Of a stretch of DNA of 64,000 nucleotides, positions 1 through 64,000 are shown piece by piece (the stretch's first letter is position 1; each line of letters opens with the position of its first letter). The translations under genes were made by a program, and so were the position numbers. The stretch covers positions 1 to 64,000 of the forward strand of contig JAJZTW010000015.1 of the NCBI GenBank assembly GCA_021847345.1. The letters run 5' to 3'. This DNA comes from Pseudomonadota bacterium. Its GTDB lineage: Bacteria > Pseudomonadota > Gammaproteobacteria > Burkholderiales > Burkholderiaceae_C. The notes beneath the pieces are model-generated. The model made no database searches, had not been told where the DNA came from, and worked only from the letters and a program-made list of their open reading frames with translations.

Positions 1-925
1 CGGTCGACACCACGGTGAGCTTCAGGCCGGGAATGCGCACGTCGTAGAAGGTGTCGCCGGCGCCGTTGATGAAGCGCAGGCGCGAGACCTTGCCGGGCTT
101 GACCTGAGCCGTCCAGTTGCCGGCCGGCGTGGCGCCGTTGGCAAGATACGTCAGCGTGGCACCCGAGATGTCCGCCAGGTCTCCCCAGCTCATGCGCATG
201 CGCTGCCACATGGCGCGCTTGTCCAGCGCGGCGCGCAGGCCGTTGCGCTTGACGTCCTCGAAGAAGTCCACCGCCGTGGGCTCGTGGTAGTTGTCGAAGC
301 CGCTATCGACCTTGAGCTTGGCCAGCACGCGCATGGGATCCTCGTCCATCCAGTCCGACAGCAGCACCACGTGGTCACTGTCCGCCTGCACGGCGTGCCC
401 GTGCGCGGGATCGATGACGATCGCGCCGTAAAGCCCGGTCTGCTCCTGCATGCCGGCGTGCGAGTGGTACCAGAAGGTTCCCGACTGACGCACCTGGAAG
501 CGATAGACGAAGGTCTGCCCGGGCGCGATGCCGGCGAAGCTCAAGCCCGGGACCCCATCCATCTGGTAGGGCACGAGCATGCCATGCCAATGAATCGCCG
601 TCATGCGCGACATGCGGTTGGTGACGCGAATGGTCACCGTGTCTCCTTCGCGCCAGCGCAGCGTGGGTCCCGGCAGCGAACCGTTGACGGTGGTGGCCAT
701 GCGCGCGTGGCCGGTGAAGTTCACCGGAGTCTCGGCGATCACCAGGTCGAATTCGGTTCCGCGAAGCTCCGGGGCACTGCCCGTATGCGTGGTCGCGGCG
801 CGGCCCTGCGCCTGCGCGGCCAGCGTGGGCAGGCCGAGCAGCACGCCGCCGGCGGCCAGGCCCTGGACAAAGCGGCGCCGGGCGATTCCGGCACCACGGA
901 GCGCATCTGCGTATGAACGTCGCAT
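1..925 (-). CDS. copA: Copper-resistance multicopper oxidase CopA, N-terminal part (runs off window)
   Basis: Periplasmic laccase-like oxidase that oxidises or sequesters copper. The frame read leftwards from the ATG at 925 is open to the window edge, giving about 308 residues of a protein that is usually near 600. It is absent from the ORF track because it has no stop in the window. The N-terminus has a twin-arginine signal (ARRRFVQGLAAGG), as expected for a cofactor-folded oxidase. The first cupredoxin domain shows the copper ligands AIHWHGM and WYHSHAG. A GAGGA ribosome site lies just before the ATG. It is the last visible gene of a minus-strand copper group behind the Spy-like and SHOCT genes. 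The copper-binding C-terminus lies outside the window. Confidence 0.9.
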   Translation of the reverse strand, partial: MRRSYADALRGAGIARRRFVQGLAAGGVLLGLPTLAAQAQGRAATTHTGSAPELRGTEFDLVIAETPVNFTGHARMATTVNGSLPGPTLRWREGDTVTIRVTNRMSRMTAIHWHGMLVPYQMDGVPGLSFAGIAPGQTFVYRFQVRQSGTFWYHSHAGMQEQTGLYGAIVIDPAHGHAVQADSDHVVLLSDWMDEDPMRVLAKLKVDSGFDNYHEPTAVDFFEDVKRNGLRAALDKRAMWQRMRMSWGDLADISGATLTYLANGATPAGNWTAQVKPGKVSRLRFINGAGDTFYDVRIPGLKLTVVST

Positions 926-1042
926 GGATTCCTCAATTCTTGAAGGAATTCGCCGCGCGGCTGGTTCATACCGCGCGGACCGTTGTGGCGTGGATGCTGT
1001 CCACCCCGAGCAACGCATGCTAGAAACGCCATACTTGCCGGA

Positions 1043-1084
1043 GCATGACCGGCAGATGACGGTTTGGTCATCTGCCGGTCATGC
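1043..1084. terminator. Perfect 18-bp inverted repeat, likely RNA hairpin
   Basis: The arms GCATGACCGGCAGATGAC and its exact complement flank a 6-nt loop (GGTTTG). It lies between the end of the Spy-like gene and the start of copA, which are transcribed in the same direction. No T-run follows on either side, so it is not a textbook intrinsic terminator. It could be a terminator, an RNA-stability element that lowers copA relative to the upstream gene, or a protein-binding dyad. Confidence 0.6.
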
Positions 1085-1126
1085 CCACGGAGACTTCCCG
1101 GATGTCGCGCCGCGGTCGGCCCAAGC

Positions 1127-1906
1127 TCACTCGCCGAGGCTTTCGCGCTGCTGCGGAGTCAGCACCGCGTCGATCTGCCCGGCCGCCTCGAGGCGGTTGC
1201 GCAGCATCTGCAGCCGCAGGGTCGACAGCGCCGTGGCACGCTTCATGATGGCGTCGACATCGAGCTTGCCGCCGGTGGTCTGCCCCCAGGAGTCGAACAT
1301 GAGCTTGTGCATCGACTGCATCAGCGGCCACTGCTTGTCGAACAAGGCCTTCTCGATGCCCGCGACCTTGGTCCACTGCGCGTCACTGAGCCGGGGATTC
1401 ACGCCCCACCCGCCGTAGGCGCCGAAGCCGCCCATCATCCAGGGGCCCATGCCATAGCCGCCGTAGGCTCCCATCATGCCGGGCCCGAAGCCGCCGTAGC
1501 CCCCCATCATCCCCGGACCGAAGCCGCCGTAGCCCGCCATCATGCCCGGGCCGAATCCGCCATAAGCTCCATAGCCTCGCATCATCCCGGGGCCGTAGCC
1601 GCCATAGCCGCCGTAGCCTCCCATCATGCCGGGGCCGTAGCCGCCGTAGCCGCCATGTGCCCAGGGGCGCGGGTGCGTACCTGCCGGTCCACGCTGCCAG
1701 GCCCCGCCCGCATAGCCCGGCCCGTAGCCGCCCATCATTCCCGGGCCCATGCCATAGCCGTAGCCCGGGCCGTAGGCGTCGGACTGGGTGGCGGCCGCTG
1801 GAGCGCTGGCCGTGCCGGCAGCCAGCGCAGGAAGCGCGGCCGCGCCGAGGATCATCACGGGCGCGGCCACCAGGCCGAGCGCCAGACGCTTGTTCCACTT
1901 GAACAT
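1127..1906 (-). CDS. Met/Gly/Tyr-rich Spy/CpxP-like periplasmic protein
   Basis: 259 residues. Start chosen at the ATG preceded by AAGGAGCG, which gives a clear Sec signal ending near LPALAAG. Residues about 50-165 are a low-complexity stretch of repeated GGYGPGMM-type units rich in paired methionines. The C-terminal 90 residues are charged and helical and end in LTPQQRESL, the LTxxQ motif of Spy/CpxP proteins, which are periplasmic chaperones or metal sensors. Methionine pairs next to copA and copRS suggest Cu(I)/Ag(I) binding; that is inference. The repeat is unusually long for a Spy protein, and its function as a chaperone or metal sponge is unproven. Confidence 0.75.
   Translation of the reverse strand: MFKWNKRLALGLVAAPVMILGAAALPALAAGTASAPAAATQSDAYGPGYGYGMGPGMMGGYGPGYAGGAWQRGPAGTHPRPWAHGGYGGYGPGMMGGYGGYGGYGPGMMRGYGAYGGFGPGMMAGYGGFGPGMMGGYGGFGPGMMGAYGGYGMGPWMMGGFGAYGGWGVNPRLSDAQWTKVAGIEKALFDKQWPLMQSMHKLMFDSWGQTTGGKLDVDAIMKRATALSTLRLQMLRNRLEAAGQIDAVLTPQQRESLGE
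1416..1755. repeat. In-gene minisatellite encoding GGYGPGMM units
   Basis: On the plus strand, units close to CCGCCGTAGCCxCCCATCAT recur about nine times at roughly 30-50 bp spacing within the Spy-like gene. They encode Tyr-Gly and Pro-Gly-Met-Met motifs. Unit length varies in multiples of three, so copy-number change would keep the frame. Confidence 0.7.
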
Positions 1907-1937
1907 GATTCGCTCCTTTGCGAACAGGCAATCGGAT

Positions 1938-2207
1938 TCAATGCAGGTCCAGGTCGGCGCGCCGGCGCTTGTACTCGTCGGCGTCGATCTCGCCCCGCGC
2001 ATATCGCTCGTCGAGGATGGCCCGCGCCGAGGAGCCGGAGGCCCTCGGCTTGGCGTGATGCCCGAGCATGCCGACGAACACGTCGCGCAGCAGCCCCGCC
2101 ACGAGTGCCACGACGACGACGACCAGCAGCAGCATGAAGACCCAGCCGAAACCGCCCATCATTCCGTAGCCCCACCCCCATCCGCCAGGGTGTCCGTACC
2201 ACATCAT
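1938..2207 (-). CDS. Small SHOCT-domain membrane protein
   Basis: 89 residues from the first of two adjacent ATGs, placed 7 nt after AAAGGAG. The upstream ATGs of the track ORF lack a ribosome site. The N-terminus is Gly/Trp-rich with a GYGMMGG motif like that of the neighbouring Spy-like protein. It is followed by one hydrophobic segment (VFMLLLVVVVVALVAG) and a C-terminal SHOCT motif (ILDERYARGEIDADEYKRR). SHOCT domains are short oligomerisation modules of unknown specific role. First gene of the minus-strand copper group, 31 bp before the Spy-like gene. Confidence 0.8.
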   Translation of the reverse strand: MMWYGHPGGWGWGYGMMGGFGWVFMLLLVVVVVALVAGLLRDVFVGMLGHHAKPRASGSSARAILDERYARGEIDADEYKRRRADLDLH

Positions 2208-2430
2208 GTCGTTCTCCTTTCGGTCGGTTCGCATCCAACGGTAGCGCCGCTCCGCCGGCATGTCGTTGACATGCCTTAAGCTCGCGCGCCTTGCCAGGCG
2301 CATCGCGCGCTGCTTCCGGGATGCCTGATACCCAGATTAGGATCCGAAGCCTGTCCCCCGGATGACCCGTCGATTACATTGACGTCATCTCGGGCCTGCG
2401 CAGTGGAGTGTGGGCAAGGACGGTACATCG
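2208..2430. promoter_or_regulatory. Divergent control region between the copper genes and copRS
   Basis: The 223-bp gap between the SHOCT gene and copR is the obvious place for CopR binding and promoters in both directions. An 8-bp palindrome TGACGTCA sits at 2380-2387 within ATTACATTGACGTCATC, less AT-poor than its surroundings. I do not see a confident -35/-10 pair. That CopR binds the palindrome is a guess from position. Confidence 0.4.
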
Positions 2431-3117
2431 ATGAAATTGCTCGTGGTCGAAGACGAGGCCAAGACGGCCGACTACCTGCGCCAGGGGCTGAGCGAGGCTG
2501 GCTTCATCGTCGATCTCGCTCGCAACGGCCTGGACGGGCACCACCTGGCGATGACCGGCGACCACGAGCTGATCGTGCTCGACGTGATGCTTCCCGACGT
2601 CGACGGCTGGCGCATCCTGCGTGCGCTGCGCGACGCCGGGCGCGACGTTCCGGTGCTGTTCCTGACCGCGCGCGACAGCGTCGAGGACCGCGTCAAGGGG
2701 CTGGAGCTCGGCGCCGACGACTACCTGGTCAAGCCCTTCGCCTTCACCGAGTTGCTGGCGCGCGTTCGCACGCTGCTGCGCCGCGGCCGCAACCCGGCGC
2801 AGGCCGACAAGCTGCAGGTGGCCGACCTGGTTCTCGACCTGCCTCGGCGGCGCGCCAGCCGTGGCGGCACGCGCATCAACCTGAGCAACAAGGAGTTCGC
2901 GCTGCTCGAGCTGCTGGTGCGGCGCCAGGGCGAGGTGCTGCCGCGCTCGCTGATCGCGTCGCAGGTGTGGGACATGAATTTCGACAGCGACACCAATGTG
3001 ATCGACGTGGCCATCCGGCGCCTGCGCGCCAAGGTGGACGACGCCTTCTCGCCCAAGCTGATCCACACCGTGCGTGGCATGGGCTACACCCTCGACCTGC
3101 CCGATGCCGACACTTGA
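2431..3117 (+). CDS. copR: Heavy-metal response regulator, CopR/CusR family (OmpR type)
   Basis: 228 residues. The receiver domain (1-120) has the acidic pair EDE, the phospho-acceptor in [11 protein letters not shown], and LVKPF. The C-terminal winged helix (130-225) ends in RGMGYTLD, typical of OmpR/PhoB regulators. The closest type is the heavy-metal response regulator family (CusR, CopR, IrlR). Start chosen at ATG 2431 (MKLLVVEDE) behind AAGGA, rather than the GTG seven codons upstream used in the track. The stop overlaps the start of the sensor kinase, so the pair is co-translated. Predicted to activate the divergent copper genes. Confidence 0.88.
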
Positions 3118-4540
3118 GCCGGGCGCGGCCCGCATCGGGCGCCGCGCGCGCCGCCCGGCGTCGCTGGCGCTGCGCGTGACGGCGTGGGTCGGCCTCGCCA
3201 CCACGCTGATCTTCCTGGTCGCCGCGTGGGCGGTGGAAGTGTCGATCGAGGAGCATTTCGCGGGCCAGGACCTCGGGCAGCTTCGTCCGGTGGCGCAGAC
3301 CCTGCGCGTGGCCCTCGACGACGCGGCTGCCGGCGCCGGCAGCGAGGCGCTGCAACAGCGTTTCGCCGAGACCATCGCCGACCACCACGAGGTGTACTTC
3401 CGGGTCGAGGATGCGCATGGCCGCGTGCTGTTCGACGCGACGCCGCCGGGGCTCGCCGCGCGCGCGCGTGCCGACCCGGCCGTGGCGCAGCTGGACGCCC
3501 GCGCGCTGCGCATCTGGACCGCCAGCGGGCGCAGCTACCGAGGCGCGGTGCTGCGCATGGACCGCGACACCGTGATCCTGGCCACCGCCATCGACTACCA
3601 CCTGCGCTTCCTCGCCGCGCTGCGGCGCGCGCTGTGGCTCGGGACGCTGGGCGCCAGCGCCTTCAGCGTGCTGGTGGCGTGGCTGGCGGTGCGCCAGGGG
3701 CATGCGCCGATCCGACGCATCGGCGCGCGCATGCGCGAGGTCAGCTCGGAACACCTGGACGTGCGCCTCGACCCGGACAAGGTGCCGGTGGAACTGGCCG
3801 GGCTGGTCGTTTCCTTCAACGCGATGCTCGAACGCATCGGACAGAGCTTCGAACGCCTGTCGAATTTCTCCGCCGACATCGCGCACGAACTTCGCACCCC
3901 CGTCACCAACCTGCGCACCCAGACCCAGGTCGCGCTGTCGCGCGCGCGCAGTGCCGACGACTACCGGGAAATCCTCTACTCCAACCTCGAGGAGTACGAG
4001 CGCATGAGCGCGATGATCGGTGACATGCTGTTCCTGGCACAGGCCGAGCACCAGTTGATCCGGCCCGCGCAGGCCGAAGTGGACCTGGTCCCCGAGGTCG
4101 GCGAACTATTCGAGTACTTCGAGGCCTGGGCGGAGGAACGCGGAGTCGGGCTGGAGACCTTCGGCGAAGCCCCGCGAATTCGCGGCGACCGCGCGATGCT
4201 GCGACGGGCACTTTCGAATCTTTTGTCGAATGCGATTCGCCACAGCAAGGCTGGAGCCACGGTCAGCGTGCGCTTCGGCATCGATCCCGCCGGCTGGCTG
4301 GAAGTGCGTGTCGAGAACCCGGGGGTGGACATCCCGGCCGAGCACCTGCCCCACCTGTTCGAGCGTTTCTACCGCGTCGACCCTTCGCGCCAGCGCAACG
4401 GCGAAGGGGCCGGACTGGGGCTGGCCATCGTGAAGTCGATCGTCGAAGCCCACGGCGGGAGCGTGGGCGCGATGTCCGCCGCAGGGCATACGAGATTCTG
4501 GATGCGCCTGCCGCTGGCCCGATCAAGCCCGCGGCGCTGA
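3104..4540 (+). CDS. copS: Heavy-metal sensor histidine kinase, CopS/CusS family
   Basis: 478 residues, inner membrane. Transmembrane segments lie near residues 23-42 and 170-190 with a periplasmic sensor loop between. These are followed by HAMP, a HisKA box with the phospho-His in [10 protein letters not shown], and a HATPase domain with [14 protein letters not shown]. Start at ATG 3104 overlaps the copR stop by 14 nt; no strong ribosome site, as expected for a coupled gene. The last 18 nt overlap the convergent C39-like gene. Metal specificity for copper is inferred from copA next door. Confidence 0.87.
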
Positions 4541-5104
4541 ATCTTCGAGACAGCGCCAGGGGCTCGCGGCGCCCGGAGCCGCGAAGCGGATCACCCTCCC
4601 GCTGAAACTGGCCAGGAACCGGGACTCGCCGACCGACGCATTCGACTCCCCCCACCGCGCCGGATCGCGCACATGGATGCAGCGAGGCTCCGCGGCGTCG
4701 AAGCCGCAGGCCACGACCAGATGCCCGCCCCGGCGCCCATCCTCGGGAAAGCCCAGGGTCACCGACGCAATGACCGGTCCCTGCAGCAAGGCCGCGCGCA
4801 ACTCGTCCGGCCCGTCGATGGCGCAGGCGCGGGCCAGGAGTCCACGGCGTTGCGCCATCTCCGCGAGCCCCGCGTGAATCCAGCCCTTGTCGCCGTAGGC
4901 GCCTTGCGTCACTCCTTCCGCCAGCAGTCCCGCATACGCCTCGTCACGCCCGGTGAAGAAGCGCACGATCATGCGCAGGCAGGCGACACCGCAACCGCGC
5001 TCGGCCCAGAACCCGGCGTCGCGCCCCTGGATGCTGAGCCCATGCGGCCATTCCTGATGACCGAAGCGCTGGGCGAAGCGCATCACGTCATGGTGCACCG
5101 ACAT
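4523..5104 (-). CDS. C39-like cysteine peptidase-fold protein
   Basis: 193 residues, no signal peptide or membrane segment. Papain-like C39 signatures are present: the Cys in RGCGVACLRM near residue 39, the His in GGHLVVACGFD near 127, and an Asp in HVRDPARWGE. All three catalytic positions therefore appear intact. Stand-alone C39-like domains can trim leader peptides or cleave or make amide bonds. Last gene of a four-gene minus-strand group, 3 bp after the ATP-grasp gene, so it probably works with it, perhaps as a tailoring or self-protection hydrolase. It overlaps copS convergently. The substrate is unknown. Confidence 0.7.
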   Translation of the reverse strand: MSVHHDVMRFAQRFGHQEWPHGLSIQGRDAGFWAERGCGVACLRMIVRFFTGRDEAYAGLLAEGVTQGAYGDKGWIHAGLAEMAQRRGLLARACAIDGPDELRAALLQGPVIASVTLGFPEDGRRGGHLVVACGFDAAEPRCIHVRDPARWGESNASVGESRFLASFSGRVIRFAAPGAASPWRCLEDSAPRA

Positions 5105-5107
5105 GGC

Positions 5108-6382
5108 TCAATGCGCCTGAATGCAGCGCGCGAATTCTTCGCGCTCCCAAGCGCGGATGGCCAGCGCATCGGCTTCGAGCTGCTCGCGGCTGACATGGCA
5201 AAGATAGACCCCGCCGGGCTTGGACCCCAGGTCGACCGTGGGCAGCAGGCGATCGCCTTTTCGAAGCGCCATCCTGTGTCCATGGTAGGAGGCCAGGCTG
5301 CGGATCGGCTCGAGGTCGATATCTCGCAACAGCCGGCCTTCGACTCCGGAAATCAGACTGACCCCCATCGCCTGCAGCTTCAGGGGTTCGGCGCTGGGCC
5401 GCGCGCGTGCCCATTCGGGAATCAGATAGGCATCCACGACCTCGTCGATGTAGGAGCGGCCGAACACCCTCAGGCTGAGACAGGGATCCATGCCACCCGC
5501 CGGGCGGGTGGCCGTCTCCAGGATTCGTGGTCCCTGCGCGGTCATGATGATTTCCGTGTGCGAGGCCCCCCAGCGCACACCCAGCGCATCCAGCACCCGG
5601 GCGACGTAGTCGCGGATCGGCGCCATCGGCTCGGCGGACGCATCCTCCAGGATCTGGCGGTCATAGATCACGCGCCCGTTCGCATCGCCCTGGACCCGGC
5701 TTTTCACGGATTTCCAGATTTCCCGGAAATGGTGCTGTCCAGCGACGGAGACGGTATTGACGGCATATTCATCGCCGGCAAGGAAGCCTTGCACGACCAC
5801 GCCGCAGTTCGCCACACCGAACACGTTCCGGTTCGCGACGATCGAGGCCACCGCCCGACGCACGGCTTCGGCGTCATCGCACACCATCACGTGATCCGAC
5901 CCGGCACTGGCCGCGGGCTTCACGACCAGCCTCGGCGGCACGGGCCCCGGCGTGCTCCATACCTGCTCAGCACGCTCGTCGAAGTGGATCTGCCAGGGAA
6001 TCGGAACACCCGCCGCATCCAGGCATCGATGCATCGCACGCTTGTCCTGCCTTGCGCCAGGCCACGCAGCCGCATTGGCGGTCGCGACACCGAGGGCCAG
6101 CGCCAGTTCGTCGGCCAGGGAACTGCCGGTTTCCGCTCCGGCCAGCACATGGGACACGCGCAGGCCCTTCAGGCGCCGCACCACGCCGGCGAGGCCTTCG
6201 CGTGCATCGATGCAGTCGATGAAATCGCCCTGCTCCGCGCAGGCCATTCCTGGCGCGGGCTCGCAGGCGGTCCTCACATGAACCACGTCGATGCCCCGGC
6301 AGCGCAAGGCGGGCGGGAAATACGCACCGCTCGAGAATGCATCCACGACGGCCACCGTTGCATGGTTGTATCCAGCCCTCAT
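5108..6382 (-). CDS. ATP-grasp carboxylate-amine ligase (BacD/carnosine-synthase type)
   Basis: 424 residues. The long track ORF is mostly out-of-gene read-through; the ATG at 6382 has a GGGGAG site and begins the recognisable protein. An N-terminal pre-ATP-grasp region (1-110) precedes an ATP-grasp domain with RLVVKPAASAGSDHV, the magnesium-site motif ETATRPAGG near residue 300, and a C-terminal extension. Such enzymes activate a carboxylate as acyl-phosphate and couple it to an amine, as in L-amino acid ligases. The start overlaps the MFS stop as ATGA, so the two are co-translated. Likely forms a dipeptide or amide product; substrates unknown. Confidence 0.75.
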   Translation of the reverse strand: MRAGYNHATVAVVDAFSSGAYFPPALRCRGIDVVHVRTACEPAPGMACAEQGDFIDCIDAREGLAGVVRRLKGLRVSHVLAGAETGSSLADELALALGVATANAAAWPGARQDKRAMHRCLDAAGVPIPWQIHFDERAEQVWSTPGPVPPRLVVKPAASAGSDHVMVCDDAEAVRRAVASIVANRNVFGVANCGVVVQGFLAGDEYAVNTVSVAGQHHFREIWKSVKSRVQGDANGRVIYDRQILEDASAEPMAPIRDYVARVLDALGVRWGASHTEIIMTAQGPRILETATRPAGGMDPCLSLRVFGRSYIDEVVDAYLIPEWARARPSAEPLKLQAMGVSLISGVEGRLLRDIDLEPIRSLASYHGHRMALRKGDRLLPTVDLGSKPGGVYLCHVSREQLEADALAIRAWEREEFARCIQAH

Positions 6383-7623
6383 GTCCCGTCTCCCCTCGCT
6401 GTGTGAACACCATGGATCGATACCGCGACCATGAGAAATGCCGCCACGGACAGGGCCACCGCCAGACGCACGTCGAGCACGTAGAGCAATGCCGACGGAA
6501 CGGCGAGGCCGGCCAGGCCGGCGGCCGCCAGCAGGAAGGCGCGCCGGCTGAACTCCGACCCCATGCGTGCGGGATCCATGGCAGCCACCCATTCCAGGTT
6601 GAATCTCATGAACGCCAGCTCGAAGGCCACCATGAAGGCGAAATAGCTCAGGTAGCTGATTCGCGGCTCCCGAATCAGGAAGGCCAGCGCCAGCGCCGAC
6701 ACGGTTGCACCGGTGAGCCACAGCCAGGGCCGCTGGCACGAACGCCCCAGGCGAACAAAGCCGCTGGACAGCCAGGCACCGAGCAACACCCCCACGGTTG
6801 CCAGCGCGCTGACCACCCCGACCCCGGCAACCCCCTGGCCGAGGTAGCTCATCGGATAGGCGACCCGAATGGCATTGTGCAGACCCTGGAAGGCAGTGAT
6901 CACACCGAGCATGCCCAGCCAGTACGCTGCGCGCCGGCTCCTGGCATGTCGCGCATGTCGCGCGTGCACGGCCGGCAGGGTGCCGGGGGCCCCGGGAGGG
7001 TTCAGGTGGGCGGCGGACCGCGGCACCTTGACATGTCGCAACCCGATGGCCGTGATGCCGAACACGCCCGCGCTCCACGCCAGCAAGGCCACGGGGCCTG
7101 CGCTCGCGCCGATCAGCGAAAACACCACCCCGGCGGTGGCGGTTCCCACGATGCGCCGGAACTCCAGAGACGCGATGGCCTGGTCCGCGAGTTCGCCGCA
7201 GGGGCAGATGGTTCTGGCGGCCACCGACGCCGCGGCGCGGGTCAGCGCGTCGGTGAAGCCCCTCAGGCTCGCGAGGCAGACCGCGAGGGCCACGTTCGAG
7301 TGCCAGACCGCGATCGCGCAAAGCGCGAAAACCCCCACGCTGGCCATCTCGGACAGACTGGCGACGCGGGTCGGCGAGCGCCCCTCGGTCAGCCAGGCGA
7401 TGCCCCGAGGCCACAGCAGGGTCACGAGCCACTGGCCGGCGAAGACCAGCGAGGACAGCGCGACCCGCCCGGTCGCCTGGTCCACCCACACCGCCAGGGC
7501 GAGCAGGCCGAGCATCGACGCGGTACTGGAACCCTGCACCGCCCAGCAAAGGCCCTGGACTCCCCGGCCGCCGGGCTTGCTCGCCTTGCCGCAAGGCAGA
7601 AACCGCATCAGGAGACGCTGCAT
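6379..7623 (-). CDS. MFS transporter, probable exporter
   Basis: 414 residues with about 11-12 hydrophobic helices (for example SMLGLLALAVWVD, LAVALSVAAFLMVAV). Start chosen at ATG 7623 (MQRLLMRFLP), just before the first helix, with GGAG about 11 nt upstream; ATG 7608 or GTG 7635 are possible. The track ORF upstream of this is low-complexity DGPRDGPRD translated from a DNA repeat and is not considered coding. Lies between two ATP-grasp genes, with a 4-nt overlap to the downstream one, so export of their product or import of a substrate is the likely job. Confidence 0.75.
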   Translation of the reverse strand: MQRLLMRFLPCGKASKPGGRGVQGLCWAVQGSSTASMLGLLALAVWVDQATGRVALSSLVFAGQWLVTLLWPRGIAWLTEGRSPTRVASLSEMASVGVFALCAIAVWHSNVALAVCLASLRGFTDALTRAAASVAARTICPCGELADQAIASLEFRRIVGTATAGVVFSLIGASAGPVALLAWSAGVFGITAIGLRHVKVPRSAAHLNPPGAPGTLPAVHARHARHARSRRAAYWLGMLGVITAFQGLHNAIRVAYPMSYLGQGVAGVGVVSALATVGVLLGAWLSSGFVRLGRSCQRPWLWLTGATVSALALAFLIREPRISYLSYFAFMVAFELAFMRFNLEWVAAMDPARMGSEFSRRAFLLAAAGLAGLAVPSALLYVLDVRLAVALSVAAFLMVAVSIHGVHTARGDGT

Positions 7624-7704
7624 CGAATCGAACACTCCAAGACCACCGCACTCGAACGGTCGTCGAACCAGGGCGAAGCAAGGGAAGGGGCTGGGGGAAT
7701 CACG

Positions 7705-7748
7705 CATCGCGCATGCATCGCGCGGTCCATCGCGCGGTCCATCGCGCC
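7705..7748. repeat. Short tandem repeat in the gap between ddl-like and MFS genes
   Basis: CATCGCGCGGTC occurs twice in tandem (7716, 7728), with partial copies at 7705 and 7740. It lies in the 205-bp non-coding gap 7624-7828, in which I see nothing else. Probably slippage-derived; no function is evident. Confidence 0.6.
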
Positions 7749-7828
7749 ACGGACTGCGCCACCAGCGACACCCCGACGCCGCCGCCCCGACGCCGGCCTG
7801 GTTCGAGACCTCGTGGGTCGGGATCGCG

Positions 7829-8989
7829 TCAGCGCAGCCCACCGCGCAAATGCGTGGCACCGGCGAGTCGATCCCGCAACTCCATGCCGGGAAGGATCGG
7901 CAGCTCGGCCTTCCCGTCGCAAGCGGCAGGCTCGTGCACCACATGGCGCCATGGCACCAGCTTTTCCGCGTTGTCCGCGCTGGCCAGGATGGCGGCCAGG
8001 ATTTCCTCGTCCTCGATCCCCAGGGCATGCGCCGAAAGCATCAGGTTGCTGTTCTTCTGCACGCCGGGAATCGTGTTGATCTCGAGAAAAATGGGTTCAC
8101 CGCTCGCCTGCTCGACCAGGAAATCCGCTCGGATCGCTCCGTCGAAATCCAGAGCGGAGCAGATCGCATGCATGGCCTCGTGGATCGGACCGACCCATGG
8201 GTGGGACCGATCGACGATCGGCTGGAATTCCACCGACGGCCCGCGCGCGCAGCCCAGTTTCGACGGGCCGTCGTAGTACACCGCCGCGGGTTTGCACGCC
8301 AGCGGCGGCATCATCACCGCGCTGCCGCCGAAGTACAGCACCGGAACCGTCACGGCGACGCCCTCGACGAAGGGCTCGATGATGAAGTCCCTGAAACCCT
8401 GCCCGGCGTGCTCCGCCAGCGCCCGGGCAAACTCCGAGCGGCTGCTCACCAGGCTCAGGCCGATGCTGCTGCCCCCGAGACAGGCCTTGAGCATGAAGGG
8501 GAACGACGGGAGCCGATCGGGCACGCCCCACTCGGGCTTGACGCGCTGGCTCGGCAGGGTCCGCACCCGCGCGCCATGCAGCATGAGCTTCATCAGGCGC
8601 TTGTCCGCCGCGACGCCGCTGGGAGCCACGCCGCTTCCGGTGTAGGGAATGCCAAGATAGGCGAGCAGGCCCTGCAGATTGCCATCCTCGCCGAAGGGGC
8701 CGTGCGTATTGAGAAAGGCGGCATCGAGCCCTTCGAGCGAGGCGATGAAATCGGGCGCGGTGGGGTCGACCCACTCGCTGGATATGCCGATGTTGCCGAA
8801 GCTTCGGGTGATGTCCATGACCGAAAGCTGGCTGCTCGGCTTGTGGCGCAGATAGGTTCCGTCCTCCACCGACGTGGCCCCGTACAGCACGCCGACACGC
8901 CAGTTGCGCATCGAGGCCATCTTGTTCGCGATGCGCCTTCGGAACGCGTCGCGTTCCAGTTCCCACCACCCCATCAGCCCGCTCGGCAT
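7829..8989 (-). CDS. D-Ala-D-Ala ligase-like ATP-grasp enzyme
   Basis: 386 residues from ATG 8989, which has CAGGGGG about 8 nt upstream; ATG 9037 is the alternative. The fold order matches D-Ala-D-Ala ligases: an N-terminal domain with AAFLNTHGPFGEDGNLQGL, then PYTGSGVAPSGVAADK, the ATP-lid segment KACLGGSSIGLSLV, and the Mg site FLEINTIPGVQKNSN. These resemble the Ddl motifs HGxxGEDG, YTGSG and EINTxPG. The protein is longer than housekeeping Ddl (about 310) and lies far from any murein gene cluster. Grouped with a second ATP-grasp gene and an MFS gene, so a specialised ligase or a self-resistance enzyme is more likely than cell-wall Ddl. Confidence 0.72.
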   Translation of the reverse strand: MPSGLMGWWELERDAFRRRIANKMASMRNWRVGVLYGATSVEDGTYLRHKPSSQLSVMDITRSFGNIGISSEWVDPTAPDFIASLEGLDAAFLNTHGPFGEDGNLQGLLAYLGIPYTGSGVAPSGVAADKRLMKLMLHGARVRTLPSQRVKPEWGVPDRLPSFPFMLKACLGGSSIGLSLVSSRSEFARALAEHAGQGFRDFIIEPFVEGVAVTVPVLYFGGSAVMMPPLACKPAAVYYDGPSKLGCARGPSVEFQPIVDRSHPWVGPIHEAMHAICSALDFDGAIRADFLVEQASGEPIFLEINTIPGVQKNSNLMLSAHALGIEDEEILAAILASADNAEKLVPWRHVVHEPAACDGKAELPILPGMELRDRLAGATHLRGGLR

Positions 8990-9420
8990 GTGCAGAACCC
9001 CCTGGTTGCAAACCTCGATGGCGCCCGGCGCCGGCATGGCTGCGCGTCGAACTTGCCTCTTGGAGCCCGCATCGCGACGAAAGTTTCCGGGCTTCGCGAA
9101 TGCCCACAGATGCGCGTGGGGCATTCGCGCGCTGCGCAGCGCAATTCACAGGCACGTCGAACGCGCACCGGATCCCGGGTTCATCTCGACGGGCGTGGTC
9201 GGCAGCGGCCCGCATGCCATCCAGGCATGCCATGCAGGCCGGGCCGTGGTCGGGTCGCAGCCGGGACTTGCCGCGTCATGCCACCGGCCTACCATGAGGG
9301 GCTGGCCAGCGAGGCTTGACGAGGCGCGCAGTCGCCAGTCTGCAACGCCAGCAGGACACTTCTTACAATCCGGGAAGCTCAGCAGCTATTCCTGCTTCCC
9401 GTAGCGAACATCAAAGCCCC
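8990..9420. other. 431-bp divergent intergenic region with two hairpins
   Basis: Separates the leftward ddl-like gene from the rightward OMF lipoprotein gene. It contains an inverted repeat at 9095-9129 (CGCGAATGCCCAC / GTGGGGCATTCGCG, one bulged G) and a smaller one at 9212-9230 (GCATGCC / GGCATGC). A TACAAT box at 9364-9369 could be a -10 for the lipoprotein gene, but no good -35 precedes it. No convincing ORF. Confidence 0.5.
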
Positions 9421-10392
9421 TTGATCCGAACATTCCAGGCCCTTTGGATCGGGCTGCTTGTGCTGTGCACGTTGGGCGCATGCGCCCCACTGCAAGGCGC
9501 CGGTGGCCCACGAGCTTCCGAGACTCCCGCGCATGTCGACGTCAGCCCGACCCTGTCATGGTGGGACAAGGCCGGCGACCCCCTGCTGGCCCGCCTGATC
9601 GACGACGGGCTGGCAGCCGATGCGCGCCTGCGCCGCGAAGCCCAGGCGCTCGCCGCACAGCAGGCCCGGACTCGTCAGTGGCAATATCGCGTCGTGCAAT
9701 GGGTGGCTCGTACGCTGCACGAGGCGCCGCAGCCGACCGACGCGCTGGCGCTGCGACTGCAGGAGTCCCGGCTGCGCAAGGCCGCCCGCATCGCCCGCGC
9801 CTACGTCGATGTACGAAGCCTGCAGTCGAGACTGGCGTTGCGCCAGGCCTTCCAGGACCAGTTCCACGACGACGCCGACCTGGCTCGCTGGCGCCACGAG
9901 GCGGGGCTGGTGTCGGGAGTCGACAACGGGCTGGCGGCCACACTGGTCGGCGTCAACGCCAGCGCCCTCGGCACGACGCGCACCCGGCTTGCCGAGGCGA
10001 CGGCGGCGCTGGCGCGGCGCACCGGGCTGGCCAGCGCGCGGCTGGAGCTGATGCTGGACGACGGCGCCCGGGTGCCCCGCCTCGCCTGGCCCGCGGCACC
10101 GGCACCATGCCACGCCGCGGTGGTCGACCCGGCCGGGCTCGCCGGCGTGGAACGCGATGCCGAACGCACGGCCAGGGACGCGCGCGCCGCCTACCAGCTC
10201 GGCACCGGGGATTTCGCGACCCTGTACGTGGCGCAGACCGCCGTGGTGCATGCACGCGAGGCGAGCGTGGCCGAAGCGACGCGGCAGGCCCGCGCCGCAG
10301 TCGACGCGTGGACCGACCATGCCTTGCGCCTGCTGCACGGCGAGGCGCAACGCGGTGCTGCGAGCGCGCAGCACGGAGCCTGCGATGGCTGA
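9421..10392 (+). CDS. Short TolC-like outer-membrane-factor lipoprotein
   Basis: 323 residues from TTG 9421, which directly starts a lipoprotein signal (IRTFQALWIGLLVLCTLGAC, lipobox LGAC). The track start at TTG 9316 would bury the signal and is not favoured. The mature part is almost all helical with Ala/Arg heptads. It ends with YQLGTGDFATLYVAQTAV, which resembles the repeat ends of RND/NodT outer membrane factors. It is much shorter than usual (about 450-480), so parts of the barrel may be missing or reduced. Its stop overlaps the next gene, a membrane fusion protein, by 8 nt, which supports an efflux role. Confidence 0.6.
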   Translation: MIRTFQALWIGLLVLCTLGACAPLQGAGGPRASETPAHVDVSPTLSWWDKAGDPLLARLIDDGLAADARLRREAQALAAQQARTRQWQYRVVQWVARTLHEAPQPTDALALRLQESRLRKAARIARAYVDVRSLQSRLALRQAFQDQFHDDADLARWRHEAGLVSGVDNGLAATLVGVNASALGTTRTRLAEATAALARRTGLASARLELMLDDGARVPRLAWPAAPAPCHAAVVDPAGLAGVERDAERTARDARAAYQLGTGDFATLYVAQTAVVHAREASVAEATRQARAAVDAWTDHALRLLHGEAQRGAASAQHGACDG

Positions 10393-11578
10393 ACCCGTCG
10401 AGCCGTCCCAGGTCGACGCACTGCTGGGCGCGCGCCCGCGCAGCCGCGTGCGACGCTGGGTGAGCATCGGGCTGCTGCTGCTGGCCCTGGCCGTGGCGGC
10501 CACGCTGCTGTTGCGATTCCTGGAAGGCAATACCACGCCCTATTACATGGCGCCGGTGGTGCGCGCGGACCTGCGCCCGCAGCTGACCCTGGCCGGGCGC
10601 GCACGCCTGGCCGGCGAGACCACCGTGCGCGCGCCGCGCGACGCGCTGCTGCTCGCGCTGCCACAGGCGCCGGGGGATACGGTGGCACCGGGACAGGCAC
10701 TGGCGGTGGTGGACACCAGCGGCTTCGCGCAGGCCATCGCGGCGGACCGCTCCGCGCTGGCCGCAGCGCGTGAACAGCTGGCACGCGCGTGGGTCGACCA
10801 TGGGCTGGCGGCGAAGCGCCTGCAGCGCTACGACAAGGTCTGGCGCGAGTCGGACCAGCGCGTTCCATCGCTGAACGAGATGCAGGCGGCGCGCGCCGCG
10901 CTCACCTCCGCCGCCATCGAACTGCGACGCCGCCGCATCCTGGTGGGCGCCGCCCGCCGGCGCCTGGACGACGAGATCGCCGACCTGCAGGCCGCGCTGC
11001 CGCGCGCCCCCAGTGCCGGCGTGGTCGTGCAACGCCTGGTGGCCCCGGGAAGCCAGGTCCATGCCGGACAGCCGCTGCTGGAGCTCGCGCCGCTCGGCGC
11101 GCCGGCCCACGTGGTGGTGCCGCTGGACGCCGATGTCGGACCGCTGCCGGCGGGCATGCCGGCGCAGGTGCTGGTGGCCGGCAGCGGCGGCATGGAGCGC
11201 CCGGCCACGCTGCTGCGTGTGCAGACCAGCGCCACGGGACAGCGCGAGGCGGTGTTCGCGCTGGCACCCGACCCGCGACTTCCCCCCGCCGCGGCGGCGA
11301 CGGTCAAGATGACCCTGCCGCTCAGGCGCCACGTGCTGCTGGTGCCCAACGCTGCGCTTGCCTTCGCTCCGCATTGTTCGGCGCCAGCAGCGGGGAGCAG
11401 CATCTGCCTGCTCGACCGCGACGGCACGGCGCGCAGCGTGGAGATCGTCGCCGGCCCGAGTGACGGCCATCGCACGCAGATCCTCGGCGGGCAGGTGCGC
11501 CCCGGGCAACTGGCGATCATCGGCTGGCGCGAAGCGCCGGCGGCGTCGGCGCCGAAGGCGAGCGCCTCCAACCCCTGA
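10385..11578 (+). CDS. HlyD/MacA-type membrane fusion protein
   Basis: 397 residues; start ATG 10385 inside the end of the OMF gene. One N-terminal membrane anchor (WVSIGLLLLALAVAATLLL), then a lipoyl-like half-motif (ETTVRAPRDALLLAL / APSAGVVVQRLVAPGSQVHAGQPLL) around a helical hairpin, then beta-barrel domains. This is the layout of periplasmic adaptor proteins linking an inner-membrane pump to an OMF. No inner-membrane pump gene follows; the next gene is the glucan gene opgD/G. The pump is either elsewhere, or the adaptor/OMF pair serves another envelope task. Confidence 0.78.
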   Translation: MAEPVEPSQVDALLGARPRSRVRRWVSIGLLLLALAVAATLLLRFLEGNTTPYYMAPVVRADLRPQLTLAGRARLAGETTVRAPRDALLLALPQAPGDTVAPGQALAVVDTSGFAQAIAADRSALAAAREQLARAWVDHGLAAKRLQRYDKVWRESDQRVPSLNEMQAARAALTSAAIELRRRRILVGAARRRLDDEIADLQAALPRAPSAGVVVQRLVAPGSQVHAGQPLLELAPLGAPAHVVVPLDADVGPLPAGMPAQVLVAGSGGMERPATLLRVQTSATGQREAVFALAPDPRLPPAAAATVKMTLPLRRHVLLVPNAALAFAPHCSAPAAGSSICLLDRDGTARSVEIVAGPSDGHRTQILGGQVRPGQLAIIGWREAPAASAPKASASNP

Positions 11579-11609
11579 CGCGGACGTCCTGTCGCCCGCT
11601 TGCACGACC

Positions 11610-13139
11610 ATGACCTCCTCTGCTCCCAAGTTCACGCGCCGCCAGGCCGGCGGCGCCCTGGCATCGCTGGCCGCCGGCCTGGTGCACCCGGGCATGGCCT
11701 TCGCCGCAGGCGGCGGCCGCTGGGGTCCGCCCCGCCCGTTCTCCTGGGAACTGCTGGTCTCGCGCGCCGAACGCCTGGCCCGCAAGCCCTACGTGGCGCC
11801 GCGTCCGTCGGCGCACGCGGTCGACGGCTGGGATGCCTTCGTTCGCCTGACCTACGGCGCGGCGCAGGCCGTCACGGGCACGGTTCGCCTGTTCCCGACG
11901 CGGCGCGGCGTGGCCCCCTACGGCGTCTCGATTCACGTGGTCGACGGCGGCACGGCGCGCAAGCTCATCGACACCCGGGGCCTGTTCGGCGGCCAGCAGG
12001 TGGCCGACCCGGCCGGCTGGCGCGTGCTGGCCCCCGATGCGCGCACCGACTGGATGGCCTTCCTCGGCGCCTCGTATTTCCGCTGCTCGGGCACGGCCAA
12101 CCGCTACGGCCTGTCGGCGCGCGGGGTTTCGGTGGACACCGGCCTGCCCGGCCCGGAGGAGTTCCCGGCCTTCACCGACTTCTGGATCGAGCAGCCGTCG
12201 GACGACCGCGTGATCACGCATGCGCTGCTCGACGGGCCGTCGCTGAGCGGGGCCTACGCCATCGATACCGTGCGCCACGAAGGCGTGGACATGGTGCAGG
12301 ACGTGCGCTGCGCGCTGTTCCTGCGGCGCGACGTGCAACGCCTGGGAATCGCCCCGCAGACCAGCATGTTCCTGTACGACCAGACGCGCGCCGACGGCAT
12401 GCCGCACGCGCGCCCGATCGGCGACTGGCGCCCGCAGGTACACGATTCGGGAGGGCTGGCGATCCGCACCGGGACCGGCGAACGCATCTGGCGCCCGCTG
12501 CACAACCCGTCGCAGGCGCGCATGCATGCGTTCCGCGCCGATCACCCGCAGGGCTTCGGGCTCATGCAGCGCGACCGCGATTTCTCGCACTACGAGGACG
12601 ACGAACTGTTCTACGACCTGCGGCCTTCGCTGTGGGTGCAGCCGCAGGGTGACTGGGGCACCGGTTCGGTGATGCTGTACGAGATGGCTTCGATCTCCGA
12701 GACGGTGGACAACATCGGCGCGTTCTGGGTGGCCGACGAACCCGCCCGCGCCGGGCAGCGGCGCGACCTGGCCTACCGCCTGACGTGGACCTCGGCCGAC
12801 CCGAGCACCGACGCCAACGCGCATTGCAGCAATGTGTTCATCGGTCCGGCCGGCCCGACCGATACGCCGCCCGACCCGAACACCCGCAAGTACGTGGTCG
12901 ACTTCCACGGGGACGTGCTGGGCGGGCTGGACGACTCCAGCGGCGTGCAGGCGCTGACCGACCTGCCGGCCGCCGCCATCATGGACCTGCGCGCCCACCG
13001 CCTGCATGGCCGCAGCAAGGCCTGGCGCGTGATGCTGGACATGCGCCTGGCCGGGCTGGCGCAAAAGGAATTCCGCCTGTTCCTGCGACGCGGGGCCCAG
13101 GCGCTGAGCGAGACCGTGGTGGTCACGCTCGAGGCCTGA
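11610..13139 (+). CDS. opgD: Periplasmic glucan biosynthesis protein OpgD/OpgG
   Basis: 509 residues, matching the OpgG/OpgD family length (about 510-550). The signal contains KFTRRQAGGALASLAAG, a twin-arginine pattern; in E. coli OpgD uses Tat whereas OpgG uses Sec, so opgD is the preferred symbol. Core blocks such as LFGGQQVADPAGWRVL, PAFTDFWIEQP and SHYEDDELFYDLRPSLWVQP are typical of the family. It acts in the periplasm on osmoregulated periplasmic glucans made by OpgH, encoded 32 bp downstream. The opgD/opgG choice is uncertain. Confidence 0.85.
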   Translation: MTSSAPKFTRRQAGGALASLAAGLVHPGMAFAAGGGRWGPPRPFSWELLVSRAERLARKPYVAPRPSAHAVDGWDAFVRLTYGAAQAVTGTVRLFPTRRGVAPYGVSIHVVDGGTARKLIDTRGLFGGQQVADPAGWRVLAPDARTDWMAFLGASYFRCSGTANRYGLSARGVSVDTGLPGPEEFPAFTDFWIEQPSDDRVITHALLDGPSLSGAYAIDTVRHEGVDMVQDVRCALFLRRDVQRLGIAPQTSMFLYDQTRADGMPHARPIGDWRPQVHDSGGLAIRTGTGERIWRPLHNPSQARMHAFRADHPQGFGLMQRDRDFSHYEDDELFYDLRPSLWVQPQGDWGTGSVMLYEMASISETVDNIGAFWVADEPARAGQRRDLAYRLTWTSADPSTDANAHCSNVFIGPAGPTDTPPDPNTRKYVVDFHGDVLGGLDDSSGVQALTDLPAAAIMDLRAHRLHGRSKAWRVMLDMRLAGLAQKEFRLFLRRGAQALSETVVVTLEA

Positions 13140-13171
13140 GACGCCACGCCCGCCACGCCGAGCCGAGCGCG

Positions 13172-14989
13172 ATGCCCGCCGATCCCGCGATGTCCACGAC
13201 ACCCCCGATGCTGCCGCCCGAGGCGCCGCTGGACATGCCGATCCAGCGCTTCGACGGACCGCCGCCCGGCTCCATCGAGGTGCTGACCCAGCCGCATGGC
13301 ATGCTGGTCAAGCGCCTGCTGCTGATCACCATGACCGCGGTGCTGGCGCTGGCGGCCTCCACGCAATTGCGCATGGTGCTGGCGCGCGATCGCGTCGACG
13401 CGCTGGACATCGTGCTGCTGGTGGTGTTCGTGCCGCTGTTCGCGTGGATCTCCTTCGGCTTCGTGAACTCGGCGATCGGGTTCTTCAAGCTCATCAGCGG
13501 CGAGCATCCCGGATTCACCGCGGTGCCCAGCCCGGCGCAATCGCTGCGCCACCGCGTGGCCGTGCTGATGCCGGTGTACAACGAGGACGTCGAGGCCACC
13601 TTCGGGCGTGTGCGCACGATGGCCCGTTCCATCGCCGCCGCGGGCGGCGCCCCCTGGATCGACTTTTTCGTGCTCAGCGATTCGAGCGAGGACAACGGCA
13701 GGATCGAGCAGGCGGCCTGGCTCGAACTGGCGCGCACGGCGCCGATCGCGGTGTATTACCGGCGCCGCGAGCGCAACACGGCGCGCAAGCCCGGCAACAT
13801 CGCCGAATGGGTGCGTCGTTTCGGCGCCGCCTACGAGTGCATGCTGGTGCTCGACGCCGACAGCCTGATGAGCGGATCGGCCATCGTCGGCATGGCGTCG
13901 ATCATGGAAGTGCGCCCGTCGATCGGACTGCTGCAGACGGTGCCGATGATCACCAACGCGCGCACGCTGTTCCAGCGCTGGATGCAGTTCGCCAGCGAGG
14001 CCTACGGTCCCATCGCCACCGCCGGGCTGCTGTGGTGGTCGGGATCGGAAGCGAACTTCTGGGGACACAACGCGATCGTTCGCACGCGCGCCTTCGCGCA
14101 GAGCTGCGGGCTGCCCGAGTTGCCCGGCAAGCCACCGTTCGGCGGCTACATCCAGAGCCATGACATGATCGAGTCGGCCTTGTTGCGCAGGCGCGGCTGG
14201 GCGGTGCACATGGTGATGATCGACGGCAGCTACGAGGAATTCCCGCCGACGATCGCCGACTATGCCACGCGCGACCGGCGCTGGATGCAGGGCAACGTGC
14301 AGCACCTGCGCCTGCTGGGAACCTCCGGTCTGCATTGGGCCAGCCGGCTGCACCTGCTGCTCGGCGCGTCGGCCTACCTGACCTCGCCGGGCTGGCTGCT
14401 GCTGCTGCTCACCAGCGCGCTGCAGGTATGCTTCTCGCGCCAGGCGACGCTGGTGGGCATGTCGACCCCGTGGGTGCTGTGGCTGACCCTGCTGCTGTTG
14501 TTCGGGCCGAAGCTGATGGGCATGACCTGGCTGTTGTCGTCGGCGCAGCGCAGGCGCAGCTTCGGCGGCACGCTTCGCATCGTGCTGTCGGTGCTGCTCG
14601 ACATCCCGATGGCCGCGCTGATGGCCCCGGTCACCATGGTGACCCAGACCCGGGCGCTGGCGTCGATGGCCCTGGGAATCTCGTCGGGCTGGTCGGCCCA
14701 GGTGCGCGAGGCGCGGCGCATCCCTGTGCTGGCGGTGCTGCCCAACCTGCGCGAGCACCTGCTGCTGGGACTGGCATTCGCCGCGCTGGCCTTCATCGAT
14801 CCGGTCGTGGCTCTGTGGTTCTCGCCCATCACGCTCGGCCTGCTCAGCGCGCCGTGGTTGATCAGCTGGACCTCGAGCGAGCGCCTCGGCAGCGTGCTCG
14901 CGGGCTGGGGCCTGTTCCGCGTGCCGCCCCCCCAGATGGGCGAGCCGGACGGCCAGCAAGGGCCCGCAGCGGCAGCACGGCAGGCGTAG
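13172..14989 (+). CDS. opgH: Glucosyltransferase OpgH (periplasmic glucan synthesis)
   Basis: 605 residues, shorter than E. coli OpgH (847), mostly from a reduced N-terminus. Inner-membrane GT2 enzyme that polymerises glucose from UDP-glucose and moves the chain outward. Visible motifs are MPVYNEDVEATFGRV, the metal-binding DADS in CMLVLDADSLMSGS, the acceptor-site QSHDMIESALLRRRGW, and RDRRWMQGN. Several membrane helices flank and follow the catalytic domain. Start at ATG 13172; ATG 13190 is also possible and neither has a strong ribosome site. Operon partner of the opgD/G gene. Confidence 0.9.
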   Translation: MPADPAMSTTPPMLPPEAPLDMPIQRFDGPPPGSIEVLTQPHGMLVKRLLLITMTAVLALAASTQLRMVLARDRVDALDIVLLVVFVPLFAWISFGFVNSAIGFFKLISGEHPGFTAVPSPAQSLRHRVAVLMPVYNEDVEATFGRVRTMARSIAAAGGAPWIDFFVLSDSSEDNGRIEQAAWLELARTAPIAVYYRRRERNTARKPGNIAEWVRRFGAAYECMLVLDADSLMSGSAIVGMASIMEVRPSIGLLQTVPMITNARTLFQRWMQFASEAYGPIATAGLLWWSGSEANFWGHNAIVRTRAFAQSCGLPELPGKPPFGGYIQSHDMIESALLRRRGWAVHMVMIDGSYEEFPPTIADYATRDRRWMQGNVQHLRLLGTSGLHWASRLHLLLGASAYLTSPGWLLLLLTSALQVCFSRQATLVGMSTPWVLWLTLLLLFGPKLMGMTWLLSSAQRRRSFGGTLRIVLSVLLDIPMAALMAPVTMVTQTRALASMALGISSGWSAQVREARRIPVLAVLPNLREHLLLGLAFAALAFIDPVVALWFSPITLGLLSAPWLISWTSSERLGSVLAGWGLFRVPPPQMGEPDGQQGPAAAARQA

Positions 14990-15010
14990 CGCGCGACCGC
15001 GCAGGCGGTC

Positions 15011-15652
15011 TCACCGCGCTGCGAGCCAGGCGCGCAGCTCGGGCAGGATGGCCTCCGCGGCCCGGTAGCCGTGGGTCACCAGGCTGTAGGGGACATCGCC
15101 CCCGCGCCCGGCGATCAGGGTCGGGAAGCCGCGAATGCCACTGGCCTGGGCCAGGGCGAAATCGGCGCGCGTGTCCTGCGCCGCCTGCGGCGAGAGCCAG
15201 TCGCGCTCGAACTCGGCTGCGTCGACGCCGAGCCCGGATGCGATCGAGGACAGCACGGCCAGGTCGGTGACGTCCCGGTTGGCGGCATAGAACGCGTGCT
15301 GGATGTCGCGCAGCGCGCGCAGCGCGAGGGTCTCGCCGCGGCGGCGCAGCACGACCACGGCACGGCAGGCCGGCTCGGTGTCGTAGACGAAGCCGGGACG
15401 GTCGAAAAAACTCCAGTCGAAGGCCTGCCCGGTCATCGCGTGCACATGCTGCCAATGCTCGCGCACGTCGGCCCGGTCCGCGTCACGCATCGGCACACGG
15501 GTGCCGGGTCGCAGGCCGCCGAGCACCAGGCGAATCGGCAGCGCGTCGCCGAAGTCTCGCTGGATGGCGTGGATCACCGGGGAGAATCCCCAGCACCAGG
15601 AGCACATCGGATCGGCGAAGTACACCAGGTGAGGCGCAGTGTCGGCAGGCAT
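15011..15652 (-). CDS. DsbA-family (FrnE-like) thiol oxidoreductase
   Basis: 213 residues from ATG 15652 (MPADTAPHLVYFADP), which matches where cytoplasmic FrnE-like DsbA proteins begin; the longer track ORF adds unrelated residues. The active-site CSWC follows the first strand (FADPMCSWCWGFSP). An inserted helical domain and the cis-proline region GIRGFPTLI follow. No signal peptide, so probably cytoplasmic, acting as a disulfide isomerase or in stress defence. No Shine-Dalgarno is visible. Convergent with opgH, 21 bp away. Confidence 0.85.
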   Translation of the reverse strand: MPADTAPHLVYFADPMCSWCWGFSPVIHAIQRDFGDALPIRLVLGGLRPGTRVPMRDADRADVREHWQHVHAMTGQAFDWSFFDRPGFVYDTEPACRAVVVLRRRGETLALRALRDIQHAFYAANRDVTDLAVLSSIASGLGVDAAEFERDWLSPQAAQDTRADFALAQASGIRGFPTLIAGRGGDVPYSLVTHGYRAAEAILPELRAWLAAR

Positions 15653-15873
15653 GAGGCTGGCGCGAAATGATGGGACGCGAAATTGTATTAACCATTCCAT
15701 TTCCACAAGACCCAGGCGAGAGCAGGCGCGCGACACCCTGGGCATGTCTCGAAAATGCGCGCGCTGCGCGCCCGCTCGCAAGGCGCAGGCACCCGCATGC
15801 ATCGTCCCGCTTGAATATGCGGCTATCCTTGCATGCAGGAATGCCCCGCGGCTGCAACCTGGAGAATCGCATC

Positions 15874-17961
15874 ATGGCCAGCGCCAAGCCTGCGCCCGTC
15901 TGCCTGTTCGAGGCCATGGTCAACGCCCAGGACGACGCCATGTTCACCGTCGATGGGAACGACGCCGTGTGCAGCTGGAATCACGCGGCCCAGCGCTTGT
16001 TCGGCTATGCGGCATCGGAGGCGCTGGGCATGCCGCTTGCCGAGTTGCTGGCGGAGCAACCGACGACCCCCGATGGGGGCGGCTCGGGCGACCAGGCGCT
16101 GAGCGCCCAGCGCGTGCTGCGCGACCGCCACGGCATGCTGCTGTCGGTGCTGGTGACGCGCACTCCGATCGGCGGCCCGGCGCCCGGCACGCTGGCCTCG
16201 CTGATCACCGTGCATTCCCTGCAGAGCACCCCCCTGCAGGGCGCGGACGCACCGCGGCAGCGCGCCATGAACGTCTACGAGTCGCTGGTCGAGGGCTCGG
16301 ACGACGCCATCGTGACCAAGACCCTGGCAGGCATCGTGACCAGCTGGAACCCGGGCGCGCAGCGCCTGTTCGGTTTCTCGGCGGCGGAGATGATCGGCGA
16401 GTCGATCACCAAGATCATTCCGCTGGACCGACTGCACGAGGAGGAAATGATCCTGCAGCGCATCGCCGCCGGCGAACGCGTGGAGCATTTCGAGACCGTG
16501 CGCACCCACAAGAGCGGCTCCCTGGTGCATGTCTCGGTGACCATCTCGCCGCTGCGAGATGCCGGCGGGCGCGTGGTCGGCGCGTCCAAGATCGCGCGCG
16601 ACATCGGCGAACGCATCCTGGCGGCGCAGACCATCTGGCGCCAGGCCAACCAGGACACGCTGACCAACCTGCCCAACCGCTCCGCATTCCGCCGCCAGCT
16701 GGAGATGGAGGTCGCTCGCGCCGAGCGCGAGAGCGGGCATTTCGCGCTGCTGTACGCCGACCTGGATCATTTCAAGATGGTCAACGACTCGCTGGGCCAT
16801 GACGCCGGCGACGCCTTGCTCGTGGCAGTGGCCAAACGCCTGCGCGCCGCGCTGCGTGGGTCCGACGTGCTGGCCCGCCTGGGCGGCGACGAATTCACCG
16901 TGCTGCTTCCCACGCTGGACGACCCGCTGGCCCTGCACACGGTCAGCTCGAAGTTGCACGATGCGCTGGCCGAGCCCTTCGCGCATGCATCGCACCCGAT
17001 CCACGTGTCGGCGAGCATCGGCATGGCGATGTACCCGCGCGACGGAACAAGTGCCGACGAACTGCTGCGGCATGCCGACCTGGCGATGTACGAGGCCAAG
17101 AACGAAGGTCGCAATCGCACCATCGTGTACGAGGCCTCGATGGACCAGCGCGCGCGCGGGCGCCTGCTGCTGGCCGGGGACCTGCGGCGTGCCGCGCAGC
17201 AGGGCGAGCTGTACCTGGCCTACCAGCCGGTGGTGCGCGTGAGCGACGGTGAAGCGCTCAAGTTCGAGGCGCTGATGCGCTGGCGGCACCCGGCATTCGG
17301 CACCGTGCACCCGGCCCGCTTCATCCCGCTGGCCGAGGAGACCGGGTTGATCCTGGAGCTCGGTGACTGGGTGTTCCGACGCGCGGCGCAGCAGGCGCTG
17401 CGCTGGTGCGAACTGCACGGCGCACCGATCCAGGTGAGTTTCAACGTCTCGCCGCTGCAGCTCACCGCCGACGTCGACCACACCGCGCATTGGGGCGCGC
17501 ATGTGCGCGACATCGGACTCGATCCCTCCCGGCTGGTGGTCGAGGTGACCGAGACCGTGATGCTCGACGATTCGCCACGCATCGCGCAGCGCCTGCGGGA
17601 ACTGCGCCGACAGGGATTCCAGGTCGCGGTGGACGATTTCGGCACCGGGGTGTCGAACCTGGCCGCGCTCAGTCGCATCGAGGTCGACTATCTGAAAATC
17701 GACCAGTCGCTGGTGCGCAAGCTGCCCGACGACCCGCGCAAGCTCGCCATCTGCGAGGCGATCGTCGCCATGGCGCATCGACTGGGCATCCAGGTCATCG
17801 CCGAAGGCATCGAGACCGACGAGGAACTCGAGCGCATCCGCGACATCCGCTGCGACTTCGCGCAGGGCTATCTGTACGCGCAACCGCAGGACGAAGCGCG
17901 CGCCACGCAGTGGCTGCTCGAGCAGCGCGAGCGGCGCGCCCTCTCGCGCGGCGACGCCTGA
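15874..17961 (+). CDS. PAS-PAS-GGDEF-EAL cyclic-di-GMP enzyme
   Basis: 695 residues from ATG 15874 with GGAGA 9 nt upstream. Two PAS domains (about 10-115 and 128-255, the second with DAIVTKTLAGIVTSWNPGAQ), GGDEF (265-425) and EAL (440-690). The GGDEF motif is intact (LARLGGDEFTVL near 337) with an RxxD inhibitory site (RGSD) just upstream. The EAL motif (KFEALMRW near 465), DDFGTG, KIDQSL and EGIET are also intact. Both synthesis and hydrolysis of c-di-GMP are therefore possible. No membrane segment, so cytosolic and probably ligand- or redox-sensing through PAS. Confidence 0.92.
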   Translation: MASAKPAPVCLFEAMVNAQDDAMFTVDGNDAVCSWNHAAQRLFGYAASEALGMPLAELLAEQPTTPDGGGSGDQALSAQRVLRDRHGMLLSVLVTRTPIGGPAPGTLASLITVHSLQSTPLQGADAPRQRAMNVYESLVEGSDDAIVTKTLAGIVTSWNPGAQRLFGFSAAEMIGESITKIIPLDRLHEEEMILQRIAAGERVEHFETVRTHKSGSLVHVSVTISPLRDAGGRVVGASKIARDIGERILAAQTIWRQANQDTLTNLPNRSAFRRQLEMEVARAERESGHFALLYADLDHFKMVNDSLGHDAGDALLVAVAKRLRAALRGSDVLARLGGDEFTVLLPTLDDPLALHTVSSKLHDALAEPFAHASHPIHVSASIGMAMYPRDGTSADELLRHADLAMYEAKNEGRNRTIVYEASMDQRARGRLLLAGDLRRAAQQGELYLAYQPVVRVSDGEALKFEALMRWRHPAFGTVHPARFIPLAEETGLILELGDWVFRRAAQQALRWCELHGAPIQVSFNVSPLQLTADVDHTAHWGAHVRDIGLDPSRLVVEVTETVMLDDSPRIAQRLRELRRQGFQVAVDDFGTGVSNLAALSRIEVDYLKIDQSLVRKLPDDPRKLAICEAIVAMAHRLGIQVIAEGIETDEELERIRDIRCDFAQGYLYAQPQDEARATQWLLEQRERRALSRGDA

Positions 17962-17965
17962 GCCG

Positions 17966-18212
17966 CTCACGAGAAAACGCAGGGCCGCCCCAAGTTTTCT
18001 CCACCCCACGGGGGATGAGGCCGGACAAGCTGCTGTGCCTGCGCACAGCAGCGCGCCGGCCGAATCCGAGCAGCCTGCAAGCTGCGAGGTGGAACGGGTC
18101 GGGCCCCAGGCCCGGCCCTGGGGGCACTCACGAGAAAACGCAGGGCCGCCCCAAGTTTTCTCGACCCCCACGGGGGGCGGGTCGGGCCCCAGGCCCGGCC
18201 CTGGGGGCACTC
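17966..18212. repeat. Composite of duplicated hairpin elements
   Basis: Four elements fill the gap after the GGDEF-EAL gene. A 36-nt unit at 17966-18001 is repeated exactly at 18127-18162; each copy has GAGAAAAC...GTTTTCTC arms. A 35-nt unit at 18095-18129 is repeated exactly at 18178-18212; each has CCCCAGG...CCTGGGG arms. A further perfect 10-bp hairpin (GCTGCTGTGC / GCACAGCAGC) sits at 18029-18052. The arrangement hairpin A, spacer, hairpin B, hairpin A, hairpin B looks like a partly duplicated REP/BIME-type element at a convergent gene junction. Terminator activity is plausible. Confidence 0.8.
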
Positions 18213-18605
18213 TCAGCGCGCCAGCAGGTCCTTCAGGCGCTCGATGTCGGCAGCGCAGGCGCGCTCCGCCGTGTGCTCGACATGGCGGTACAGGCGCACC
18301 AGTTCCTGCCCTGCCTCGGTCAGGCGGCTTCCGCCTCCATGCGCGCCGCCCTGTGCCGAGTCCACGGCGGGCGCCTTCAGGCAGGCGTTGAGCTCGTCGA
18401 GCAGCAGCCAGGCGCGGCGGTAGGACATGTCCAGGCTTTTCGCGGCCGCGGTGATCGAGCCGGTGCGCTGCACGGCCTCGAGCAGTTCGATCTTGCCCGG
18501 GCCGACCGCGACCTGGCCGTCGCGCGTGATGCGCAGCCGGAAGCGCACCAACGGTTCGGGGCTGGCAACAGGGCCGGCGGGCGGCGAGGACGGGGGTGGG
18601 GTCAT
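18213..18605 (-). CDS. ModE-like winged-helix regulator without molybdate-binding domain
   Basis: 130 residues. Residues 25-130 match the N-terminal DNA-binding domain of ModE: VGPGKIELLEAVQRTGSITAAAKSLDMSYRRAWLLLDEL, then a wing with GSRLTEAGQELVRLYR. The C-terminal Mop/TOBE molybdate-binding repeats of full ModE (about 260 residues) are absent. Short forms of this kind are common and their effector is often unknown. The Mo enzyme xanthine dehydrogenase is encoded about 5 kb away. Start ATG 18605; no clear ribosome site. Divergent from the MFS gene. Confidence 0.83.
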   Translation of the reverse strand: MTPPPSSPPAGPVASPEPLVRFRLRITRDGQVAVGPGKIELLEAVQRTGSITAAAKSLDMSYRRAWLLLDELNACLKAPAVDSAQGGAHGGGSRLTEAGQELVRLYRHVEHTAERACAADIERLKDLLAR

Positions 18606-18729
18606 CGTGGCGTCGCGCGGGGCGCGGGAACAAGGGGCGGTACGTCCGCAAGCATAGATCCTGCGTGCCGCGCGCAGGCGCGGGAAAATGGGGGACTTGC
18701 CCCAGTTGCCCACCGCCCCTGCACCATCC

Positions 18730-19947
18730 ATGTCCGACCGCGCCCAGCCCTCCGTATGGCGAGTTCCCGGCTTCGCCCGCTTCTGGATGGTGCGAGTCGC
18801 CCTCACCGGTGCCTACCAGGTGCTCGGGGTGGCCATCGGCTGGCAGATGTACGCCATCACCGGAAGCGCGCTGGACCTGGGGCTGGTCGGGTTGTTGCAG
18901 TTCCTGCCCCGCGTGGCGCTGGTGCTGCTCGCCGGCAGCGTGGTCGACCGCTTCGAACGCCGCGACGTGGTGGCCGCGAGCATGGCGCTGCAGGCGCTGG
19001 TGGCCGCGCTGCTCATGGCCGCGGCGCAGGGCTGGGGCCTGCACGCGGGACGCGGCCTGATCCTCGGCGCTTCGCTCGCGCTGGGTGCCTGCCGCGCCTT
19101 CGACATGCCGGGCATGCAGGCCATGCTGCCTGCGCTGGTGCCCGAAGCCCTGCTGGCGCGCGCCATCGCGGTGGCGGCCTCGGCGACGCAGGCGGCCACG
19201 GTGGTCGCGCCGGCCTTCGGCGGACTGCTGTACGCGCTGGGCGCGGGCTGGAGCTACGGCCTGACCTTCGCGGTCGACGCGGCCGGCGTGGCCGTTCTGC
19301 TGAGCCTGCCGCGCGCCGCGGCGGCGCAGACCACGCGAATCACCCTGGATTCCATGCTCGAGGGTGTGCGCCACATCCGGACCCATGCGGTGATCCTGGG
19401 GGCCATTTCGCTGGATCTGTTCGCGGTGCTGCTGGGCGGCGCGACAGCCCTGCTGCCCATCTACGCGCGCGACATCCTGCATATCGGACCGCTCGGCCTG
19501 GGCCTGCTGCGCGCGGCTCCCGCGGTGGGCGCGCTGGCCGTCGCGGCATGGCTGGCGCACCACCCGATCGAGCGCCACGCCGGGCGCCTGATGTTCGGCT
19601 CCGTGGCGCTGTTCGGACTGGCCACGCTGGTGTTCGGCCTGTCGCGCTCGGTGCCGCTGTCGATGCTCGCGCTGGCCGTGCTGGGCGGCGCCGACGTGGT
19701 CAGCGTGGTCATCCGCGGCACGCTGGTGCAGCTGCAGACTCCCGACGCGCTGCGCGGACGGGTCAACGCCGTCAACTCCCTGTTCATCGGCGCCTCCAAC
19801 CAGCTCGGCGAATTCGAGTCGGGACTCACCGCGGCCTGGTTCGGCGCCGTGCCGGCCGTGGTGCTCGGCGGCCTGGGCACGCTGGCCGTGGTCTGGGCCT
19901 GGCGCCGGCTGTTCCCGCAGCTGGCGCGCTACGACGCGCTGCGCTGA
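18730..19947 (+). CDS. MFS transporter (EntS-like, MFS_3 type)
   Basis: 405 residues with about 12 helices. Start at ATG 18730 (MSDRAQPSVWRVPGFARFW); the track start 14 codons upstream is not conserved-looking. Motifs WQMYAITGSALDLGLVGLLQFLPR and GSVVDRFERRDVV resemble the enterobactin-exporter-like MFS_3 group. The substrate is unknown. Divergent from the ModE-like gene with a 124-bp shared upstream region, which suggests but does not prove regulation by it. Convergent with guaD. Confidence 0.8.
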   Translation: MSDRAQPSVWRVPGFARFWMVRVALTGAYQVLGVAIGWQMYAITGSALDLGLVGLLQFLPRVALVLLAGSVVDRFERRDVVAASMALQALVAALLMAAAQGWGLHAGRGLILGASLALGACRAFDMPGMQAMLPALVPEALLARAIAVAASATQAATVVAPAFGGLLYALGAGWSYGLTFAVDAAGVAVLLSLPRAAAAQTTRITLDSMLEGVRHIRTHAVILGAISLDLFAVLLGGATALLPIYARDILHIGPLGLGLLRAAPAVGALAVAAWLAHHPIERHAGRLMFGSVALFGLATLVFGLSRSVPLSMLALAVLGGADVVSVVIRGTLVQLQTPDALRGRVNAVNSLFIGASNQLGEFESGLTAAWFGAVPAVVLGGLGTLAVVWAWRRLFPQLARYDALR

Positions 19948-19972
19948 CCTGCGGCGCCGCGGCGCGCCGGCG

Positions 19973-21340
19973 TCATGCGGCCAGCGCGTGGTCCGACTGC
20001 TCGCGCAGGTCGGCGCGACGCCCGGCGACGTACACCGCCGCGACGTTGCGCTCGTCGGCCAGGTGCATCCACGCGAACACGCGCTCGTGCAGGTCGCGTG
20101 CGAGTTCGACGCGATGGCGCTGCACGTCGCCGCTGGCCCAGCGCCACACCACCACGTCACCCCACGCACCCGGCTCGAAATGTCCGAGTTCCCCCTCCAG
20201 GTCCAGCGCGGCGGCCGCGCCACGCGTGACGGCGTACAGGCCGCGCCAGGCGCTCAGGCGCTGGCCCTGCAGCGCCAGCACCTTGTAGGCGTCGCCCAGG
20301 CTGCGCGCCTGGCACAGGCTGGTGCCGGCGCCGACATCGCTGGCCACGGCCACGCGCATGCCGGCGGCGTCGGCACGCGCCCAGTCGAACAGGCCGCTGC
20401 CCAGGAACAGGTTGGACGAAGGCGAGAACGCCACCGTGCTGCCGCGCTCGGCGAGCAGCGCGCGATCGGTGTCGTCGAGCCAGATGCCGTGCGCGAACAC
20501 GCTGCGCCGCCCGAGCAGCCCGAAGGCGGCGTAGACGTCGAGGTAGCTGCGGCTGGCCGGGTAGAGCTCGCGCATCCAGCGCACCTCGTCGCGGTTCTCG
20601 GCGACATGGGTCTGCAGGTACAGCGGACCGCCGCGCGGCATCGGCTCGCCCAGCAGGCGCCCGCACAGCGCCAGCTGGGCATCGCTGCTGGTGGGCGCGA
20701 AGCGCGGTGTCAGCGCATAGCGCAGGCGCCCCTGGCCGTGCCAGTCCTGGATCAGCGCACGACACTCGCGCTCGGCCTGCTCGACGTCGTCGCGAAGATC
20801 CTCGGGCGCGTTGCGGTCCATCAGCACCTTGCCCGAGACCAGGCACATGCCCTGCTCGCGCGCGGCCGCGAACAAGGCGTCGACGCTGGCGCGGTGCACC
20901 GTGGGGAACACCATCGCGCTGGTCGTGCCGTGCGCCAGCAGCGCACGCACGAAGCGCCGCGCGCCCGACGCCGCGTGGCGGGCATCGGCCCAGCGCGACT
21001 CGGCGGGGAAGGTGTAGCGTTGCAGCCATTGCAGCAGCTCGCTGCCGTAGGACGCCATCACGTCGAGCTGCGGCGCGTGCACGTGGGTGTCGATGAACCC
21101 AGGCAGCAGCAGATGCCCGCGCCAGTCCTCGCGCGGCCACTCCGGGCCTGGCGGGTCGTCGCCCGCGCGCAGCGCGGCCACGCGCCCACCCTCGAGCAGC
21201 AGCCAGCCGTCGGGTTCGAAATGCACGCAGGCGCCGGCGTCGGGGTCGACACCGGGGTCCGCGCGCAGGTACAGCAGGTCGCCGCGCAGCGCCACGCGCG
21301 ATGGCGCTGCCGCAGCCTGGGTGCTCGCCGTCGGCATCAT
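19973..21340 (-). CDS. guaD: Guanine deaminase
   Basis: 455 residues, matching the family (about 440-460). Converts guanine to xanthine, the substrate of the xanthine dehydrogenase encoded upstream. Amidohydrolase metal ligands are visible: GFIDTHVHAPQ, TTSAMVFPTVH, LQTHVAENRDEV, FAHGIWLDD and VASDVGAGTS. Start at the first of the paired ATGs (21340) behind GAGCGGGG. Lies 8 bp after the purine permease gene, so they form an operon for guanine uptake and deamination. Confidence 0.93.
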   Translation of the reverse strand: MMPTASTQAAAAPSRVALRGDLLYLRADPGVDPDAGACVHFEPDGWLLLEGGRVAALRAGDDPPGPEWPREDWRGHLLLPGFIDTHVHAPQLDVMASYGSELLQWLQRYTFPAESRWADARHAASGARRFVRALLAHGTTSAMVFPTVHRASVDALFAAAREQGMCLVSGKVLMDRNAPEDLRDDVEQAERECRALIQDWHGQGRLRYALTPRFAPTSSDAQLALCGRLLGEPMPRGGPLYLQTHVAENRDEVRWMRELYPASRSYLDVYAAFGLLGRRSVFAHGIWLDDTDRALLAERGSTVAFSPSSNLFLGSGLFDWARADAAGMRVAVASDVGAGTSLCQARSLGDAYKVLALQGQRLSAWRGLYAVTRGAAAALDLEGELGHFEPGAWGDVVVWRWASGDVQRHRVELARDLHERVFAWMHLADERNVAAVYVAGRRADLREQSDHALAA

Positions 21341-21348
21341 GACCCCGC

Positions 21349-22647
21349 TCAATCCGCCGGGAACAGCACGAAGCGCAGCAGGAACAGTCCGGCCACCACC
21401 CACATCGCCGGATGCACCTCGCGAGCGCGCCCGGTCAGCAGCTTGAGCGCCGCGTAGACGATGAAGCCGAACGCCAGGCCGTTGGCGATGGAATAGGTGA
21501 AGGGCATGACCAGCGCGGCGATCGCCGACGGCACCGCCTCGGTGACGTCGTTCCAGTCGATCTCCAGCAGCTCGCGCATCATCAACCCGGCCACGTACAG
21601 CAGCGCCGGCGCGGTGGCATAGGGCGGCACCACCGCCGCCACCGGAGCGAAGAACAGCGCGGCCAGGAACAGCACGCCGATGGTCACCGCGGTCAGCCCG
21701 GTGCGCCCGCCCGCCTGCACGCCGGATGCGCTCTCGATATAGGCGGTGGTGCTGCTGGTGCCCAGCAGCGAGCCGGAGAAGATCGCCAGGCTGTCGGCGA
21801 ACAGCGCGCGCCCCAGCCCCTCCTCACGGCCGTTGGACAGCAGCCCGGCCTTGCGGGCGAGCCCGGTCAGCGTGCCGGTGGCGTCGAAGATCTCGACCAG
21901 CACGAACACCAGGATGATGTGGAAAAAGCCCCCGCGCAGCGCGCCGGGGATGTCGAGCTTGAAAAAGGTCGGGCCGATGCTCGGGGGCATCGACACCAGG
22001 CCCTGGAAGCGCGTCAGGCCGAGCGCGATGCTGGCCGCGGTGACGGCGATGATGCCGATCAGGATCGCTCCGCGCAGCCGGAAGTAGTCCAGCACCGCGA
22101 TGAGCACGAAACCCAGCGCCGCGAGCAGTACCGGCAGGGTGTGCAGGTCCCCCAGCCCGACCTTGGTCGCCGGGTTGGCGACCACGATGCCCGCCCCCGA
22201 CAGCGCGATGATCGCCAGGAACATGCCGATGCCGGCGGCGATGGCGCTGCGCAGGGAGTGCGGAATGCCGGCCACCAGCCAGCGCCGGATCCCGGTGATG
22301 GTCAGCAGCACGAACACGCAGCCCGAGATGAACACCGCGCCCAGCGCCTGCTGCCAGGTGAAGCCCATGCCCTTGACCACGGTGAAGGCGAAGAACGCGT
22401 TCAGCCCCATTCCCGGCGCCAGCCCGATGGGCCAGTTGGCGAGAAAGGCCATGATGAAGGTGCCCAGCGCGGCCGCCAGGCAGGTGGCGATGAATACCGC
22501 GTTGTGGTCCATTCCCGTCGTCGACAGGATCGACGGATTGACGAAGATGATGTACGACATGGTGAGGAAGGTCGTGACACCGGCCATGATCTCGGTTCGC
22601 ACGTCGGTACCGTGCTCGCCGAGTTTGAACAGGGTTTGAAGGTTCAT
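21349..22647 (-). CDS. Purine permease, AzgA/NCS2 type (guanine/hypoxanthine)
   Basis: 432 residues, polytopic inner-membrane proton symporter. Family blocks include MAGVTTFLTMSYIIFVNPSI, NWPIGLAPGMGLNAFFAF and LGTSSTTAYIESASG. Strong ribosome site (AAGAGGAG) before ATG 22647. The layout is that of adenine/guanine/hypoxanthine permeases. The co-transcribed guaD favours guanine or hypoxanthine as substrate. Confidence 0.9.
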   Translation of the reverse strand: MNLQTLFKLGEHGTDVRTEIMAGVTTFLTMSYIIFVNPSILSTTGMDHNAVFIATCLAAALGTFIMAFLANWPIGLAPGMGLNAFFAFTVVKGMGFTWQQALGAVFISGCVFVLLTITGIRRWLVAGIPHSLRSAIAAGIGMFLAIIALSGAGIVVANPATKVGLGDLHTLPVLLAALGFVLIAVLDYFRLRGAILIGIIAVTAASIALGLTRFQGLVSMPPSIGPTFFKLDIPGALRGGFFHIILVFVLVEIFDATGTLTGLARKAGLLSNGREEGLGRALFADSLAIFSGSLLGTSSTTAYIESASGVQAGGRTGLTAVTIGVLFLAALFFAPVAAVVPPYATAPALLYVAGLMMRELLEIDWNDVTEAVPSAIAALVMPFTYSIANGLAFGFIVYAALKLLTGRAREVHPAMWVVAGLFLLRFVLFPAD

Positions 22648-22786
22648 CGCTTGTCTCCTCTTGCGTTGTCGTGATGCGCGGCGTCTGCCGCGCCTGCCCG
22701 CGCGCGTGCAAGTACGTCACGCGGGACTGGAAAAGCGAAATGGCATGCGACGGGGTTGGTGGTCGAACGCATGGCGGGTCGGCCGT

Positions 22787-23701
22787 TCAGGCCACGGTCC
22801 GGCGCACCTGCTCGCGCAGCCAGCGGTGGCCGGTGTCGTGGTGGCTGCGCGCGTGCCACAGCAGGTAGTAGGTCAGCGGCGGGAAGGCCAGAGGACACGG
22901 CACGATGACCACCGGCAGCCCGGCCTGCACATAGCGCTCGCAATAGCGTCGGCCGGTGGTCAGCACCAGCAGGCTGCGTGCGACCATCCCCGGGATCAGG
23001 TTGAAGAACGCGCAGTGCACGGCGATGCTGCGGCGCATGCCCTGGCGCTGCAGGTACTGGTCGATCACTCCGTCGCCGGCCGCGCGCAGCGCGGTGGGCG
23101 CGATGTGCTCGGCCTGCAGGTACTGCTCGACGTCGAGTCCGCGCCGCGTCGCAGGATGGTCGCGCGCCACCAGGCACACGATCTCGTCGTCGATCAGCGG
23201 CGCGCGATGCAGGTCGGCCGGCGGCTCCAGCCAGTTGCCCAGCACCACGTCGGCCTCGCCGGCGGCCATCGCGCGCCGATAGTCGTAGCCCGGGTGCAGG
23301 CCCAGCACCTCGACCCCGCAGGCCGGCGCGTCGCGCTTGAGCCGTCCCACCAGCGCCGGCAGGAAGGCCGGGTCCAGGTAATCGGCGGCGGCGATGCGAA
23401 ACACCCGCGTGCTGGTGGCCGCATCGAACTGCGTTTCCCCGCCGCCGAGGTGCTGCGCCTGCCGCAGCAACTCGGCCATCGGCTCGATCAGCGCCTGGCC
23501 GCGCTCGGTCGGCACCATGCCCGAGCCGCTGCGCACGAGCAGTTCGTCGCCGCAGGCATCGCGCAAGCGGCGCAGCGCGGCGCTGACCGCCGGCTGGCTC
23601 ATGCCCAGGCGCAGCGCGGTGCGCGAGACGCTGGATTCCGTGAGTAGGGTGTGCAACACGCGTATCAGGTGCAGGTCGATCGAGTCCAGTGGATTGTTCA
23701 T
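22787..23701 (-). CDS. LysR-type regulator, likely of xdhABC
   Basis: 304 residues. Start at ATG 23701 (MNNPLDSIDLHLIRVL); the track ORF begins further upstream in the promoter region. The HTH is at residues 8-66 (SVSRTALRLGMSQPAVSAALRRL), then a periplasmic-binding-like effector domain. Divergent from xdhA with 137 bp between, the classic LysR arrangement, so control of xanthine dehydrogenase by a purine intermediate is likely by position. Confidence 0.88.
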   Translation of the reverse strand: MNNPLDSIDLHLIRVLHTLLTESSVSRTALRLGMSQPAVSAALRRLRDACGDELLVRSGSGMVPTERGQALIEPMAELLRQAQHLGGGETQFDAATSTRVFRIAAADYLDPAFLPALVGRLKRDAPACGVEVLGLHPGYDYRRAMAAGEADVVLGNWLEPPADLHRAPLIDDEIVCLVARDHPATRRGLDVEQYLQAEHIAPTALRAAGDGVIDQYLQRQGMRRSIAVHCAFFNLIPGMVARSLLVLTTGRRYCERYVQAGLPVVIVPCPLAFPPLTYYLLWHARSHHDTGHRWLREQVRRTVA

Positions 23702-23736
23702 GGCCTGGGAGTCAGCGACATGGGGTTGCAGGCATA

Positions 23737-23750
23737 TTTTGTATACAAAA
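23737..23750. promoter_or_regulatory. Perfect palindrome TTTTGTATACAAAA, candidate operator
   Basis: A 14-bp perfect palindrome in a short AT-rich patch between the LysR gene and xdhA, in otherwise very GC-rich sequence. It is flanked by direct GCATAT repeats (23732 and 23753). It lies 35 bp from the LysR start codon and 88 bp from xdhA, where an operator for both would be expected. GTATAC-centred palindromes are also bound by GntR-type regulators, so the binding protein is not certain. Confidence 0.65.
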
Positions 23751-23838
23751 CAGCATATGTCATCTCGCGACGTGCGTGGCCTAATCATTTTCGGCAATGG
23801 CGCCGGGCCCATCGGCGCGAACAGCTTTGCGGATTGCG

Positions 23839-25391
<1,553 letters not shown>

Positions 25392-25395
<4 letters not shown>

Positions 25396-27731
25396 ACCGA
25401 CGACTGAGCGCACACAGCGCCGTGGGCCTGCCCACGCCGCACGAATCGGCGCAGCTGCACGTGGCCGGCACGGCCGCCTACACCGACGACCTGCCGCAGC
25501 TCGAGGGCACGCTGCACGCCGCGCTGGGCCTGTCGCCACTGGCCCATGGGCGCCTGCTGGACATCGATGTGCGGCGCCTGCGCCAACAGCCCGGGGTGGT
25601 GGCCGTGTTCAGCGCGGCCGACATCGCCGGGCACAACGACTGCGGGCCGGTGCTGCACGACGACCCGGTGCTGGCCGATGGCACCTTGCGCTACGTCGGC
25701 CAGCCGGTGTTCCTGGTGGTCGCCGAGCAGCGCGAGCAGGCACGTCGAGCAGCGGCGCTGGCGCGCGAGGTGATTCGAGCCGAGCCGCTGCCGGCGGTAC
25801 TGGACGCGCGCCACGCGCATGAACTCGGCCAGTACGTGCTCGAGCCCATGCACCTGCTGCGCGAGAGCTCGCCCGGCGCGCTGGCGCGCGCGCTGGAGTC
25901 GGCGCCGCACCGTCTGCGCGGCAGCTGGTCCGTGGGCGGCCAGGAACAGTTCTACCTGGAAGGCCAGATCGCCTGCGCGCAGCCGCAGGCCGACGGCGCG
26001 ATGCGCGTGCTGTGCTCCACCCAGCACCCCAGCGAGATGCAGCATGTGGTGGCCGCGCTGCTGGGCCGCCCGCTGCACGACGTGATGGTGGAGTGCCGGC
26101 GCATGGGCGGGGGATTCGGCGGCAAGGAATCCCAGTCGGCGCTGTTCGCGTGCTGCGCGGCGCTGGCCGCCGCGCGCCTGCAGCGCGCCGTCAAGCTGCG
26201 CGTCGACCGCGACGACGACATGCTGATCACCGGACGGCGCCATGGTTTCGACTACGACTGGGACGTCGCTTTCGACGCCGGCGGGCGCATCCTCGGCTGC
26301 GAGGTCACGCTGATCGCCAACGCCGGGCACTCGGCCGACCTGTCCGGCGCGGTGATGACCCGCGCGCTGTGCCACCTGGACAACGCCTACCACCTGGCCG
26401 AAGTGGCCATGCACGGCTACTGCGCTCGCACCAACACGCAGAGCAACACCGCGTTCCGCGGCTTCGGCGGGCCGCAGGGCGCGCTGGTGATGGAGTACAT
26501 GCTCGACAGCATCGCACGCCACCTCGGGCTGGACCCGCTGCAGGTACGGCAGGCCAATTTCTACGACCCGACGCGGGTGCAGACCACGCCTTACGGCCAG
26601 CCGGTGCGTGACAACGTGATCGGCGATCTGGTGAGCCAACTGGTGCACGATGCCGACTACGCGTCGCGCAGGGTCGAGGTCGCGAACTTCAACCGCGGCA
26701 ACCCGGTGCTCAAGAAGGGCCTCGCGCTCACCCCGGTGAAATTCGGCATTTCCTTCAACGTTCCGCACTTCAACCAGGCGGGCGCTCTGGTACATGTCTA
26801 TACCGACGGCAGCGTGCTGGTCAACCATGGCGGCACCGAGATGGGCCAGGGCCTGAACACCAAGGTGGCCCAGGTCGTGGCCCATGAACTCGGGCTGGAT
26901 ATCACCCGCGTGCGCTGCACCGCCACCGACACGTCGAAGGTGGCCAACACCTCGGCCACCGCGGCGTCGACCGGGGCGGACCTCAACGGCATGGCGGCGC
27001 AGGATGCGGCCTCGCGCATCCGCGCACGCCTGGCGGAGCTCGCGGCCGGCCGCTTCGGCTGCGCGCCCGGGGATGTGCTGTTCGCCGGCGGTTGCGTGCA
27101 GGCCGGGGATGCCCGGATGGAGTTCGCCGACCTCGTCGGCATGGCCTACCGCGCGCGCGTGCAGCTGTGGAGCGAGGGTTTCTACACCACCCCCGGGTTG
27201 CACTGGGATCCGAAGGCGCTGCGCGGCAACCCCTTCTACTACTTCGCCTACGGCGCCGCGCTCAGCGAGGTGCTGCTCGACACCCTGACCGGCGAGTGGC
27301 GCCTGCTGCGCGCCGACCTGCTGCACGACGCCGGGCAGTCGCTGAACCCGGCCATCGACATCGGCCAGGTCGAGGGGGCGTTCATCCAGGGCATGGGCTG
27401 GCTGACCACGGAAAAACTGGTGTGGCACCCGAAGACCGGCGCGCTGCTCACGCACGCGCCGAGCACCTACAAGATTCCCACCGCCAACGACTGCCCGCCG
27501 GTGCTGCGTACGGCGCTGTTCGAGCGCCCGAACCCGCAGCCGACCATCCACCGCTCGAAGGCGGTCGGCGAGCCGCCGTTGCTGCTGCCCTTCTCGGTGC
27601 TGCTGGCGCTGCGCGACGCGGTGTCGGCCGTGGGCGAACACCGGGCGCAGCCCGAGCTGCTGGCGCCGGCCACGCCCGAGGCACTGCTCGACGCCGTCGA
27701 CGGCGTGCGGCGCGAGCTGCGGCAGGCCTGA
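25392..27731 (+). CDS. xdhB: Xanthine dehydrogenase large subunit (molybdopterin)
   Basis: 779 residues, the usual size. Molybdopterin-binding motifs are present: GGGFGGKESQ, TAFRGFGGPQGALVMEY, GGTEMGQGLNTKV, and the catalytic Glu region SKAVGEPPLLLPFSV near the C-terminus. Start codon ATG overlaps the xdhA stop (ATGA). Forms the XdhAB heterodimer in the cytoplasm. Needs sulfurated Mo cofactor supplied through XdhC, encoded just downstream. Confidence 0.95.
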
Positions 27732-27736
27732 GCGAC

Positions 27737-28543
27737 ATGGCCCACGCGCCGCCATGCTCCGTGGAGGTGCGCATCGCCGAGGTGCGCGGCTCGGCGCCCC
27801 GTGAAACGGGCGCCTGCATGCTGGTGGGGCCCGACTTCGAGCGTGGCTCCATCGGCGGCGGGCACCTGGAGTGGCACGCCCAGCGACGCGCCCGCGAGCT
27901 GCTTGCGCAATGGCGCGCCGAGCCCGGCCCCGCCGTGCGCGAGACCCACGCGCTGGGCCCGTCGCTGGGCCAGTGCTGCGGCGGGGTCGTGACCCTGGAG
28001 TACGCAGCCTCGGCGCTGCTTGAGCTGCCCCCGGCACCGCCGCTGTTCCACCTGCAACTGCACGGCGCCGGGCATGTCGGCCGTGCGCTGGTACGCCTGC
28101 TGGCCACGCTGCCCTGCCAGGTCGACTGGGTCGACGAGCGCGACGACGCATTCGCCGGCGCCGCACTCGACGGCGGACCCGGGCCGGCGTGCATTCGCCA
28201 GCTGGCGGTCGACGCGCCGCAGGCCGAGGTCGCGCTGGCCCCAGCGGGCGCCTTCGTGCTGGTCATGACCCACAGCCACGAGCTCGACGCCCGCATCTGC
28301 GAGGCCGCGCTGCGCCGCGACGACCTCGGCCTGGTCGGGCTGATCGGCTCGCGCACCAAGCGCGCCCGCTTCGAGCACCGCTGGCTCGCCCGCGGTCTCG
28401 CCCCGCAGGCGCTGCAGCGACTGGTCTGCCCGATCGGCATTCCCGGCATCACGGGCAAGCAGCCCGAGGTGCTGGCGCTTGCGGTGGCCGCGCAGCTGCT
28501 GCAGCGGGCCGACGCGACGCGGCCGGCACCGCTGCGGGCTTGA
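27737..28543 (+). CDS. xdhC: XdhC, Mo-cofactor insertion protein for xanthine dehydrogenase
   Basis: 268 residues. N-terminal XdhC/CoxI block (VEVRIAEVRGSAPRETGACMLV, IGGGHLEW, GPSLGQCCGGVV with its Cys pair) and a C-terminal Rossmann-like block (LHGAGHVGRALVRLL, VLVMTHSHELDARI, GLIGSRTKRARF). Binds and protects the molybdenum cofactor for its sulfuration and insertion into XdhB. Lies 5 bp after xdhB in one operon. Confidence 0.93.
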   Translation: MAHAPPCSVEVRIAEVRGSAPRETGACMLVGPDFERGSIGGGHLEWHAQRRARELLAQWRAEPGPAVRETHALGPSLGQCCGGVVTLEYAASALLELPPAPPLFHLQLHGAGHVGRALVRLLATLPCQVDWVDERDDAFAGAALDGGPGPACIRQLAVDAPQAEVALAPAGAFVLVMTHSHELDARICEAALRRDDLGLVGLIGSRTKRARFEHRWLARGLAPQALQRLVCPIGIPGITGKQPEVLALAVAAQLLQRADATRPAPLRA

Positions 28544-28609
28544 TCGAAGTCGAAGCGCCACGGCACGCCATCAAGCACAATCGGGGAGTCAGCCACTAGA
28601 CCCCCGCCC

Positions 28610-29812
28610 ATGCGCCGTCGCCTGCTTTGGTCCCTGCTCGCCGCGTGCGTGCTTTCGTTGCTGGCGTGGTGGGGCGTGCAGCGCTGGCTGGGCCCACGGG
28701 TGGCCGCCTACCGCGTGCAGCAGCAGGCGCTGCTGCAGGACGTGGTGGCCACCGGGCGCGTGATCACGCCGTCGCGCGTGAACGTGGCCAGCGAGATCAC
28801 CGGCACCGTGCTGCGCCGGCTGGTCGAGCGAGGCGACCATGTGCGCCCCGGGCAGTTGCTGCTGCGCCTGCGCAACGACCAGGCCGATGCGCAACTCGCG
28901 CAGGCGCGCGCGGCGCTGGCCCAGCTGCTGCAGCAGACCCGCCCGCAGGCCCTGGCGGCACTTCGAAGCGCCGACTCCGCGCTGGCGCTGGCGCGCGCGG
29001 ATGCGCGCCGCGCTCGCGGGCAGGCCGCCAGTGGTGCCTTGTCGCAGCAGGCGCTGGAACAGGCCGAGCAGGCCGAGCAGGCGGCGGCGCAGCAGCAGCA
29101 CGCGGCGACCGCGGCCTGGCAAGCGGCGCGTCCCGGCGGCGCGCTGCAGCGCCAGCTGGAGGCCGCGGTGCGCTCGGCGCAGGCCGTCAGCGCCCGCTCG
29201 GACATCCGCTCCGAGGTCGCGGGCGAGGTGCTCACGCGCAATGTCGAGGTCGGCGACACCGTCACTCCCGGCCAGGTGCTGTTCACACTGGCCCGCGCCG
29301 GCGACACCGAGGTCTCGCTTCCGGTGGACGAGCAGAACCTGCGCAACCTGGCGCTGGGTCAGTCCGCGCAATGCCTCACCGACGCGTTCCCGGGGCGCGG
29401 CTTCGCGGCCCGGCTGGTGTTCATCGCACCGGCGGTGGACCCGAGCAGCGGCACCATCGAGCTGCGCCTGCGCGTGCCCGCGCCACCCGGCTGGCTGCGC
29501 CAGGACATGACCACGTCCTGCGACGTGGTCACGGCGCGCAAGGCGCATGCACTGGTCGTGCCGGACGATGCGCTGCGAGCGCGCGACGGCGACACCGCCC
29601 AGGTTTTGGTGCTGCAGCGCGGCAAGGCGCTTGCCCGCTCGGTGCGACTGGGCCTGCGCGGGCTGGTGGCGACCGAGGTGGTGCAAGGCCTGCGCGCAGG
29701 TGACGTGGTGATCGACGACCGCTCGATACGCGCCGGCCAGCGGGTGCGCGCGGCGCTGCAGGGCCTGCCGGCGATCGCCCCGGACGCCGGCGCGAGCGTC
29801 GCCGCGCAGTAG
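28610..29812 (+). CDS. MacA-like periplasmic adaptor of an ABC exporter
   Basis: 400 residues. N-terminal membrane anchor (LLWSLLAACVLSLLAWWGVQ), lipoyl half-motifs (ITPSRVNVASEITGTVLRRLVERGDHVRPGQLL and IRSEVAGEVLTRNVEVGDTVTPGQVL), a Gln/Ala-rich coiled coil between (about 95-190), and a beta-barrel and membrane-proximal region. It precedes a permease and an ATPase gene, so it is the adaptor of a tripartite MacAB-type pump. No outer-membrane gene is adjacent. ABC exporters of this type often sit beside PQQ-dependent alcohol dehydrogenase genes, but the substrate is unknown. Confidence 0.85.
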   Translation: MRRRLLWSLLAACVLSLLAWWGVQRWLGPRVAAYRVQQQALLQDVVATGRVITPSRVNVASEITGTVLRRLVERGDHVRPGQLLLRLRNDQADAQLAQARAALAQLLQQTRPQALAALRSADSALALARADARRARGQAASGALSQQALEQAEQAEQAAAQQQHAATAAWQAARPGGALQRQLEAAVRSAQAVSARSDIRSEVAGEVLTRNVEVGDTVTPGQVLFTLARAGDTEVSLPVDEQNLRNLALGQSAQCLTDAFPGRGFAARLVFIAPAVDPSSGTIELRLRVPAPPGWLRQDMTTSCDVVTARKAHALVVPDDALRARDGDTAQVLVLQRGKALARSVRLGLRGLVATEVVQGLRAGDVVIDDRSIRAGQRVRAALQGLPAIAPDAGASVAAQ

Positions 29813-29832
29813 CCAGCGCGGGCCCGCACATC

Positions 29833-31035
29833 ATGGGACTGTCCTGGCGCATCGCCTTCAACTTCCTGCGGGACGGCAAAGCGCAGACCCTGCTGATCAT
29901 CGGCGGCGTGGCGGTCGGCGCGGCGGTGATCGTGTTCATCACCGCGCTGGTCGACGGGCTGCAGGGCAACATCGTGCAGCGCACCCTCGGCACGCAGGCG
30001 CATATCGTGGTGTCGGCTCCCGACCTGCTGGCGCTGGCGGCCGCGCCGCCGCCGGGCACGGTGGATCTGCGGGCCACCGACGCGCGCCCGCAGCGCCTGC
30101 GCTCGATCAACAACTGGCCCGGCATGCTGCGCGTGCTGCAGGGCCTGTCCGGCGTGCGCGCGGTGTCGCCGATGGTCAGCGGACCGGCTTTCGCGCAGCG
30201 CGGCACCGCGGTGCGCGCCATCGCCATCCTGGGAATCGAGCCGCGACGCTATGTGCGGGTGATCCCGCTGGACCAGGACATCGTGCAGGGACACCTGGCC
30301 GTGGGCGCCAGCCAGGTCCTGGTCGGCACCAGGCTGGCGCAGGACCTGGGCCTGCGCGTGGGCGACAAGCTGCGCGTGCAGGGCGCGGCCGGCGGCTCGC
30401 AGGTGTTCGACGTCGCAGGGGTGTTCAGCCTGGGCGTTCGCGACCTCGACGAGCGCTATGTGTACATGGGTCTGAAGCCGGCGCAGTCGCTGCTCGGCCT
30501 GCCCGGCGGGGCGACCGAGATCGACCTCACGGTGCAGCATATTTTCGACGCGCAGCGAATCGCGGCGCGCATCGCCGCGCTCACCGGGTTGAAATCGGAA
30601 AGCTGGATGGACACCAATTCCCAGTTGCTCAACGCGCTGCGCTCGCAATCCCTGTCGAGCGCGCTGATCCGGTTTTTCGTCGGCCTTTCGGTGGCCTTCG
30701 GCATCGCCAGCGTGCTGGCGGTCAGCGTGGTGCAGCGCACGCGGGAGATCGGCATCCTGCGCGCCATGGGGGCGACGCGCCAGCGCATCCTGGCGGTGTT
30801 CCTGTACGAGGGCGCCGCGGTGGGCTTCGCCGGCTCGACGGTGGGAGCCGCCGCGGGAGGCGCGATGGTCTGGGCCTTCAACACCTACGGCCCCGGGCTG
30901 TTCTACGTGCCGGTGCCTCCGGCGCTGGTGTTCGAGGCGGTGGCGCTGGCCACGCTGGCCGGCGTGGCGGCGGCCGCGCTGCCGGCGCTGCGCGCCGCGC
31001 GCCTGGACCCGGTGGTGGCCATTCGCTATGTCTGA
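29833..31035 (+). CDS. MacB/FtsX-type ABC transporter permease
   Basis: 400 residues. The first helix [21 protein letters not shown] precedes a large periplasmic domain (about 45-270). Three C-terminal helices follow, with the conserved [27 protein letters not shown] segment typical of MacB/LolC permeases. The ATPase is encoded separately by the next gene, which overlaps by 8 nt. Works with the adjacent adaptor. Confidence 0.88.
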
Positions 31036-31750
31036 ATCCGCCTCCCCCCATGTGCTGCGCCTGCAGGACCTGCGCAAGTCCTACCAGGTCGGCACCGCAC
31101 TGGAAACCGAGGTGCTGCACGGCATCGACTTCGAGCTGCGGCGCGGCGAGTTCACCGCGCTGGTCGGCCCCAGCGGCTCGGGCAAGACCACGCTGCTCAA
31201 CCTGATCGGCCTGCTCGACACCCCCACGTCCGGCGAGCTGTACCTGCTGGATCGTCCCACGCGCGAGCTGGACGACGCGGCGCGCACCGCGCTGCGCGGC
31301 GGCTCGATCGGATTCGTGTTCCAGTTCCACCACCTGATCCAGGCCTTCGGCGTGCTGGACAACGTGCTCATGCCGGCGCTGGTGCAGGGTGCGCGGCGCA
31401 GCGCGGAACTCGAACGACGCGCGCTGGAGCTGCTCGAAGCCGTGGGCCTGGGAGCGCACGCGCACAAGCGCCCCTCCGAGCTGTCCGGCGGCCAGCAGCA
31501 GCGGGTGGCCATCGCCCGCGCGCTGCTGACACGCCCGCCCCTGGTGCTGGCCGACGAGCCCACCGGCAACCTGGACACCCACAGCGCCGACGACGTGTTC
31601 GCGCTGCTGCGCCGCTTCAACCGCGAGTTCGGCTGCGCGGTGCTGGTGGTCACGCACGACCCGCGGCTGGCTCATCGCTGCGACCGCATCGTCGACCTGG
31701 TCGACGGCCGGCTGGTCGGCGACCGGGCGATCGTCGCCGAGGCGGGCTGA
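31028..31750 (+). CDS. MacB/LolD-type ABC transporter ATPase
   Basis: 240 residues. Walker [17 protein letters not shown]-loop [12 protein letters not shown], signature [16 protein letters not shown], Walker [13 protein letters not shown] and the switch His in [11 protein letters not shown] are all intact. Start ATG overlaps the permease stop. Energises the exporter encoded by the two preceding genes. Confidence 0.93.
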
Positions 31751-31786
31751 GGCGCGTGACCCGGCGCCTGCAGGCCGAGCCGGCGA

Positions 31787-32398
31787 TCAGCCGGCCGCGG
31801 CGAGGCTTCGCGCCACCTGGCGCGCCAGGTGCTGCGCCGCGCGGCGCCACATGGTCTGGTTGTCGGCCTTGACCTCGAGCGTGTAGTCGCCGACCACCGA
31901 TCCGCGGCGCGGATCGATGAGCCGGGCCTGCAGGTACAGGATCAGGTCGCTGACCTTGCGCACCGACGCGCTGAGCACGTAGTCGGCGCCGGCGCTGCGC
32001 CCCAGGCGCAGCAGGCAGGGTCCGCAGCTCGACGGATGGGCGTAGTCCCCGGCAAGTTCGCGTTCGTCGCGGCGCACTGCCGGGGTGTCGAGCATGCGCA
32101 CGCCGGGCGCGGCGTTGCGCAGCGCCTGTTCGAACTGTCCCGGCATGCTGCGCAGCCAGTCGGCCTGCCACTTCAGCAACTGCGGGCGCTGGTCGATCGA
32201 CGTGTCGAAGAACTCGAAGGGCAGCACGATTATGCGTTGCTGGCGCGCCGTGGCCGCAGGCGCGGGCGGTGCGTCGCCGGCGGCATGGGACGCGGGCGCG
32301 GCGAGCAGCGCGCACAGCGCCAGCAGCGCCGCGCGGACCATGGCGAAGCGGCGGTGGCGACGCGGGGCGGGATTCGGCGGCAACGTCAGTGGGGGCAT
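31787..32398 (-). CDS. Putative periplasmic protein of unknown function (DUF2380/DUF3280-like)
   Basis: 203 residues from ATG 32398, 8 nt after AGGAG. Charged N-terminus followed by a hydrophobic stretch ending ALLAAPASHAAGDA, a probable Sec signal. The mature part has RIIVLPFEFFDTSID, two Cys in SSCGPCLLRLGR, then DYVLSASVRKVSDLILYLQARLID and a C-terminal helix. Small proteins with this layout are found beside PQQ-dependent methanol dehydrogenase genes in other bacteria; the family number is from memory and should be checked. Divergent from the sigma-54 activator. Confidence 0.6.
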   Translation of the reverse strand: MPPLTLPPNPAPRRHRRFAMVRAALLALCALLAAPASHAAGDAPPAPAATARQQRIIVLPFEFFDTSIDQRPQLLKWQADWLRSMPGQFEQALRNAAPGVRMLDTPAVRRDERELAGDYAHPSSCGPCLLRLGRSAGADYVLSASVRKVSDLILYLQARLIDPRRGSVVGDYTLEVKADNQTMWRRAAQHLARQVARSLAAAG

Positions 32399-32898
32399 GG
32401 CGACGGCTCCTGGATGGGCCCGGCCGTGCACGCCGCGGTCGACGAGCGCCGGGACGCGTCGGCCCAGTGTATGCCTGCCCCGGCGCATACGCCGAAGCGC
32501 CGAGCGCGGATGCCGATACGTGTGGTTGCATCCCGCCGGGCACGGCTACGGGCGCCGGCATGCCTGGACAACGGTCGCGATTGTCCTCGTAGAGAGCAGT
32601 CCCGCACATTTTGTTGCAGATATCGTTAGGGCTTCGGTTTTTTTGTTGGTTTTTGCTCTGGACTCGACAAGCCGTGCGCGCAAGAATGGGCCGGAGGCTT
32701 CTGGCTCACACAGCGTCGTCCGCACCGGACAGGGCACGACCAAGACCCTAGACGCGGGAACCATCGGGAGCCCCGGAACACACGCACCCCGACGGGGTGC
32801 GGCAGGCAGCGCCGGCCAAGGGGGGCCACGCGGAGCATGGCGTGAGCGAGCGCCGCGGCGTTCCGGATGAAGATGGTTCGAATCCGAGGAGACCGGAG
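32399..32898. other. 500-bp region upstream of the sigma-54 activator gene
   Basis: Lies between the leftward DUF gene and the rightward activator gene. Contains an AT-rich patch (about 32605-32660), unusual in this GC-rich DNA, that begins with TTTTGTTGCAG. Its TGTTGCA matches a motif upstream of xoxF and fhcB. It also contains a perfect small hairpin at 32784-32800 (GCACCCC / GGGGTGC). Promoters for both genes must be here, but I cannot place a convincing -35/-10. No credible ORF. Confidence 0.5.
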
Positions 32899-34875
<1,977 letters not shown>

Positions 34876-34907
34876 CGGCGCGCGGCCTGTGCGCCGCGCC
34901 TTTCCAC

Positions 34908-34937
34908 TGTGTTGCAGGCGCTGGAGCAAACTGTTCC
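34908..34937 (+). promoter_or_regulatory. Candidate upstream activator site for xoxF
   Basis: Two dyad-like motifs lie 85-115 bp upstream of the -24 box: TGTGTTGCA (34908-34916) and GGAGCA-AAC-TGTTCC (34923-34937). Together they give TTGC-N10-GCAA. The 9-mer TGTGTTGCA recurs as its complement upstream of fhcB. The distance suits an enhancer for a sigma-54 activator. A GC hairpin at 34875-34897 (GCGGCGC / GCGCCGC) at the activator stop codon may end the preceding transcript. Confidence 0.5.
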
Positions 34938-35023
34938 GCGCCGCGCCGCGCCGACCCGGCGCGCGCGCATGGCTGGCGCCGCGCCCCCTCGGAGAGCCTG
35001 CGCGACAGGCGCCTCGAGCGAAC

Positions 35024-35039
35024 TGGCACGGAGGTTGCT
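35024..35039 (+). promoter_or_regulatory. Sigma-54 (-24/-12) promoter of xoxF
   Basis: TGGCACGGAGGTTGCT is an exact match to the sigma-54 consensus TGGCACG-N4-TTGCW, with GG and GC separated by the required 10 nt. It lies 139 bp upstream of the xoxF GTG and 149 bp after a sigma-54 activator gene. Confidence 0.85.
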
Positions 35040-35127
35040 CACTGCGTTCCCGAGACCCTCAAGATCTCTCGGGCAAGCGCGGGTCCGTCCCGCGCCTTCC
35101 CGACCCCGCGACGGGGGAGCTCAGAGC

Positions 35128-35145
35128 CGCAGTCGGGCGACTGCG
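35128..35145 (+). promoter_or_regulatory. Hairpin in the xoxF 5' leader
   Basis: CGCAGTCG-GG-CGACTGCG forms a perfect stem 32 nt before the xoxF start. It is preceded by a weaker CCCCGCGACGGGG stem in the predicted leader of roughly 125 nt. Possible mRNA-stability or regulatory element; no known riboswitch class is recognised. Confidence 0.4.
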
Positions 35146-35177
35146 ACTTCGTTCACTCGCTAGAGGAGACAACTGCC

Positions 35178-37022
35178 GTGTACAAGTTCGTCAAGTCCGC
35201 AAGCCGCAAGGCGGCCCTCAAGCCCAGGTGGCTTGCAGGTGCCGCGCTTGTCGCTTTCGCCTCCGCCGGCATGATGGCGGCGCAGGCGCAATCCATCGGG
35301 GAAATGTCCGGCAACCCCGACAACTGGGTCATGCCGGCCGGCAACTACGCCAACTGGCGCTACAGCAAGCTCGACCAGATCACCACCAGCAACGCCAAGG
35401 ACCTGCAGCCGGCGTGGACCATGTCCACCGGGACGCTGCGCGGCCACGAAGGCCAGCCGCTGGTGATCGGCGACATGATGTACTACGAGACCCCGTATCC
35501 CAACCACGTCTACGCGGTCGATCTCAACGACCCGGACCACAAGGTGGCCTGGGAATTCACGCCGCCGCCGAACCCCAACGCACCGCCGGTGGCCTGCTGC
35601 GACGTGGTCAACCGCGGCCCCGGCTACTACCCGGGCAACGGCGGCGAGGTGATCGTGGCCGCGCTCGACGGCATGATCTACTCCCTCAATGCCAAGACCG
35701 GCGCGGTCGACTGGAAGTTCCAGAACGGCGACCCGAAACTGGGCCAGACCGTGACGGCAGCGCCGCAGGTGTTCAAGAACATCGTGCTGGTGGGCATCTC
35801 GGGCGGTGAATACGGGGTCAACGGCTACATCACCGCGCTGGACGCCAAGACCGGCAAGATGCTGTGGCGCGGCTACAGCAACGGCCCCGACAAGATGACC
35901 CTGATGAACCAGGGCGGCGAGCAGACCATCAACGGAGCCACGCAGGAGCCCGTCGGTCCCGACTCCAGCCTGAAGACCTGGAAGGGCGACGAGTGGAAGG
36001 TCGGCGGCGGCACGACCTGGGGCTGGTATTCCTACGACCCCAAGACCGACCTGGTCTACTACGGCAGCGGCAACCCGGGGACCTGGAACCCCTCGCAGCG
36101 CCCCGGCCTGAACCGCTGGTCGATGAGCATCTGGGCACGCAACCTGCAGACCGGCGCGGTCAAGTGGGTGTACCAGATGACCCCGCACGACGGTTGGGAC
36201 TATGACGGGGTCAACGAGATGGTGCTGTTCGACGCCCACGTCGACGGCAAGACCGTCCCGGCGCTGGCGCACTTCGACCGCAACGGCTTCTCCTTCGTGC
36301 TCGACCGCGACAACGGCAAGCTGATCGCGATCCACAAATACGACCCGTCCGTGAACTGGGCCAGCGGCTTCAACATGAAGACCGGCATGCCCAACCTGGA
36401 CGAGAAGTACATGACCCACGCAGGGGTCAACGTGAAGGGGATCTGCCCGTCCTCGCAGGGCGACAAGGACCAGCAGCCGGTGTCCTTCGACCCGCAGACC
36501 GGGCTGTTCTATGCGCCGCTGAACCACCTGTGCATGGACTACCAGGCCTTCAAGGTCAAGTACCTGGCCGGCTTCCCCTTCGTGGGCGCCATCGTCAACA
36601 TGAAGCCCGGCCCCGGCGGCTATCGTGGACGCTACATCGCCTACGACCCGGTCACCGGCAAGACCGACTGGCAGATCCACGACACCTTCCAGGACTGGGG
36701 CGGCTCGCTGACCACCGCCGGCGGCGTGGCCTTCTACGGCACGCTCAAGGGCGACTTCCGCGCGGTCGACGCGAAGACGGGCAAGGTGCTCTACAGCTTC
36801 CACTGCCCGTCGGGGATCATCGGCAACCCGATCACCTACATGCATGACGGACGCCAGTACGTCGCCGTGCTGAGCGGTGTCGGCGGCTGGGCTGCGATCG
36901 GGATGACCAACAACCTGCACAAGGCCACCGCCGGCCTGGGCGCGGTGGGTCTGAACGCCAGTCTCAACCAGTACACCCAGCTGGGTGGCACGTTGATGGT
37001 CTTCGCACTGCCCAAGACCTGA
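35178..37022 (+). CDS. xoxF: XoxF, lanthanide-dependent PQQ methanol dehydrogenase
   Basis: 614 residues from GTG 35178, 9 nt after GAGGAG; no ATG is as well placed. Sec signal to about residue 38 (FASAGMMAAQAQS). Eight-bladed quinoprotein with the vicinal disulfide VACCDVVNRG near 139. The metal-site motif HDGWDYDGVNE has Asp at 341 and 343; the second Asp marks lanthanide-binding XoxF, whereas calcium MxaF has Ala there. Oxidises methanol to formaldehyde (and possibly on to formate) in the periplasm, passing electrons to XoxG. First gene after the sigma-54 promoter and followed by an intrinsic terminator. Confidence 0.96.
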   Translation: MYKFVKSASRKAALKPRWLAGAALVAFASAGMMAAQAQSIGEMSGNPDNWVMPAGNYANWRYSKLDQITTSNAKDLQPAWTMSTGTLRGHEGQPLVIGDMMYYETPYPNHVYAVDLNDPDHKVAWEFTPPPNPNAPPVACCDVVNRGPGYYPGNGGEVIVAALDGMIYSLNAKTGAVDWKFQNGDPKLGQTVTAAPQVFKNIVLVGISGGEYGVNGYITALDAKTGKMLWRGYSNGPDKMTLMNQGGEQTINGATQEPVGPDSSLKTWKGDEWKVGGGTTWGWYSYDPKTDLVYYGSGNPGTWNPSQRPGLNRWSMSIWARNLQTGAVKWVYQMTPHDGWDYDGVNEMVLFDAHVDGKTVPALAHFDRNGFSFVLDRDNGKLIAIHKYDPSVNWASGFNMKTGMPNLDEKYMTHAGVNVKGICPSSQGDKDQQPVSFDPQTGLFYAPLNHLCMDYQAFKVKYLAGFPFVGAIVNMKPGPGGYRGRYIAYDPVTGKTDWQIHDTFQDWGGSLTTAGGVAFYGTLKGDFRAVDAKTGKVLYSFHCPSGIIGNPITYMHDGRQYVAVLSGVGGWAAIGMTNNLHKATAGLGAVGLNASLNQYTQLGGTLMVFALPKT

Positions 37023-37053
37023 GTCGAGCCTCCCTTGTGGCAATGACGGAGCG

Positions 37054-37090
37054 GGGCCACGTCGCGCGGTTTGGATGTGGCCCTTTTTTT
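37054..37090 (+). terminator. Intrinsic terminator after xoxF
   Basis: GGGCCACGTC and GATGTGGCCC form a 10-bp stem (one G-U pair) with a 10-nt loop, followed directly by seven T. It sits between the xoxF stop and the xoxJ ribosome site, so it should reduce read-through and make xoxF the most abundant product of the operon. Confidence 0.85.
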
Positions 37091-37158
37091 CCTACTACAA
37101 GCAACGCATTGCCCGCTGGTTGCCGCTGATGGTTCGGTATTTCAACGAGGAGGCTCTG

Positions 37159-37965
37159 ATGAACATGCTTCGACCCTCACGCCTGCTGGCCGCCATGGCG
37201 GCCTGCGCGGGCCTGCTGTACGCCGGCGGCGCACTGGCCGCCAAGCCCCTGCGCGTGTGCGCGGACCCCGACTACCTGCCCTATTCCAACCAGGCCGGAC
37301 AAGGCTTCGAGAACAAGGTCGCCGAACTGGTGGCCAAGTCCCTGGGCCGGCCGCTCCAGTACGTCTGGTCGAGCTACCGCCAGCCCGGCGGCTTCGACAA
37401 CTTCCTCGCGCTCAACCTGGACAAGGGCAAGTGCGACGTCGTGATGGACATCCCCTACGGCGACCCGGAGGAGACCTACACCCGTCCGTACTACGGATCG
37501 ACCTACGTGTTCGTGTGGAAGAAGTCCCACGACTACGACCTGTCCAAGGGACTCGACTCGCCGATCCTGCGCAAGGTGCGGATCGGCTTCGAAAGCGGCA
37601 CGCCGCCCGAGATGGGCCTGAAGATGCGCAACCTGTTGCTCGGCGCCAAGCCCTTCGACACCGCGGAAAAGCGCGGCGTCAGCCCGGCGTCGACCCTGCG
37701 CGCGGTGCAGGACGGCAAGGTCGACGTGCTGCTCACGTGGGAGCCCGCGATCGGCGCATCGATGAAGAAGTTTCCCGACCTGACCATGGCGCGGGTGCCC
37801 GACACCAACGCGCTGGGCAGCCCCGAGCGCTACCTGTTCTTCATGTCGATGGCAGTTCGCCCGAAGGACAAGGCCTTGAGAAACCGGATCAACCAGGTGA
37901 TCGCCAGCCACAAGCCGCAGATCGCCCAGATCATGGACGACTACAACGTGCACATCCTGCGCTGA
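37159..37965 (+). CDS. xoxJ: XoxJ, periplasmic binding-like protein associated with XoxF
   Basis: 268 residues from ATG 37159 behind GAGGAGG; the track start lies within the terminator hairpin. Sec signal ending GGALAAKP. SBP_bac_3-like fold with LRVCADPDYLPYSNQAGQGFENKVAELVA and DVVMDIPYGDPE. It matches MxaJ/XoxJ proteins, which look like solute-binding proteins but are thought to help activate or assemble the methanol dehydrogenase. Position between xoxF and xoxG confirms the assignment. Confidence 0.92.
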   Translation: MNMLRPSRLLAAMAACAGLLYAGGALAAKPLRVCADPDYLPYSNQAGQGFENKVAELVAKSLGRPLQYVWSSYRQPGGFDNFLALNLDKGKCDVVMDIPYGDPEETYTRPYYGSTYVFVWKKSHDYDLSKGLDSPILRKVRIGFESGTPPEMGLKMRNLLLGAKPFDTAEKRGVSPASTLRAVQDGKVDVLLTWEPAIGASMKKFPDLTMARVPDTNALGSPERYLFFMSMAVRPKDKALRNRINQVIASHKPQIAQIMDDYNVHILR

Positions 37966-38068
37966 GCAAAGACTCGCCGGGCCGGTGCCCCGACCACCGT
38001 TCACGCCACGCGGCCGGGCTCGTCACCGGCTCGACTCCTTCCCGACCTTCGCGCAAAACATTCTCATC

Positions 38069-38842
38069 ATGTCTTCGATCCATCCCTCTTCCTTCTCTCC
38101 AACCGGCGCGCGACGCGCGCTGCGCCGCGGTCTGCTCAGCCTGTCCCTGCTCGCCGCCGGCGCGCTGGGCTGCAGCGCCCAGGCCGCCGACATGGCCACG
38201 CTGGGCCAGCAGGTCGCCAAGGGCAGCGACTGCCTGTCCTGCCACGCGGTGGACCACAAGGTCGTGGGCCCGGCCTTCGACGCCGTCGCCGCCAGGTACG
38301 CCGGCAAGCCCGGGGCCAAGCAGATGCTGATGGACGCCGTGAAGAACGGCCACGTCGGCACCTGGGGCAAGATCCCGATGCCGCCCCACCCCCAGCTGTC
38401 GCAGAAGCAGCTCGACGAGGTCATCACCTGGGTCTTGTCGCTGAAGTCGGCGAAGGCGGCCGAGCCCAAGCCGGCCGCGGCAAAGACCTACAGCTACGAC
38501 GTGGCGGGCAAGACCGTGCACCTGGACTTCCCGGTGTTCGAGCACGGATCCAACGGCAAGGTCACGAAGGCCGTGTTCCGCGGCTACGAGCTGTGGAATT
38601 CCTACTGCTTTCGCTGCCACGGCGTCGACGCCACCGGCTCCGAGTACGCGCCCGACCTGCGCAAATCGGTGCTCAACGGCATGAGCTCGCAGCGCATGAC
38701 CTCGATCGCCATGACGGGCATCAAGGCCAAGGGGATGCCGTCCTGGGCGGGCTTCTTCGACCCCGGGCAGTTGCAGGACATCTACCAGTACGTGGCGGCG
38801 CGCGCCTACAAGCTGGTGGCCGAGGGAACGCCGGCGCAGTGA
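38069..38842 (+). CDS. xoxG: Diheme XoxG-type cytochrome c
   Basis: 257 residues; ATG 38069, without a clear ribosome site. Sec signal ending ALGCSAQAAD. Two heme c sites: DCLSCH near 54, in a small cytochrome c551-like domain with the Met ligand in GKIPMPPHP, and YCFRCH near 180, in a domain with NSYCFRCHGVDATGSEYAPDL and GMPSWAGFF, as in XoxG/MxaG. Known XoxG proteins usually have one heme. This looks like a fusion of the direct acceptor of XoxF with a c551-like carrier, which would extend the electron path to the oxidase within one chain. Confidence 0.88.
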   Translation: MSSIHPSSFSPTGARRALRRGLLSLSLLAAGALGCSAQAADMATLGQQVAKGSDCLSCHAVDHKVVGPAFDAVAARYAGKPGAKQMLMDAVKNGHVGTWGKIPMPPHPQLSQKQLDEVITWVLSLKSAKAAEPKPAAAKTYSYDVAGKTVHLDFPVFEHGSNGKVTKAVFRGYELWNSYCFRCHGVDATGSEYAPDLRKSVLNGMSSQRMTSIAMTGIKAKGMPSWAGFFDPGQLQDIYQYVAARAYKLVAEGTPAQ

Positions 38843-38912
38843 ACGCACCTCGAGCCCCGGCCGGCGCACGCGGCCGACCGGCTCGTGTCATCATTTGGGG
38901 GAACGACCCGCC

Positions 38913-38967
38913 GGGCGCGCACCTGACCGTGCGCGCCCTTGTCGCGCAGACGCACGCTCGAGCGTGC
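38913..38967. promoter_or_regulatory. Perfect hairpin plus 16-bp palindrome upstream of the TonB receptor gene
   Basis: GGGCGCGCAC-CTGACC-GTGCGCGCCC (38913-38938) is a perfect 10-bp stem that may end xoxG transcription. Fourteen bases later, GCACGCTCGAGCGTGC (38952-38967) is a perfect palindrome 34 bp before the receptor start codon. Either could be an RNA hairpin; the second could be an operator controlling the receptor. Confidence 0.5.
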
Positions 38968-39001
38968 CGCAAGGCGGATCGCAACCCCCCGGAGGAGACT
39001 C

Positions 39002-41152
39002 ATGTCGCATCAGCGGTTTCACGCTCCCGTGCCCTCGCACGGCCTGCAGGCATTGCGCCCGCGCACCCTCGTCGCCGCGCTGCTCGGCGTCGGCCTCGCC
39101 AGCGTGCCCTGCGCGTACGCCGCCGCAGCGGCGGCGCCGGCGGTACCCGTGGCGAGCGCGCCGACGCAGCAACTGCAGACCGTGACCGTGCAGGGCGTGG
39201 CCTACGGCGCGCAGGCGGTACGCCTGCCCTCGACCATCTCGGTGCTGGGGCGTCGCGACCTCACCGAGGGGCAGCAACGCGTGAACCTGTCCGAGACCCT
39301 CAACCAGGTACCCGGCCTGGTGGTCAACAACCGCCAGGACTACGCGCAGGACATGCAGCTGTCGATCCGCGGCTTCGGCGCCGACTCCCCCTTCGGCGTG
39401 CAGGGCGTGCAGATGAGCCTGGACGGCATCCCGCTGACCATGCCCGACGGCCAGGGCCAGTCGCAGACCATCGACCTGCCGATGATCGGCGCGATGAAAA
39501 TCATCAAGGGCCCGTTCGCGGCGCTGTACGGAAACGCCGCCGGCGGCGTGATCCAGGCCTACACGATGGATGCGCCTCGCCCCCCGGCGGCGAGCCTGTC
39601 CACCTGGCTCGGCGCCTGGAACAGCCAGCAGACCACGCTGATCGGAGGCGGCAGCAGCGGCAAGGTCGACGGCATCGCCGGGCTGACCGACTTCCACACC
39701 GACGGCTGGCGGGAGCACAGCGCAGCGACACGCCGTCAGTTCAACACCGTGCTGCATTGGAACGCCGGCGACGACGATCGCTACACGCTGGTGTTCAACG
39801 CGCTGAACCAGGACGCGCAGGACCCCGGCGGACTCAATGCCGCCGAGTACGCGGCCGATCCGCGCCAGGTCGATCCGGGCGCCCTCAAGTTCGACACCCG
39901 CAAGAGCGTGCGCAACCGCCAGGCGGGCGTGAACTGGCAGCACCGCTTCGATGCCGCCGACACGCTGCAGCTCAGCGCCTATGGCGGCACGCGCAGCATC
40001 ACGCAGTACCTGCCGTTTCCGGGAACCCCGACCAGCTCGGCTGGCGGCGTGGTCTCGCTGGCCGACACCTTCGGCGGCACCAACCTGACCTGGTCGCACA
40101 GCGGCGAGCTGGCGGCGCGCCCGTACACACTGGCAACCGGACTGGACTACGGTCGCGAAAACGAGTTCCGCAAGGGGTACGAAAACCTCTACGGGGCGCA
40201 GGGAGCCCCGCGCAACGACCAGTTCAACACGGTCGACAACATCGCCGAGTTCGTGCAGGCGAACTGGGAGCTCACTCCGACCGTGTCGCTCAGCGGCGGG
40301 GTGCGCCACGACGCCGTGAATTTCAACTCGATTCCGGGCAGCGAGGGCCTGTCGGCTGCCGGCACCGGCGGCGGCGCGCGCTACTCCAGCACGGACCCGG
40401 TGATCGGCGTGCTGTGGAAGGTCGACCGCCACAATCGCCTGTACGCCGATTACGGCCACGGCTTCGTCACGCCGACCTTCTACCAGCTGGCCTATCGGCC
40501 CAACAACCAGCCGGGCCTGAACTTCGCGCTGCAGCCGATGCACCTGCACAACAGCGAGGTCGGCTGGCGCGGGGACTTCGGGCGCGTGCACGCTCAAGCG
40601 GCGCTGTACTACGTGACCACCGACAACGAAATCGTGGGCGCCAACGACAACGGTCGCACGGTCTACTCCAATGCCGGCGGCACGCGGCGCTACGGCGCCG
40701 AGCTGAGCCTCGACGCACGCCTGCCGCAGCACCTGGAAGGCCGCGTGTCGTTCAACGCCATCCACGTGCGCTTCGACAGCGGCTCGCTGTCCGGCAACAC
40801 CCTGCCCGGCGTGCCGAGCGAGCAGTTGTACGCCGCCCTGACCTGGCGTCCGCCGCTGCAGTCGGCCGCGCTGCAGGGCTTCTACACCCGCGTGTCGATG
40901 CTGGCGCGCTCGCGGGCCTACGCCGACAACGCGAACACCGCCTGGGCGGCGGGCTGGGCCAGCTTCGACTGGGCCGCCGGGGTCGAGCAGCACCATGGGC
41001 CGTGGAAGCTGTCCGAGTTCGTTCGCGTCGACAACATCGCCGATCGCACCTACGTGGGGGCGCTGGTGATCAACGACAGCAACCAGCGTTTCTACGAAGC
41101 GGCTCCCGGACGCAACGCCAGCGTCGGGGTCGAGATCAACCGCAGTTTCTGA
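39002..41152 (+). CDS. TonB-dependent outer-membrane receptor in the xox cluster
   Basis: 716 residues from ATG 39002 behind GGAGGAG. Signal peptide (LVAALLGVGLASVPCAYA), TonB-box-like LQTVTVQG, plug domain (about 70-190 with QLSIRGFGADSPFGVQGVQ and GPFAALYGNAAGGVI), and a 22-strand-type barrel ending in an aromatic residue (GVEINRSF), as required for barrel assembly. Related in outline to siderophore receptors. Placed straight after xoxG and before cofactor genes, so uptake of lanthanide-chelator complexes (like LutH) is a reasonable inference; PQQ or iron uptake are alternatives. Confidence 0.9.
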   Translation: MSHQRFHAPVPSHGLQALRPRTLVAALLGVGLASVPCAYAAAAAAPAVPVASAPTQQLQTVTVQGVAYGAQAVRLPSTISVLGRRDLTEGQQRVNLSETLNQVPGLVVNNRQDYAQDMQLSIRGFGADSPFGVQGVQMSLDGIPLTMPDGQGQSQTIDLPMIGAMKIIKGPFAALYGNAAGGVIQAYTMDAPRPPAASLSTWLGAWNSQQTTLIGGGSSGKVDGIAGLTDFHTDGWREHSAATRRQFNTVLHWNAGDDDRYTLVFNALNQDAQDPGGLNAAEYAADPRQVDPGALKFDTRKSVRNRQAGVNWQHRFDAADTLQLSAYGGTRSITQYLPFPGTPTSSAGGVVSLADTFGGTNLTWSHSGELAARPYTLATGLDYGRENEFRKGYENLYGAQGAPRNDQFNTVDNIAEFVQANWELTPTVSLSGGVRHDAVNFNSIPGSEGLSAAGTGGGARYSSTDPVIGVLWKVDRHNRLYADYGHGFVTPTFYQLAYRPNNQPGLNFALQPMHLHNSEVGWRGDFGRVHAQAALYYVTTDNEIVGANDNGRTVYSNAGGTRRYGAELSLDARLPQHLEGRVSFNAIHVRFDSGSLSGNTLPGVPSEQLYAALTWRPPLQSAALQGFYTRVSMLARSRAYADNANTAWAAGWASFDWAAGVEQHHGPWKLSEFVRVDNIADRTYVGALVINDSNQRFYEAAPGRNASVGVEINRSF

Positions 41153-41200
41153 AACCGGCCGGCCGCCCGCGCGGCCGGTCCACCAGGCAGGAGGCAAGCC

Positions 41201-41515
41201 GTGATCCAGATCAGCGTGATGTACCCGGACCAGCCCGACGCACGGTTCGACATGACCTACTACACCGAGATCCACCTGCCCCTGGTGCAACGCCTGACCG
41301 GCCCGGCCTGCCGCAAGGTGGCCGCGCAACGCGGAGTGGCCGGTGCGCGCCCCGGGTCGCGTCCGGCCTATGTCGCGATGGGGCACCTGTACTTCGACTC
41401 GGTGCCGGAGTTCGAGCGGGCCTTCGCGCCGCACGCCGAGCAGATCCTCGGTGACCTGCCCAATTTCACCAACCTGCAGCCGACCATCCAGATCAGCGAC
41501 GTGGTGGTGGACTGA
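41201..41515 (+). CDS. EthD-family protein
   Basis: 104 residues from GTG 41201 behind AGGAGG. EthD-type ferredoxin-like fold (VMYPDQPDARFDMTYYTEIHLPLVQRL, then FDSVPEFERAFAPHAEQILGDLPNFTN). The family is needed for ethyl-ether degradation in Rhodococcus, but its biochemical role is unclear and most members are uncharacterised. It lies 48 bp after the TonB receptor and 14 bp before the flavoprotein gene, in a methylotrophy operon where its role is unknown. Confidence 0.85.
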   Translation: MIQISVMYPDQPDARFDMTYYTEIHLPLVQRLTGPACRKVAAQRGVAGARPGSRPAYVAMGHLYFDSVPEFERAFAPHAEQILGDLPNFTNLQPTIQISDVVVD

Positions 41516-41529
41516 CAGCTCGCGCCGCC

Positions 41530-42114
41530 ATGTACCCCGCAGCGCAGACCGACCCACCGGCGCACGGCGACGCGCCGCGCCTGGCGTGGGGCCTGACCGG
41601 CTCCGGGCACTGGCTGCGCGAAACCCTGGACTACCTGCGGCAACTCGACGGCGTGGACCTGTTCCTGACCCGCGCCGCCGCCGAGATCCTGGCCCAGTAC
41701 GGATACGGGCTCGACGCGCTGCGCGAGCGCATGCGGGTGTACCAGGACCGCACCGCCAGCGCGGTGCCGGTCGGCTTCCTGTACGGCGCGCACTATCACA
41801 CGCTGGTCATCGGCCCGGCGACATCGAACACGGTGGCCAAGTGCGTGGCCGGAATCTCCGACACGCTGGTGACCAACCTGTACGCGCAGGCCGGCAAGTG
41901 CCGCATACCCAGCATCGTGTTCGCCTGCGACACGCGCCCGACCGAGATCTCCGAGGCGCCGGGACGCACCGTCACGCTGTACCCACGCCCGGTGGACCTC
42001 GACAACACGGCGCGCCTGGCGCGCATGCCGCTGACCCGGGTGACCGAAGACTTCGATTCCCTCAAGGCTGCCGTCGGGCAGCGACTGGCATGTCTTCGCA
42101 CATCCTGTTCCTGA
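41530..42114 (+). CDS. Flavoprotein, dihydromethanopterin reductase-like (DmrB/AfpA type)
   Basis: 194 residues. Flavoprotein fold of the UbiX/PabA-like superfamily, with LAWGLTGSGHWLRETLDYL at the start and HTLVIGPATSNTVAKCVAGISDTLVTNLYAQAGK in the middle. Archaeal relatives reduce dihydromethanopterin to tetrahydromethanopterin using FMN and an external electron donor; that activity here is inferred from family and neighbours. A Cys-rich C-terminus (ACLRTSCS) is translated from the 25-nt overlap with the next gene. Confidence 0.75.
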   Translation: MYPAAQTDPPAHGDAPRLAWGLTGSGHWLRETLDYLRQLDGVDLFLTRAAAEILAQYGYGLDALRERMRVYQDRTASAVPVGFLYGAHYHTLVIGPATSNTVAKCVAGISDTLVTNLYAQAGKCRIPSIVFACDTRPTEISEAPGRTVTLYPRPVDLDNTARLARMPLTRVTEDFDSLKAAVGQRLACLRTSCS

Positions 42115-43496
42115 CCGGGCACCTCGCGCACGAGCCGCTTCGCCGCGTGCTCGGCGACATGGGCGACGCCGGATTCCGCTGGACCGTGCACGACCTGGGC
42201 CTGCAGGTGGCGGCGCTGATGACCGCGGACATGATCGCACGGCGCCTGCACGACACCTTCGGCGCCGACCGCATCATCGTCCCCGGGCGCTGCCGGGGCG
42301 ACCTCGACGGGCTTTCGCGCAAGCTGGGCGTGCCGGTCGAGCGCGGCCCCGACGAACTCGCAGACCTGCCCGAGTTCTTCGGCCGCGCCGCGCGGCGGGT
42401 GCGCCTGGAGCGCCACGACGCGCTGATCTTCGCCGAGCTGACCGACGCGCCGCGCATGGACGTCGACGCCATCGTCGCGGCCGCCTGCGCACTGGCCGCC
42501 GACGGTGCCGACGTCATCGACCTCGGCTGCCTGCCGCAGACCGGCTTCGCGCATCTGGAGCAGGCCGTGCGTGCGCTGCGCGCCCGCGGCCTGCGCGTCA
42601 GCGTCGACTCGCAGGACCCGGGCGAACTCGCGCGCGGCGCGCGCGCCGGCGCCGACTACCTGCTGTCGCTGAACCTGGACACCCTGGAACTGGCCTTCGA
42701 GACCGACGCGGTGCCCGTGCTGGTGCCGTCGCCGGGCGGCGGCCTGGACAGCCTGCTGCGCGCGATGGAGCGCCTGGAGGCACGCGGCAAGGCCTATTTC
42801 GCCGACCCCATTCTCGACCCGCTGCCCTTCGGCTTCACCGACTCGCTGGTGCGCTACCACGAGCTGCGCCGGCGCGCGCCCGAGGCCCCCATGCTGATGG
42901 GCACCGGGAACATCTCCGAACTCGTGGAGGCCGACACCAGCGGCATGCATGCGCTGCTGCTGGGCATCATGTCCGAGCTGCGCATCGGCGCGCTGCTCAC
43001 CACCCAGGTCAGTCCGCACTGCCGCAGCGCGGTGCGCGAGATCGACTACGCCAGGCGCCTGATGTGGGCCGCGCGCGAACTGCGCAGCCTGCCCAAGGCA
43101 CTGGGAGACGGCCTGCTCGGCATGCACCACCGCAAACCCTTCGTGCAGGACGAGGCACAGATCCGGGAGTTCGCGGCGGGAGTGCGCGACCCCAACTTCC
43201 GCATCCAGCTCGGCCCTTCGGGCATCCACGTGTACAACCGCGACGGCCTGCGCACCGGCACCGACCCCTTCGAATTGTGGCCGTGCCTGGGGGTCGGGCA
43301 CGATGCCTCGCACGCCTTCTACCTGGGCGTGGAACTGGCAAGGGCGCAGATCGCCTGGCAGCTGGGCAAGCGCTACGCGCAGGACGAACCGCTGCGCTGG
43401 GGCTGCATGGTGCCGGCGCCGTCCGACGACGCCGGCGACGCGCAATGCGCTCCGGGGCCGACCCGCCGCCACACGCCCGAGGAGTCGCCATCGTGA
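42090..43496 (+). CDS. Dihydropteroate-synthase-like protein of H4MPT biosynthesis
   Basis: 468 residues from ATG 42090. An N-terminal domain (1-130, ILFLTGHLAHEPLRRVLGDM) precedes a TIM-barrel resembling dihydropteroate synthase (ADGADVIDLGCLPQTGFAHLEQAVRAL, PMLMGTGNISELVEADTSGMHALLLGIM). A C-terminal extension contains GMHHRKPFVQDE. DHPS-like enzymes fit the step joining the pterin to the arylamine-ribose part of methanopterin. Overlaps the flavoprotein gene by 25 nt; stop overlaps the next gene as GTGA. Only the part from residue 1 is real; the track ORF runs upstream in another gene's region. Confidence 0.82.
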   Translation: MSSHILFLTGHLAHEPLRRVLGDMGDAGFRWTVHDLGLQVAALMTADMIARRLHDTFGADRIIVPGRCRGDLDGLSRKLGVPVERGPDELADLPEFFGRAARRVRLERHDALIFAELTDAPRMDVDAIVAAACALAADGADVIDLGCLPQTGFAHLEQAVRALRARGLRVSVDSQDPGELARGARAGADYLLSLNLDTLELAFETDAVPVLVPSPGGGLDSLLRAMERLEARGKAYFADPILDPLPFGFTDSLVRYHELRRRAPEAPMLMGTGNISELVEADTSGMHALLLGIMSELRIGALLTTQVSPHCRSAVREIDYARRLMWAARELRSLPKALGDGLLGMHHRKPFVQDEAQIREFAAGVRDPNFRIQLGPSGIHVYNRDGLRTGTDPFELWPCLGVGHDASHAFYLGVELARAQIAWQLGKRYAQDEPLRWGCMVPAPSDDAGDAQCAPGPTRRHTPEESPS

Positions 43497-44110
43497 ACCC
43501 CGGCATGGACCCCGGCGCCGACGACAGCGGGATCACCGAGGCGCTGGTCGGAACCCTCGCCGCCGACGGCGCCACGCACCTGGCGCCGCTGGGCTTTCGA
43601 CGCCAGCGCGAATATGTGGTGCTGGCGCCCTTCCACCCGTCGCGCACGCTGGACAACCTGCGCGAGCGCGGCGTGGCCTCGATCAGTCACGTCTGCGACG
43701 TGCGCGTGTTCGCCGGCTGCCTGACCGGGCGCCGTGACTGGCCGCTGCTGCCTTGCGAGAGCGTTGCCTGCGCACGCCTGGCCGATGCCGTGACCCACCA
43801 GGAGCTTCGCGTGCTGCACATCGACGAAAGCGACCCGCAGCGCCCGCGCTTCGTGTGCCGCGAACTGCTGCTGCGGGCGCACGGCCCGTGGCCCGGCTAC
43901 AACCGCGCGCAGGCCGCGGTGCTCGAGGCCTGCATCCTGGTCAGCCGCCTGCAACTGCTTCCCGTCGACCGCATCCGCGCCGGAATGGAGCAGCTCGCAG
44001 TCGCGGTGGACAAGACCGCCGGGCCTCGCGAGCGCGAGGCCTGGCAGTGGCTGCTGCAACGCGTGCAGGAATTCGACGCGGCGCGGGCCCAGGTGGAGCC
44101 GGCACGATGA
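43493..44110 (+). CDS. DUF447-family H4MPT-linked protein
   Basis: 205 residues from GTG 43493, 9 nt after GAGGAG and overlapping the preceding stop (GTGA); ATG 43505 is possible. Flavin-reductase-like split barrel with AAPLGFRRQ-type strands (THLAPLGFRRQREYVVLAPFHPSRTLDNLRE) and AAVLEACILVSRLQLLP in a C-terminal helix. DUF447 proteins co-occur with methanopterin genes in methylotrophs and archaea. The reaction is not known to me. Confidence 0.82.
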   Translation: MNPGMDPGADDSGITEALVGTLAADGATHLAPLGFRRQREYVVLAPFHPSRTLDNLRERGVASISHVCDVRVFAGCLTGRRDWPLLPCESVACARLADAVTHQELRVLHIDESDPQRPRFVCRELLLRAHGPWPGYNRAQAAVLEACILVSRLQLLPVDRIRAGMEQLAVAVDKTAGPREREAWQWLLQRVQEFDAARAQVEPAR

Positions 44111-44871
44111 ACGCGACACGTCTGCAGCAACTGCGACACGACGCGACGCCCGGCTGGCTGGCCAGCGTCACCGACGCGCGCGAGGCGCTGCTGGCGCGCG
44201 ACGCAGGCGCCGACGTGCTCGACGCCAAGAACCCGCGCGCCGGTGCCCTGGGCGCGCTGCCGCTGCACACGGTGCGCGAAATGCGTGCCGCGCTGGGCCC
44301 GCGCCCGCTGCTCAGCGCCACCACCGGCGACCTCGTCGACATGCCGGCGCGAGACCTGGCCGACGCGTCGCGCGCCCTGCTCGATGCCGGCGTCGACGTG
44401 GTCAAGATCGCACTGTATCCGGCCAGCTCGCTGGCCGATTGCATCGACGCGCTGGCGCCGCTGGCGCGCCGCCACGCGCTGGTCGGCGTGCTGCTGGCGG
44501 ACCGGCTGCACGGGCCCTGCGCGCCGCAGCACCTGCACGGGCTGCTGGGCGCCATGGCGCGCGCACACTGGGCCGGCGTCGTGCTCGACACCGCCGACAA
44601 GTCAGCCGGCGCGCTGCCCGAGCGCATGCCTGCGCCAGGCCTGCGCGAATTCATCGCTCACGCACATGCCCATGGCCTGTTGTGCGGGCTCGCCGGCTCG
44701 CTGCGCGCGCATCACGTCGGGGAGCTCGCGCCGCTGCGCCCCGACCTGCTCGGATTCCGCGGCGCGCTTTGCAGTGCAGCGCTGCGCACTGCCGGACTGG
44801 ACGCCACTCGCGTGGCCGAGGTCGCGGCGGCGATGCGCGCCGTCGCCCAGGCGCCGGCGCGCGCGGCCTGA
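44107..44871 (+). CDS. mfnB: (5-formylfuran-3-yl)methyl phosphate synthase-like protein
   Basis: 254 residues; ATG overlaps the previous stop (ATGA). MfnB/DUF556 TIM-barrel: WLASVTDAREALLARDAGADVLDAKNPRAGALGALP with the Schiff-base Lys region DAKNP, VKIALYPASS, GVVLDTADKSAGALPERM and LLCGLAGSLRAHHVGELAPLRPDLLGFRGALC. In archaea MfnB condenses two glyceraldehyde-3-phosphates to the furan of methanofuran. Here it would make the furan of methylofuran, the carrier bound by Fhc. Confidence 0.87.
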   Translation: MNATRLQQLRHDATPGWLASVTDAREALLARDAGADVLDAKNPRAGALGALPLHTVREMRAALGPRPLLSATTGDLVDMPARDLADASRALLDAGVDVVKIALYPASSLADCIDALAPLARRHALVGVLLADRLHGPCAPQHLHGLLGAMARAHWAGVVLDTADKSAGALPERMPAPGLREFIAHAHAHGLLCGLAGSLRAHHVGELAPLRPDLLGFRGALCSAALRTAGLDATRVAEVAAAMRAVAQAPARAA

Positions 44872-44916
44872 AGCGTGCCAGGCGGGTGCCGGGCGCGCGC
44901 ACGGGGAGACACCGAC

Positions 44917-45375
44917 ATGCACACCCGAAGACGCACGGTATTGCAATGGGGAACGACCGGGGGACTGCTGGCGCTGGGCCTGCACGCGCCCGGCGCGGCG
45001 GCCTACCAGCCCGACGCATGGCCGGCAGGCCTGTTCAAGGCCACCAGCCTGCGCGCCATCGCCGACGGCCTGGGGCTGCGCCTGCTGCGCAGCGACGCGG
45101 TGCGCGTGACGGGCCCGCACATCGCCGAGATCGGCGCCGCCGTGCCGGTCGGCGTGGAGTGCACCTCGCCGGGCGTCGACCTGCTCGGGCTGGCGGTGCC
45201 GAAAAACCCGGTCGCGCTGGTCGGGCTGTTCGAGCTCGAGGCCGACGCCGAGCCACAGGTGGCCACGCGCATCAAGATGGCGCAGAGCTCGCATGTCTAC
45301 GGACTTGCGCGCAGCGGCGGCTCGCTGCTGTACGCGCGCAAGATGATCAAGGTCACCGTGGGTGGCTGCGGCTGA
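44917..45375 (+). CDS. soxY: SoxY-like sulfur carrier protein
   Basis: 152 residues from ATG 44917 behind GGGGAG. Twin-arginine signal (HTRRRTVLQWGTTGG), then an Ig-like SoxY fold. It ends in TVGGCG, the C-terminal GGCGG-type motif whose Cys carries sulfur as a persulfide or thiosulfonate. Periplasmic partner of SoxZ encoded next. No other sox gene is in the window. SoxYZ-like carriers are known beside quinoprotein dehydrogenases, but their role there is unresolved. Confidence 0.88.
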   Translation: MHTRRRTVLQWGTTGGLLALGLHAPGAAAYQPDAWPAGLFKATSLRAIADGLGLRLLRSDAVRVTGPHIAEIGAAVPVGVECTSPGVDLLGLAVPKNPVALVGLFELEADAEPQVATRIKMAQSSHVYGLARSGGSLLYARKMIKVTVGGCG

Positions 45376-45388
45376 GGCCGCAGCCACC
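45361..45388 (+). other. Perfect 12-bp hairpin at the soxY stop codon
   Basis: GGTGGCTGCGGC-TGAG-GCCGCAGCCACC is a perfect stem with a tetraloop that contains the soxY stop codon. Its 5' arm encodes the catalytic VGGCG tail. It lies 16 nt before the soxZ start and may tune soxZ translation or protect mRNA ends. Confidence 0.75.
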
Positions 45389-45404
45389 GCTTCAGGAGAC
45401 TTCC

Positions 45405-45731
45405 ATGCCGGAAACGACCCTGCTTGCCCCGCGCATGCGCGCCACGCGCCAGGACGGCCACGTGGTGGTTCGCGCGCTCATGTTCCACGACGAGGACACC
45501 GGACTGACCCGCGACGAGGTCACGGGGCAACTCATTCCCGCGCATTTCATCCAGCGCGTGCTGTGCACCGTCAACGGCAAGCCGGTGCTGCGCTGCCTGT
45601 GGGGCATCGCGATTTCGAAGAACCCGTTTCTCGAGTTCCACCTGCGCCAGGCGCGCACGGGCGACGTGGTGGCGCTGGAGTGGTTCGACAACGAAGGCAT
45701 GCACCAGCGCGTGAGCACCACGGTGCCGTGA
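45405..45731 (+). CDS. soxZ: SoxZ-like sulfur carrier partner
   Basis: 108 residues from ATG 45405 behind AGGAGAC. SoxZ signature HDEDTGLTRDEVTGQLIPAHFIQRVLCTVNG and FLEFHLRQARTGDVVALEWFDNEG. No signal peptide; co-exported as the SoxYZ complex through the Tat signal of SoxY. Last plus-strand gene before the minus-strand cofactor operon. Confidence 0.9.
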   Translation: MPETTLLAPRMRATRQDGHVVVRALMFHDEDTGLTRDEVTGQLIPAHFIQRVLCTVNGKPVLRCLWGIAISKNPFLEFHLRQARTGDVVALEWFDNEGMHQRVSTTVP

Positions 45732-45755
45732 ATCAGGGGCTCGCGGGCTGCCCGC

Positions 45756-46154
45756 TCAGTCGTCGAACTTGACATGCGCGAAGCGAGCGTCGTCGGGCGT
45801 GCCCTCGAGCGCGCTGCCCTCGACGCGCCCTGGGCGCCAGGCGACGACCTCCTCGATCTTGCGCGCGAGTTCGAAGTCCTTGTCGGTCACGCCCTTCGCG
45901 CTGTGGGTGACCAGCTTGACGGTGACGAAGGCGTAGGACACGGTGAGATCCGGGTGGTGCCAGGCCGCCTCGGCCAGGTGGGCCACCGCGCCGACCACCA
46001 TCACCGTCGATTTCCAGCCGCTGGTGCGGTACTTGCGCCGGATCCAGCCATCCTCGTAGCTCCAGTGCGGGAGTTCAGCGCGCAGTCGAGCGTCGATCTG
46101 CTCGGGGGTGTAGACCTCGGAACTCGAATCCGATCCTCGCCATGTTGTACTCAT
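45756..46154 (-). CDS. Pterin-4a-carbinolamine dehydratase-like protein
   Basis: 132 residues from ATG 46154 behind GGGAGG. The PCD fold is clear: WSYEDGWIRRKYRTSGW, AHLAEAAWHHPDLTVSYAFVTVKLVTHSAKGVTDKDFELARKIEEV with the active-site HHPD. A phenylalanine hydroxylase partner is absent, and PCD genes commonly accompany methanopterin genes in methylotrophs. A role in pterin recycling or H4MPT synthesis is therefore more likely than aromatic amino acid metabolism. Last gene of a minus-strand operon. Confidence 0.9.
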   Translation of the reverse strand: MSTTWRGSDSSSEVYTPEQIDARLRAELPHWSYEDGWIRRKYRTSGWKSTVMVVGAVAHLAEAAWHHPDLTVSYAFVTVKLVTHSAKGVTDKDFELARKIEEVVAWRPGRVEGSALEGTPDDARFAHVKFDD

Positions 46155-46238
46155 TCCATCCTCCCTTCGCGACATTGCTTGCTGCGATAGACGGATGCTG
46201 CCACGACTGGCCGAATTTCGCACAGACGCCAACCGGCT

Positions 46239-47597
46239 TCAGCAGGCGACATCCCGCGCCGCACTGGCGAGTTCCTCGACGATCCGCGGCACCCAGTCGA
46301 GCTGTTCGGGCTTCATCAGGCAGGCGCGCAGCCCCAGCCATTCCGGGCCATCCCAGGCCATGCCCGCGTCGGCCGCGGCCGCGGCTCCCGGCAAGCGGGT
46401 CAGCGACAGGTGCAGCCCGGCGGCGCGCGCGCGCTGCTGCACCGCGCGCGCGCCGCGCGACGCCTGCTGAACGCCGCCGGCGCGCACCCCCCAGGCCACC
46501 ACGTCGAGCTGCGGCTGCGGCAGGACCACCCAGGTCGGGTCGGCGCTCAGCGCACGCCACAGTTGCAGCGCGGCGGCATGCGAACGCTCCAGGCCGCTGG
46601 CGAACGCGCCACCCCGCACCATCGGCAGCACGCGCAGCGTGGCCCACAGCGCGGCAGCGGCGGCCCCGGGTCGCGAACACTCCAGCGCGATGCGACCCAG
46701 ATGGGGCTGCGTGGGGTCGTGATAGGCGTAGTCCGCCTGATGCGCGTAGTGCCGGCCCAGCGAGCGGTCGCGCAGCAGCACGCAGGCGCAGCCGTAGGGC
46801 TGCAGGCCATGCTTGTGCGGATCGACCACGATGGAATCGGCTTCGCGCAAGGCGTCGAGACTTCGCCGCGTGTCGGCGTCGAGGTTGCCCGCCAGCGCGT
46901 GGTAGCCGCCGTAGGATGCGTCGGCATGCAGATGCAGCCCACGCTCGGCGCACAGGGCCGCGATCTGCGCCAACGGATCCACCGCGCCCAGCGCGGGCGT
47001 GCCCAGCGTGGCCACCACGCAGGCCACCTCGCCGCGCTCGAGCACGCGCCGCAGCGCCTGCGGCAGCATGCGCCCGCACGCATCCACCGCGACCGGCTCC
47101 CAGGCCATGCCGAGCATGCTCGCATGGCGCGCGTGACAATAGTGGGCCTGGGTCGACCCCACCACCAGCGGCACGCCGCCGGCAACTGCCCCGGGTTGCT
47201 CGAGCCAGCTCTCGCGGGCCAGCCACAAGGCCTCCAGGTTGGCCACCGTGCCGCCACCGCACAGGTGCCCGAGCGCATCCGGCCAGCCGAACAGGGCGCC
47301 GAGCTGGCGCACGCACTCGAGTTCCATCGAGGAGGTCGCCTCGCCGCCATCGAAGGCATGGTTGTTGAACTGTCGGTGCAATACCTGGGCATAGGCCAGG
47401 CGCGCAACCTCGTGCGGAGGCTTGCGCATGTGCGCCAGGTACAACGGGTGCGCGCAGTCGGGCTCCGCGCGCAGGCGCTGTTCGAGATGACGCAGCACCT
47501 GGCGCAGCGCGGGCGCCGGCGGCGCCGCTTGCGCCATGCGCGAGCGGCGCCAGGATCGGGCCTGGCCGGCGTCGCGCGGGTCCGGGAATTCATGCAT
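46239..47597 (-). CDS. PLP-dependent decarboxylase (tyrosine decarboxylase/MfnA-like)
   Basis: 452 residues from ATG 47597. Group II decarboxylase fold: LCGGGTVANLEALWLARESW, the pyridine-binding Asp in HLHADASYGGYHAL and the PLP Lys in VVDPHKHGLQPYGCACVLLRD. In methanogens MfnA makes tyramine for methanofuran; related enzymes decarboxylate aspartate or glutamate. Located among methylofuran genes, so a tyramine-forming role is plausible but unproven. Its start overlaps the stop of the amino acid kinase gene. Confidence 0.83.
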   Translation of the reverse strand: MHEFPDPRDAGQARSWRRSRMAQAAPPAPALRQVLRHLEQRLRAEPDCAHPLYLAHMRKPPHEVARLAYAQVLHRQFNNHAFDGGEATSSMELECVRQLGALFGWPDALGHLCGGGTVANLEALWLARESWLEQPGAVAGGVPLVVGSTQAHYCHARHASMLGMAWEPVAVDACGRMLPQALRRVLERGEVACVVATLGTPALGAVDPLAQIAALCAERGLHLHADASYGGYHALAGNLDADTRRSLDALREADSIVVDPHKHGLQPYGCACVLLRDRSLGRHYAHQADYAYHDPTQPHLGRIALECSRPGAAAAALWATLRVLPMVRGGAFASGLERSHAAALQLWRALSADPTWVVLPQPQLDVVAWGVRAGGVQQASRGARAVQQRARAAGLHLSLTRLPGAAAAADAGMAWDGPEWLGLRACLMKPEQLDWVPRIVEELASAARDVAC

Positions 47598-48243
47598 GGC
47601 CGTCGAGCTCCGGCTGCACGCGGGAAGCCGGCGACGCCGGCGTCGGCGCCCCGACCAGTTGTGCCAGCAGTCCATGTTCGGCGCGCTGCAGCCAGCGCAC
47701 CGGCAGTTCTCCGGCCTGCCGCCCGAACGCGCGGTCGACCGCCCCCGCGGCTGCCACCTCGTCCCAGTCGCCCGGCGGGCGCGAGACCGACTTGACGAGA
47801 ACCAGCCCGGCAGCTCCGAGGTGACGGGCCAGCCACGCCGCGAGACTGTCGGAGCTCATGTCCCAGCAAGGCTCGATGCCCGCGCCGCGTTGCCCCAGGC
47901 GCAGCGGCAGCCACACCGGCGTGCAGCCGCGGCGAAGCGCGCGTTGCATGTCACGCATGGTGGCGCAGGGCTCGATCCCGGGCTGCATGGCGCAGCATTG
48001 ACGCGCGTACATTTCCATTCCCACCAGGGCCATTTCGTGCGCGGCGACATCGTCGAAGCGCCAGCGCGCCTGCGCGCGGCGCACGGCATCGGCATACGCG
48101 CCGCCGCCACCGACCAGCACCACGCGCGGCGCCAGCGCCACGCAGGAGCGAAGCCACGGCGCAAGCTCGTCGGCCTCGCCCAGGCTGCCGCCGAGCTTGA
48201 TCACCCAGGGCGCGCCGGGCGTGGAGTCGGGCGCGGGCTTCAC
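47590..48243 (-). CDS. Amino acid kinase-family protein (MfnE-like)
   Basis: 217 residues from GTG 48243, overlapping the preceding stop (GTGA). Amino acid kinase signatures: PWVIKLGGSLGEADELAPWL near the N-terminus, VVLVGGGGAYADAVR, and a C-terminal WDMSSDSLAAWLARHLGAAGLVLVKSV. In archaea MfnE phosphorylates the aminomethylfuran phosphate for coupling to tyramine; this is the likely function given mfnB and the decarboxylase in the same cluster. Smaller than metabolic amino acid kinases. Confidence 0.82.
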   Translation of the reverse strand: MKPAPDSTPGAPWVIKLGGSLGEADELAPWLRSCVALAPRVVLVGGGGAYADAVRRAQARWRFDDVAAHEMALVGMEMYARQCCAMQPGIEPCATMRDMQRALRRGCTPVWLPLRLGQRGAGIEPCWDMSSDSLAAWLARHLGAAGLVLVKSVSRPPGDWDEVAAAGAVDRAFGRQAGELPVRWLQRAEHGLLAQLVGAPTPASPASRVQPELDGHA

Positions 48244-49301
48244 GTCCGGCGCCCCAGGTAGAGCAGACCGACCGCCACCGCGGGGGCGCAGCGATCGGCC
48301 CAGGCGAGCGCGGGCTGGGCCTGCAGCCCCAGCGCCGTGCAATAGGGCCAGACCTGGCGCCCCAGGCGGTGCGCCAGGCGCTCGACCACGAAGGCACCGA
48401 CGCCGGCCGCGACCACCGGTGCGTGCGCGGGCAGCCCGCTGCGCTCGAGCACCCGGCGCGCCGCGGCCTCGATGCGCCCGAGCTGGACGTCGGCAAACCA
48501 GGCCGCCAGCGCCTCCCAGGTCTCGGGGGCATGGTCGCCGGCGTCGCAACCGACCATGCGCGCCAGGCGCTGGGCGCTGGCCGGCGCGGTCTTCGCGGCA
48601 CCGTCGGCGGTGTCGTGCTGGTCGGCGCCGTCGGGCAGCCAGCCGAGCACGCGGTAGACATCGGCGGTGGTGGCGAACAGTTCGGCCATCAGCGCGACGT
48701 GGCGCCCGCCCACCGGAGCCGATTCGCCCAGCGCCATCAGCGGAGTGCGAACCGCGCCGGTGTAGACGAGTTCGCCCAGCGCCAGCCGGTCGCTGTCGCA
48801 ATGCCCCTCGGCCAGCACGCGCCCGGCCGCCACGGGCACGATGTCCACCGTGGTGCTGCCCATGTCGACCAGCAGCGCATGATCCATGCGCGCGGCCAGC
48901 GCGCGCGCGCTGGCGTGCCAGTTGTTGGAGGCCGCCAGTTGCGGGCGCGCGCGCACCGCGGGGCCGCGCAGCCAGCCGCCGTCGGCGGCGTAGAAGTCGA
49001 CCCGGCGCGCTCCCAGATGCTGCTCCAGCGCGTCCACCAGGCTGCGCACGCCGTGCTCGCGCGTGGGAAACAGGTCGGCCATTTCTCCGGTCATGGTCAC
49101 CGCGTGGGCCACTGGCGAGCGCGGGCATTGGCGAGTCAACACCTCGTCGATGGCGCGGTGCAGCTGCTCGACCCCGCGCCACAGCGCGCATGGGCGCTGG
49201 CATACGTCGCGCAGCGCGCCGCCGGCGTCGAAGCACGACACCTTCAGATGGGCGCCGCCGACGTCCCAGCCCAGCACCGTCTCAGGTCGTCGTTGCGGCA
49301 T
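48240..49301 (-). CDS. Hydantoinase/oxoprolinase-like H4MPT-linked protein
   Basis: 353 residues from ATG 49301. ASKHA ATPase fold of the hydantoinase/oxoprolinase superfamily: VLGWDVGGAHLKVSCFDAGG, AVTMTGEMADLFPTREHGV, DHALLVDMGSTTVDIVPV and APVVAAGVGAFVVERLA. It fits the family annotated as probable H4MPT-linked C1 transfer pathway protein. By analogy with archaeal MfnF it may join the furan and amine parts of the methylofuran core. Ends overlap both neighbours, so co-translated. Confidence 0.83.
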   Translation of the reverse strand: MPQRRPETVLGWDVGGAHLKVSCFDAGGALRDVCQRPCALWRGVEQLHRAIDEVLTRQCPRSPVAHAVTMTGEMADLFPTREHGVRSLVDALEQHLGARRVDFYAADGGWLRGPAVRARPQLAASNNWHASARALAARMDHALLVDMGSTTVDIVPVAAGRVLAEGHCDSDRLALGELVYTGAVRTPLMALGESAPVGGRHVALMAELFATTADVYRVLGWLPDGADQHDTADGAAKTAPASAQRLARMVGCDAGDHAPETWEALAAWFADVQLGRIEAAARRVLERSGLPAHAPVVAAGVGAFVVERLAHRLGRQVWPYCTALGLQAQPALAWADRCAPAVAVGLLYLGRRT

Positions 49302-50301
49302 GTGCGAGCTCCACGCGCACGTTGCGCGACGGATGCGCCGGCGCGGGCAGGTGCGGCAGGTCCAGCAGCGCACGGGCCGGGTTCAGGCCCAGCGTCTCGC
49401 GCAGTCCGGCATACGACAGCGTGGCCCGCGGGTTGACCTCCAGCACCACCGGGCCGGCGGGGCCGAGCACCAGGTCGACGCCGGCGTGCCCCCACAGGCC
49501 GGCAAGCGCGCGCGCCACCGCGGCGGCCAGGCGGGCCAGCGTGCCGTCGGCGTCGCCGCATGCGCCCACCGTCACGCCATGCAGGCGCAGGACTCCGTCC
49601 TGTTCACCGATCCACTGCCGGTTGACGCTGAGCAGGCTCGCCCGGCCGTCGGCGCACAGCAGCGACAGCGACAGCGGCGTGCCCTCCACCCAGGGCTGGT
49701 ACACCGCGCGTTCACCGAGTTCGGCCTGCCCCCAGGCCCAGGCCCGGTCGGCCGTGTCGAAGCGGCGCTGCCCTTCACAGCCCACGCCGTCGTCGGGCTT
49801 GACGACCACGCCTGCGCGAACCAGGGCGCCGCCGCGCCACACGCGCGGGTCGCGCAGCGTGGGCACGCAGGGAACGCCGTGCGCGGCCAGCCACTGCGCG
49901 CATTGGATCTTGCTCGAGCACAGTCGCACGGTGGCCACGTCGCTGCCCAGCAGGCGACATCCGGCGTCGAGGGCCTGCCGGCTCAGCGTGGCGAGCTGGT
50001 CGCCGGTTTCCGGTGCCGTGAGCCACACGGCGTCACTGCGCGCCAGCTCGCGCTGCAGGACCTGCGGGAAGGCGCCGGCGCGCACCCCATGCAGCTCGAT
50101 TCCCGCGGGCGTGTCAAGGCACAGACGCGCATCGAGCAACGAGCTCACGCGCAGTCCGTCGGCGAGTTCCGGCGCCTCCAGCAGCGCGGCGAGGTCGGCC
50201 AGCTGTGCCTGGCGCATGCACTCGGCGTCGGCCAAAATGGCGGGCAGCGCAAGCTCGGACCATGCGCCGCCGGTGAGCGTTTCAACGTGCAGGAGTTTCA
50301 T
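49282..50301 (-). CDS. ATP-grasp ligase of the methylofuran/H4MPT cluster
   Basis: 339 residues from ATG 50301 (MKLLHVETLTGG); ATG 50322 (MIRSRRD...) is possible. ATP-grasp motifs are VRLCSSKIQCAQWLAAHGVPC, GVVVKPDDGVGCEGQ, YQPWVEGTPLSLSLL and VDLVLGPAGPVVLEVNPR. Probably a glutamate or amine ligase in cofactor side-chain assembly; substrate unassigned. First gene of the second minus-strand operon. Its start codon overlaps that of the opposite-strand HisA-like gene, so its promoter must lie inside that gene. Confidence 0.8.
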   Translation of the reverse strand: MKLLHVETLTGGAWSELALPAILADAECMRQAQLADLAALLEAPELADGLRVSSLLDARLCLDTPAGIELHGVRAGAFPQVLQRELARSDAVWLTAPETGDQLATLSRQALDAGCRLLGSDVATVRLCSSKIQCAQWLAAHGVPCVPTLRDPRVWRGGALVRAGVVVKPDDGVGCEGQRRFDTADRAWAWGQAELGERAVYQPWVEGTPLSLSLLCADGRASLLSVNRQWIGEQDGVLRLHGVTVGACGDADGTLARLAAAVARALAGLWGHAGVDLVLGPAGPVVLEVNPRATLSYAGLRETLGLNPARALLDLPHLPAPAHPSRNVRVELAHAATTT

Positions 50302-50998
50302 GTCCCGTCTGCTGCGAATCATTCCGGTACTCGACCTGCTCGGCGGGCAGGTGGTGCATGCCCGCCAGGGCCGGCGCGAGCAGTACCGGCCGCTGCGAAG
50401 CCCGCTGGCGCCGTCCGGCAGCGAGCCGCTGCAGGTGCTGCAGGGCCTGCTCGCGCTGCATGGCTTCGATACCGTATACCTCGCCGACCTCGACGCCCTG
50501 CAAGGCGCCGCGCCGCATCGCGAGGTGCTCGAGCGCATGCGCGCGAGCCATCCGCGCCTGCGCCTGTGGGTGGACGCCGGCGAGCACACGGCCACCCTTG
50601 CCGACGAATATGGCATCACCGGGGTGTTCGGCACCGAGACCCTGGCAGCCCCGCCGAGCGCGCCCGCGAAGCACCCCTGGGTGCTGTCGCTGGACTTCCG
50701 CGACGGACTGCCGCTGGGCGAGCACGCGGCCGCCTGGCTGGCCGCCCCCGGCTGCTGGCCCGACGACGTGGTGGTGATGAGCCTGGAGCGGGTCGGCGCC
50801 GCCGACGGCCCCGACCTGCCTCGCCTGCGCGAGCTGCGCGCACGGGCCCCGCACGCGCGCTGGCACGCCGCCGGCGGCGTGCGCGACGCGGCCGACCTGC
50901 GGCGATTGCGCAACCTGGGGCTTCATGGTGCCTTGCTCGCGTCGGCGCTGCATGACGGGCGCCTGGGCGCCGCGCAGCTGCGGCGCCTGGCGCTTTGA
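50300..50998 (+). CDS. HisA/HisF-like TIM-barrel protein
   Basis: 232 residues from ATG 50300, 5 nt after AGGAG. Resembles ProFAR isomerase: RIIPVLDLLGGQVVHARQGRR, FDTVYLADLDALQG, LRLWVDAGEHT, HPWVLSLDFRDG and RWHAAGGVRDAADLRRLRNLGLHGALLASALHDG. No histidine genes are nearby. HisA-like proteins of this type are part of the methanopterin/methanofuran gene set. It is a single plus-strand gene between two minus-strand operons, with 8 bp to the fae stop. Confidence 0.83.
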   Translation: MSRLLRIIPVLDLLGGQVVHARQGRREQYRPLRSPLAPSGSEPLQVLQGLLALHGFDTVYLADLDALQGAAPHREVLERMRASHPRLRLWVDAGEHTATLADEYGITGVFGTETLAAPPSAPAKHPWVLSLDFRDGLPLGEHAAAWLAAPGCWPDDVVVMSLERVGAADGPDLPRLRELRARAPHARWHAAGGVRDAADLRRLRNLGLHGALLASALHDGRLGAAQLRRLAL

Positions 50999-51006
50999 AT
51001 GCCGCG

Positions 51007-51519
51007 TCAGTTGTGCGCCGCGAACGGGTGCCCGGTCGAGGCCTTCTTCGCCACGACCTCGGAGGCCTTGGGCTGGCCCGAGATGGCTCGCGCGATGGCC
51101 TCCTTGGTCGCCTGGTAGTTGTAGTCCTGGATCTTCGCGTCGTCGGCCGCCAGCCAGTGGATGAACACGCCGACGCAGATGAACACATCGTCGGCCTCGT
51201 CGGCCGGAATGGTTCCGTTCTCGACGCTGTCGGCGACCGCCATCGCGACGCCGCGCTGGGCCGGGCCGAACATCTGCACCGCCTGCTTGGCGCCCTTGAT
51301 CGTGACCTTGTTGAACATCATGGTGTTGGGCTTGCAGGGCAGGTTCGGCGCCACCACCGCGAGCAGGCTGGTGAAGCCGTCCTTGTTGTTGACCAGGCCC
51401 TGGCAGAACGCGGCCTCGACGGCGCTTCCGCGCGGGCCCATGATGAGGTCGATGTGCGCCACCTCGTTGCCGTCGCCCACCAGCGACTCGCCCACCATCA
51501 CGCGATTGATCTTGCTCAT
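51007..51519 (-). CDS. fae: Formaldehyde-activating enzyme Fae
   Basis: 170 residues from ATG 51519 behind AAGGAGAAGAGC, the length and start of known Fae. Condenses formaldehyde with tetrahydromethanopterin to methylene-H4MPT in the cytoplasm. Highly typical sequence: [20 protein letters not shown] with the catalytic His, [38 protein letters not shown] and [10 protein letters not shown]. The frame stays open upstream to a further ATG at 51648 (see next entry). Last gene of the mptG-mtdB-mch operon. Confidence 0.97.
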
Positions 51520-51648
51520 GCTCTTCTCCTTGGTTGCAACCGACCCGGGTTTACCCTGTGCAGCCGCTGACGCCGGATCCACGCCCTGCGACTGGTCTGC
51601 CCGCGGATTCGCGAACAGGCTCTTGATCTCATCCCATAGGCTCGTCAT
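51520..51648 (-). other. In-frame 43-codon segment upstream of fae with its own coupled start
   Basis: ATG 51648 overlaps the stop of the CitG-like gene as ATGA, follows AGGGAAGG, and is in frame with fae without a stop. It would add a hydrophilic, amphipathic extension ([20 protein letters not shown]...) to Fae. It could be a translated leader, an alternative N-terminus, or chance. Confidence 0.5.
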
Positions 51649-52562
51649 GCCTTCCCTGCCTCCCCTTGTGGTGATCCGGAACCGCTGCCGGCGAGCGCCT
51701 GCCCGGCGGCGCCAAGGCGCTCGGCGAGCAGCGTGGCCACCGTCAGGTCGGCACTTGTTCCGGGGTTGATTCCGCGCTGCCGGCAATCGCGGTCGAGTCG
51801 ATGCAGCGCCTGCTGCCAGTGGGCACCGGCCAGCACATCGCTGCGACAGCGGCGCGCCTGCTGGCGCAGTTCGCGCGCGCACGAGGCACCGTGCTTGCGC
51901 GCCACGTGGCTGTCGTCGAATGCACAGAGGAAGTCCAGGAAGGTCAGCGCCACGGCGGCGCACTCCCGGCCCCGGCGGGCGCGCTCGCGGCGCAGCGCGG
52001 GCAGCCCGAGATCGAACACGTCCGCGTAGTCCGTGACGTACTGGGCGGCGACGAGGTCGCGCGCGGCGGCCTCGCGCATCGCCTGCAGCAGGCTCGCCTG
52101 CGCCGGCTGCCGCACGTCGTGGCGCGCGCTGTGTCCGAGCCCGGCCGGCTCCGCCAGCGCGATGGCCTCGAAGGCGCAGCTCGCGTCGTGCACGTCGAGC
52201 TCGCGCAGGCTGCGGCCCAGCGCCAGGCGCAGGTCCGCCGACGCCTCGCCGCGTTGCCAGGCATGCAGCAACGGCGCGCACAGCAGCACGATTCCCAGGT
52301 TGGTGTTGCAGCCGACCTCGGCCCGCGTGGCACGCACCGCATGCAGCACGCGCTCGCCGATGCTCAGGCCGAGGCAGGCCAGCGGCGCCGCGCTGACGCG
52401 CGCGCTGCGCAGGAAATCGCGCGCCGTCATGCCGTGCGCGGGCCCGCCCACGCGCACGTTGCCGGGCTTGGCGCAGGCCACGTCGGCATGACAGGCGATG
52501 CGGTAGGCCTGCATGGCGCGGCGCTCGAGCGCCGCGGCGCCGTCGTGGTGCGGGTGGCCCAT
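51645..52562 (-). CDS. CitG/MdcB-like (triphosphoribosyl-dephospho-CoA synthase family) protein
   Basis: 305 residues from ATG 52562 behind GAGGAGCC. All-helical CitG fold with [18 protein letters not shown] near the N-terminus, [20 protein letters not shown], and [20 protein letters not shown] near the end. Family members transfer a ribosyl-phosphate from ATP, fitting the ribosyl-phosphate side chain of methanopterin-type cofactors. No citrate or malonate decarboxylase genes are nearby. Stop overlaps the upstream start for fae. Confidence 0.83.
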
Positions 52563-52574
52563 GCTCGAGGCTCC

Positions 52575-53477
52575 TCAGGCCAGGCGCCGCCGCGCGGGGG
52601 CGCAGCGCTGCAGGAAATCGCGCACCAGCGCGTCGGCGATGTCGACGTCGGTCTGCCCCTGCAGGCCCTTCCAGGCCGGGATGCTGTTGACCTCCAGCAC
52701 CTGCAGGCGCCCCTGGGGGTCGTGCATCAGGTCGACCCCGGCGTAGTCCATGTCGAGCGCCTGGCAGGCGGCGAGCGCCAGCTCGGCCAGCCGCGGGTCG
52801 GGCGGCGCCGGCAGGCAGCGCGCGCCCTGCGCGACGTTGTGCACCCAGCCGCTGCCGCGCCGGGTCATCGCCGCGCACACGCGTGCGCCGACGACCAGCA
52901 CGCGGTAATCCTGGCCGCTGCCCTGGCGCGGGCCGATGTAGCGCTGCAGGTAGTACACCGAGCCGGCGTCGAGTTCGGGAAGCGCATCCCCGGCGGCGAT
53001 GCGCCGCAGGCCGACGCCCTGGGAGCCGAACAGCGGCTTGAGCACCAGCTCCTCGCCACGCGCGGTCTGCCGCAGCACGACGCGCCGGGCCTGCGCCGCC
53101 GATTCCACGGCCCAGGTCGGCGGCGTCGGCACGCCGGCGGCGTGCAGCAGCAGGCTGGTCATCGCCTTGTCCACGCTGACCTCGATGGCGCGCGCCCGGT
53201 TGTACACCGGCACGCCCAGCGCCTGCAGCGCATGCAGCACATCCAGGCGCAGCACGACCTGCTCCAGGCCCCCGCCCGGCACTCCGCGCACGAAGGCGCC
53301 GTCCGGCAGGCCGTCGCCGAAGCCCGGAATTCGCAGCCCGGCCGGGTGCGAAAGGTCCACGCGACAGTCGCGCAGCGACACCGTGCGAAGCAGGCAGCCG
53401 TGACTGGCGAAGGCTCGCCGCAGGCGGGCGCCGTGCCAGCCCGGCTCGTCGCTGAACAGGACCATGCGCTGCTTCAT
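52575..53477 (-). CDS. RimK-type ATP-grasp ligase (MptN-like)
   Basis: 300 residues; ATG overlaps the mch stop (ATGA). RimK/MptN-like ATP-grasp: [69 protein letters not shown], and the Mg site [16 protein letters not shown]. MptN adds glutamate to tetrahydromethanopterin in archaea and RimK adds glutamate to protein. Here glutamylation of H4MPT or of the long polyglutamate tail of methylofuran is likely. Confidence 0.85.
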
Positions 53478-54487
53478 GCGAAGGACCTCTGCAGCAGCTC
53501 GGGCGCCAGATGCCCGGCATGGAAGCTGCGACCGCTGGACAGCGAAGTCACGCTCACGCGTGCCGGTGCGAACAGCAGCGGATCGATCTTGTAGAAGTCG
53601 TGCCCGGCGGCGCGGAACACCTCGGCGAAGGGGCGTCCGTAGTCCTTCGACGCGTCGCTGGGCAGGCCGCGCGCGAGCTGCTCGGCCTCGTCGTCGCCGC
53701 AGGCCACGAACAGATGCACGCGACCACCGAACAGGATGGCGTCGTTGCTGCGCCCCATCGCGCTGAGAAAGTCGGCCGACGGCGGGCACAGCGGCGCGCT
53801 GCCCAGGCCGTCGACCACGCGCGAGAGGTCGAAGCCCAGGTAATGCGCCTTGTGCAGCGCCACTTCGAGCACGCGCGCGACCACCTGCACCGAGCCGGCC
53901 AGGCTGGTGGTCGGCGTCAGCACGATGCTCAGGCGCTGCGGCTGCACGCCGCATTGCTCGGCCACGCGGTCGAGCAATGGCAGCGGGGGCTGCTTGTCGG
54001 TCTCCAGCACGAGGCAGGCATCGTCGGCGCGATCGGCATAGCCGAGGTCGGAGAACAGGCTTTCCTTGCAGGCCAGCGCACGCGCCGGCCCCGAGCCGAG
54101 GGCGAAAAAGCCCTGCCGGCCCTCGCCATGCGAAAGGCTCCAGCCGGCGTACTGGCTGCCCAGGCAGGCCAGCACCGGCTGCGCGGTTCGCACCTGCAGC
54201 TCCCAGGGCCATTCGGGGTGGGGCCCGCTGCAGCTCAGGCCCACCGAACCCAGCCCCCCGAGGCAGATCTCGGCGATTCGCCGCCCGGCCTCGATGCCGC
54301 CGCGCGCGTGGATTCCCGCATCGATCAGGCGCACGCCGTTGTCCAGGCGCTGCACCAGCAGGCGCAGCGCGCCGGCCTGCTCGACGAGCTGCTCGACCAG
54401 CGGCGCGGCCAGCCGGCTGACACTGGGCGCCTGCGCGCCGTCGCCGGCCGCGGCATGCGCCGCCGGCTTGCTCGAATCCGGATTCAT
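53474..54487 (-). CDS. mch: Methenyl-H4MPT cyclohydrolase
   Basis: 337 residues from ATG 54487, overlapping the preceding stop (ATGA). Converts methenyl-H4MPT to 5-formyl-H4MPT, the step between MtdB and Fhc. Typical blocks: [89 protein letters not shown], and [29 protein letters not shown]. The length is as in other Mch proteins. Confidence 0.96.
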
Positions 54488-55683
54488 GCGCAGACTCCCG
54501 ATGAGGCAGCGGCCTTGTCGGCCAGCGCGGGCGAGTTCGGTTCCCGCAGGCGGCGCTCGACGCTGCCTGCGCGCGCCGCGGCCAGCGCCGCCGCGCGCGC
54601 CGGAGCGATATGGCGGGCATGCACCGTGCACAGCGGCGAACCCGCGGCGATGTGCTGCCCGGCCGGCGGAAGGTCGCGGCACCATCCCGGCCAGCGCATG
54701 TCCTCGGGCACGCACAGCTCGCGCGACGCATAGGCCACCGCCAGCGCATGGGCTCCGCCGGCATGCACGGGTCCGTCGGGCAGTTCCCCGTCGCAGGCGC
54801 GCAGATGCCAATCCAGCAGCGGCGGCATGCCGCCCAGGTCCCACAGCTCGACCGTGGCCGTGGGGCGCGGATTGAGCTCGAGCAGCTGCGCGCGGGCGCC
54901 GTCGACCACGAAGTCGAGCCCGCACATGCCGCGCAGGCCCAGGCGACGCACCAGGCGCTGCGCGGCGCGCAGGAGTTCGGCGCGCGGAGCGGCGGGCAGC
55001 GCCACCGGCGCGCTGGCTCCGCTGAATGCGAAGGGCCCCGGGGCGGTCGCCGTCACCGGCAGCATGCGGTTGAAGCCGATCACGCGCAGGCTGGCGCCAT
55101 CGGCGACGAACAGCAGCGAGTACACGGGGCCGTCGAGCTGACGCTGCGCATACCAGACGGGGCCGGCAAGCGCCTCGCCGGGCGCCAGTTCGCGCACGTG
55201 CAGCCCCCCGCTGCTGGCTGCGCGCTTGGCCAGCCAGCGTCCGTGGCGCGGCGCGCCGTCCCAGGCGACTTCGGGATGCGCGATGCGCAGCTCGCGCAAG
55301 AGTTCGAACCATTGCGCAGGGTGCGCCAGCAGATCCCACACCTGCGGATCGTTGCCGGCGAGTCGATGTTCGCGAGCCAGCTCGCGCAGCACCCAGGAGC
55401 CGGACTCCAGCCCCGAGCCGACGACCAGCGTCAGCCCGCCGGCGGGAGCCAGGCGGCGCACCGCCCGCAGCACGGATTGCCCATCGAGCCCGCCATCCGC
55501 CGCGAGCTCGGCAGCGTGCCAGCCGTGGGCGGCGGCGCGGGTGTCGATGTCCCCGTACGCGTCGACGGCCAGCGCACGCCGGCCCGCGCGCTGCGCGGCG
55601 CGCACGAGCATGCGCGCGCTGGTCGACACGACCAGCACGGGCGGCCTGGCATCGCGCCGGCCTTGCGCCTGCTCAGGCGACAT
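54484..55683 (-). CDS. ATP-grasp protein of the H4MPT gene set
   Basis: 399 residues from ATG 55683, overlapping mtdB by 11 nt. An N-terminal Rossmann-like domain (PPVLVVSTSARMLVRAAQRAGRRALAVDAYGD) precedes an ATP-grasp domain with GRWLAKRAASSGGLHVREL, QLDGPVYSLLFVADG and GMCGLDFVVDGARAQLLELNPRPTAT. A C-terminal domain contains HARHIAPARAAALAA. A conserved neighbour of mtdB and mch in methylotrophs. Ligase activity is expected, but the substrate is unassigned. Confidence 0.83.
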   Translation of the reverse strand: MSPEQAQGRRDARPPVLVVSTSARMLVRAAQRAGRRALAVDAYGDIDTRAAAHGWHAAELAADGGLDGQSVLRAVRRLAPAGGLTLVVGSGLESGSWVLRELAREHRLAGNDPQVWDLLAHPAQWFELLRELRIAHPEVAWDGAPRHGRWLAKRAASSGGLHVRELAPGEALAGPVWYAQRQLDGPVYSLLFVADGASLRVIGFNRMLPVTATAPGPFAFSGASAPVALPAAPRAELLRAAQRLVRRLGLRGMCGLDFVVDGARAQLLELNPRPTATVELWDLGGMPPLLDWHLRACDGELPDGPVHAGGAHALAVAYASRELCVPEDMRWPGWCRDLPPAGQHIAAGSPLCTVHARHIAPARAAALAAARAGSVERRLREPNSPALADKAAASSGVCA

Positions 55684-56587
55684 GGCGTCGCGCCTCGGCC
55701 AGGCACTCGGCATAGCCGAGATATTGCGCACCGTCGGCCTGGCGCATGAGCTGCAGCAGCGCCTGCTGGGTGCGGTACTTGACGTTGCCGATGGCAAGTG
55801 CACCGATTCCCAGCACCGGGCGCCCTTCGCGGCCGGGCAGCGCCAGTTCGCGCGCATCGTCGAAAGCGCCGACGGTCTCGATGCCGGCCGGCGGCACGGC
55901 GTTGACGTCGGCGGCCACGCGCAGCCGCGGCGCCGCCAGCAGATCCCGCTCGCAAAGCACCTGCACGCCGGCACGCGCCACCGCCAGCACCACGTCGACG
56001 CCTTCCAGCACCGACGCACGCTGCGCGGGGTCCTCGCTCCAGGCGACGCCGGTGTATGCGCCGGCCGCGCGCAGCAGCAACTCGTCGACGGCCACCTGTG
56101 CGCGATCCGCGCCGGCGTGGCTGGCCACCTGCACACGTGCGCCCGCCTGCGCGGCAAGCGCCGAAGCCACCAGGCCGACCGGGCCGGTGGCGCCCAGCAC
56201 CAGCACGCAGGCTCCGGACAGCGAGATGTCGAAGCGGCTGGCCAATGCGTGTTCCACCTTGGCGATCATGGCCGCGGCGGTCGTGTAGGCGCCGCTGGGG
56301 TCGGCGAACACCGACACCTCGAACGGCGGCACCATCGCCGCGCGCGAGGCCTCCAGCATGTCGGCGGCCAGCCACGCGTCACGCCCGCCCAGGAACAGCG
56401 CGGTACGGCGCACGCCGCGCGGGCCGCGGGAGAAGATCGCATCCTGGGTGAACGCGGTGATGTCGTCGGGGCCGACGCCGGCATACGGAATCACGGCATC
56501 CCAGCCTGCGTCATACGCCATGTTGACGTCGAAGGGACTGACCCGCGGGCCCGGCGTGGCAAAGTGCAGCAGATAGGGTTTTTCCAT
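55673..56587 (-). CDS. mtdB: NAD(P)-dependent methylene-H4MPT dehydrogenase MtdB
   Basis: 304 residues from ATG 56587 (MEKPYLLHFATPGPRVSPFDVNMAYDAGWD); the upstream track extension is not coding. Oxidises methylene-H4MPT to methenyl-H4MPT. N-terminal substrate domain with PYAGVGPDDITAFTQDAIFSRGP and the nucleotide site VLVLGATGPVGLVASALAAQAGA. FADPSGAYTTAAAMIAKVE is also typical. No strong ribosome site is visible. Second gene of the mptG operon. Confidence 0.95.
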   Translation of the reverse strand: MEKPYLLHFATPGPRVSPFDVNMAYDAGWDAVIPYAGVGPDDITAFTQDAIFSRGPRGVRRTALFLGGRDAWLAADMLEASRAAMVPPFEVSVFADPSGAYTTAAAMIAKVEHALASRFDISLSGACVLVLGATGPVGLVASALAAQAGARVQVASHAGADRAQVAVDELLLRAAGAYTGVAWSEDPAQRASVLEGVDVVLAVARAGVQVLCERDLLAAPRLRVAADVNAVPPAGIETVGAFDDARELALPGREGRPVLGIGALAIGNVKYRTQQALLQLMRQADGAQYLGYAECLAEARRHVA

Positions 56588-56631
56588 GGTCGAAACTCGG
56601 AAACGGAAGGTTCGATCGCCCCCGCGGCGCG

Positions 56632-57690
56632 CTACGCCGACCACGCCGCGAAGGCCGCGGACTGCGCGCGTTGCGGGACGGCTTCGGGAACCAGCACTTC
56701 GACCCGTGCCGCGCTGGCGCGCGTGGCGCACACGCTGGGCTGCAAGCCGCGCAGCTCCGGGTCGGCCTGCAACTCGGCGAGCAGTCGCTGCGCGTGCTGC
56801 GCGCTGGCCGCCAGCGCGAAACCCGTCGGGCCCCACGAGGTCTGGCCGACGGCCGCCGCGCCGGATCGGCGCAGCAAATCGAGTGCGCGGCCCACCGTGG
56901 CGCTGGCATAACGCCCGCCCTGGGCCGGCGCGAAGTGGTCTCCGACGCAGTCCTGCAACTCGGTCAGCGCGGCGCCGAAGGCGTCGATGTCGGCTTCCGC
57001 GAGCGACGGCAGCAGTTGCATCAGCACCAGGCGGCAAAGGCGCTCGGCATGCCGTTGCGCAAAGCGCGGCAGCGCGGCGAAGGCACCCTTCTCGGCGCCG
57101 CCGCTGAGCCCCTGGTGGGCGGGGTCGAACAGCAACACCCAGCGCCAGGCCGGCGGCACCTGCAGGCGCGCGATCAGCGGCGGCAGCGCGTCGCCTTGCG
57201 GCGCGCGCCCGCCATCGACCACGAAGCCGCCGTGATCGAAGGCGCCGATACCGATTCCCGAACGGCGGCCGCGATCGAGTCGCGCGGCGAGCTCGCGAGT
57301 GTCCAGCGGCAGGCGCAACAGCCGCGCCAGCGCGGTGCCTACGGCCAGGCTCAGCTGGGTCCCCGAGCCGAGACCCACATGCTCGGGAAGCGCCTGCTCG
57401 ACCTGCAGCCGCACGCCGTCCGTCAGCCCGGCATCGCGCAGCAGGGCCTGGGCGACGTCGCGCGCGCGCCGCGCCTGCTCTCCCTGCACTTCGAGCCCGG
57501 CGGCGCGGCGCGCGCTGACCACCGTGCCCAGGCCTTCCACCGCCACGCCGAGGCTGCCGAAACTGCGACCCAATCCGCCGTGCAGGTCGAAAAAGCCGAG
57601 GTGCAGGCGAGCCGGAGCGCTCACGCGCACGCAGCCGGGCTGCGCCGGGTGTGCACTGGAGGAGGAAGGGGGACGAATCATGGCGTGCAT
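56632..57690 (-). CDS. mptG: Beta-ribofuranosylaminobenzene 5'-phosphate synthase (beta-RFAP synthase)
   Basis: 352 residues from ATG 57690; ATG 57681 is an equally weak alternative and would leave a longer leader after the predicted sigma-54 start site. Catalyses the first committed step of methanopterin synthesis from 4-hydroxybenzoate or aminobenzoate and PRPP. GHMP-like fold: VSAPARLHLGFFDLHGGLGRSFGSLGVAVE, LPEHVGLGSGTQLSLAVGTAL, GRRSGIGIGAFDHGGFVVDGG and AVGQTSWGPTGFALAAS. First gene of the mptG-mtdB-mch-fae operon. Confidence 0.93.
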   Translation of the reverse strand: MHAMIRPPSSSSAHPAQPGCVRVSAPARLHLGFFDLHGGLGRSFGSLGVAVEGLGTVVSARRAAGLEVQGEQARRARDVAQALLRDAGLTDGVRLQVEQALPEHVGLGSGTQLSLAVGTALARLLRLPLDTRELAARLDRGRRSGIGIGAFDHGGFVVDGGRAPQGDALPPLIARLQVPPAWRWVLLFDPAHQGLSGGAEKGAFAALPRFAQRHAERLCRLVLMQLLPSLAEADIDAFGAALTELQDCVGDHFAPAQGGRYASATVGRALDLLRRSGAAAVGQTSWGPTGFALAASAQHAQRLLAELQADPELRGLQPSVCATRASAARVEVLVPEAVPQRAQSAAFAAWSA

Positions 57691-57713
57691 CGGGTCAGGG
57701 TCCGTCCCCCTGA

Positions 57714-57729
57714 AGCAAGGGACATGCCA
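57714..57729 (-). promoter_or_regulatory. Sigma-54 (-24/-12) promoter of the mptG operon
   Basis: On the minus strand the sequence is TGGCATGTCCCTTGCT, one mismatch from TGGCACG-N4-TTGCW, with the GG and GC doublets 10 nt apart. The -12 element ends 24 nt before the mptG start codon. Confidence 0.75.
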
Positions 57730-57781
57730 TCGACCCGCCGCCCGAGGCTTCCTGCGCGCGGCGCGGCGCCGGGGCCGGCGC

Positions 57782-57802
57782 GGCGTGACACTGTGTCACG
57801 CC
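57782..57802. promoter_or_regulatory. Palindromic activator site between mptG and fhcB operons
   Basis: GGCGTGACA-CTG-TGTCACGCC has perfect 9-bp arms and lies between the two divergent -24/-12 promoters, about 64 and 82 bp from their -24 boxes, a typical enhancer distance. It shares CACTGTGT with the xoxF upstream site. TGCAACACA at 57817-57825 is the complement of TGTGTTGCA upstream of xoxF. Confidence 0.7.
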
Positions 57803-57872
57803 GATCTGCTGCGAGTTGCAACACAAAGCCACGTCACGCCCGCGCGCGCGCGTGCGGCCCCGGGCGACGCGT

Positions 57873-57888
57873 GCTGGCATGGAACGTG
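57873..57888 (+). promoter_or_regulatory. Probable sigma-54 promoter of the fhcBADC operon
   Basis: TGGCATGGAACGTGCA keeps GG and GC at the exact 10-nt spacing, with two mismatches to the consensus. It ends 42 nt before the fhcB ATG. It is weaker than the xoxF and mptG matches, but position and the shared palindrome support it. Confidence 0.55.
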
Positions 57889-57930
57889 CACGAGGCTCGT
57901 TCGACCGTTTGCCCCAGGCTGCCCACCCCG

Positions 57931-59193
57931 ATGACCAAGGAATCTCTGGTTTGCCCCTTCTGCAGTCTCCTGTGCGACGACCTGCGGGTCGACGTGCAGG
58001 ACGGACAGGCGCAGGTGCTCGCGCAGGGGTGCGAGCGCGCCCGCAAGCTGTTCCCGGTGCCGGCCGCGGCCGCGGCCGTGATCGACGGACGCCCGGCCGA
58101 GCCGCGCGATGCGTTGCTGCACGCCGCCAGGCTGCTCGCGCGTTCCCGTCGGCCGCTGCTGAGCGGCCTGGGCTGCGACATCCACGGCCTGCGCGCGGCG
58201 GTACGGCTGGCCGAGCGTGCCGGCGCGCACCTGGACCACATGCATGCCGCGGCGCAGTTGCGCAACGTGCTTTCGCTGCGCCGCGGCGGCTCCATGCTCA
58301 CCACCTTGTCGGAACTGCGCAACCGCGCCGACGTCGTGCTGATGGCCGGTACCGTGGCCGGCGGCGCGCCGCGCCTGTTCGAGCGTTGCCTGGGCCCCGA
58401 GGCCCAGGGTCTGTTTGGCGAACTGCACCGGCGGGTCCTGGTCGTCGGCTCCCCTCTCCTCCGGCCGCGCCGATGGCCTGCCGGTGCAGAGCTCGCCATC
58501 GAATGCGCCAACGAGGCCCTGCCGGAACTGTTCGGACTGCTGCGTGCACGCGCGGCCGGTGCGCGGCCGCGCGTGCGCGAGTGGCGCGGCATCGACATGC
58601 AGCGCATCGACGCCCTGCTGGACGCGCTGCGGGGCGCGCGCTATGGCGTGCTGGTCTGGGACGCCGGGGAGCTCGACCATGCCGATGCGGACCTCACGGT
58701 TCGCGCGATGCTGGACCTGGTCACCGAGCTCAACGCGAACACGCGGTGGTCGGCGCTGCCGCTGGGTGGCGACGACGGTGGAGCCAGCGCCCAGCAGGTC
58801 TGCACCTGGCTTGCCGGCTACCCGCTGCGCATGGGCTTCGTCGACGGCGTGGCGCGAAGCGACCCGCGCCAGCGGACCACGTCGCAGCTGCTGGAGCAGC
58901 AGGCCTGCGACCTGCTGCTGTGGATCAGCGCACTCGATCCGGCGCGCCTGCCGCCGCGCGCCGCCTGCCCGACCATCGTGCTGGGGCGAGCCGACATGCA
59001 GCCGCCCGCCGGAGTCGAGGTGTTCCTTCCGGTGGCCGTTCCCGGCGTGCAGGCGCCTGGCGCGCTGACCCGTGTCGACCAGGTCGTGACCCTGCCGCTG
59101 GCAGCGCCCGCGCCAGCCGCGCTTCCGGGCGTGGCCGAGGTCCTGGGGCACATGCAACGAATGCACCAGGAGCTGCGCCATGCTGCGGCTTGA
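57931..59193 (+). CDS. fhcB: FhcB, formyltransferase/hydrolase complex subunit B
   Basis: 420 residues from ATG 57931. Homologous to the molybdopterin-type subunit of archaeal formylmethanofuran dehydrogenase: CPFCSLLCDDLRVDV at the N-terminus, PLLSGLGCDIHGLRAAVRLAERAGAHLDHMH, and GGSMLTTLSELRNRADVVLMAG. In bacteria the Fhc complex hydrolyses formyl-methylofuran and does no redox chemistry, so this subunit is thought to lack an active metal centre. Overlaps fhcA by 14 nt. Confidence 0.93.
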   Translation: MTKESLVCPFCSLLCDDLRVDVQDGQAQVLAQGCERARKLFPVPAAAAAVIDGRPAEPRDALLHAARLLARSRRPLLSGLGCDIHGLRAAVRLAERAGAHLDHMHAAAQLRNVLSLRRGGSMLTTLSELRNRADVVLMAGTVAGGAPRLFERCLGPEAQGLFGELHRRVLVVGSPLLRPRRWPAGAELAIECANEALPELFGLLRARAAGARPRVREWRGIDMQRIDALLDALRGARYGVLVWDAGELDHADADLTVRAMLDLVTELNANTRWSALPLGGDDGGASAQQVCTWLAGYPLRMGFVDGVARSDPRQRTTSQLLEQQACDLLLWISALDPARLPPRAACPTIVLGRADMQPPAGVEVFLPVAVPGVQAPGALTRVDQVVTLPLAAPAPAALPGVAEVLGHMQRMHQELRHAAA

Positions 59194-60859
59194 CAACGCC
59201 AGGGTGGTCGACCCCGTGCACGGCCTGGACGCCGCGCCGCGCAGCCTGTTCGTGCGCGAAGGCCGCATGGTGGCCGACCCCGGCCCGGACGAATCGGTCG
59301 ACCGCAGCATCGACCTGCAAGGCGCGCTGGTCATGGCCGGCGCGCTGGACATCCACACCCATATCGGCGGCGGCAAGATCAACGTCGCCCGCGGACTGCT
59401 CGACGAAGACCACCAGCTCGGCCTGCGCGCGGGCGAGCAGCTGCCCGACGGCTCCTGGATGCACGCCGCCTGCGGCCATGCCACGCCCACCACCTGGGCC
59501 ACCGGCTATCGCTACGCCGAGATGGGCTACACGGCCTGCTTCGAGCCCGCGATGCTGCCGCTGGGGGCGCGCCAGGCGCACATGGAGCTGGCCGACACGC
59601 CGATGGTCGACAAGGGCGCCTACGTCATGCTGGGCAACGACGACTACCTGCTGCGCCTGCTGGCGCAGGGCGCTCCCGCCGCGCGCGTGGCCGACTACGT
59701 CGGCTGGATGGTGCGCCATACCCAGGCGCTTGCGGTCAAGGTGGTGAACCCCGGGGGAATCTCGGCCTTCAAGTTCAACCAGCGCGCGCTCGACTTCGAC
59801 GCCCGCCACCCCTACTACGGAGTCACTCCGCGCCAGGTGCTGCAGGCGCTGGCGCGCGCGGTGCACGAACTCGGCCTGCCGCATCCGCTGCACGTGCATG
59901 CCAGCAACCTGGGCGTTGCGGGCAACGTGGCCAGCACGCTGGCCACGATGGAGGCGGCCGAGGGGCTGCCGCTGCACATCACGCACATCCAGTTCCACAG
60001 CTACGGCACCGAGGGCGAGCGCAGGTTCTCGTCGGCGGCCGAGGCCATCGCCGACGCGGTGAACCGGCTGCCCAACATTTCGATCGACGTCGGCCAGATC
60101 CTGTTCGGGCAGACCATCACTGCGTCGGGCGACACGATGGCGCAGTTCGCCAATCACCGGCATGCCGACCCCAAGGCCTGGACCTGCATGGACATCGAGT
60201 GCGACGCCGGCTGCGGCGTGGTCCCGTTCCGCTACCGCGACAAGCAGTTCGTCAACGCGCTGCAATGGACCATCGGGCTCGAGCTGTTCCTGCGCGTGAA
60301 CGATCCATGGCGGGTGTTCCTGACCACCGACCACCCGAACGGCGCGCCCTTCACCAGCTACCCCCATCTGATGCGCCTGCTGATGGACCGGGATTTCCGC
60401 AATCGCCAGCTCGACGCGCTGCATGCCGACGTCGCCTCGCACAGCCAGCTGCGCGCGCTGCAACGCGAGTACAGCCTGTCGGAGATCGCCATCATCACGC
60501 GCGCCGCGCCGGCCCGGGCGCTGGGTCTGCACGACCGTGGCCACCTCGGTCCGGGAGCGGTGGCCGACATCGTGGCCTATCGCGAGCAGGACGACGTCGA
60601 GGCCATGTTCGCCCGCCCCACGCACGTGTTCAAGGACGGCGAGCTGATCGTTCGCGACGGCCGCGTGGTGCGCGCGGTACAGGGCCGCGTGCACACCGCC
60701 GAGCCCGAGTTCGACCCTGCCGTGGAGCGCGAGCTCGACGAATATTTCGGGCGCTACATGACCCTGGGCCTGAACAGCTTCAAGCTCGGCGACGACGAGC
60801 TGTGTGCCTGCGGCACGCCAGCTCCGCTGCGCCACGCCTGCCGCCGGAGGCAGGCATGA
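59180..60859 (+). CDS. fhcA: FhcA, formyl-methylofuran hydrolase subunit
   Basis: 559 residues. Amidohydrolase-fold subunit that releases formate from formyl-methylofuran at a dinuclear zinc site: MAGALDIHTHIGGGKINVARGLL, the Lys in ISAFKFNQ, PLHVHASNLGVAGN, PLHITHIQFHSYG and VFLTTDHPNGAPFTSYPHLMRLL. The expected size and order of motifs are present. Middle of the fhcB-A-D-C operon; stop overlaps fhcD as ATGA. Confidence 0.96.
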   Translation: MLRLDNARVVDPVHGLDAAPRSLFVREGRMVADPGPDESVDRSIDLQGALVMAGALDIHTHIGGGKINVARGLLDEDHQLGLRAGEQLPDGSWMHAACGHATPTTWATGYRYAEMGYTACFEPAMLPLGARQAHMELADTPMVDKGAYVMLGNDDYLLRLLAQGAPAARVADYVGWMVRHTQALAVKVVNPGGISAFKFNQRALDFDARHPYYGVTPRQVLQALARAVHELGLPHPLHVHASNLGVAGNVASTLATMEAAEGLPLHITHIQFHSYGTEGERRFSSAAEAIADAVNRLPNISIDVGQILFGQTITASGDTMAQFANHRHADPKAWTCMDIECDAGCGVVPFRYRDKQFVNALQWTIGLELFLRVNDPWRVFLTTDHPNGAPFTSYPHLMRLLMDRDFRNRQLDALHADVASHSQLRALQREYSLSEIAIITRAAPARALGLHDRGHLGPGAVADIVAYREQDDVEAMFARPTHVFKDGELIVRDGRVVRAVQGRVHTAEPEFDPAVERELDEYFGRYMTLGLNSFKLGDDELCACGTPAPLRHACRRRQA

Positions 60860-61785
60860 TCCGCGGCGGGGTGCGCATCGACGACACCTTCGCCGAGGCC
60901 TTCGGCATGAAGGCCGCGCGCGTGCTGGTCACTGCCGACACCGCATCCTGGGCCCGCCAGGCCGTGGCGTCGGCGTGCGGCTTCGCCACCTCGGTCATCG
61001 GCTGCGGCTGCGAGGCGGGCCTGGAGCGCGAGCTCGACCCCGGCGAAACCCCCGACGGGCGGCCCGGCGCGGCCATGCTGCTGTTCGCCGTCTCCGGCGG
61101 TGAGCTGGCCAGGCAGCTCGAGCGGCGCATCGGGCAGTGCGTGCTGACCTGCCCGACCACCGCGGTGTTCAGCGGCGCCGACGCCGCCGACGGCGGCGAG
61201 CCGATCGCGCTCGGGCGCAACCTGCGTTATTTCGGCGATGGCTGGCAGATGTCCAAGGTGCTGGCGGGCCGGCGCTACTGGCGCGTGCCGGTGATGGACG
61301 GCGAATTCCTGATCGAAGAGAGCACGGGAGTGCTCAAGGGCATCGGCGGCGGCAACGTGCTGGTGCTGGCGCGCCAGCGGGCACAGGCCCTGCACGCATG
61401 CGAGGCCGCCATCGAGGCCTGCCGCTCGCTGCCCGGCGTGATCGCGCCATTCCCCGGCGGAATCGTTCGCTCGGGATCCAAGGTGGGCTCGCGCTACCCC
61501 AAGCTTGCCGCATCGACCAACCATGCGTTCTGCCCCACGCTGCGCGGAGCGGTCGACGGCGAGCTCGATGCGGCGACCGCAGCGGTCATGGAGATCGTGT
61601 TCGACGCCGTCGACGACCAGGCCATGCGCGCGGCCATGGGCGCCGCGATGCGCGCGGTCTGCGACATCGGTGCCGATGGCGGGGTGCTGCGCATCAGCGC
61701 CGGCAACTACGGTGGCAAGCTGGGCAAGCACCACTACCACCTGCGCGAGATCCTGGAGCAGCAAGCCGGGGGGGGGCGTCCATGA
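60856..61785 (+). CDS. fhcD: FhcD, formylmethylofuran:H4MPT formyltransferase subunit
   Basis: 309 residues; ATG overlaps the fhcA stop. Ftr-type formyltransferase moving the formyl group from 5-formyl-H4MPT to methylofuran: VRIDDTFAEAFGMKAARVLVTADTASWARQA, SVIGCGCEAGLERELDPGETPDGRPGAAML, PTTAVFSGADAADGGEPIALGRNLRYFGDG, and CDIGADGGVLRISAGNYGGKLGKHHYHLREIL. A poly-G run (GGGGGGG) precedes the stop region. Confidence 0.96.
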   Translation: MIRGGVRIDDTFAEAFGMKAARVLVTADTASWARQAVASACGFATSVIGCGCEAGLERELDPGETPDGRPGAAMLLFAVSGGELARQLERRIGQCVLTCPTTAVFSGADAADGGEPIALGRNLRYFGDGWQMSKVLAGRRYWRVPVMDGEFLIEESTGVLKGIGGGNVLVLARQRAQALHACEAAIEACRSLPGVIAPFPGGIVRSGSKVGSRYPKLAASTNHAFCPTLRGAVDGELDAATAAVMEIVFDAVDDQAMRAAMGAAMRAVCDIGADGGVLRISAGNYGGKLGKHHYHLREILEQQAGGGRP

Positions 61786-62594
61786 CCCGGGTGCTCACGC
61801 TGCGCGAGGGCGTGCTGCCGCCCGAGGATCTGTCGCTGCTGGCGCCGCGAAGCCTGGCCGGGCTGCCCGCGCCGGCCGTCGAGCGCCTGCCGCTGGGCAC
61901 GGGCGAACCCAGGGCGCTGGCCGAGTACTTCGAGCTGCACGAGGAGGGAGCGGCGAACGACGAGCTGCTGGTCGTGCGTACCGCGAGCGCGCGCCTGCGC
62001 GGCCTGGGGCGAGGGCTCGATGGCGGCTGCCTGCGCATCGAGGGCCATGCCGGCGCCATGCTGGGGCGCGACATGCGCGCCGGCGAAATCGTGGTCGACG
62101 GCGACTGCGGCGATTTCGCCGCCAGCGGCATGCGCGGCGGGCGCTTGCGTGTGCTCGGCGACGCGGGCGATTTCCTGGGCGGCGCGCTGCCGGATACGCG
62201 GCAGGGCATGAACGGCGGCGAGGTCGTGGTGCACGGCCGCGCCGGAGACCGCGCCGGCTGGTGCATGCGGCGCGGCCTGATCCTGGTCGGCGAAGGCTGC
62301 GGCGCCCACTGCGCCGCGGGCATGCTCGCCGGCACCCTGGTCACTCCCGGCTGCGCCGGCACGCCGGCGCTGGGCCTGCGCCGCGGCAGCCTGGTGATCA
62401 CGCGCCAGGCCCCGGCACTGGCGCCGACCTTCAACCCCGGCGGCGAGGTCGACCTGGTGTGGCTGCGCCTGCTGGCGCGCCACGCCGGCGCCTGGCTGCC
62501 CGAGCTGCTCGAGTCGCACCCGCGCGCACTGCGCGTGTGCGGCGACCTGGCCTGCGGCGGCAAGGGCGAGATCATGCTGCCGTGCCCACGCTGA
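61782..62594 (+). CDS. fhcC: FhcC, formyltransferase/hydrolase complex subunit C
   Basis: 270 residues; ATG overlaps the fhcD stop. GXGXXXG-type beta-helix domain as in glutamate synthase alpha C-termini and FwdC: GGCLRIEGHAGAMLGRDMRAGEIVVDGDCGDFAASGMRGGRLRVLGDAGDFLGG and MRRGLILVGEGCGAHCAAGMLAGTLV. Structural subunit of the Fhc complex that scaffolds the other subunits. Confidence 0.94.
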   Translation: MTRVLTLREGVLPPEDLSLLAPRSLAGLPAPAVERLPLGTGEPRALAEYFELHEEGAANDELLVVRTASARLRGLGRGLDGGCLRIEGHAGAMLGRDMRAGEIVVDGDCGDFAASGMRGGRLRVLGDAGDFLGGALPDTRQGMNGGEVVVHGRAGDRAGWCMRRGLILVGEGCGAHCAAGMLAGTLVTPGCAGTPALGLRRGSLVITRQAPALAPTFNPGGEVDLVWLRLLARHAGAWLPELLESHPRALRVCGDLACGGKGEIMLPCPR

Positions 62595-62629
62595 CCCATT
62601 GCCCCAGAACCTGTTGAGCGGAGTACGAC

Positions 62630-63124
62630 ATGCCCCTGCCCCTGAGCGCCGCCCCCGAAACCGAAACGGCGCGCCAGCCCGCGGCCATGCCCGCCGGCGA
62701 CTGCGACGCGGTGTACCTGCGCGGGTTTCGCGGCCAGACCATCATCGGCATCCGGGACAACGAGCTTCACGAGCCTCAGACGGTGGCGATCGACCTCGTC
62801 GTCGGGCGCGCGCGCCTGCAGGCCTGCCGCTCCGACGACATCGCCGACACCGTCGACTACAGCGCCTTGCGCAAGTGGCTGCTCGGCTACCTGCAACACC
62901 ACGGCCAGCGCCTGCTGGAGGCCTTCGCCGCGCGCCTGGCCGACCGTGTCCTGGAGGAGTTCCATGCCGACTGGGTGCAGGTATCGGTGGCCAAGCCCAG
63001 GCGCTACCCGGACGTGGAGGAAGTCGGCGTGCGCATCGAGCGCAGGCGTCAGCGCGAGCACGAGCGCGGCCAGGAGGCCGACATCCTGCGCCTGATCGGC
63101 GGCGGCATGTCGGCACGCCCCTGA
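62630..63124 (+). CDS. folB: Dihydroneopterin aldolase-like protein
   Basis: 164 residues from ATG 62630 behind GCGGAG. FolB fold with DAVYLRGFRGQTIIGIRDNELHEPQTVAIDLVVG, ADTVDYSALRKWLLGYL and VSVAKPRRYPDVEEVGVRIERRR. Cleaves or epimerises dihydroneopterin to supply 6-hydroxymethyl-dihydropterin. About 20 residues of N-terminal and 25 of C-terminal extension relative to housekeeping FolB. Located 35 bp after fhcC, so it may be the paralogue dedicated to methanopterin rather than folate. Confidence 0.88.
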   Translation: MPLPLSAAPETETARQPAAMPAGDCDAVYLRGFRGQTIIGIRDNELHEPQTVAIDLVVGRARLQACRSDDIADTVDYSALRKWLLGYLQHHGQRLLEAFAARLADRVLEEFHADWVQVSVAKPRRYPDVEEVGVRIERRRQREHERGQEADILRLIGGGMSARP

Positions 63125-63299
63125 GCGCGCGCCGGAGGGCGCGGGCGAGGGGCGCGGCGACGCCGCGCGTGCCAATCTCCGGCAAGCCATGTACCCTTGG
63201 GGCCTCGAGCGGTGCGCAGACGCCGCCAGGACAACGACAAGAAGAGCACACACCACCCGCCGCGTCCCGGAAACCATCCCGAAGGTTCCCCGAACGATC

Positions 63300-63941
63300 A
63301 TGGAAGTCAAACTCGACAAGCGCTATCCCCTGGAGGTCGACGCCGAGCGCGCATGGACCCTGCTGAGCGACATCCGCGCGCTGGCCGGCTGCATGCCCGG
63401 CGCGCAGATCCTCGAACAGCTCTCGGACAACTCCTACAAGGGCGCGATGAAGGTCAAGGTCGGGCCGGCGCAGGCCCAGTTCGGCGGCACCGTGGACGTG
63501 CTCGAACTCGACCCTGCCGCGCGCCGCCTGGTACTGCGCGGCAAGGGCGCCGACAAGGGCGGCTCGTCGGCATCGATGGAGCTGCACGCAGTCATCGAGC
63601 CGTCGGCCGACGCGCCCGGGCAGGCGGTGCTGCACGGCGACGCGCGCATCGAGGTCAACGGCAAGTTCGCGCAGTTCGGCGCCCGCATGATGGTGCAGGT
63701 CTCGGAACTGCTGCTGGGACAGTTCGTGCAGAACTTCCGCAATGCTGCGCAGCAACTCGCCGCACCCGCGCAGCAGGACGCGGCGCACAGCAACGGGCAG
63801 GAGCCGCAGGCGCAGGCGGCGCCGCAGTCCGGCGCCGCCGCGCAGGCGCCGCGCCAGGCTGCCGGCGAGCTCAACGGGCTGGCCATCCTGTGGGCGCTGA
63901 TCAAGCACTGGCTGGGCAGCCTGTTCCGCAAGGGATCCTGA
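63300..63941 (+). CDS. CoxG/SRPBCC-family protein
   Basis: 213 residues from ATG 63300 (MEVKLDKRYPLEVDAERAWTLLSDIRALAGCMPGAQ). SRPBCC (START-like) fold of the carbon-monoxide-dehydrogenase subunit G family: YKGAMKVKVGPAQAQFGGTVDVLELD and VNGKFAQFGARMMVQVSELLLGQF. These are followed by an Ala/Gln-rich linker and a C-terminal hydrophobic helix (LAILWALIKHWLGSLF) that probably attaches it to the membrane, as in CoxG. No CO dehydrogenase genes are visible in the window. Its link to the C1 operon, 175 bp downstream of folB, is only positional. Confidence 0.85.
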   Translation: MEVKLDKRYPLEVDAERAWTLLSDIRALAGCMPGAQILEQLSDNSYKGAMKVKVGPAQAQFGGTVDVLELDPAARRLVLRGKGADKGGSSASMELHAVIEPSADAPGQAVLHGDARIEVNGKFAQFGARMMVQVSELLLGQFVQNFRNAAQQLAAPAQQDAAHSNGQEPQAQAAPQSGAAAQAPRQAAGELNGLAILWALIKHWLGSLFRKGS

Positions 63942-64000
63942 CGCCGTCGGCGCCGCATCGCCAGCCCCCTCGTTTCGGGGAAGCGCGCTCACGCGCGCCG

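Follow-up and report, generated by a model that had tools for sequence, protein, structure and literature searches.

Overlapping start codons of a divergent methylofuran gene pair, with a putative promoter for one gene in the first codons of the other

Divergent overlaps between genes are thought to be purged, as start regions carry too many signals. They account for 1% of well-characterised overlaps (457/42,055; PMC2478687) and are strongly underrepresented (PMC2174442), and annotated long divergent overlaps usually stem from start prediction errors (PMC2478687). The window analysed here, a 64,000-nucleotide stretch of contig JAJZTW010000015.1 from a Pseudomonadota bacterium, holds a HisA-like gene and an ATP-grasp gene on opposite strands that appear to begin within the same four bases. 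Do the two genes indeed leave no DNA between them, is the arrangement kept in relatives, and where would the signals for transcription and translation of each gene lie?

A shared start between two methylofuran genes

The junction and its two genes are composed of the following features.

50300..50998, + strand: HisA-like TIM-barrel gene of the Orf17 type, methylofuran biosynthesis (PF00977, TIGR00734, context)
49282..50301, − strand: ATP-grasp gene, MfnD-like, of the tyramine/tyrosine-glutamate ligase type (PF02655, PF18301)
50299..50302, both strands: CATG, the palindromic shared start, read in the sequence
50300–50302 (+) and 50301–50299 (−): ATG of the hisA-like gene and ATG of the mfnD-like gene, both inside CATG, read in the sequence
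50302..50322, − strand: possible 7-codon 5′ extension of the mfnD-like gene from ATG 50322, with the same ATG in the relatives L031 and L032

Read directly, positions 50281–50322 are TTCAACGTGCAGGAGTTTCATGTCCCGTCTGCTGCGAATCAT, and the start codons of the two genes overlap by 2 bp, as the original prediction had stated. The palindrome accounts for CATG itself, which is the cheapest packing of two starts, since a C before an ATG automatically makes an ATG on the opposite strand. The ATG at 50322 is in frame with the mfnD-like gene, and its use would extend the overlap to 23 bp, which had likewise been proposed. Start codons throughout are predictions. On the antisense of mfnF and mfnD, a 933-codon open frame (48197–50998, +) continues in the frame of the hisA-like gene and makes mechanical start calling unsafe. 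This long frame upstream of the hisA-like gene is a high-GC artefact, and homology puts the hisA-like start at 50300.

A misassigned start, with one gene really beginning further inside and an intergenic gap left, would fit the prediction errors that usually lie behind such annotations (PMC2478687), but is very improbable at this locus. No ATG, GTG or TTG start that opens a gap and retains both first β-strands was found in either gene. The next internal hisA-like start is a GTG at +51, whose use drops the first β-strand, while the next in the mfnD-like gene, TTG 50235, drops the conserved N-terminal strand and a glycine-rich stretch. The starts in L031 and L032 are identical to those of the window. 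The claim that no intergenic DNA separates the genes therefore stands, and no downstream start opens a gap except at the cost of a first β-strand. By the same first-β-strand rule, the overlap is unavoidable in 10/99 loci holding both genes.

The HisA-like protein scores 66.7 bits against PF00977 (cut-off 23.6) and 81.5 bits against TIGR00734 (hisAF_rel), under the curated cut-off of 179.85. Its PF00977 domain lies within an H4MPT/methylofuran cluster, with fae, mch, mfnF and mfnE as neighbours, and on this domain and context, as given in PMC8141765, the protein corresponds to Orf17. The same paper describes Orf17 as essential for methylofuran, which Methylorubrum no longer makes once orf17 is deleted, and expects MfnD homologues to ligate glutamate and tyramine. 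PF02655 (98.5 bits) and PF18301 (56.1 bits) match the ATP-grasp protein; its score against the NCBIfam MfnD model (NF040722, tyramine-L-glutamate ligase; E 2.7e-11, 43.4 bits) is under the cut-off of 400, so we name it MfnD-like only. Both are methylofuran genes. The original prediction had placed them in one cofactor pathway, which these profile matches and PMC8141765 identify as methylofuran; the exact reactions of both proteins in the window's organism we infer.

Orientation and spacing across relatives

Relatives were sampled at the levels of order, class, family and phylum, together with named records. The two genes, hereafter hisA and mfnD, are divergent in all 99 distinct loci that hold both and are mostly tight, which confirms that the arrangement is conserved in related clusters. 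The start-to-start gap has a median of 13 nt when the nearest plausible start is used and of 18 nt when the largest possible gap is taken, with a range across relatives of −11 to 230. As a baseline we took 32 divergent pairs from annotated plasmids of Azoarcus and Paraburkholderia, 200 kb in all; Cupriavidus plasmid stretches, being without annotation, add nothing to it. The median gap of these ordinary pairs is about 221 nt (n=32), and hisA/mfnD gaps are far smaller (p 5e-14, in a test that treats as equals loci related by descent and not fully independent). Gaps within 20 nt occur in 61/99 hisA/mfnD pairs versus 1/32 baseline pairs, and the sole baseline case involves a doubtful hypothetical gene. 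The closeness of hisA and mfnD exceeds chance. Several loci are without mfnD at the head (L065, L067, L071, L077, L096 and others) and have mfnF there, divergent from hisA, and their median gap is larger, at 62 nt (n=18); the hisA/mfnD gaps are smaller than these (p 5e-6).

The loci with CATG are those of the window clade (L001, L031, L032), L005, the f2 group (L022, L024, L025, L026), L083, L088 and L139, and other loci have it as an alternative start pair. The identical 2-bp overlap is annotated, and CATG read, in plasmids of Azoarcus KH32C, Azospirillum ramasamyi and Azospirillum oryzae. The locus is thus a divergent overlapping pair, in that the 5′ ends of its opposite-strand coding regions overlap and the overlap is kept elsewhere, in L031, L032 and these three annotated plasmid records. 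CATG or a longer overlap occurs in several separate branches. On a quick tree the CATG label changes 13 times, with at least four changes forced by well-supported branches, the number of origins being a rough count.

In L017, L023 and L027, no choice of canonical starts avoids a longer 5′ overlap (8–11 bp). In L023 the mfnD ATG of CATG has been lost, and the start is shifted two codons upstream, into hisA.

Expression signals in the partner's codons

The original prediction held that each ribosome site and promoter must lie in the coding region of the other gene. Two further positions within mfnD bear on it.

50291..50295, + strand: AGGAG, Shine-Dalgarno (SD) site of the HisA-like gene, antisense of mfnD codons 3–4 (CTC CTG)
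50274..50282, + strand: place of the extended −10 element of relatives; the window reads TGAGCGTTT, no match

For the ribosome sites, the statement applies to hisA. AGGAG sits within mfnD, 4 nt before the hisA ATG, with an anti-SD energy of −6.9 kcal/mol, a value within the best 4.5% for random 20-mers, and is kept in L031 and L032. The mfnD start at ATG 50301 has no SD (−1.4 kcal/mol), and ATG 50322 has a weak one (−5.6). The SD is often poor for both genes in tight pairs, many members have none for either, and codon-choice tuning of SDs across tight pairs gave no signal. We also considered AGGAG of the window clade as a selected site and rejected it: L018 has the same AGGAGTTTCATG, from the mfnD MKLL codons, with hisA 55 nt away.

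For promoters, a −10 weight matrix was fixed before sequence inspection and compared with GC3-matched synonymous shuffles. The antisense −10-like score of mfnD codons 1–20 exceeds that of the shuffles (mean z 0.60, p 3e-4), and no such excess appears on the mfnD sense strand or in mfnF or fae. Synonymous change is lowered in mfnD codons 2–16, with a ratio of 0.68 (p 8.5e-5) and of 0.62 in tight pairs; the ratios elsewhere are 0.83 in hisA, 0.86 in the control mfnF and 1.05 in fae. An extended −10 pattern, written post hoc after inspecting the sequences, points at hisA from mfnD codons 1–15 in 41/98 loci against 14.6 ± 3.3 expected, and in family f1 this post hoc pattern is present in 18/34 against 1.8 expected. 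No excess of it was found in mfnF or fae. As in the gap comparison, these codon tests give related loci equal weight. Its commonest forms, TGAGATACT and TGATAAACT, end ~19 nt inside mfnD and are aimed at hisA.

The claim on promoters thus survives in part. At the family level, the signal places a candidate hisA promoter within mfnD, but the extended −10 is not present in the window's own copy or in L032, and a sigma-70 promoter scan of 49200–51700 returned none. Nor was a comparable signal for mfnD found near the hisA start: neither extra constraint nor a promoter signal is clear in the hisA 5′ codons by the substitution, −10 matrix and extended −10 tests. The word "must" was too strong, since in the window's arrangement fae read-through could feed mfnD, and either mRNA could be leaderless. 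Further inside hisA, codons 46–60 show a weak antisense extended −10 excess in relatives (9 versus 4.2 expected), a possible mfnD promoter site.

Routes of transcription and competing explanations

Around the pair, the window has the following arrangement.

48240..49295, − strand: mfnF-like gene, next after mfnD (TIGR03123, 325.8 bits)
50999..51006: 8-bp gap from the hisA-like stop to the stop of the convergent fae, without a terminator-like site
51007..51522, − strand: fae (formaldehyde-activating enzyme), the nearest same-strand gene upstream of mfnD (TIGR03126, 248.8 bits)

The minus strand carries mfnF-, mfnE- and mfnA-like genes downstream of mfnD, and fae, citG-like, RimK/MptN-like and mch genes upstream. 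The scan of 49200–51700 gave no terminators, and there were no Rfam matches. Behind hisA, fae is convergent in 53 loci, the window among them, and fhcB lies on the hisA strand in 32 loci, mostly of family f1. In Azospirillum oryzae (L147:5001-6196), the hisA-like gene shares 2 bp with mfnD at the 5′ end and 22 bp with fae at the 3′ end, so that intergenic DNA is lacking on both of its flanks.

Because the starts touch, a hisA promoter would have to be situated on the left, within or past mfnD, and one for mfnD on the right, within or past hisA, so that the promoters would face each other though the genes diverge. Our preferred reading, which we hold with some confidence, is a conserved zero-spacer divergent methylofuran pair in Proteobacteria in which hisA is transcribed from a promoter within the first codons of mfnD. 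It builds on the overlap, the conserved orientation and compactness, the codon-level promoter signal in relatives and the hisA SD, and from these it would predict promoter activity, read-through, overlapping mRNAs and any interference. In many lineages, mfnD codon choice would create an extended −10 element serving hisA, and in the window clade mfnD codons also hold the hisA ribosome site. mfnD itself is probably reached either by read-through of the fae operon across hisA or by a promoter in hisA; the former would apply to the window arrangement, with its run from fae, and the latter where fhc genes follow hisA. Any mRNAs with a leader would have complementary 5′ regions, and the antisense 5′ transcripts and possible mutual interference of the original prediction are plausible. 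A more tentative extension, on the doubtful side in our judgement, is that in Proteobacteria with the cluster the shared start region serves as both mfnD coding sequence and orf17 promoter, and that face-to-face transcription balances the methylofuran enzymes.

A noncontiguous operon is one alternative. In such an operon, mch-orf5-citG-fae-(antisense hisA)-mfnD-mfnF-mfnE-mfnA would form one minus-strand transcript, and hisA would be an interspersed opposite gene with mutual regulation via RNase III and polymerase collision. hisA is the sole plus-strand gene between fae and mfnD, bounded by the 8-bp gap without a terminator-like site and the 2-bp overlap, and the 53 loci with convergent fae and the 22-bp hisA/fae overlap in A. 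oryzae fit the same picture. The Methylosinus island, ordered mch-orf5-orf7-fae1-fae1/2-orf17, also points this way: its expression listing gives fae1 24353 versus orf17 38 (PMC3615186), which makes strong antisense traffic over orf17 conceivable. However, such a transcript is impossible in the 32 loci with fhcB behind hisA, which include most of f1, and the pair is close there nonetheless (median largest gap 31.5 nt). We regard the noncontiguous operon as possible but on balance unlikely.

The closeness could instead be incidental, with start shifts free, CATG arising by chance, and weak promoters or leaderless mRNAs serving unregulated genes. A shared CATG requires just a C ahead of an in-phase ATG, the gaps extend up to 230 nt and down to −11, and the many members without an SD for either gene also suit neutral packing. 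Against this, the orientation is invariant, close spacing is retained from family to family, in contrast to the wider spacers of mfnF-headed loci, and the codon signal in mfnD is strand-specific. Neutral packing therefore appears rather unlikely.

Among known systems, the pair resembles the rare class of short divergent (5′–5′) prokaryotic overlaps (PMC2478687, PMC2174442) in its opposite strands and overlapping 5′ ends, but differs in being one functional pair, tight across many families, with a codon-level promoter signal in the partner. The noncontiguous operon menE-menC-MW1733-ytkD-MW1731 of Staphylococcus aureus (PMC7154746) likewise has an opposite-strand gene with tight borders in a cofactor-pathway run, and at the window locus hisA does lie within a functionally linked run on the other strand; many hisA/mfnD relatives, in contrast, have fhc genes on the strand of hisA, which excludes this organisation there. 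Excludons (PMC7154746) resemble the pair in that its two coding transcripts are predicted to be complementary at their 5′ ends, but the excludons described so far were established from long transcripts that had been mapped and from opposed expression. The methylotroph genes orf17 and mfnD-like orf1 are of the same families in the same cluster (PMC8141765), and the excerpts of that paper, which concerns the function of the methylofuran genes, do not mention a shared start. A pair that is divergent and near-touching across many families, with codons apparently shaped into a promoter for the partner, is a testable example from nature of dual coding and regulation, and it ties the early methylofuran genes together, and to fae, in a formaldehyde-handling pathway.

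The window genome is a 117-contig assembly. The HisA-like gene is absent from five other genomes of its genus, and in a quick tree the window's HisA branches apart from the copies of its family, together with two metagenome-assembled genomes titled 'Proteobacteria bacterium'. This absence and branching indicate that the cluster was acquired horizontally or that the contig was misbinned from another organism, and either origin leaves the overlap itself unaffected.
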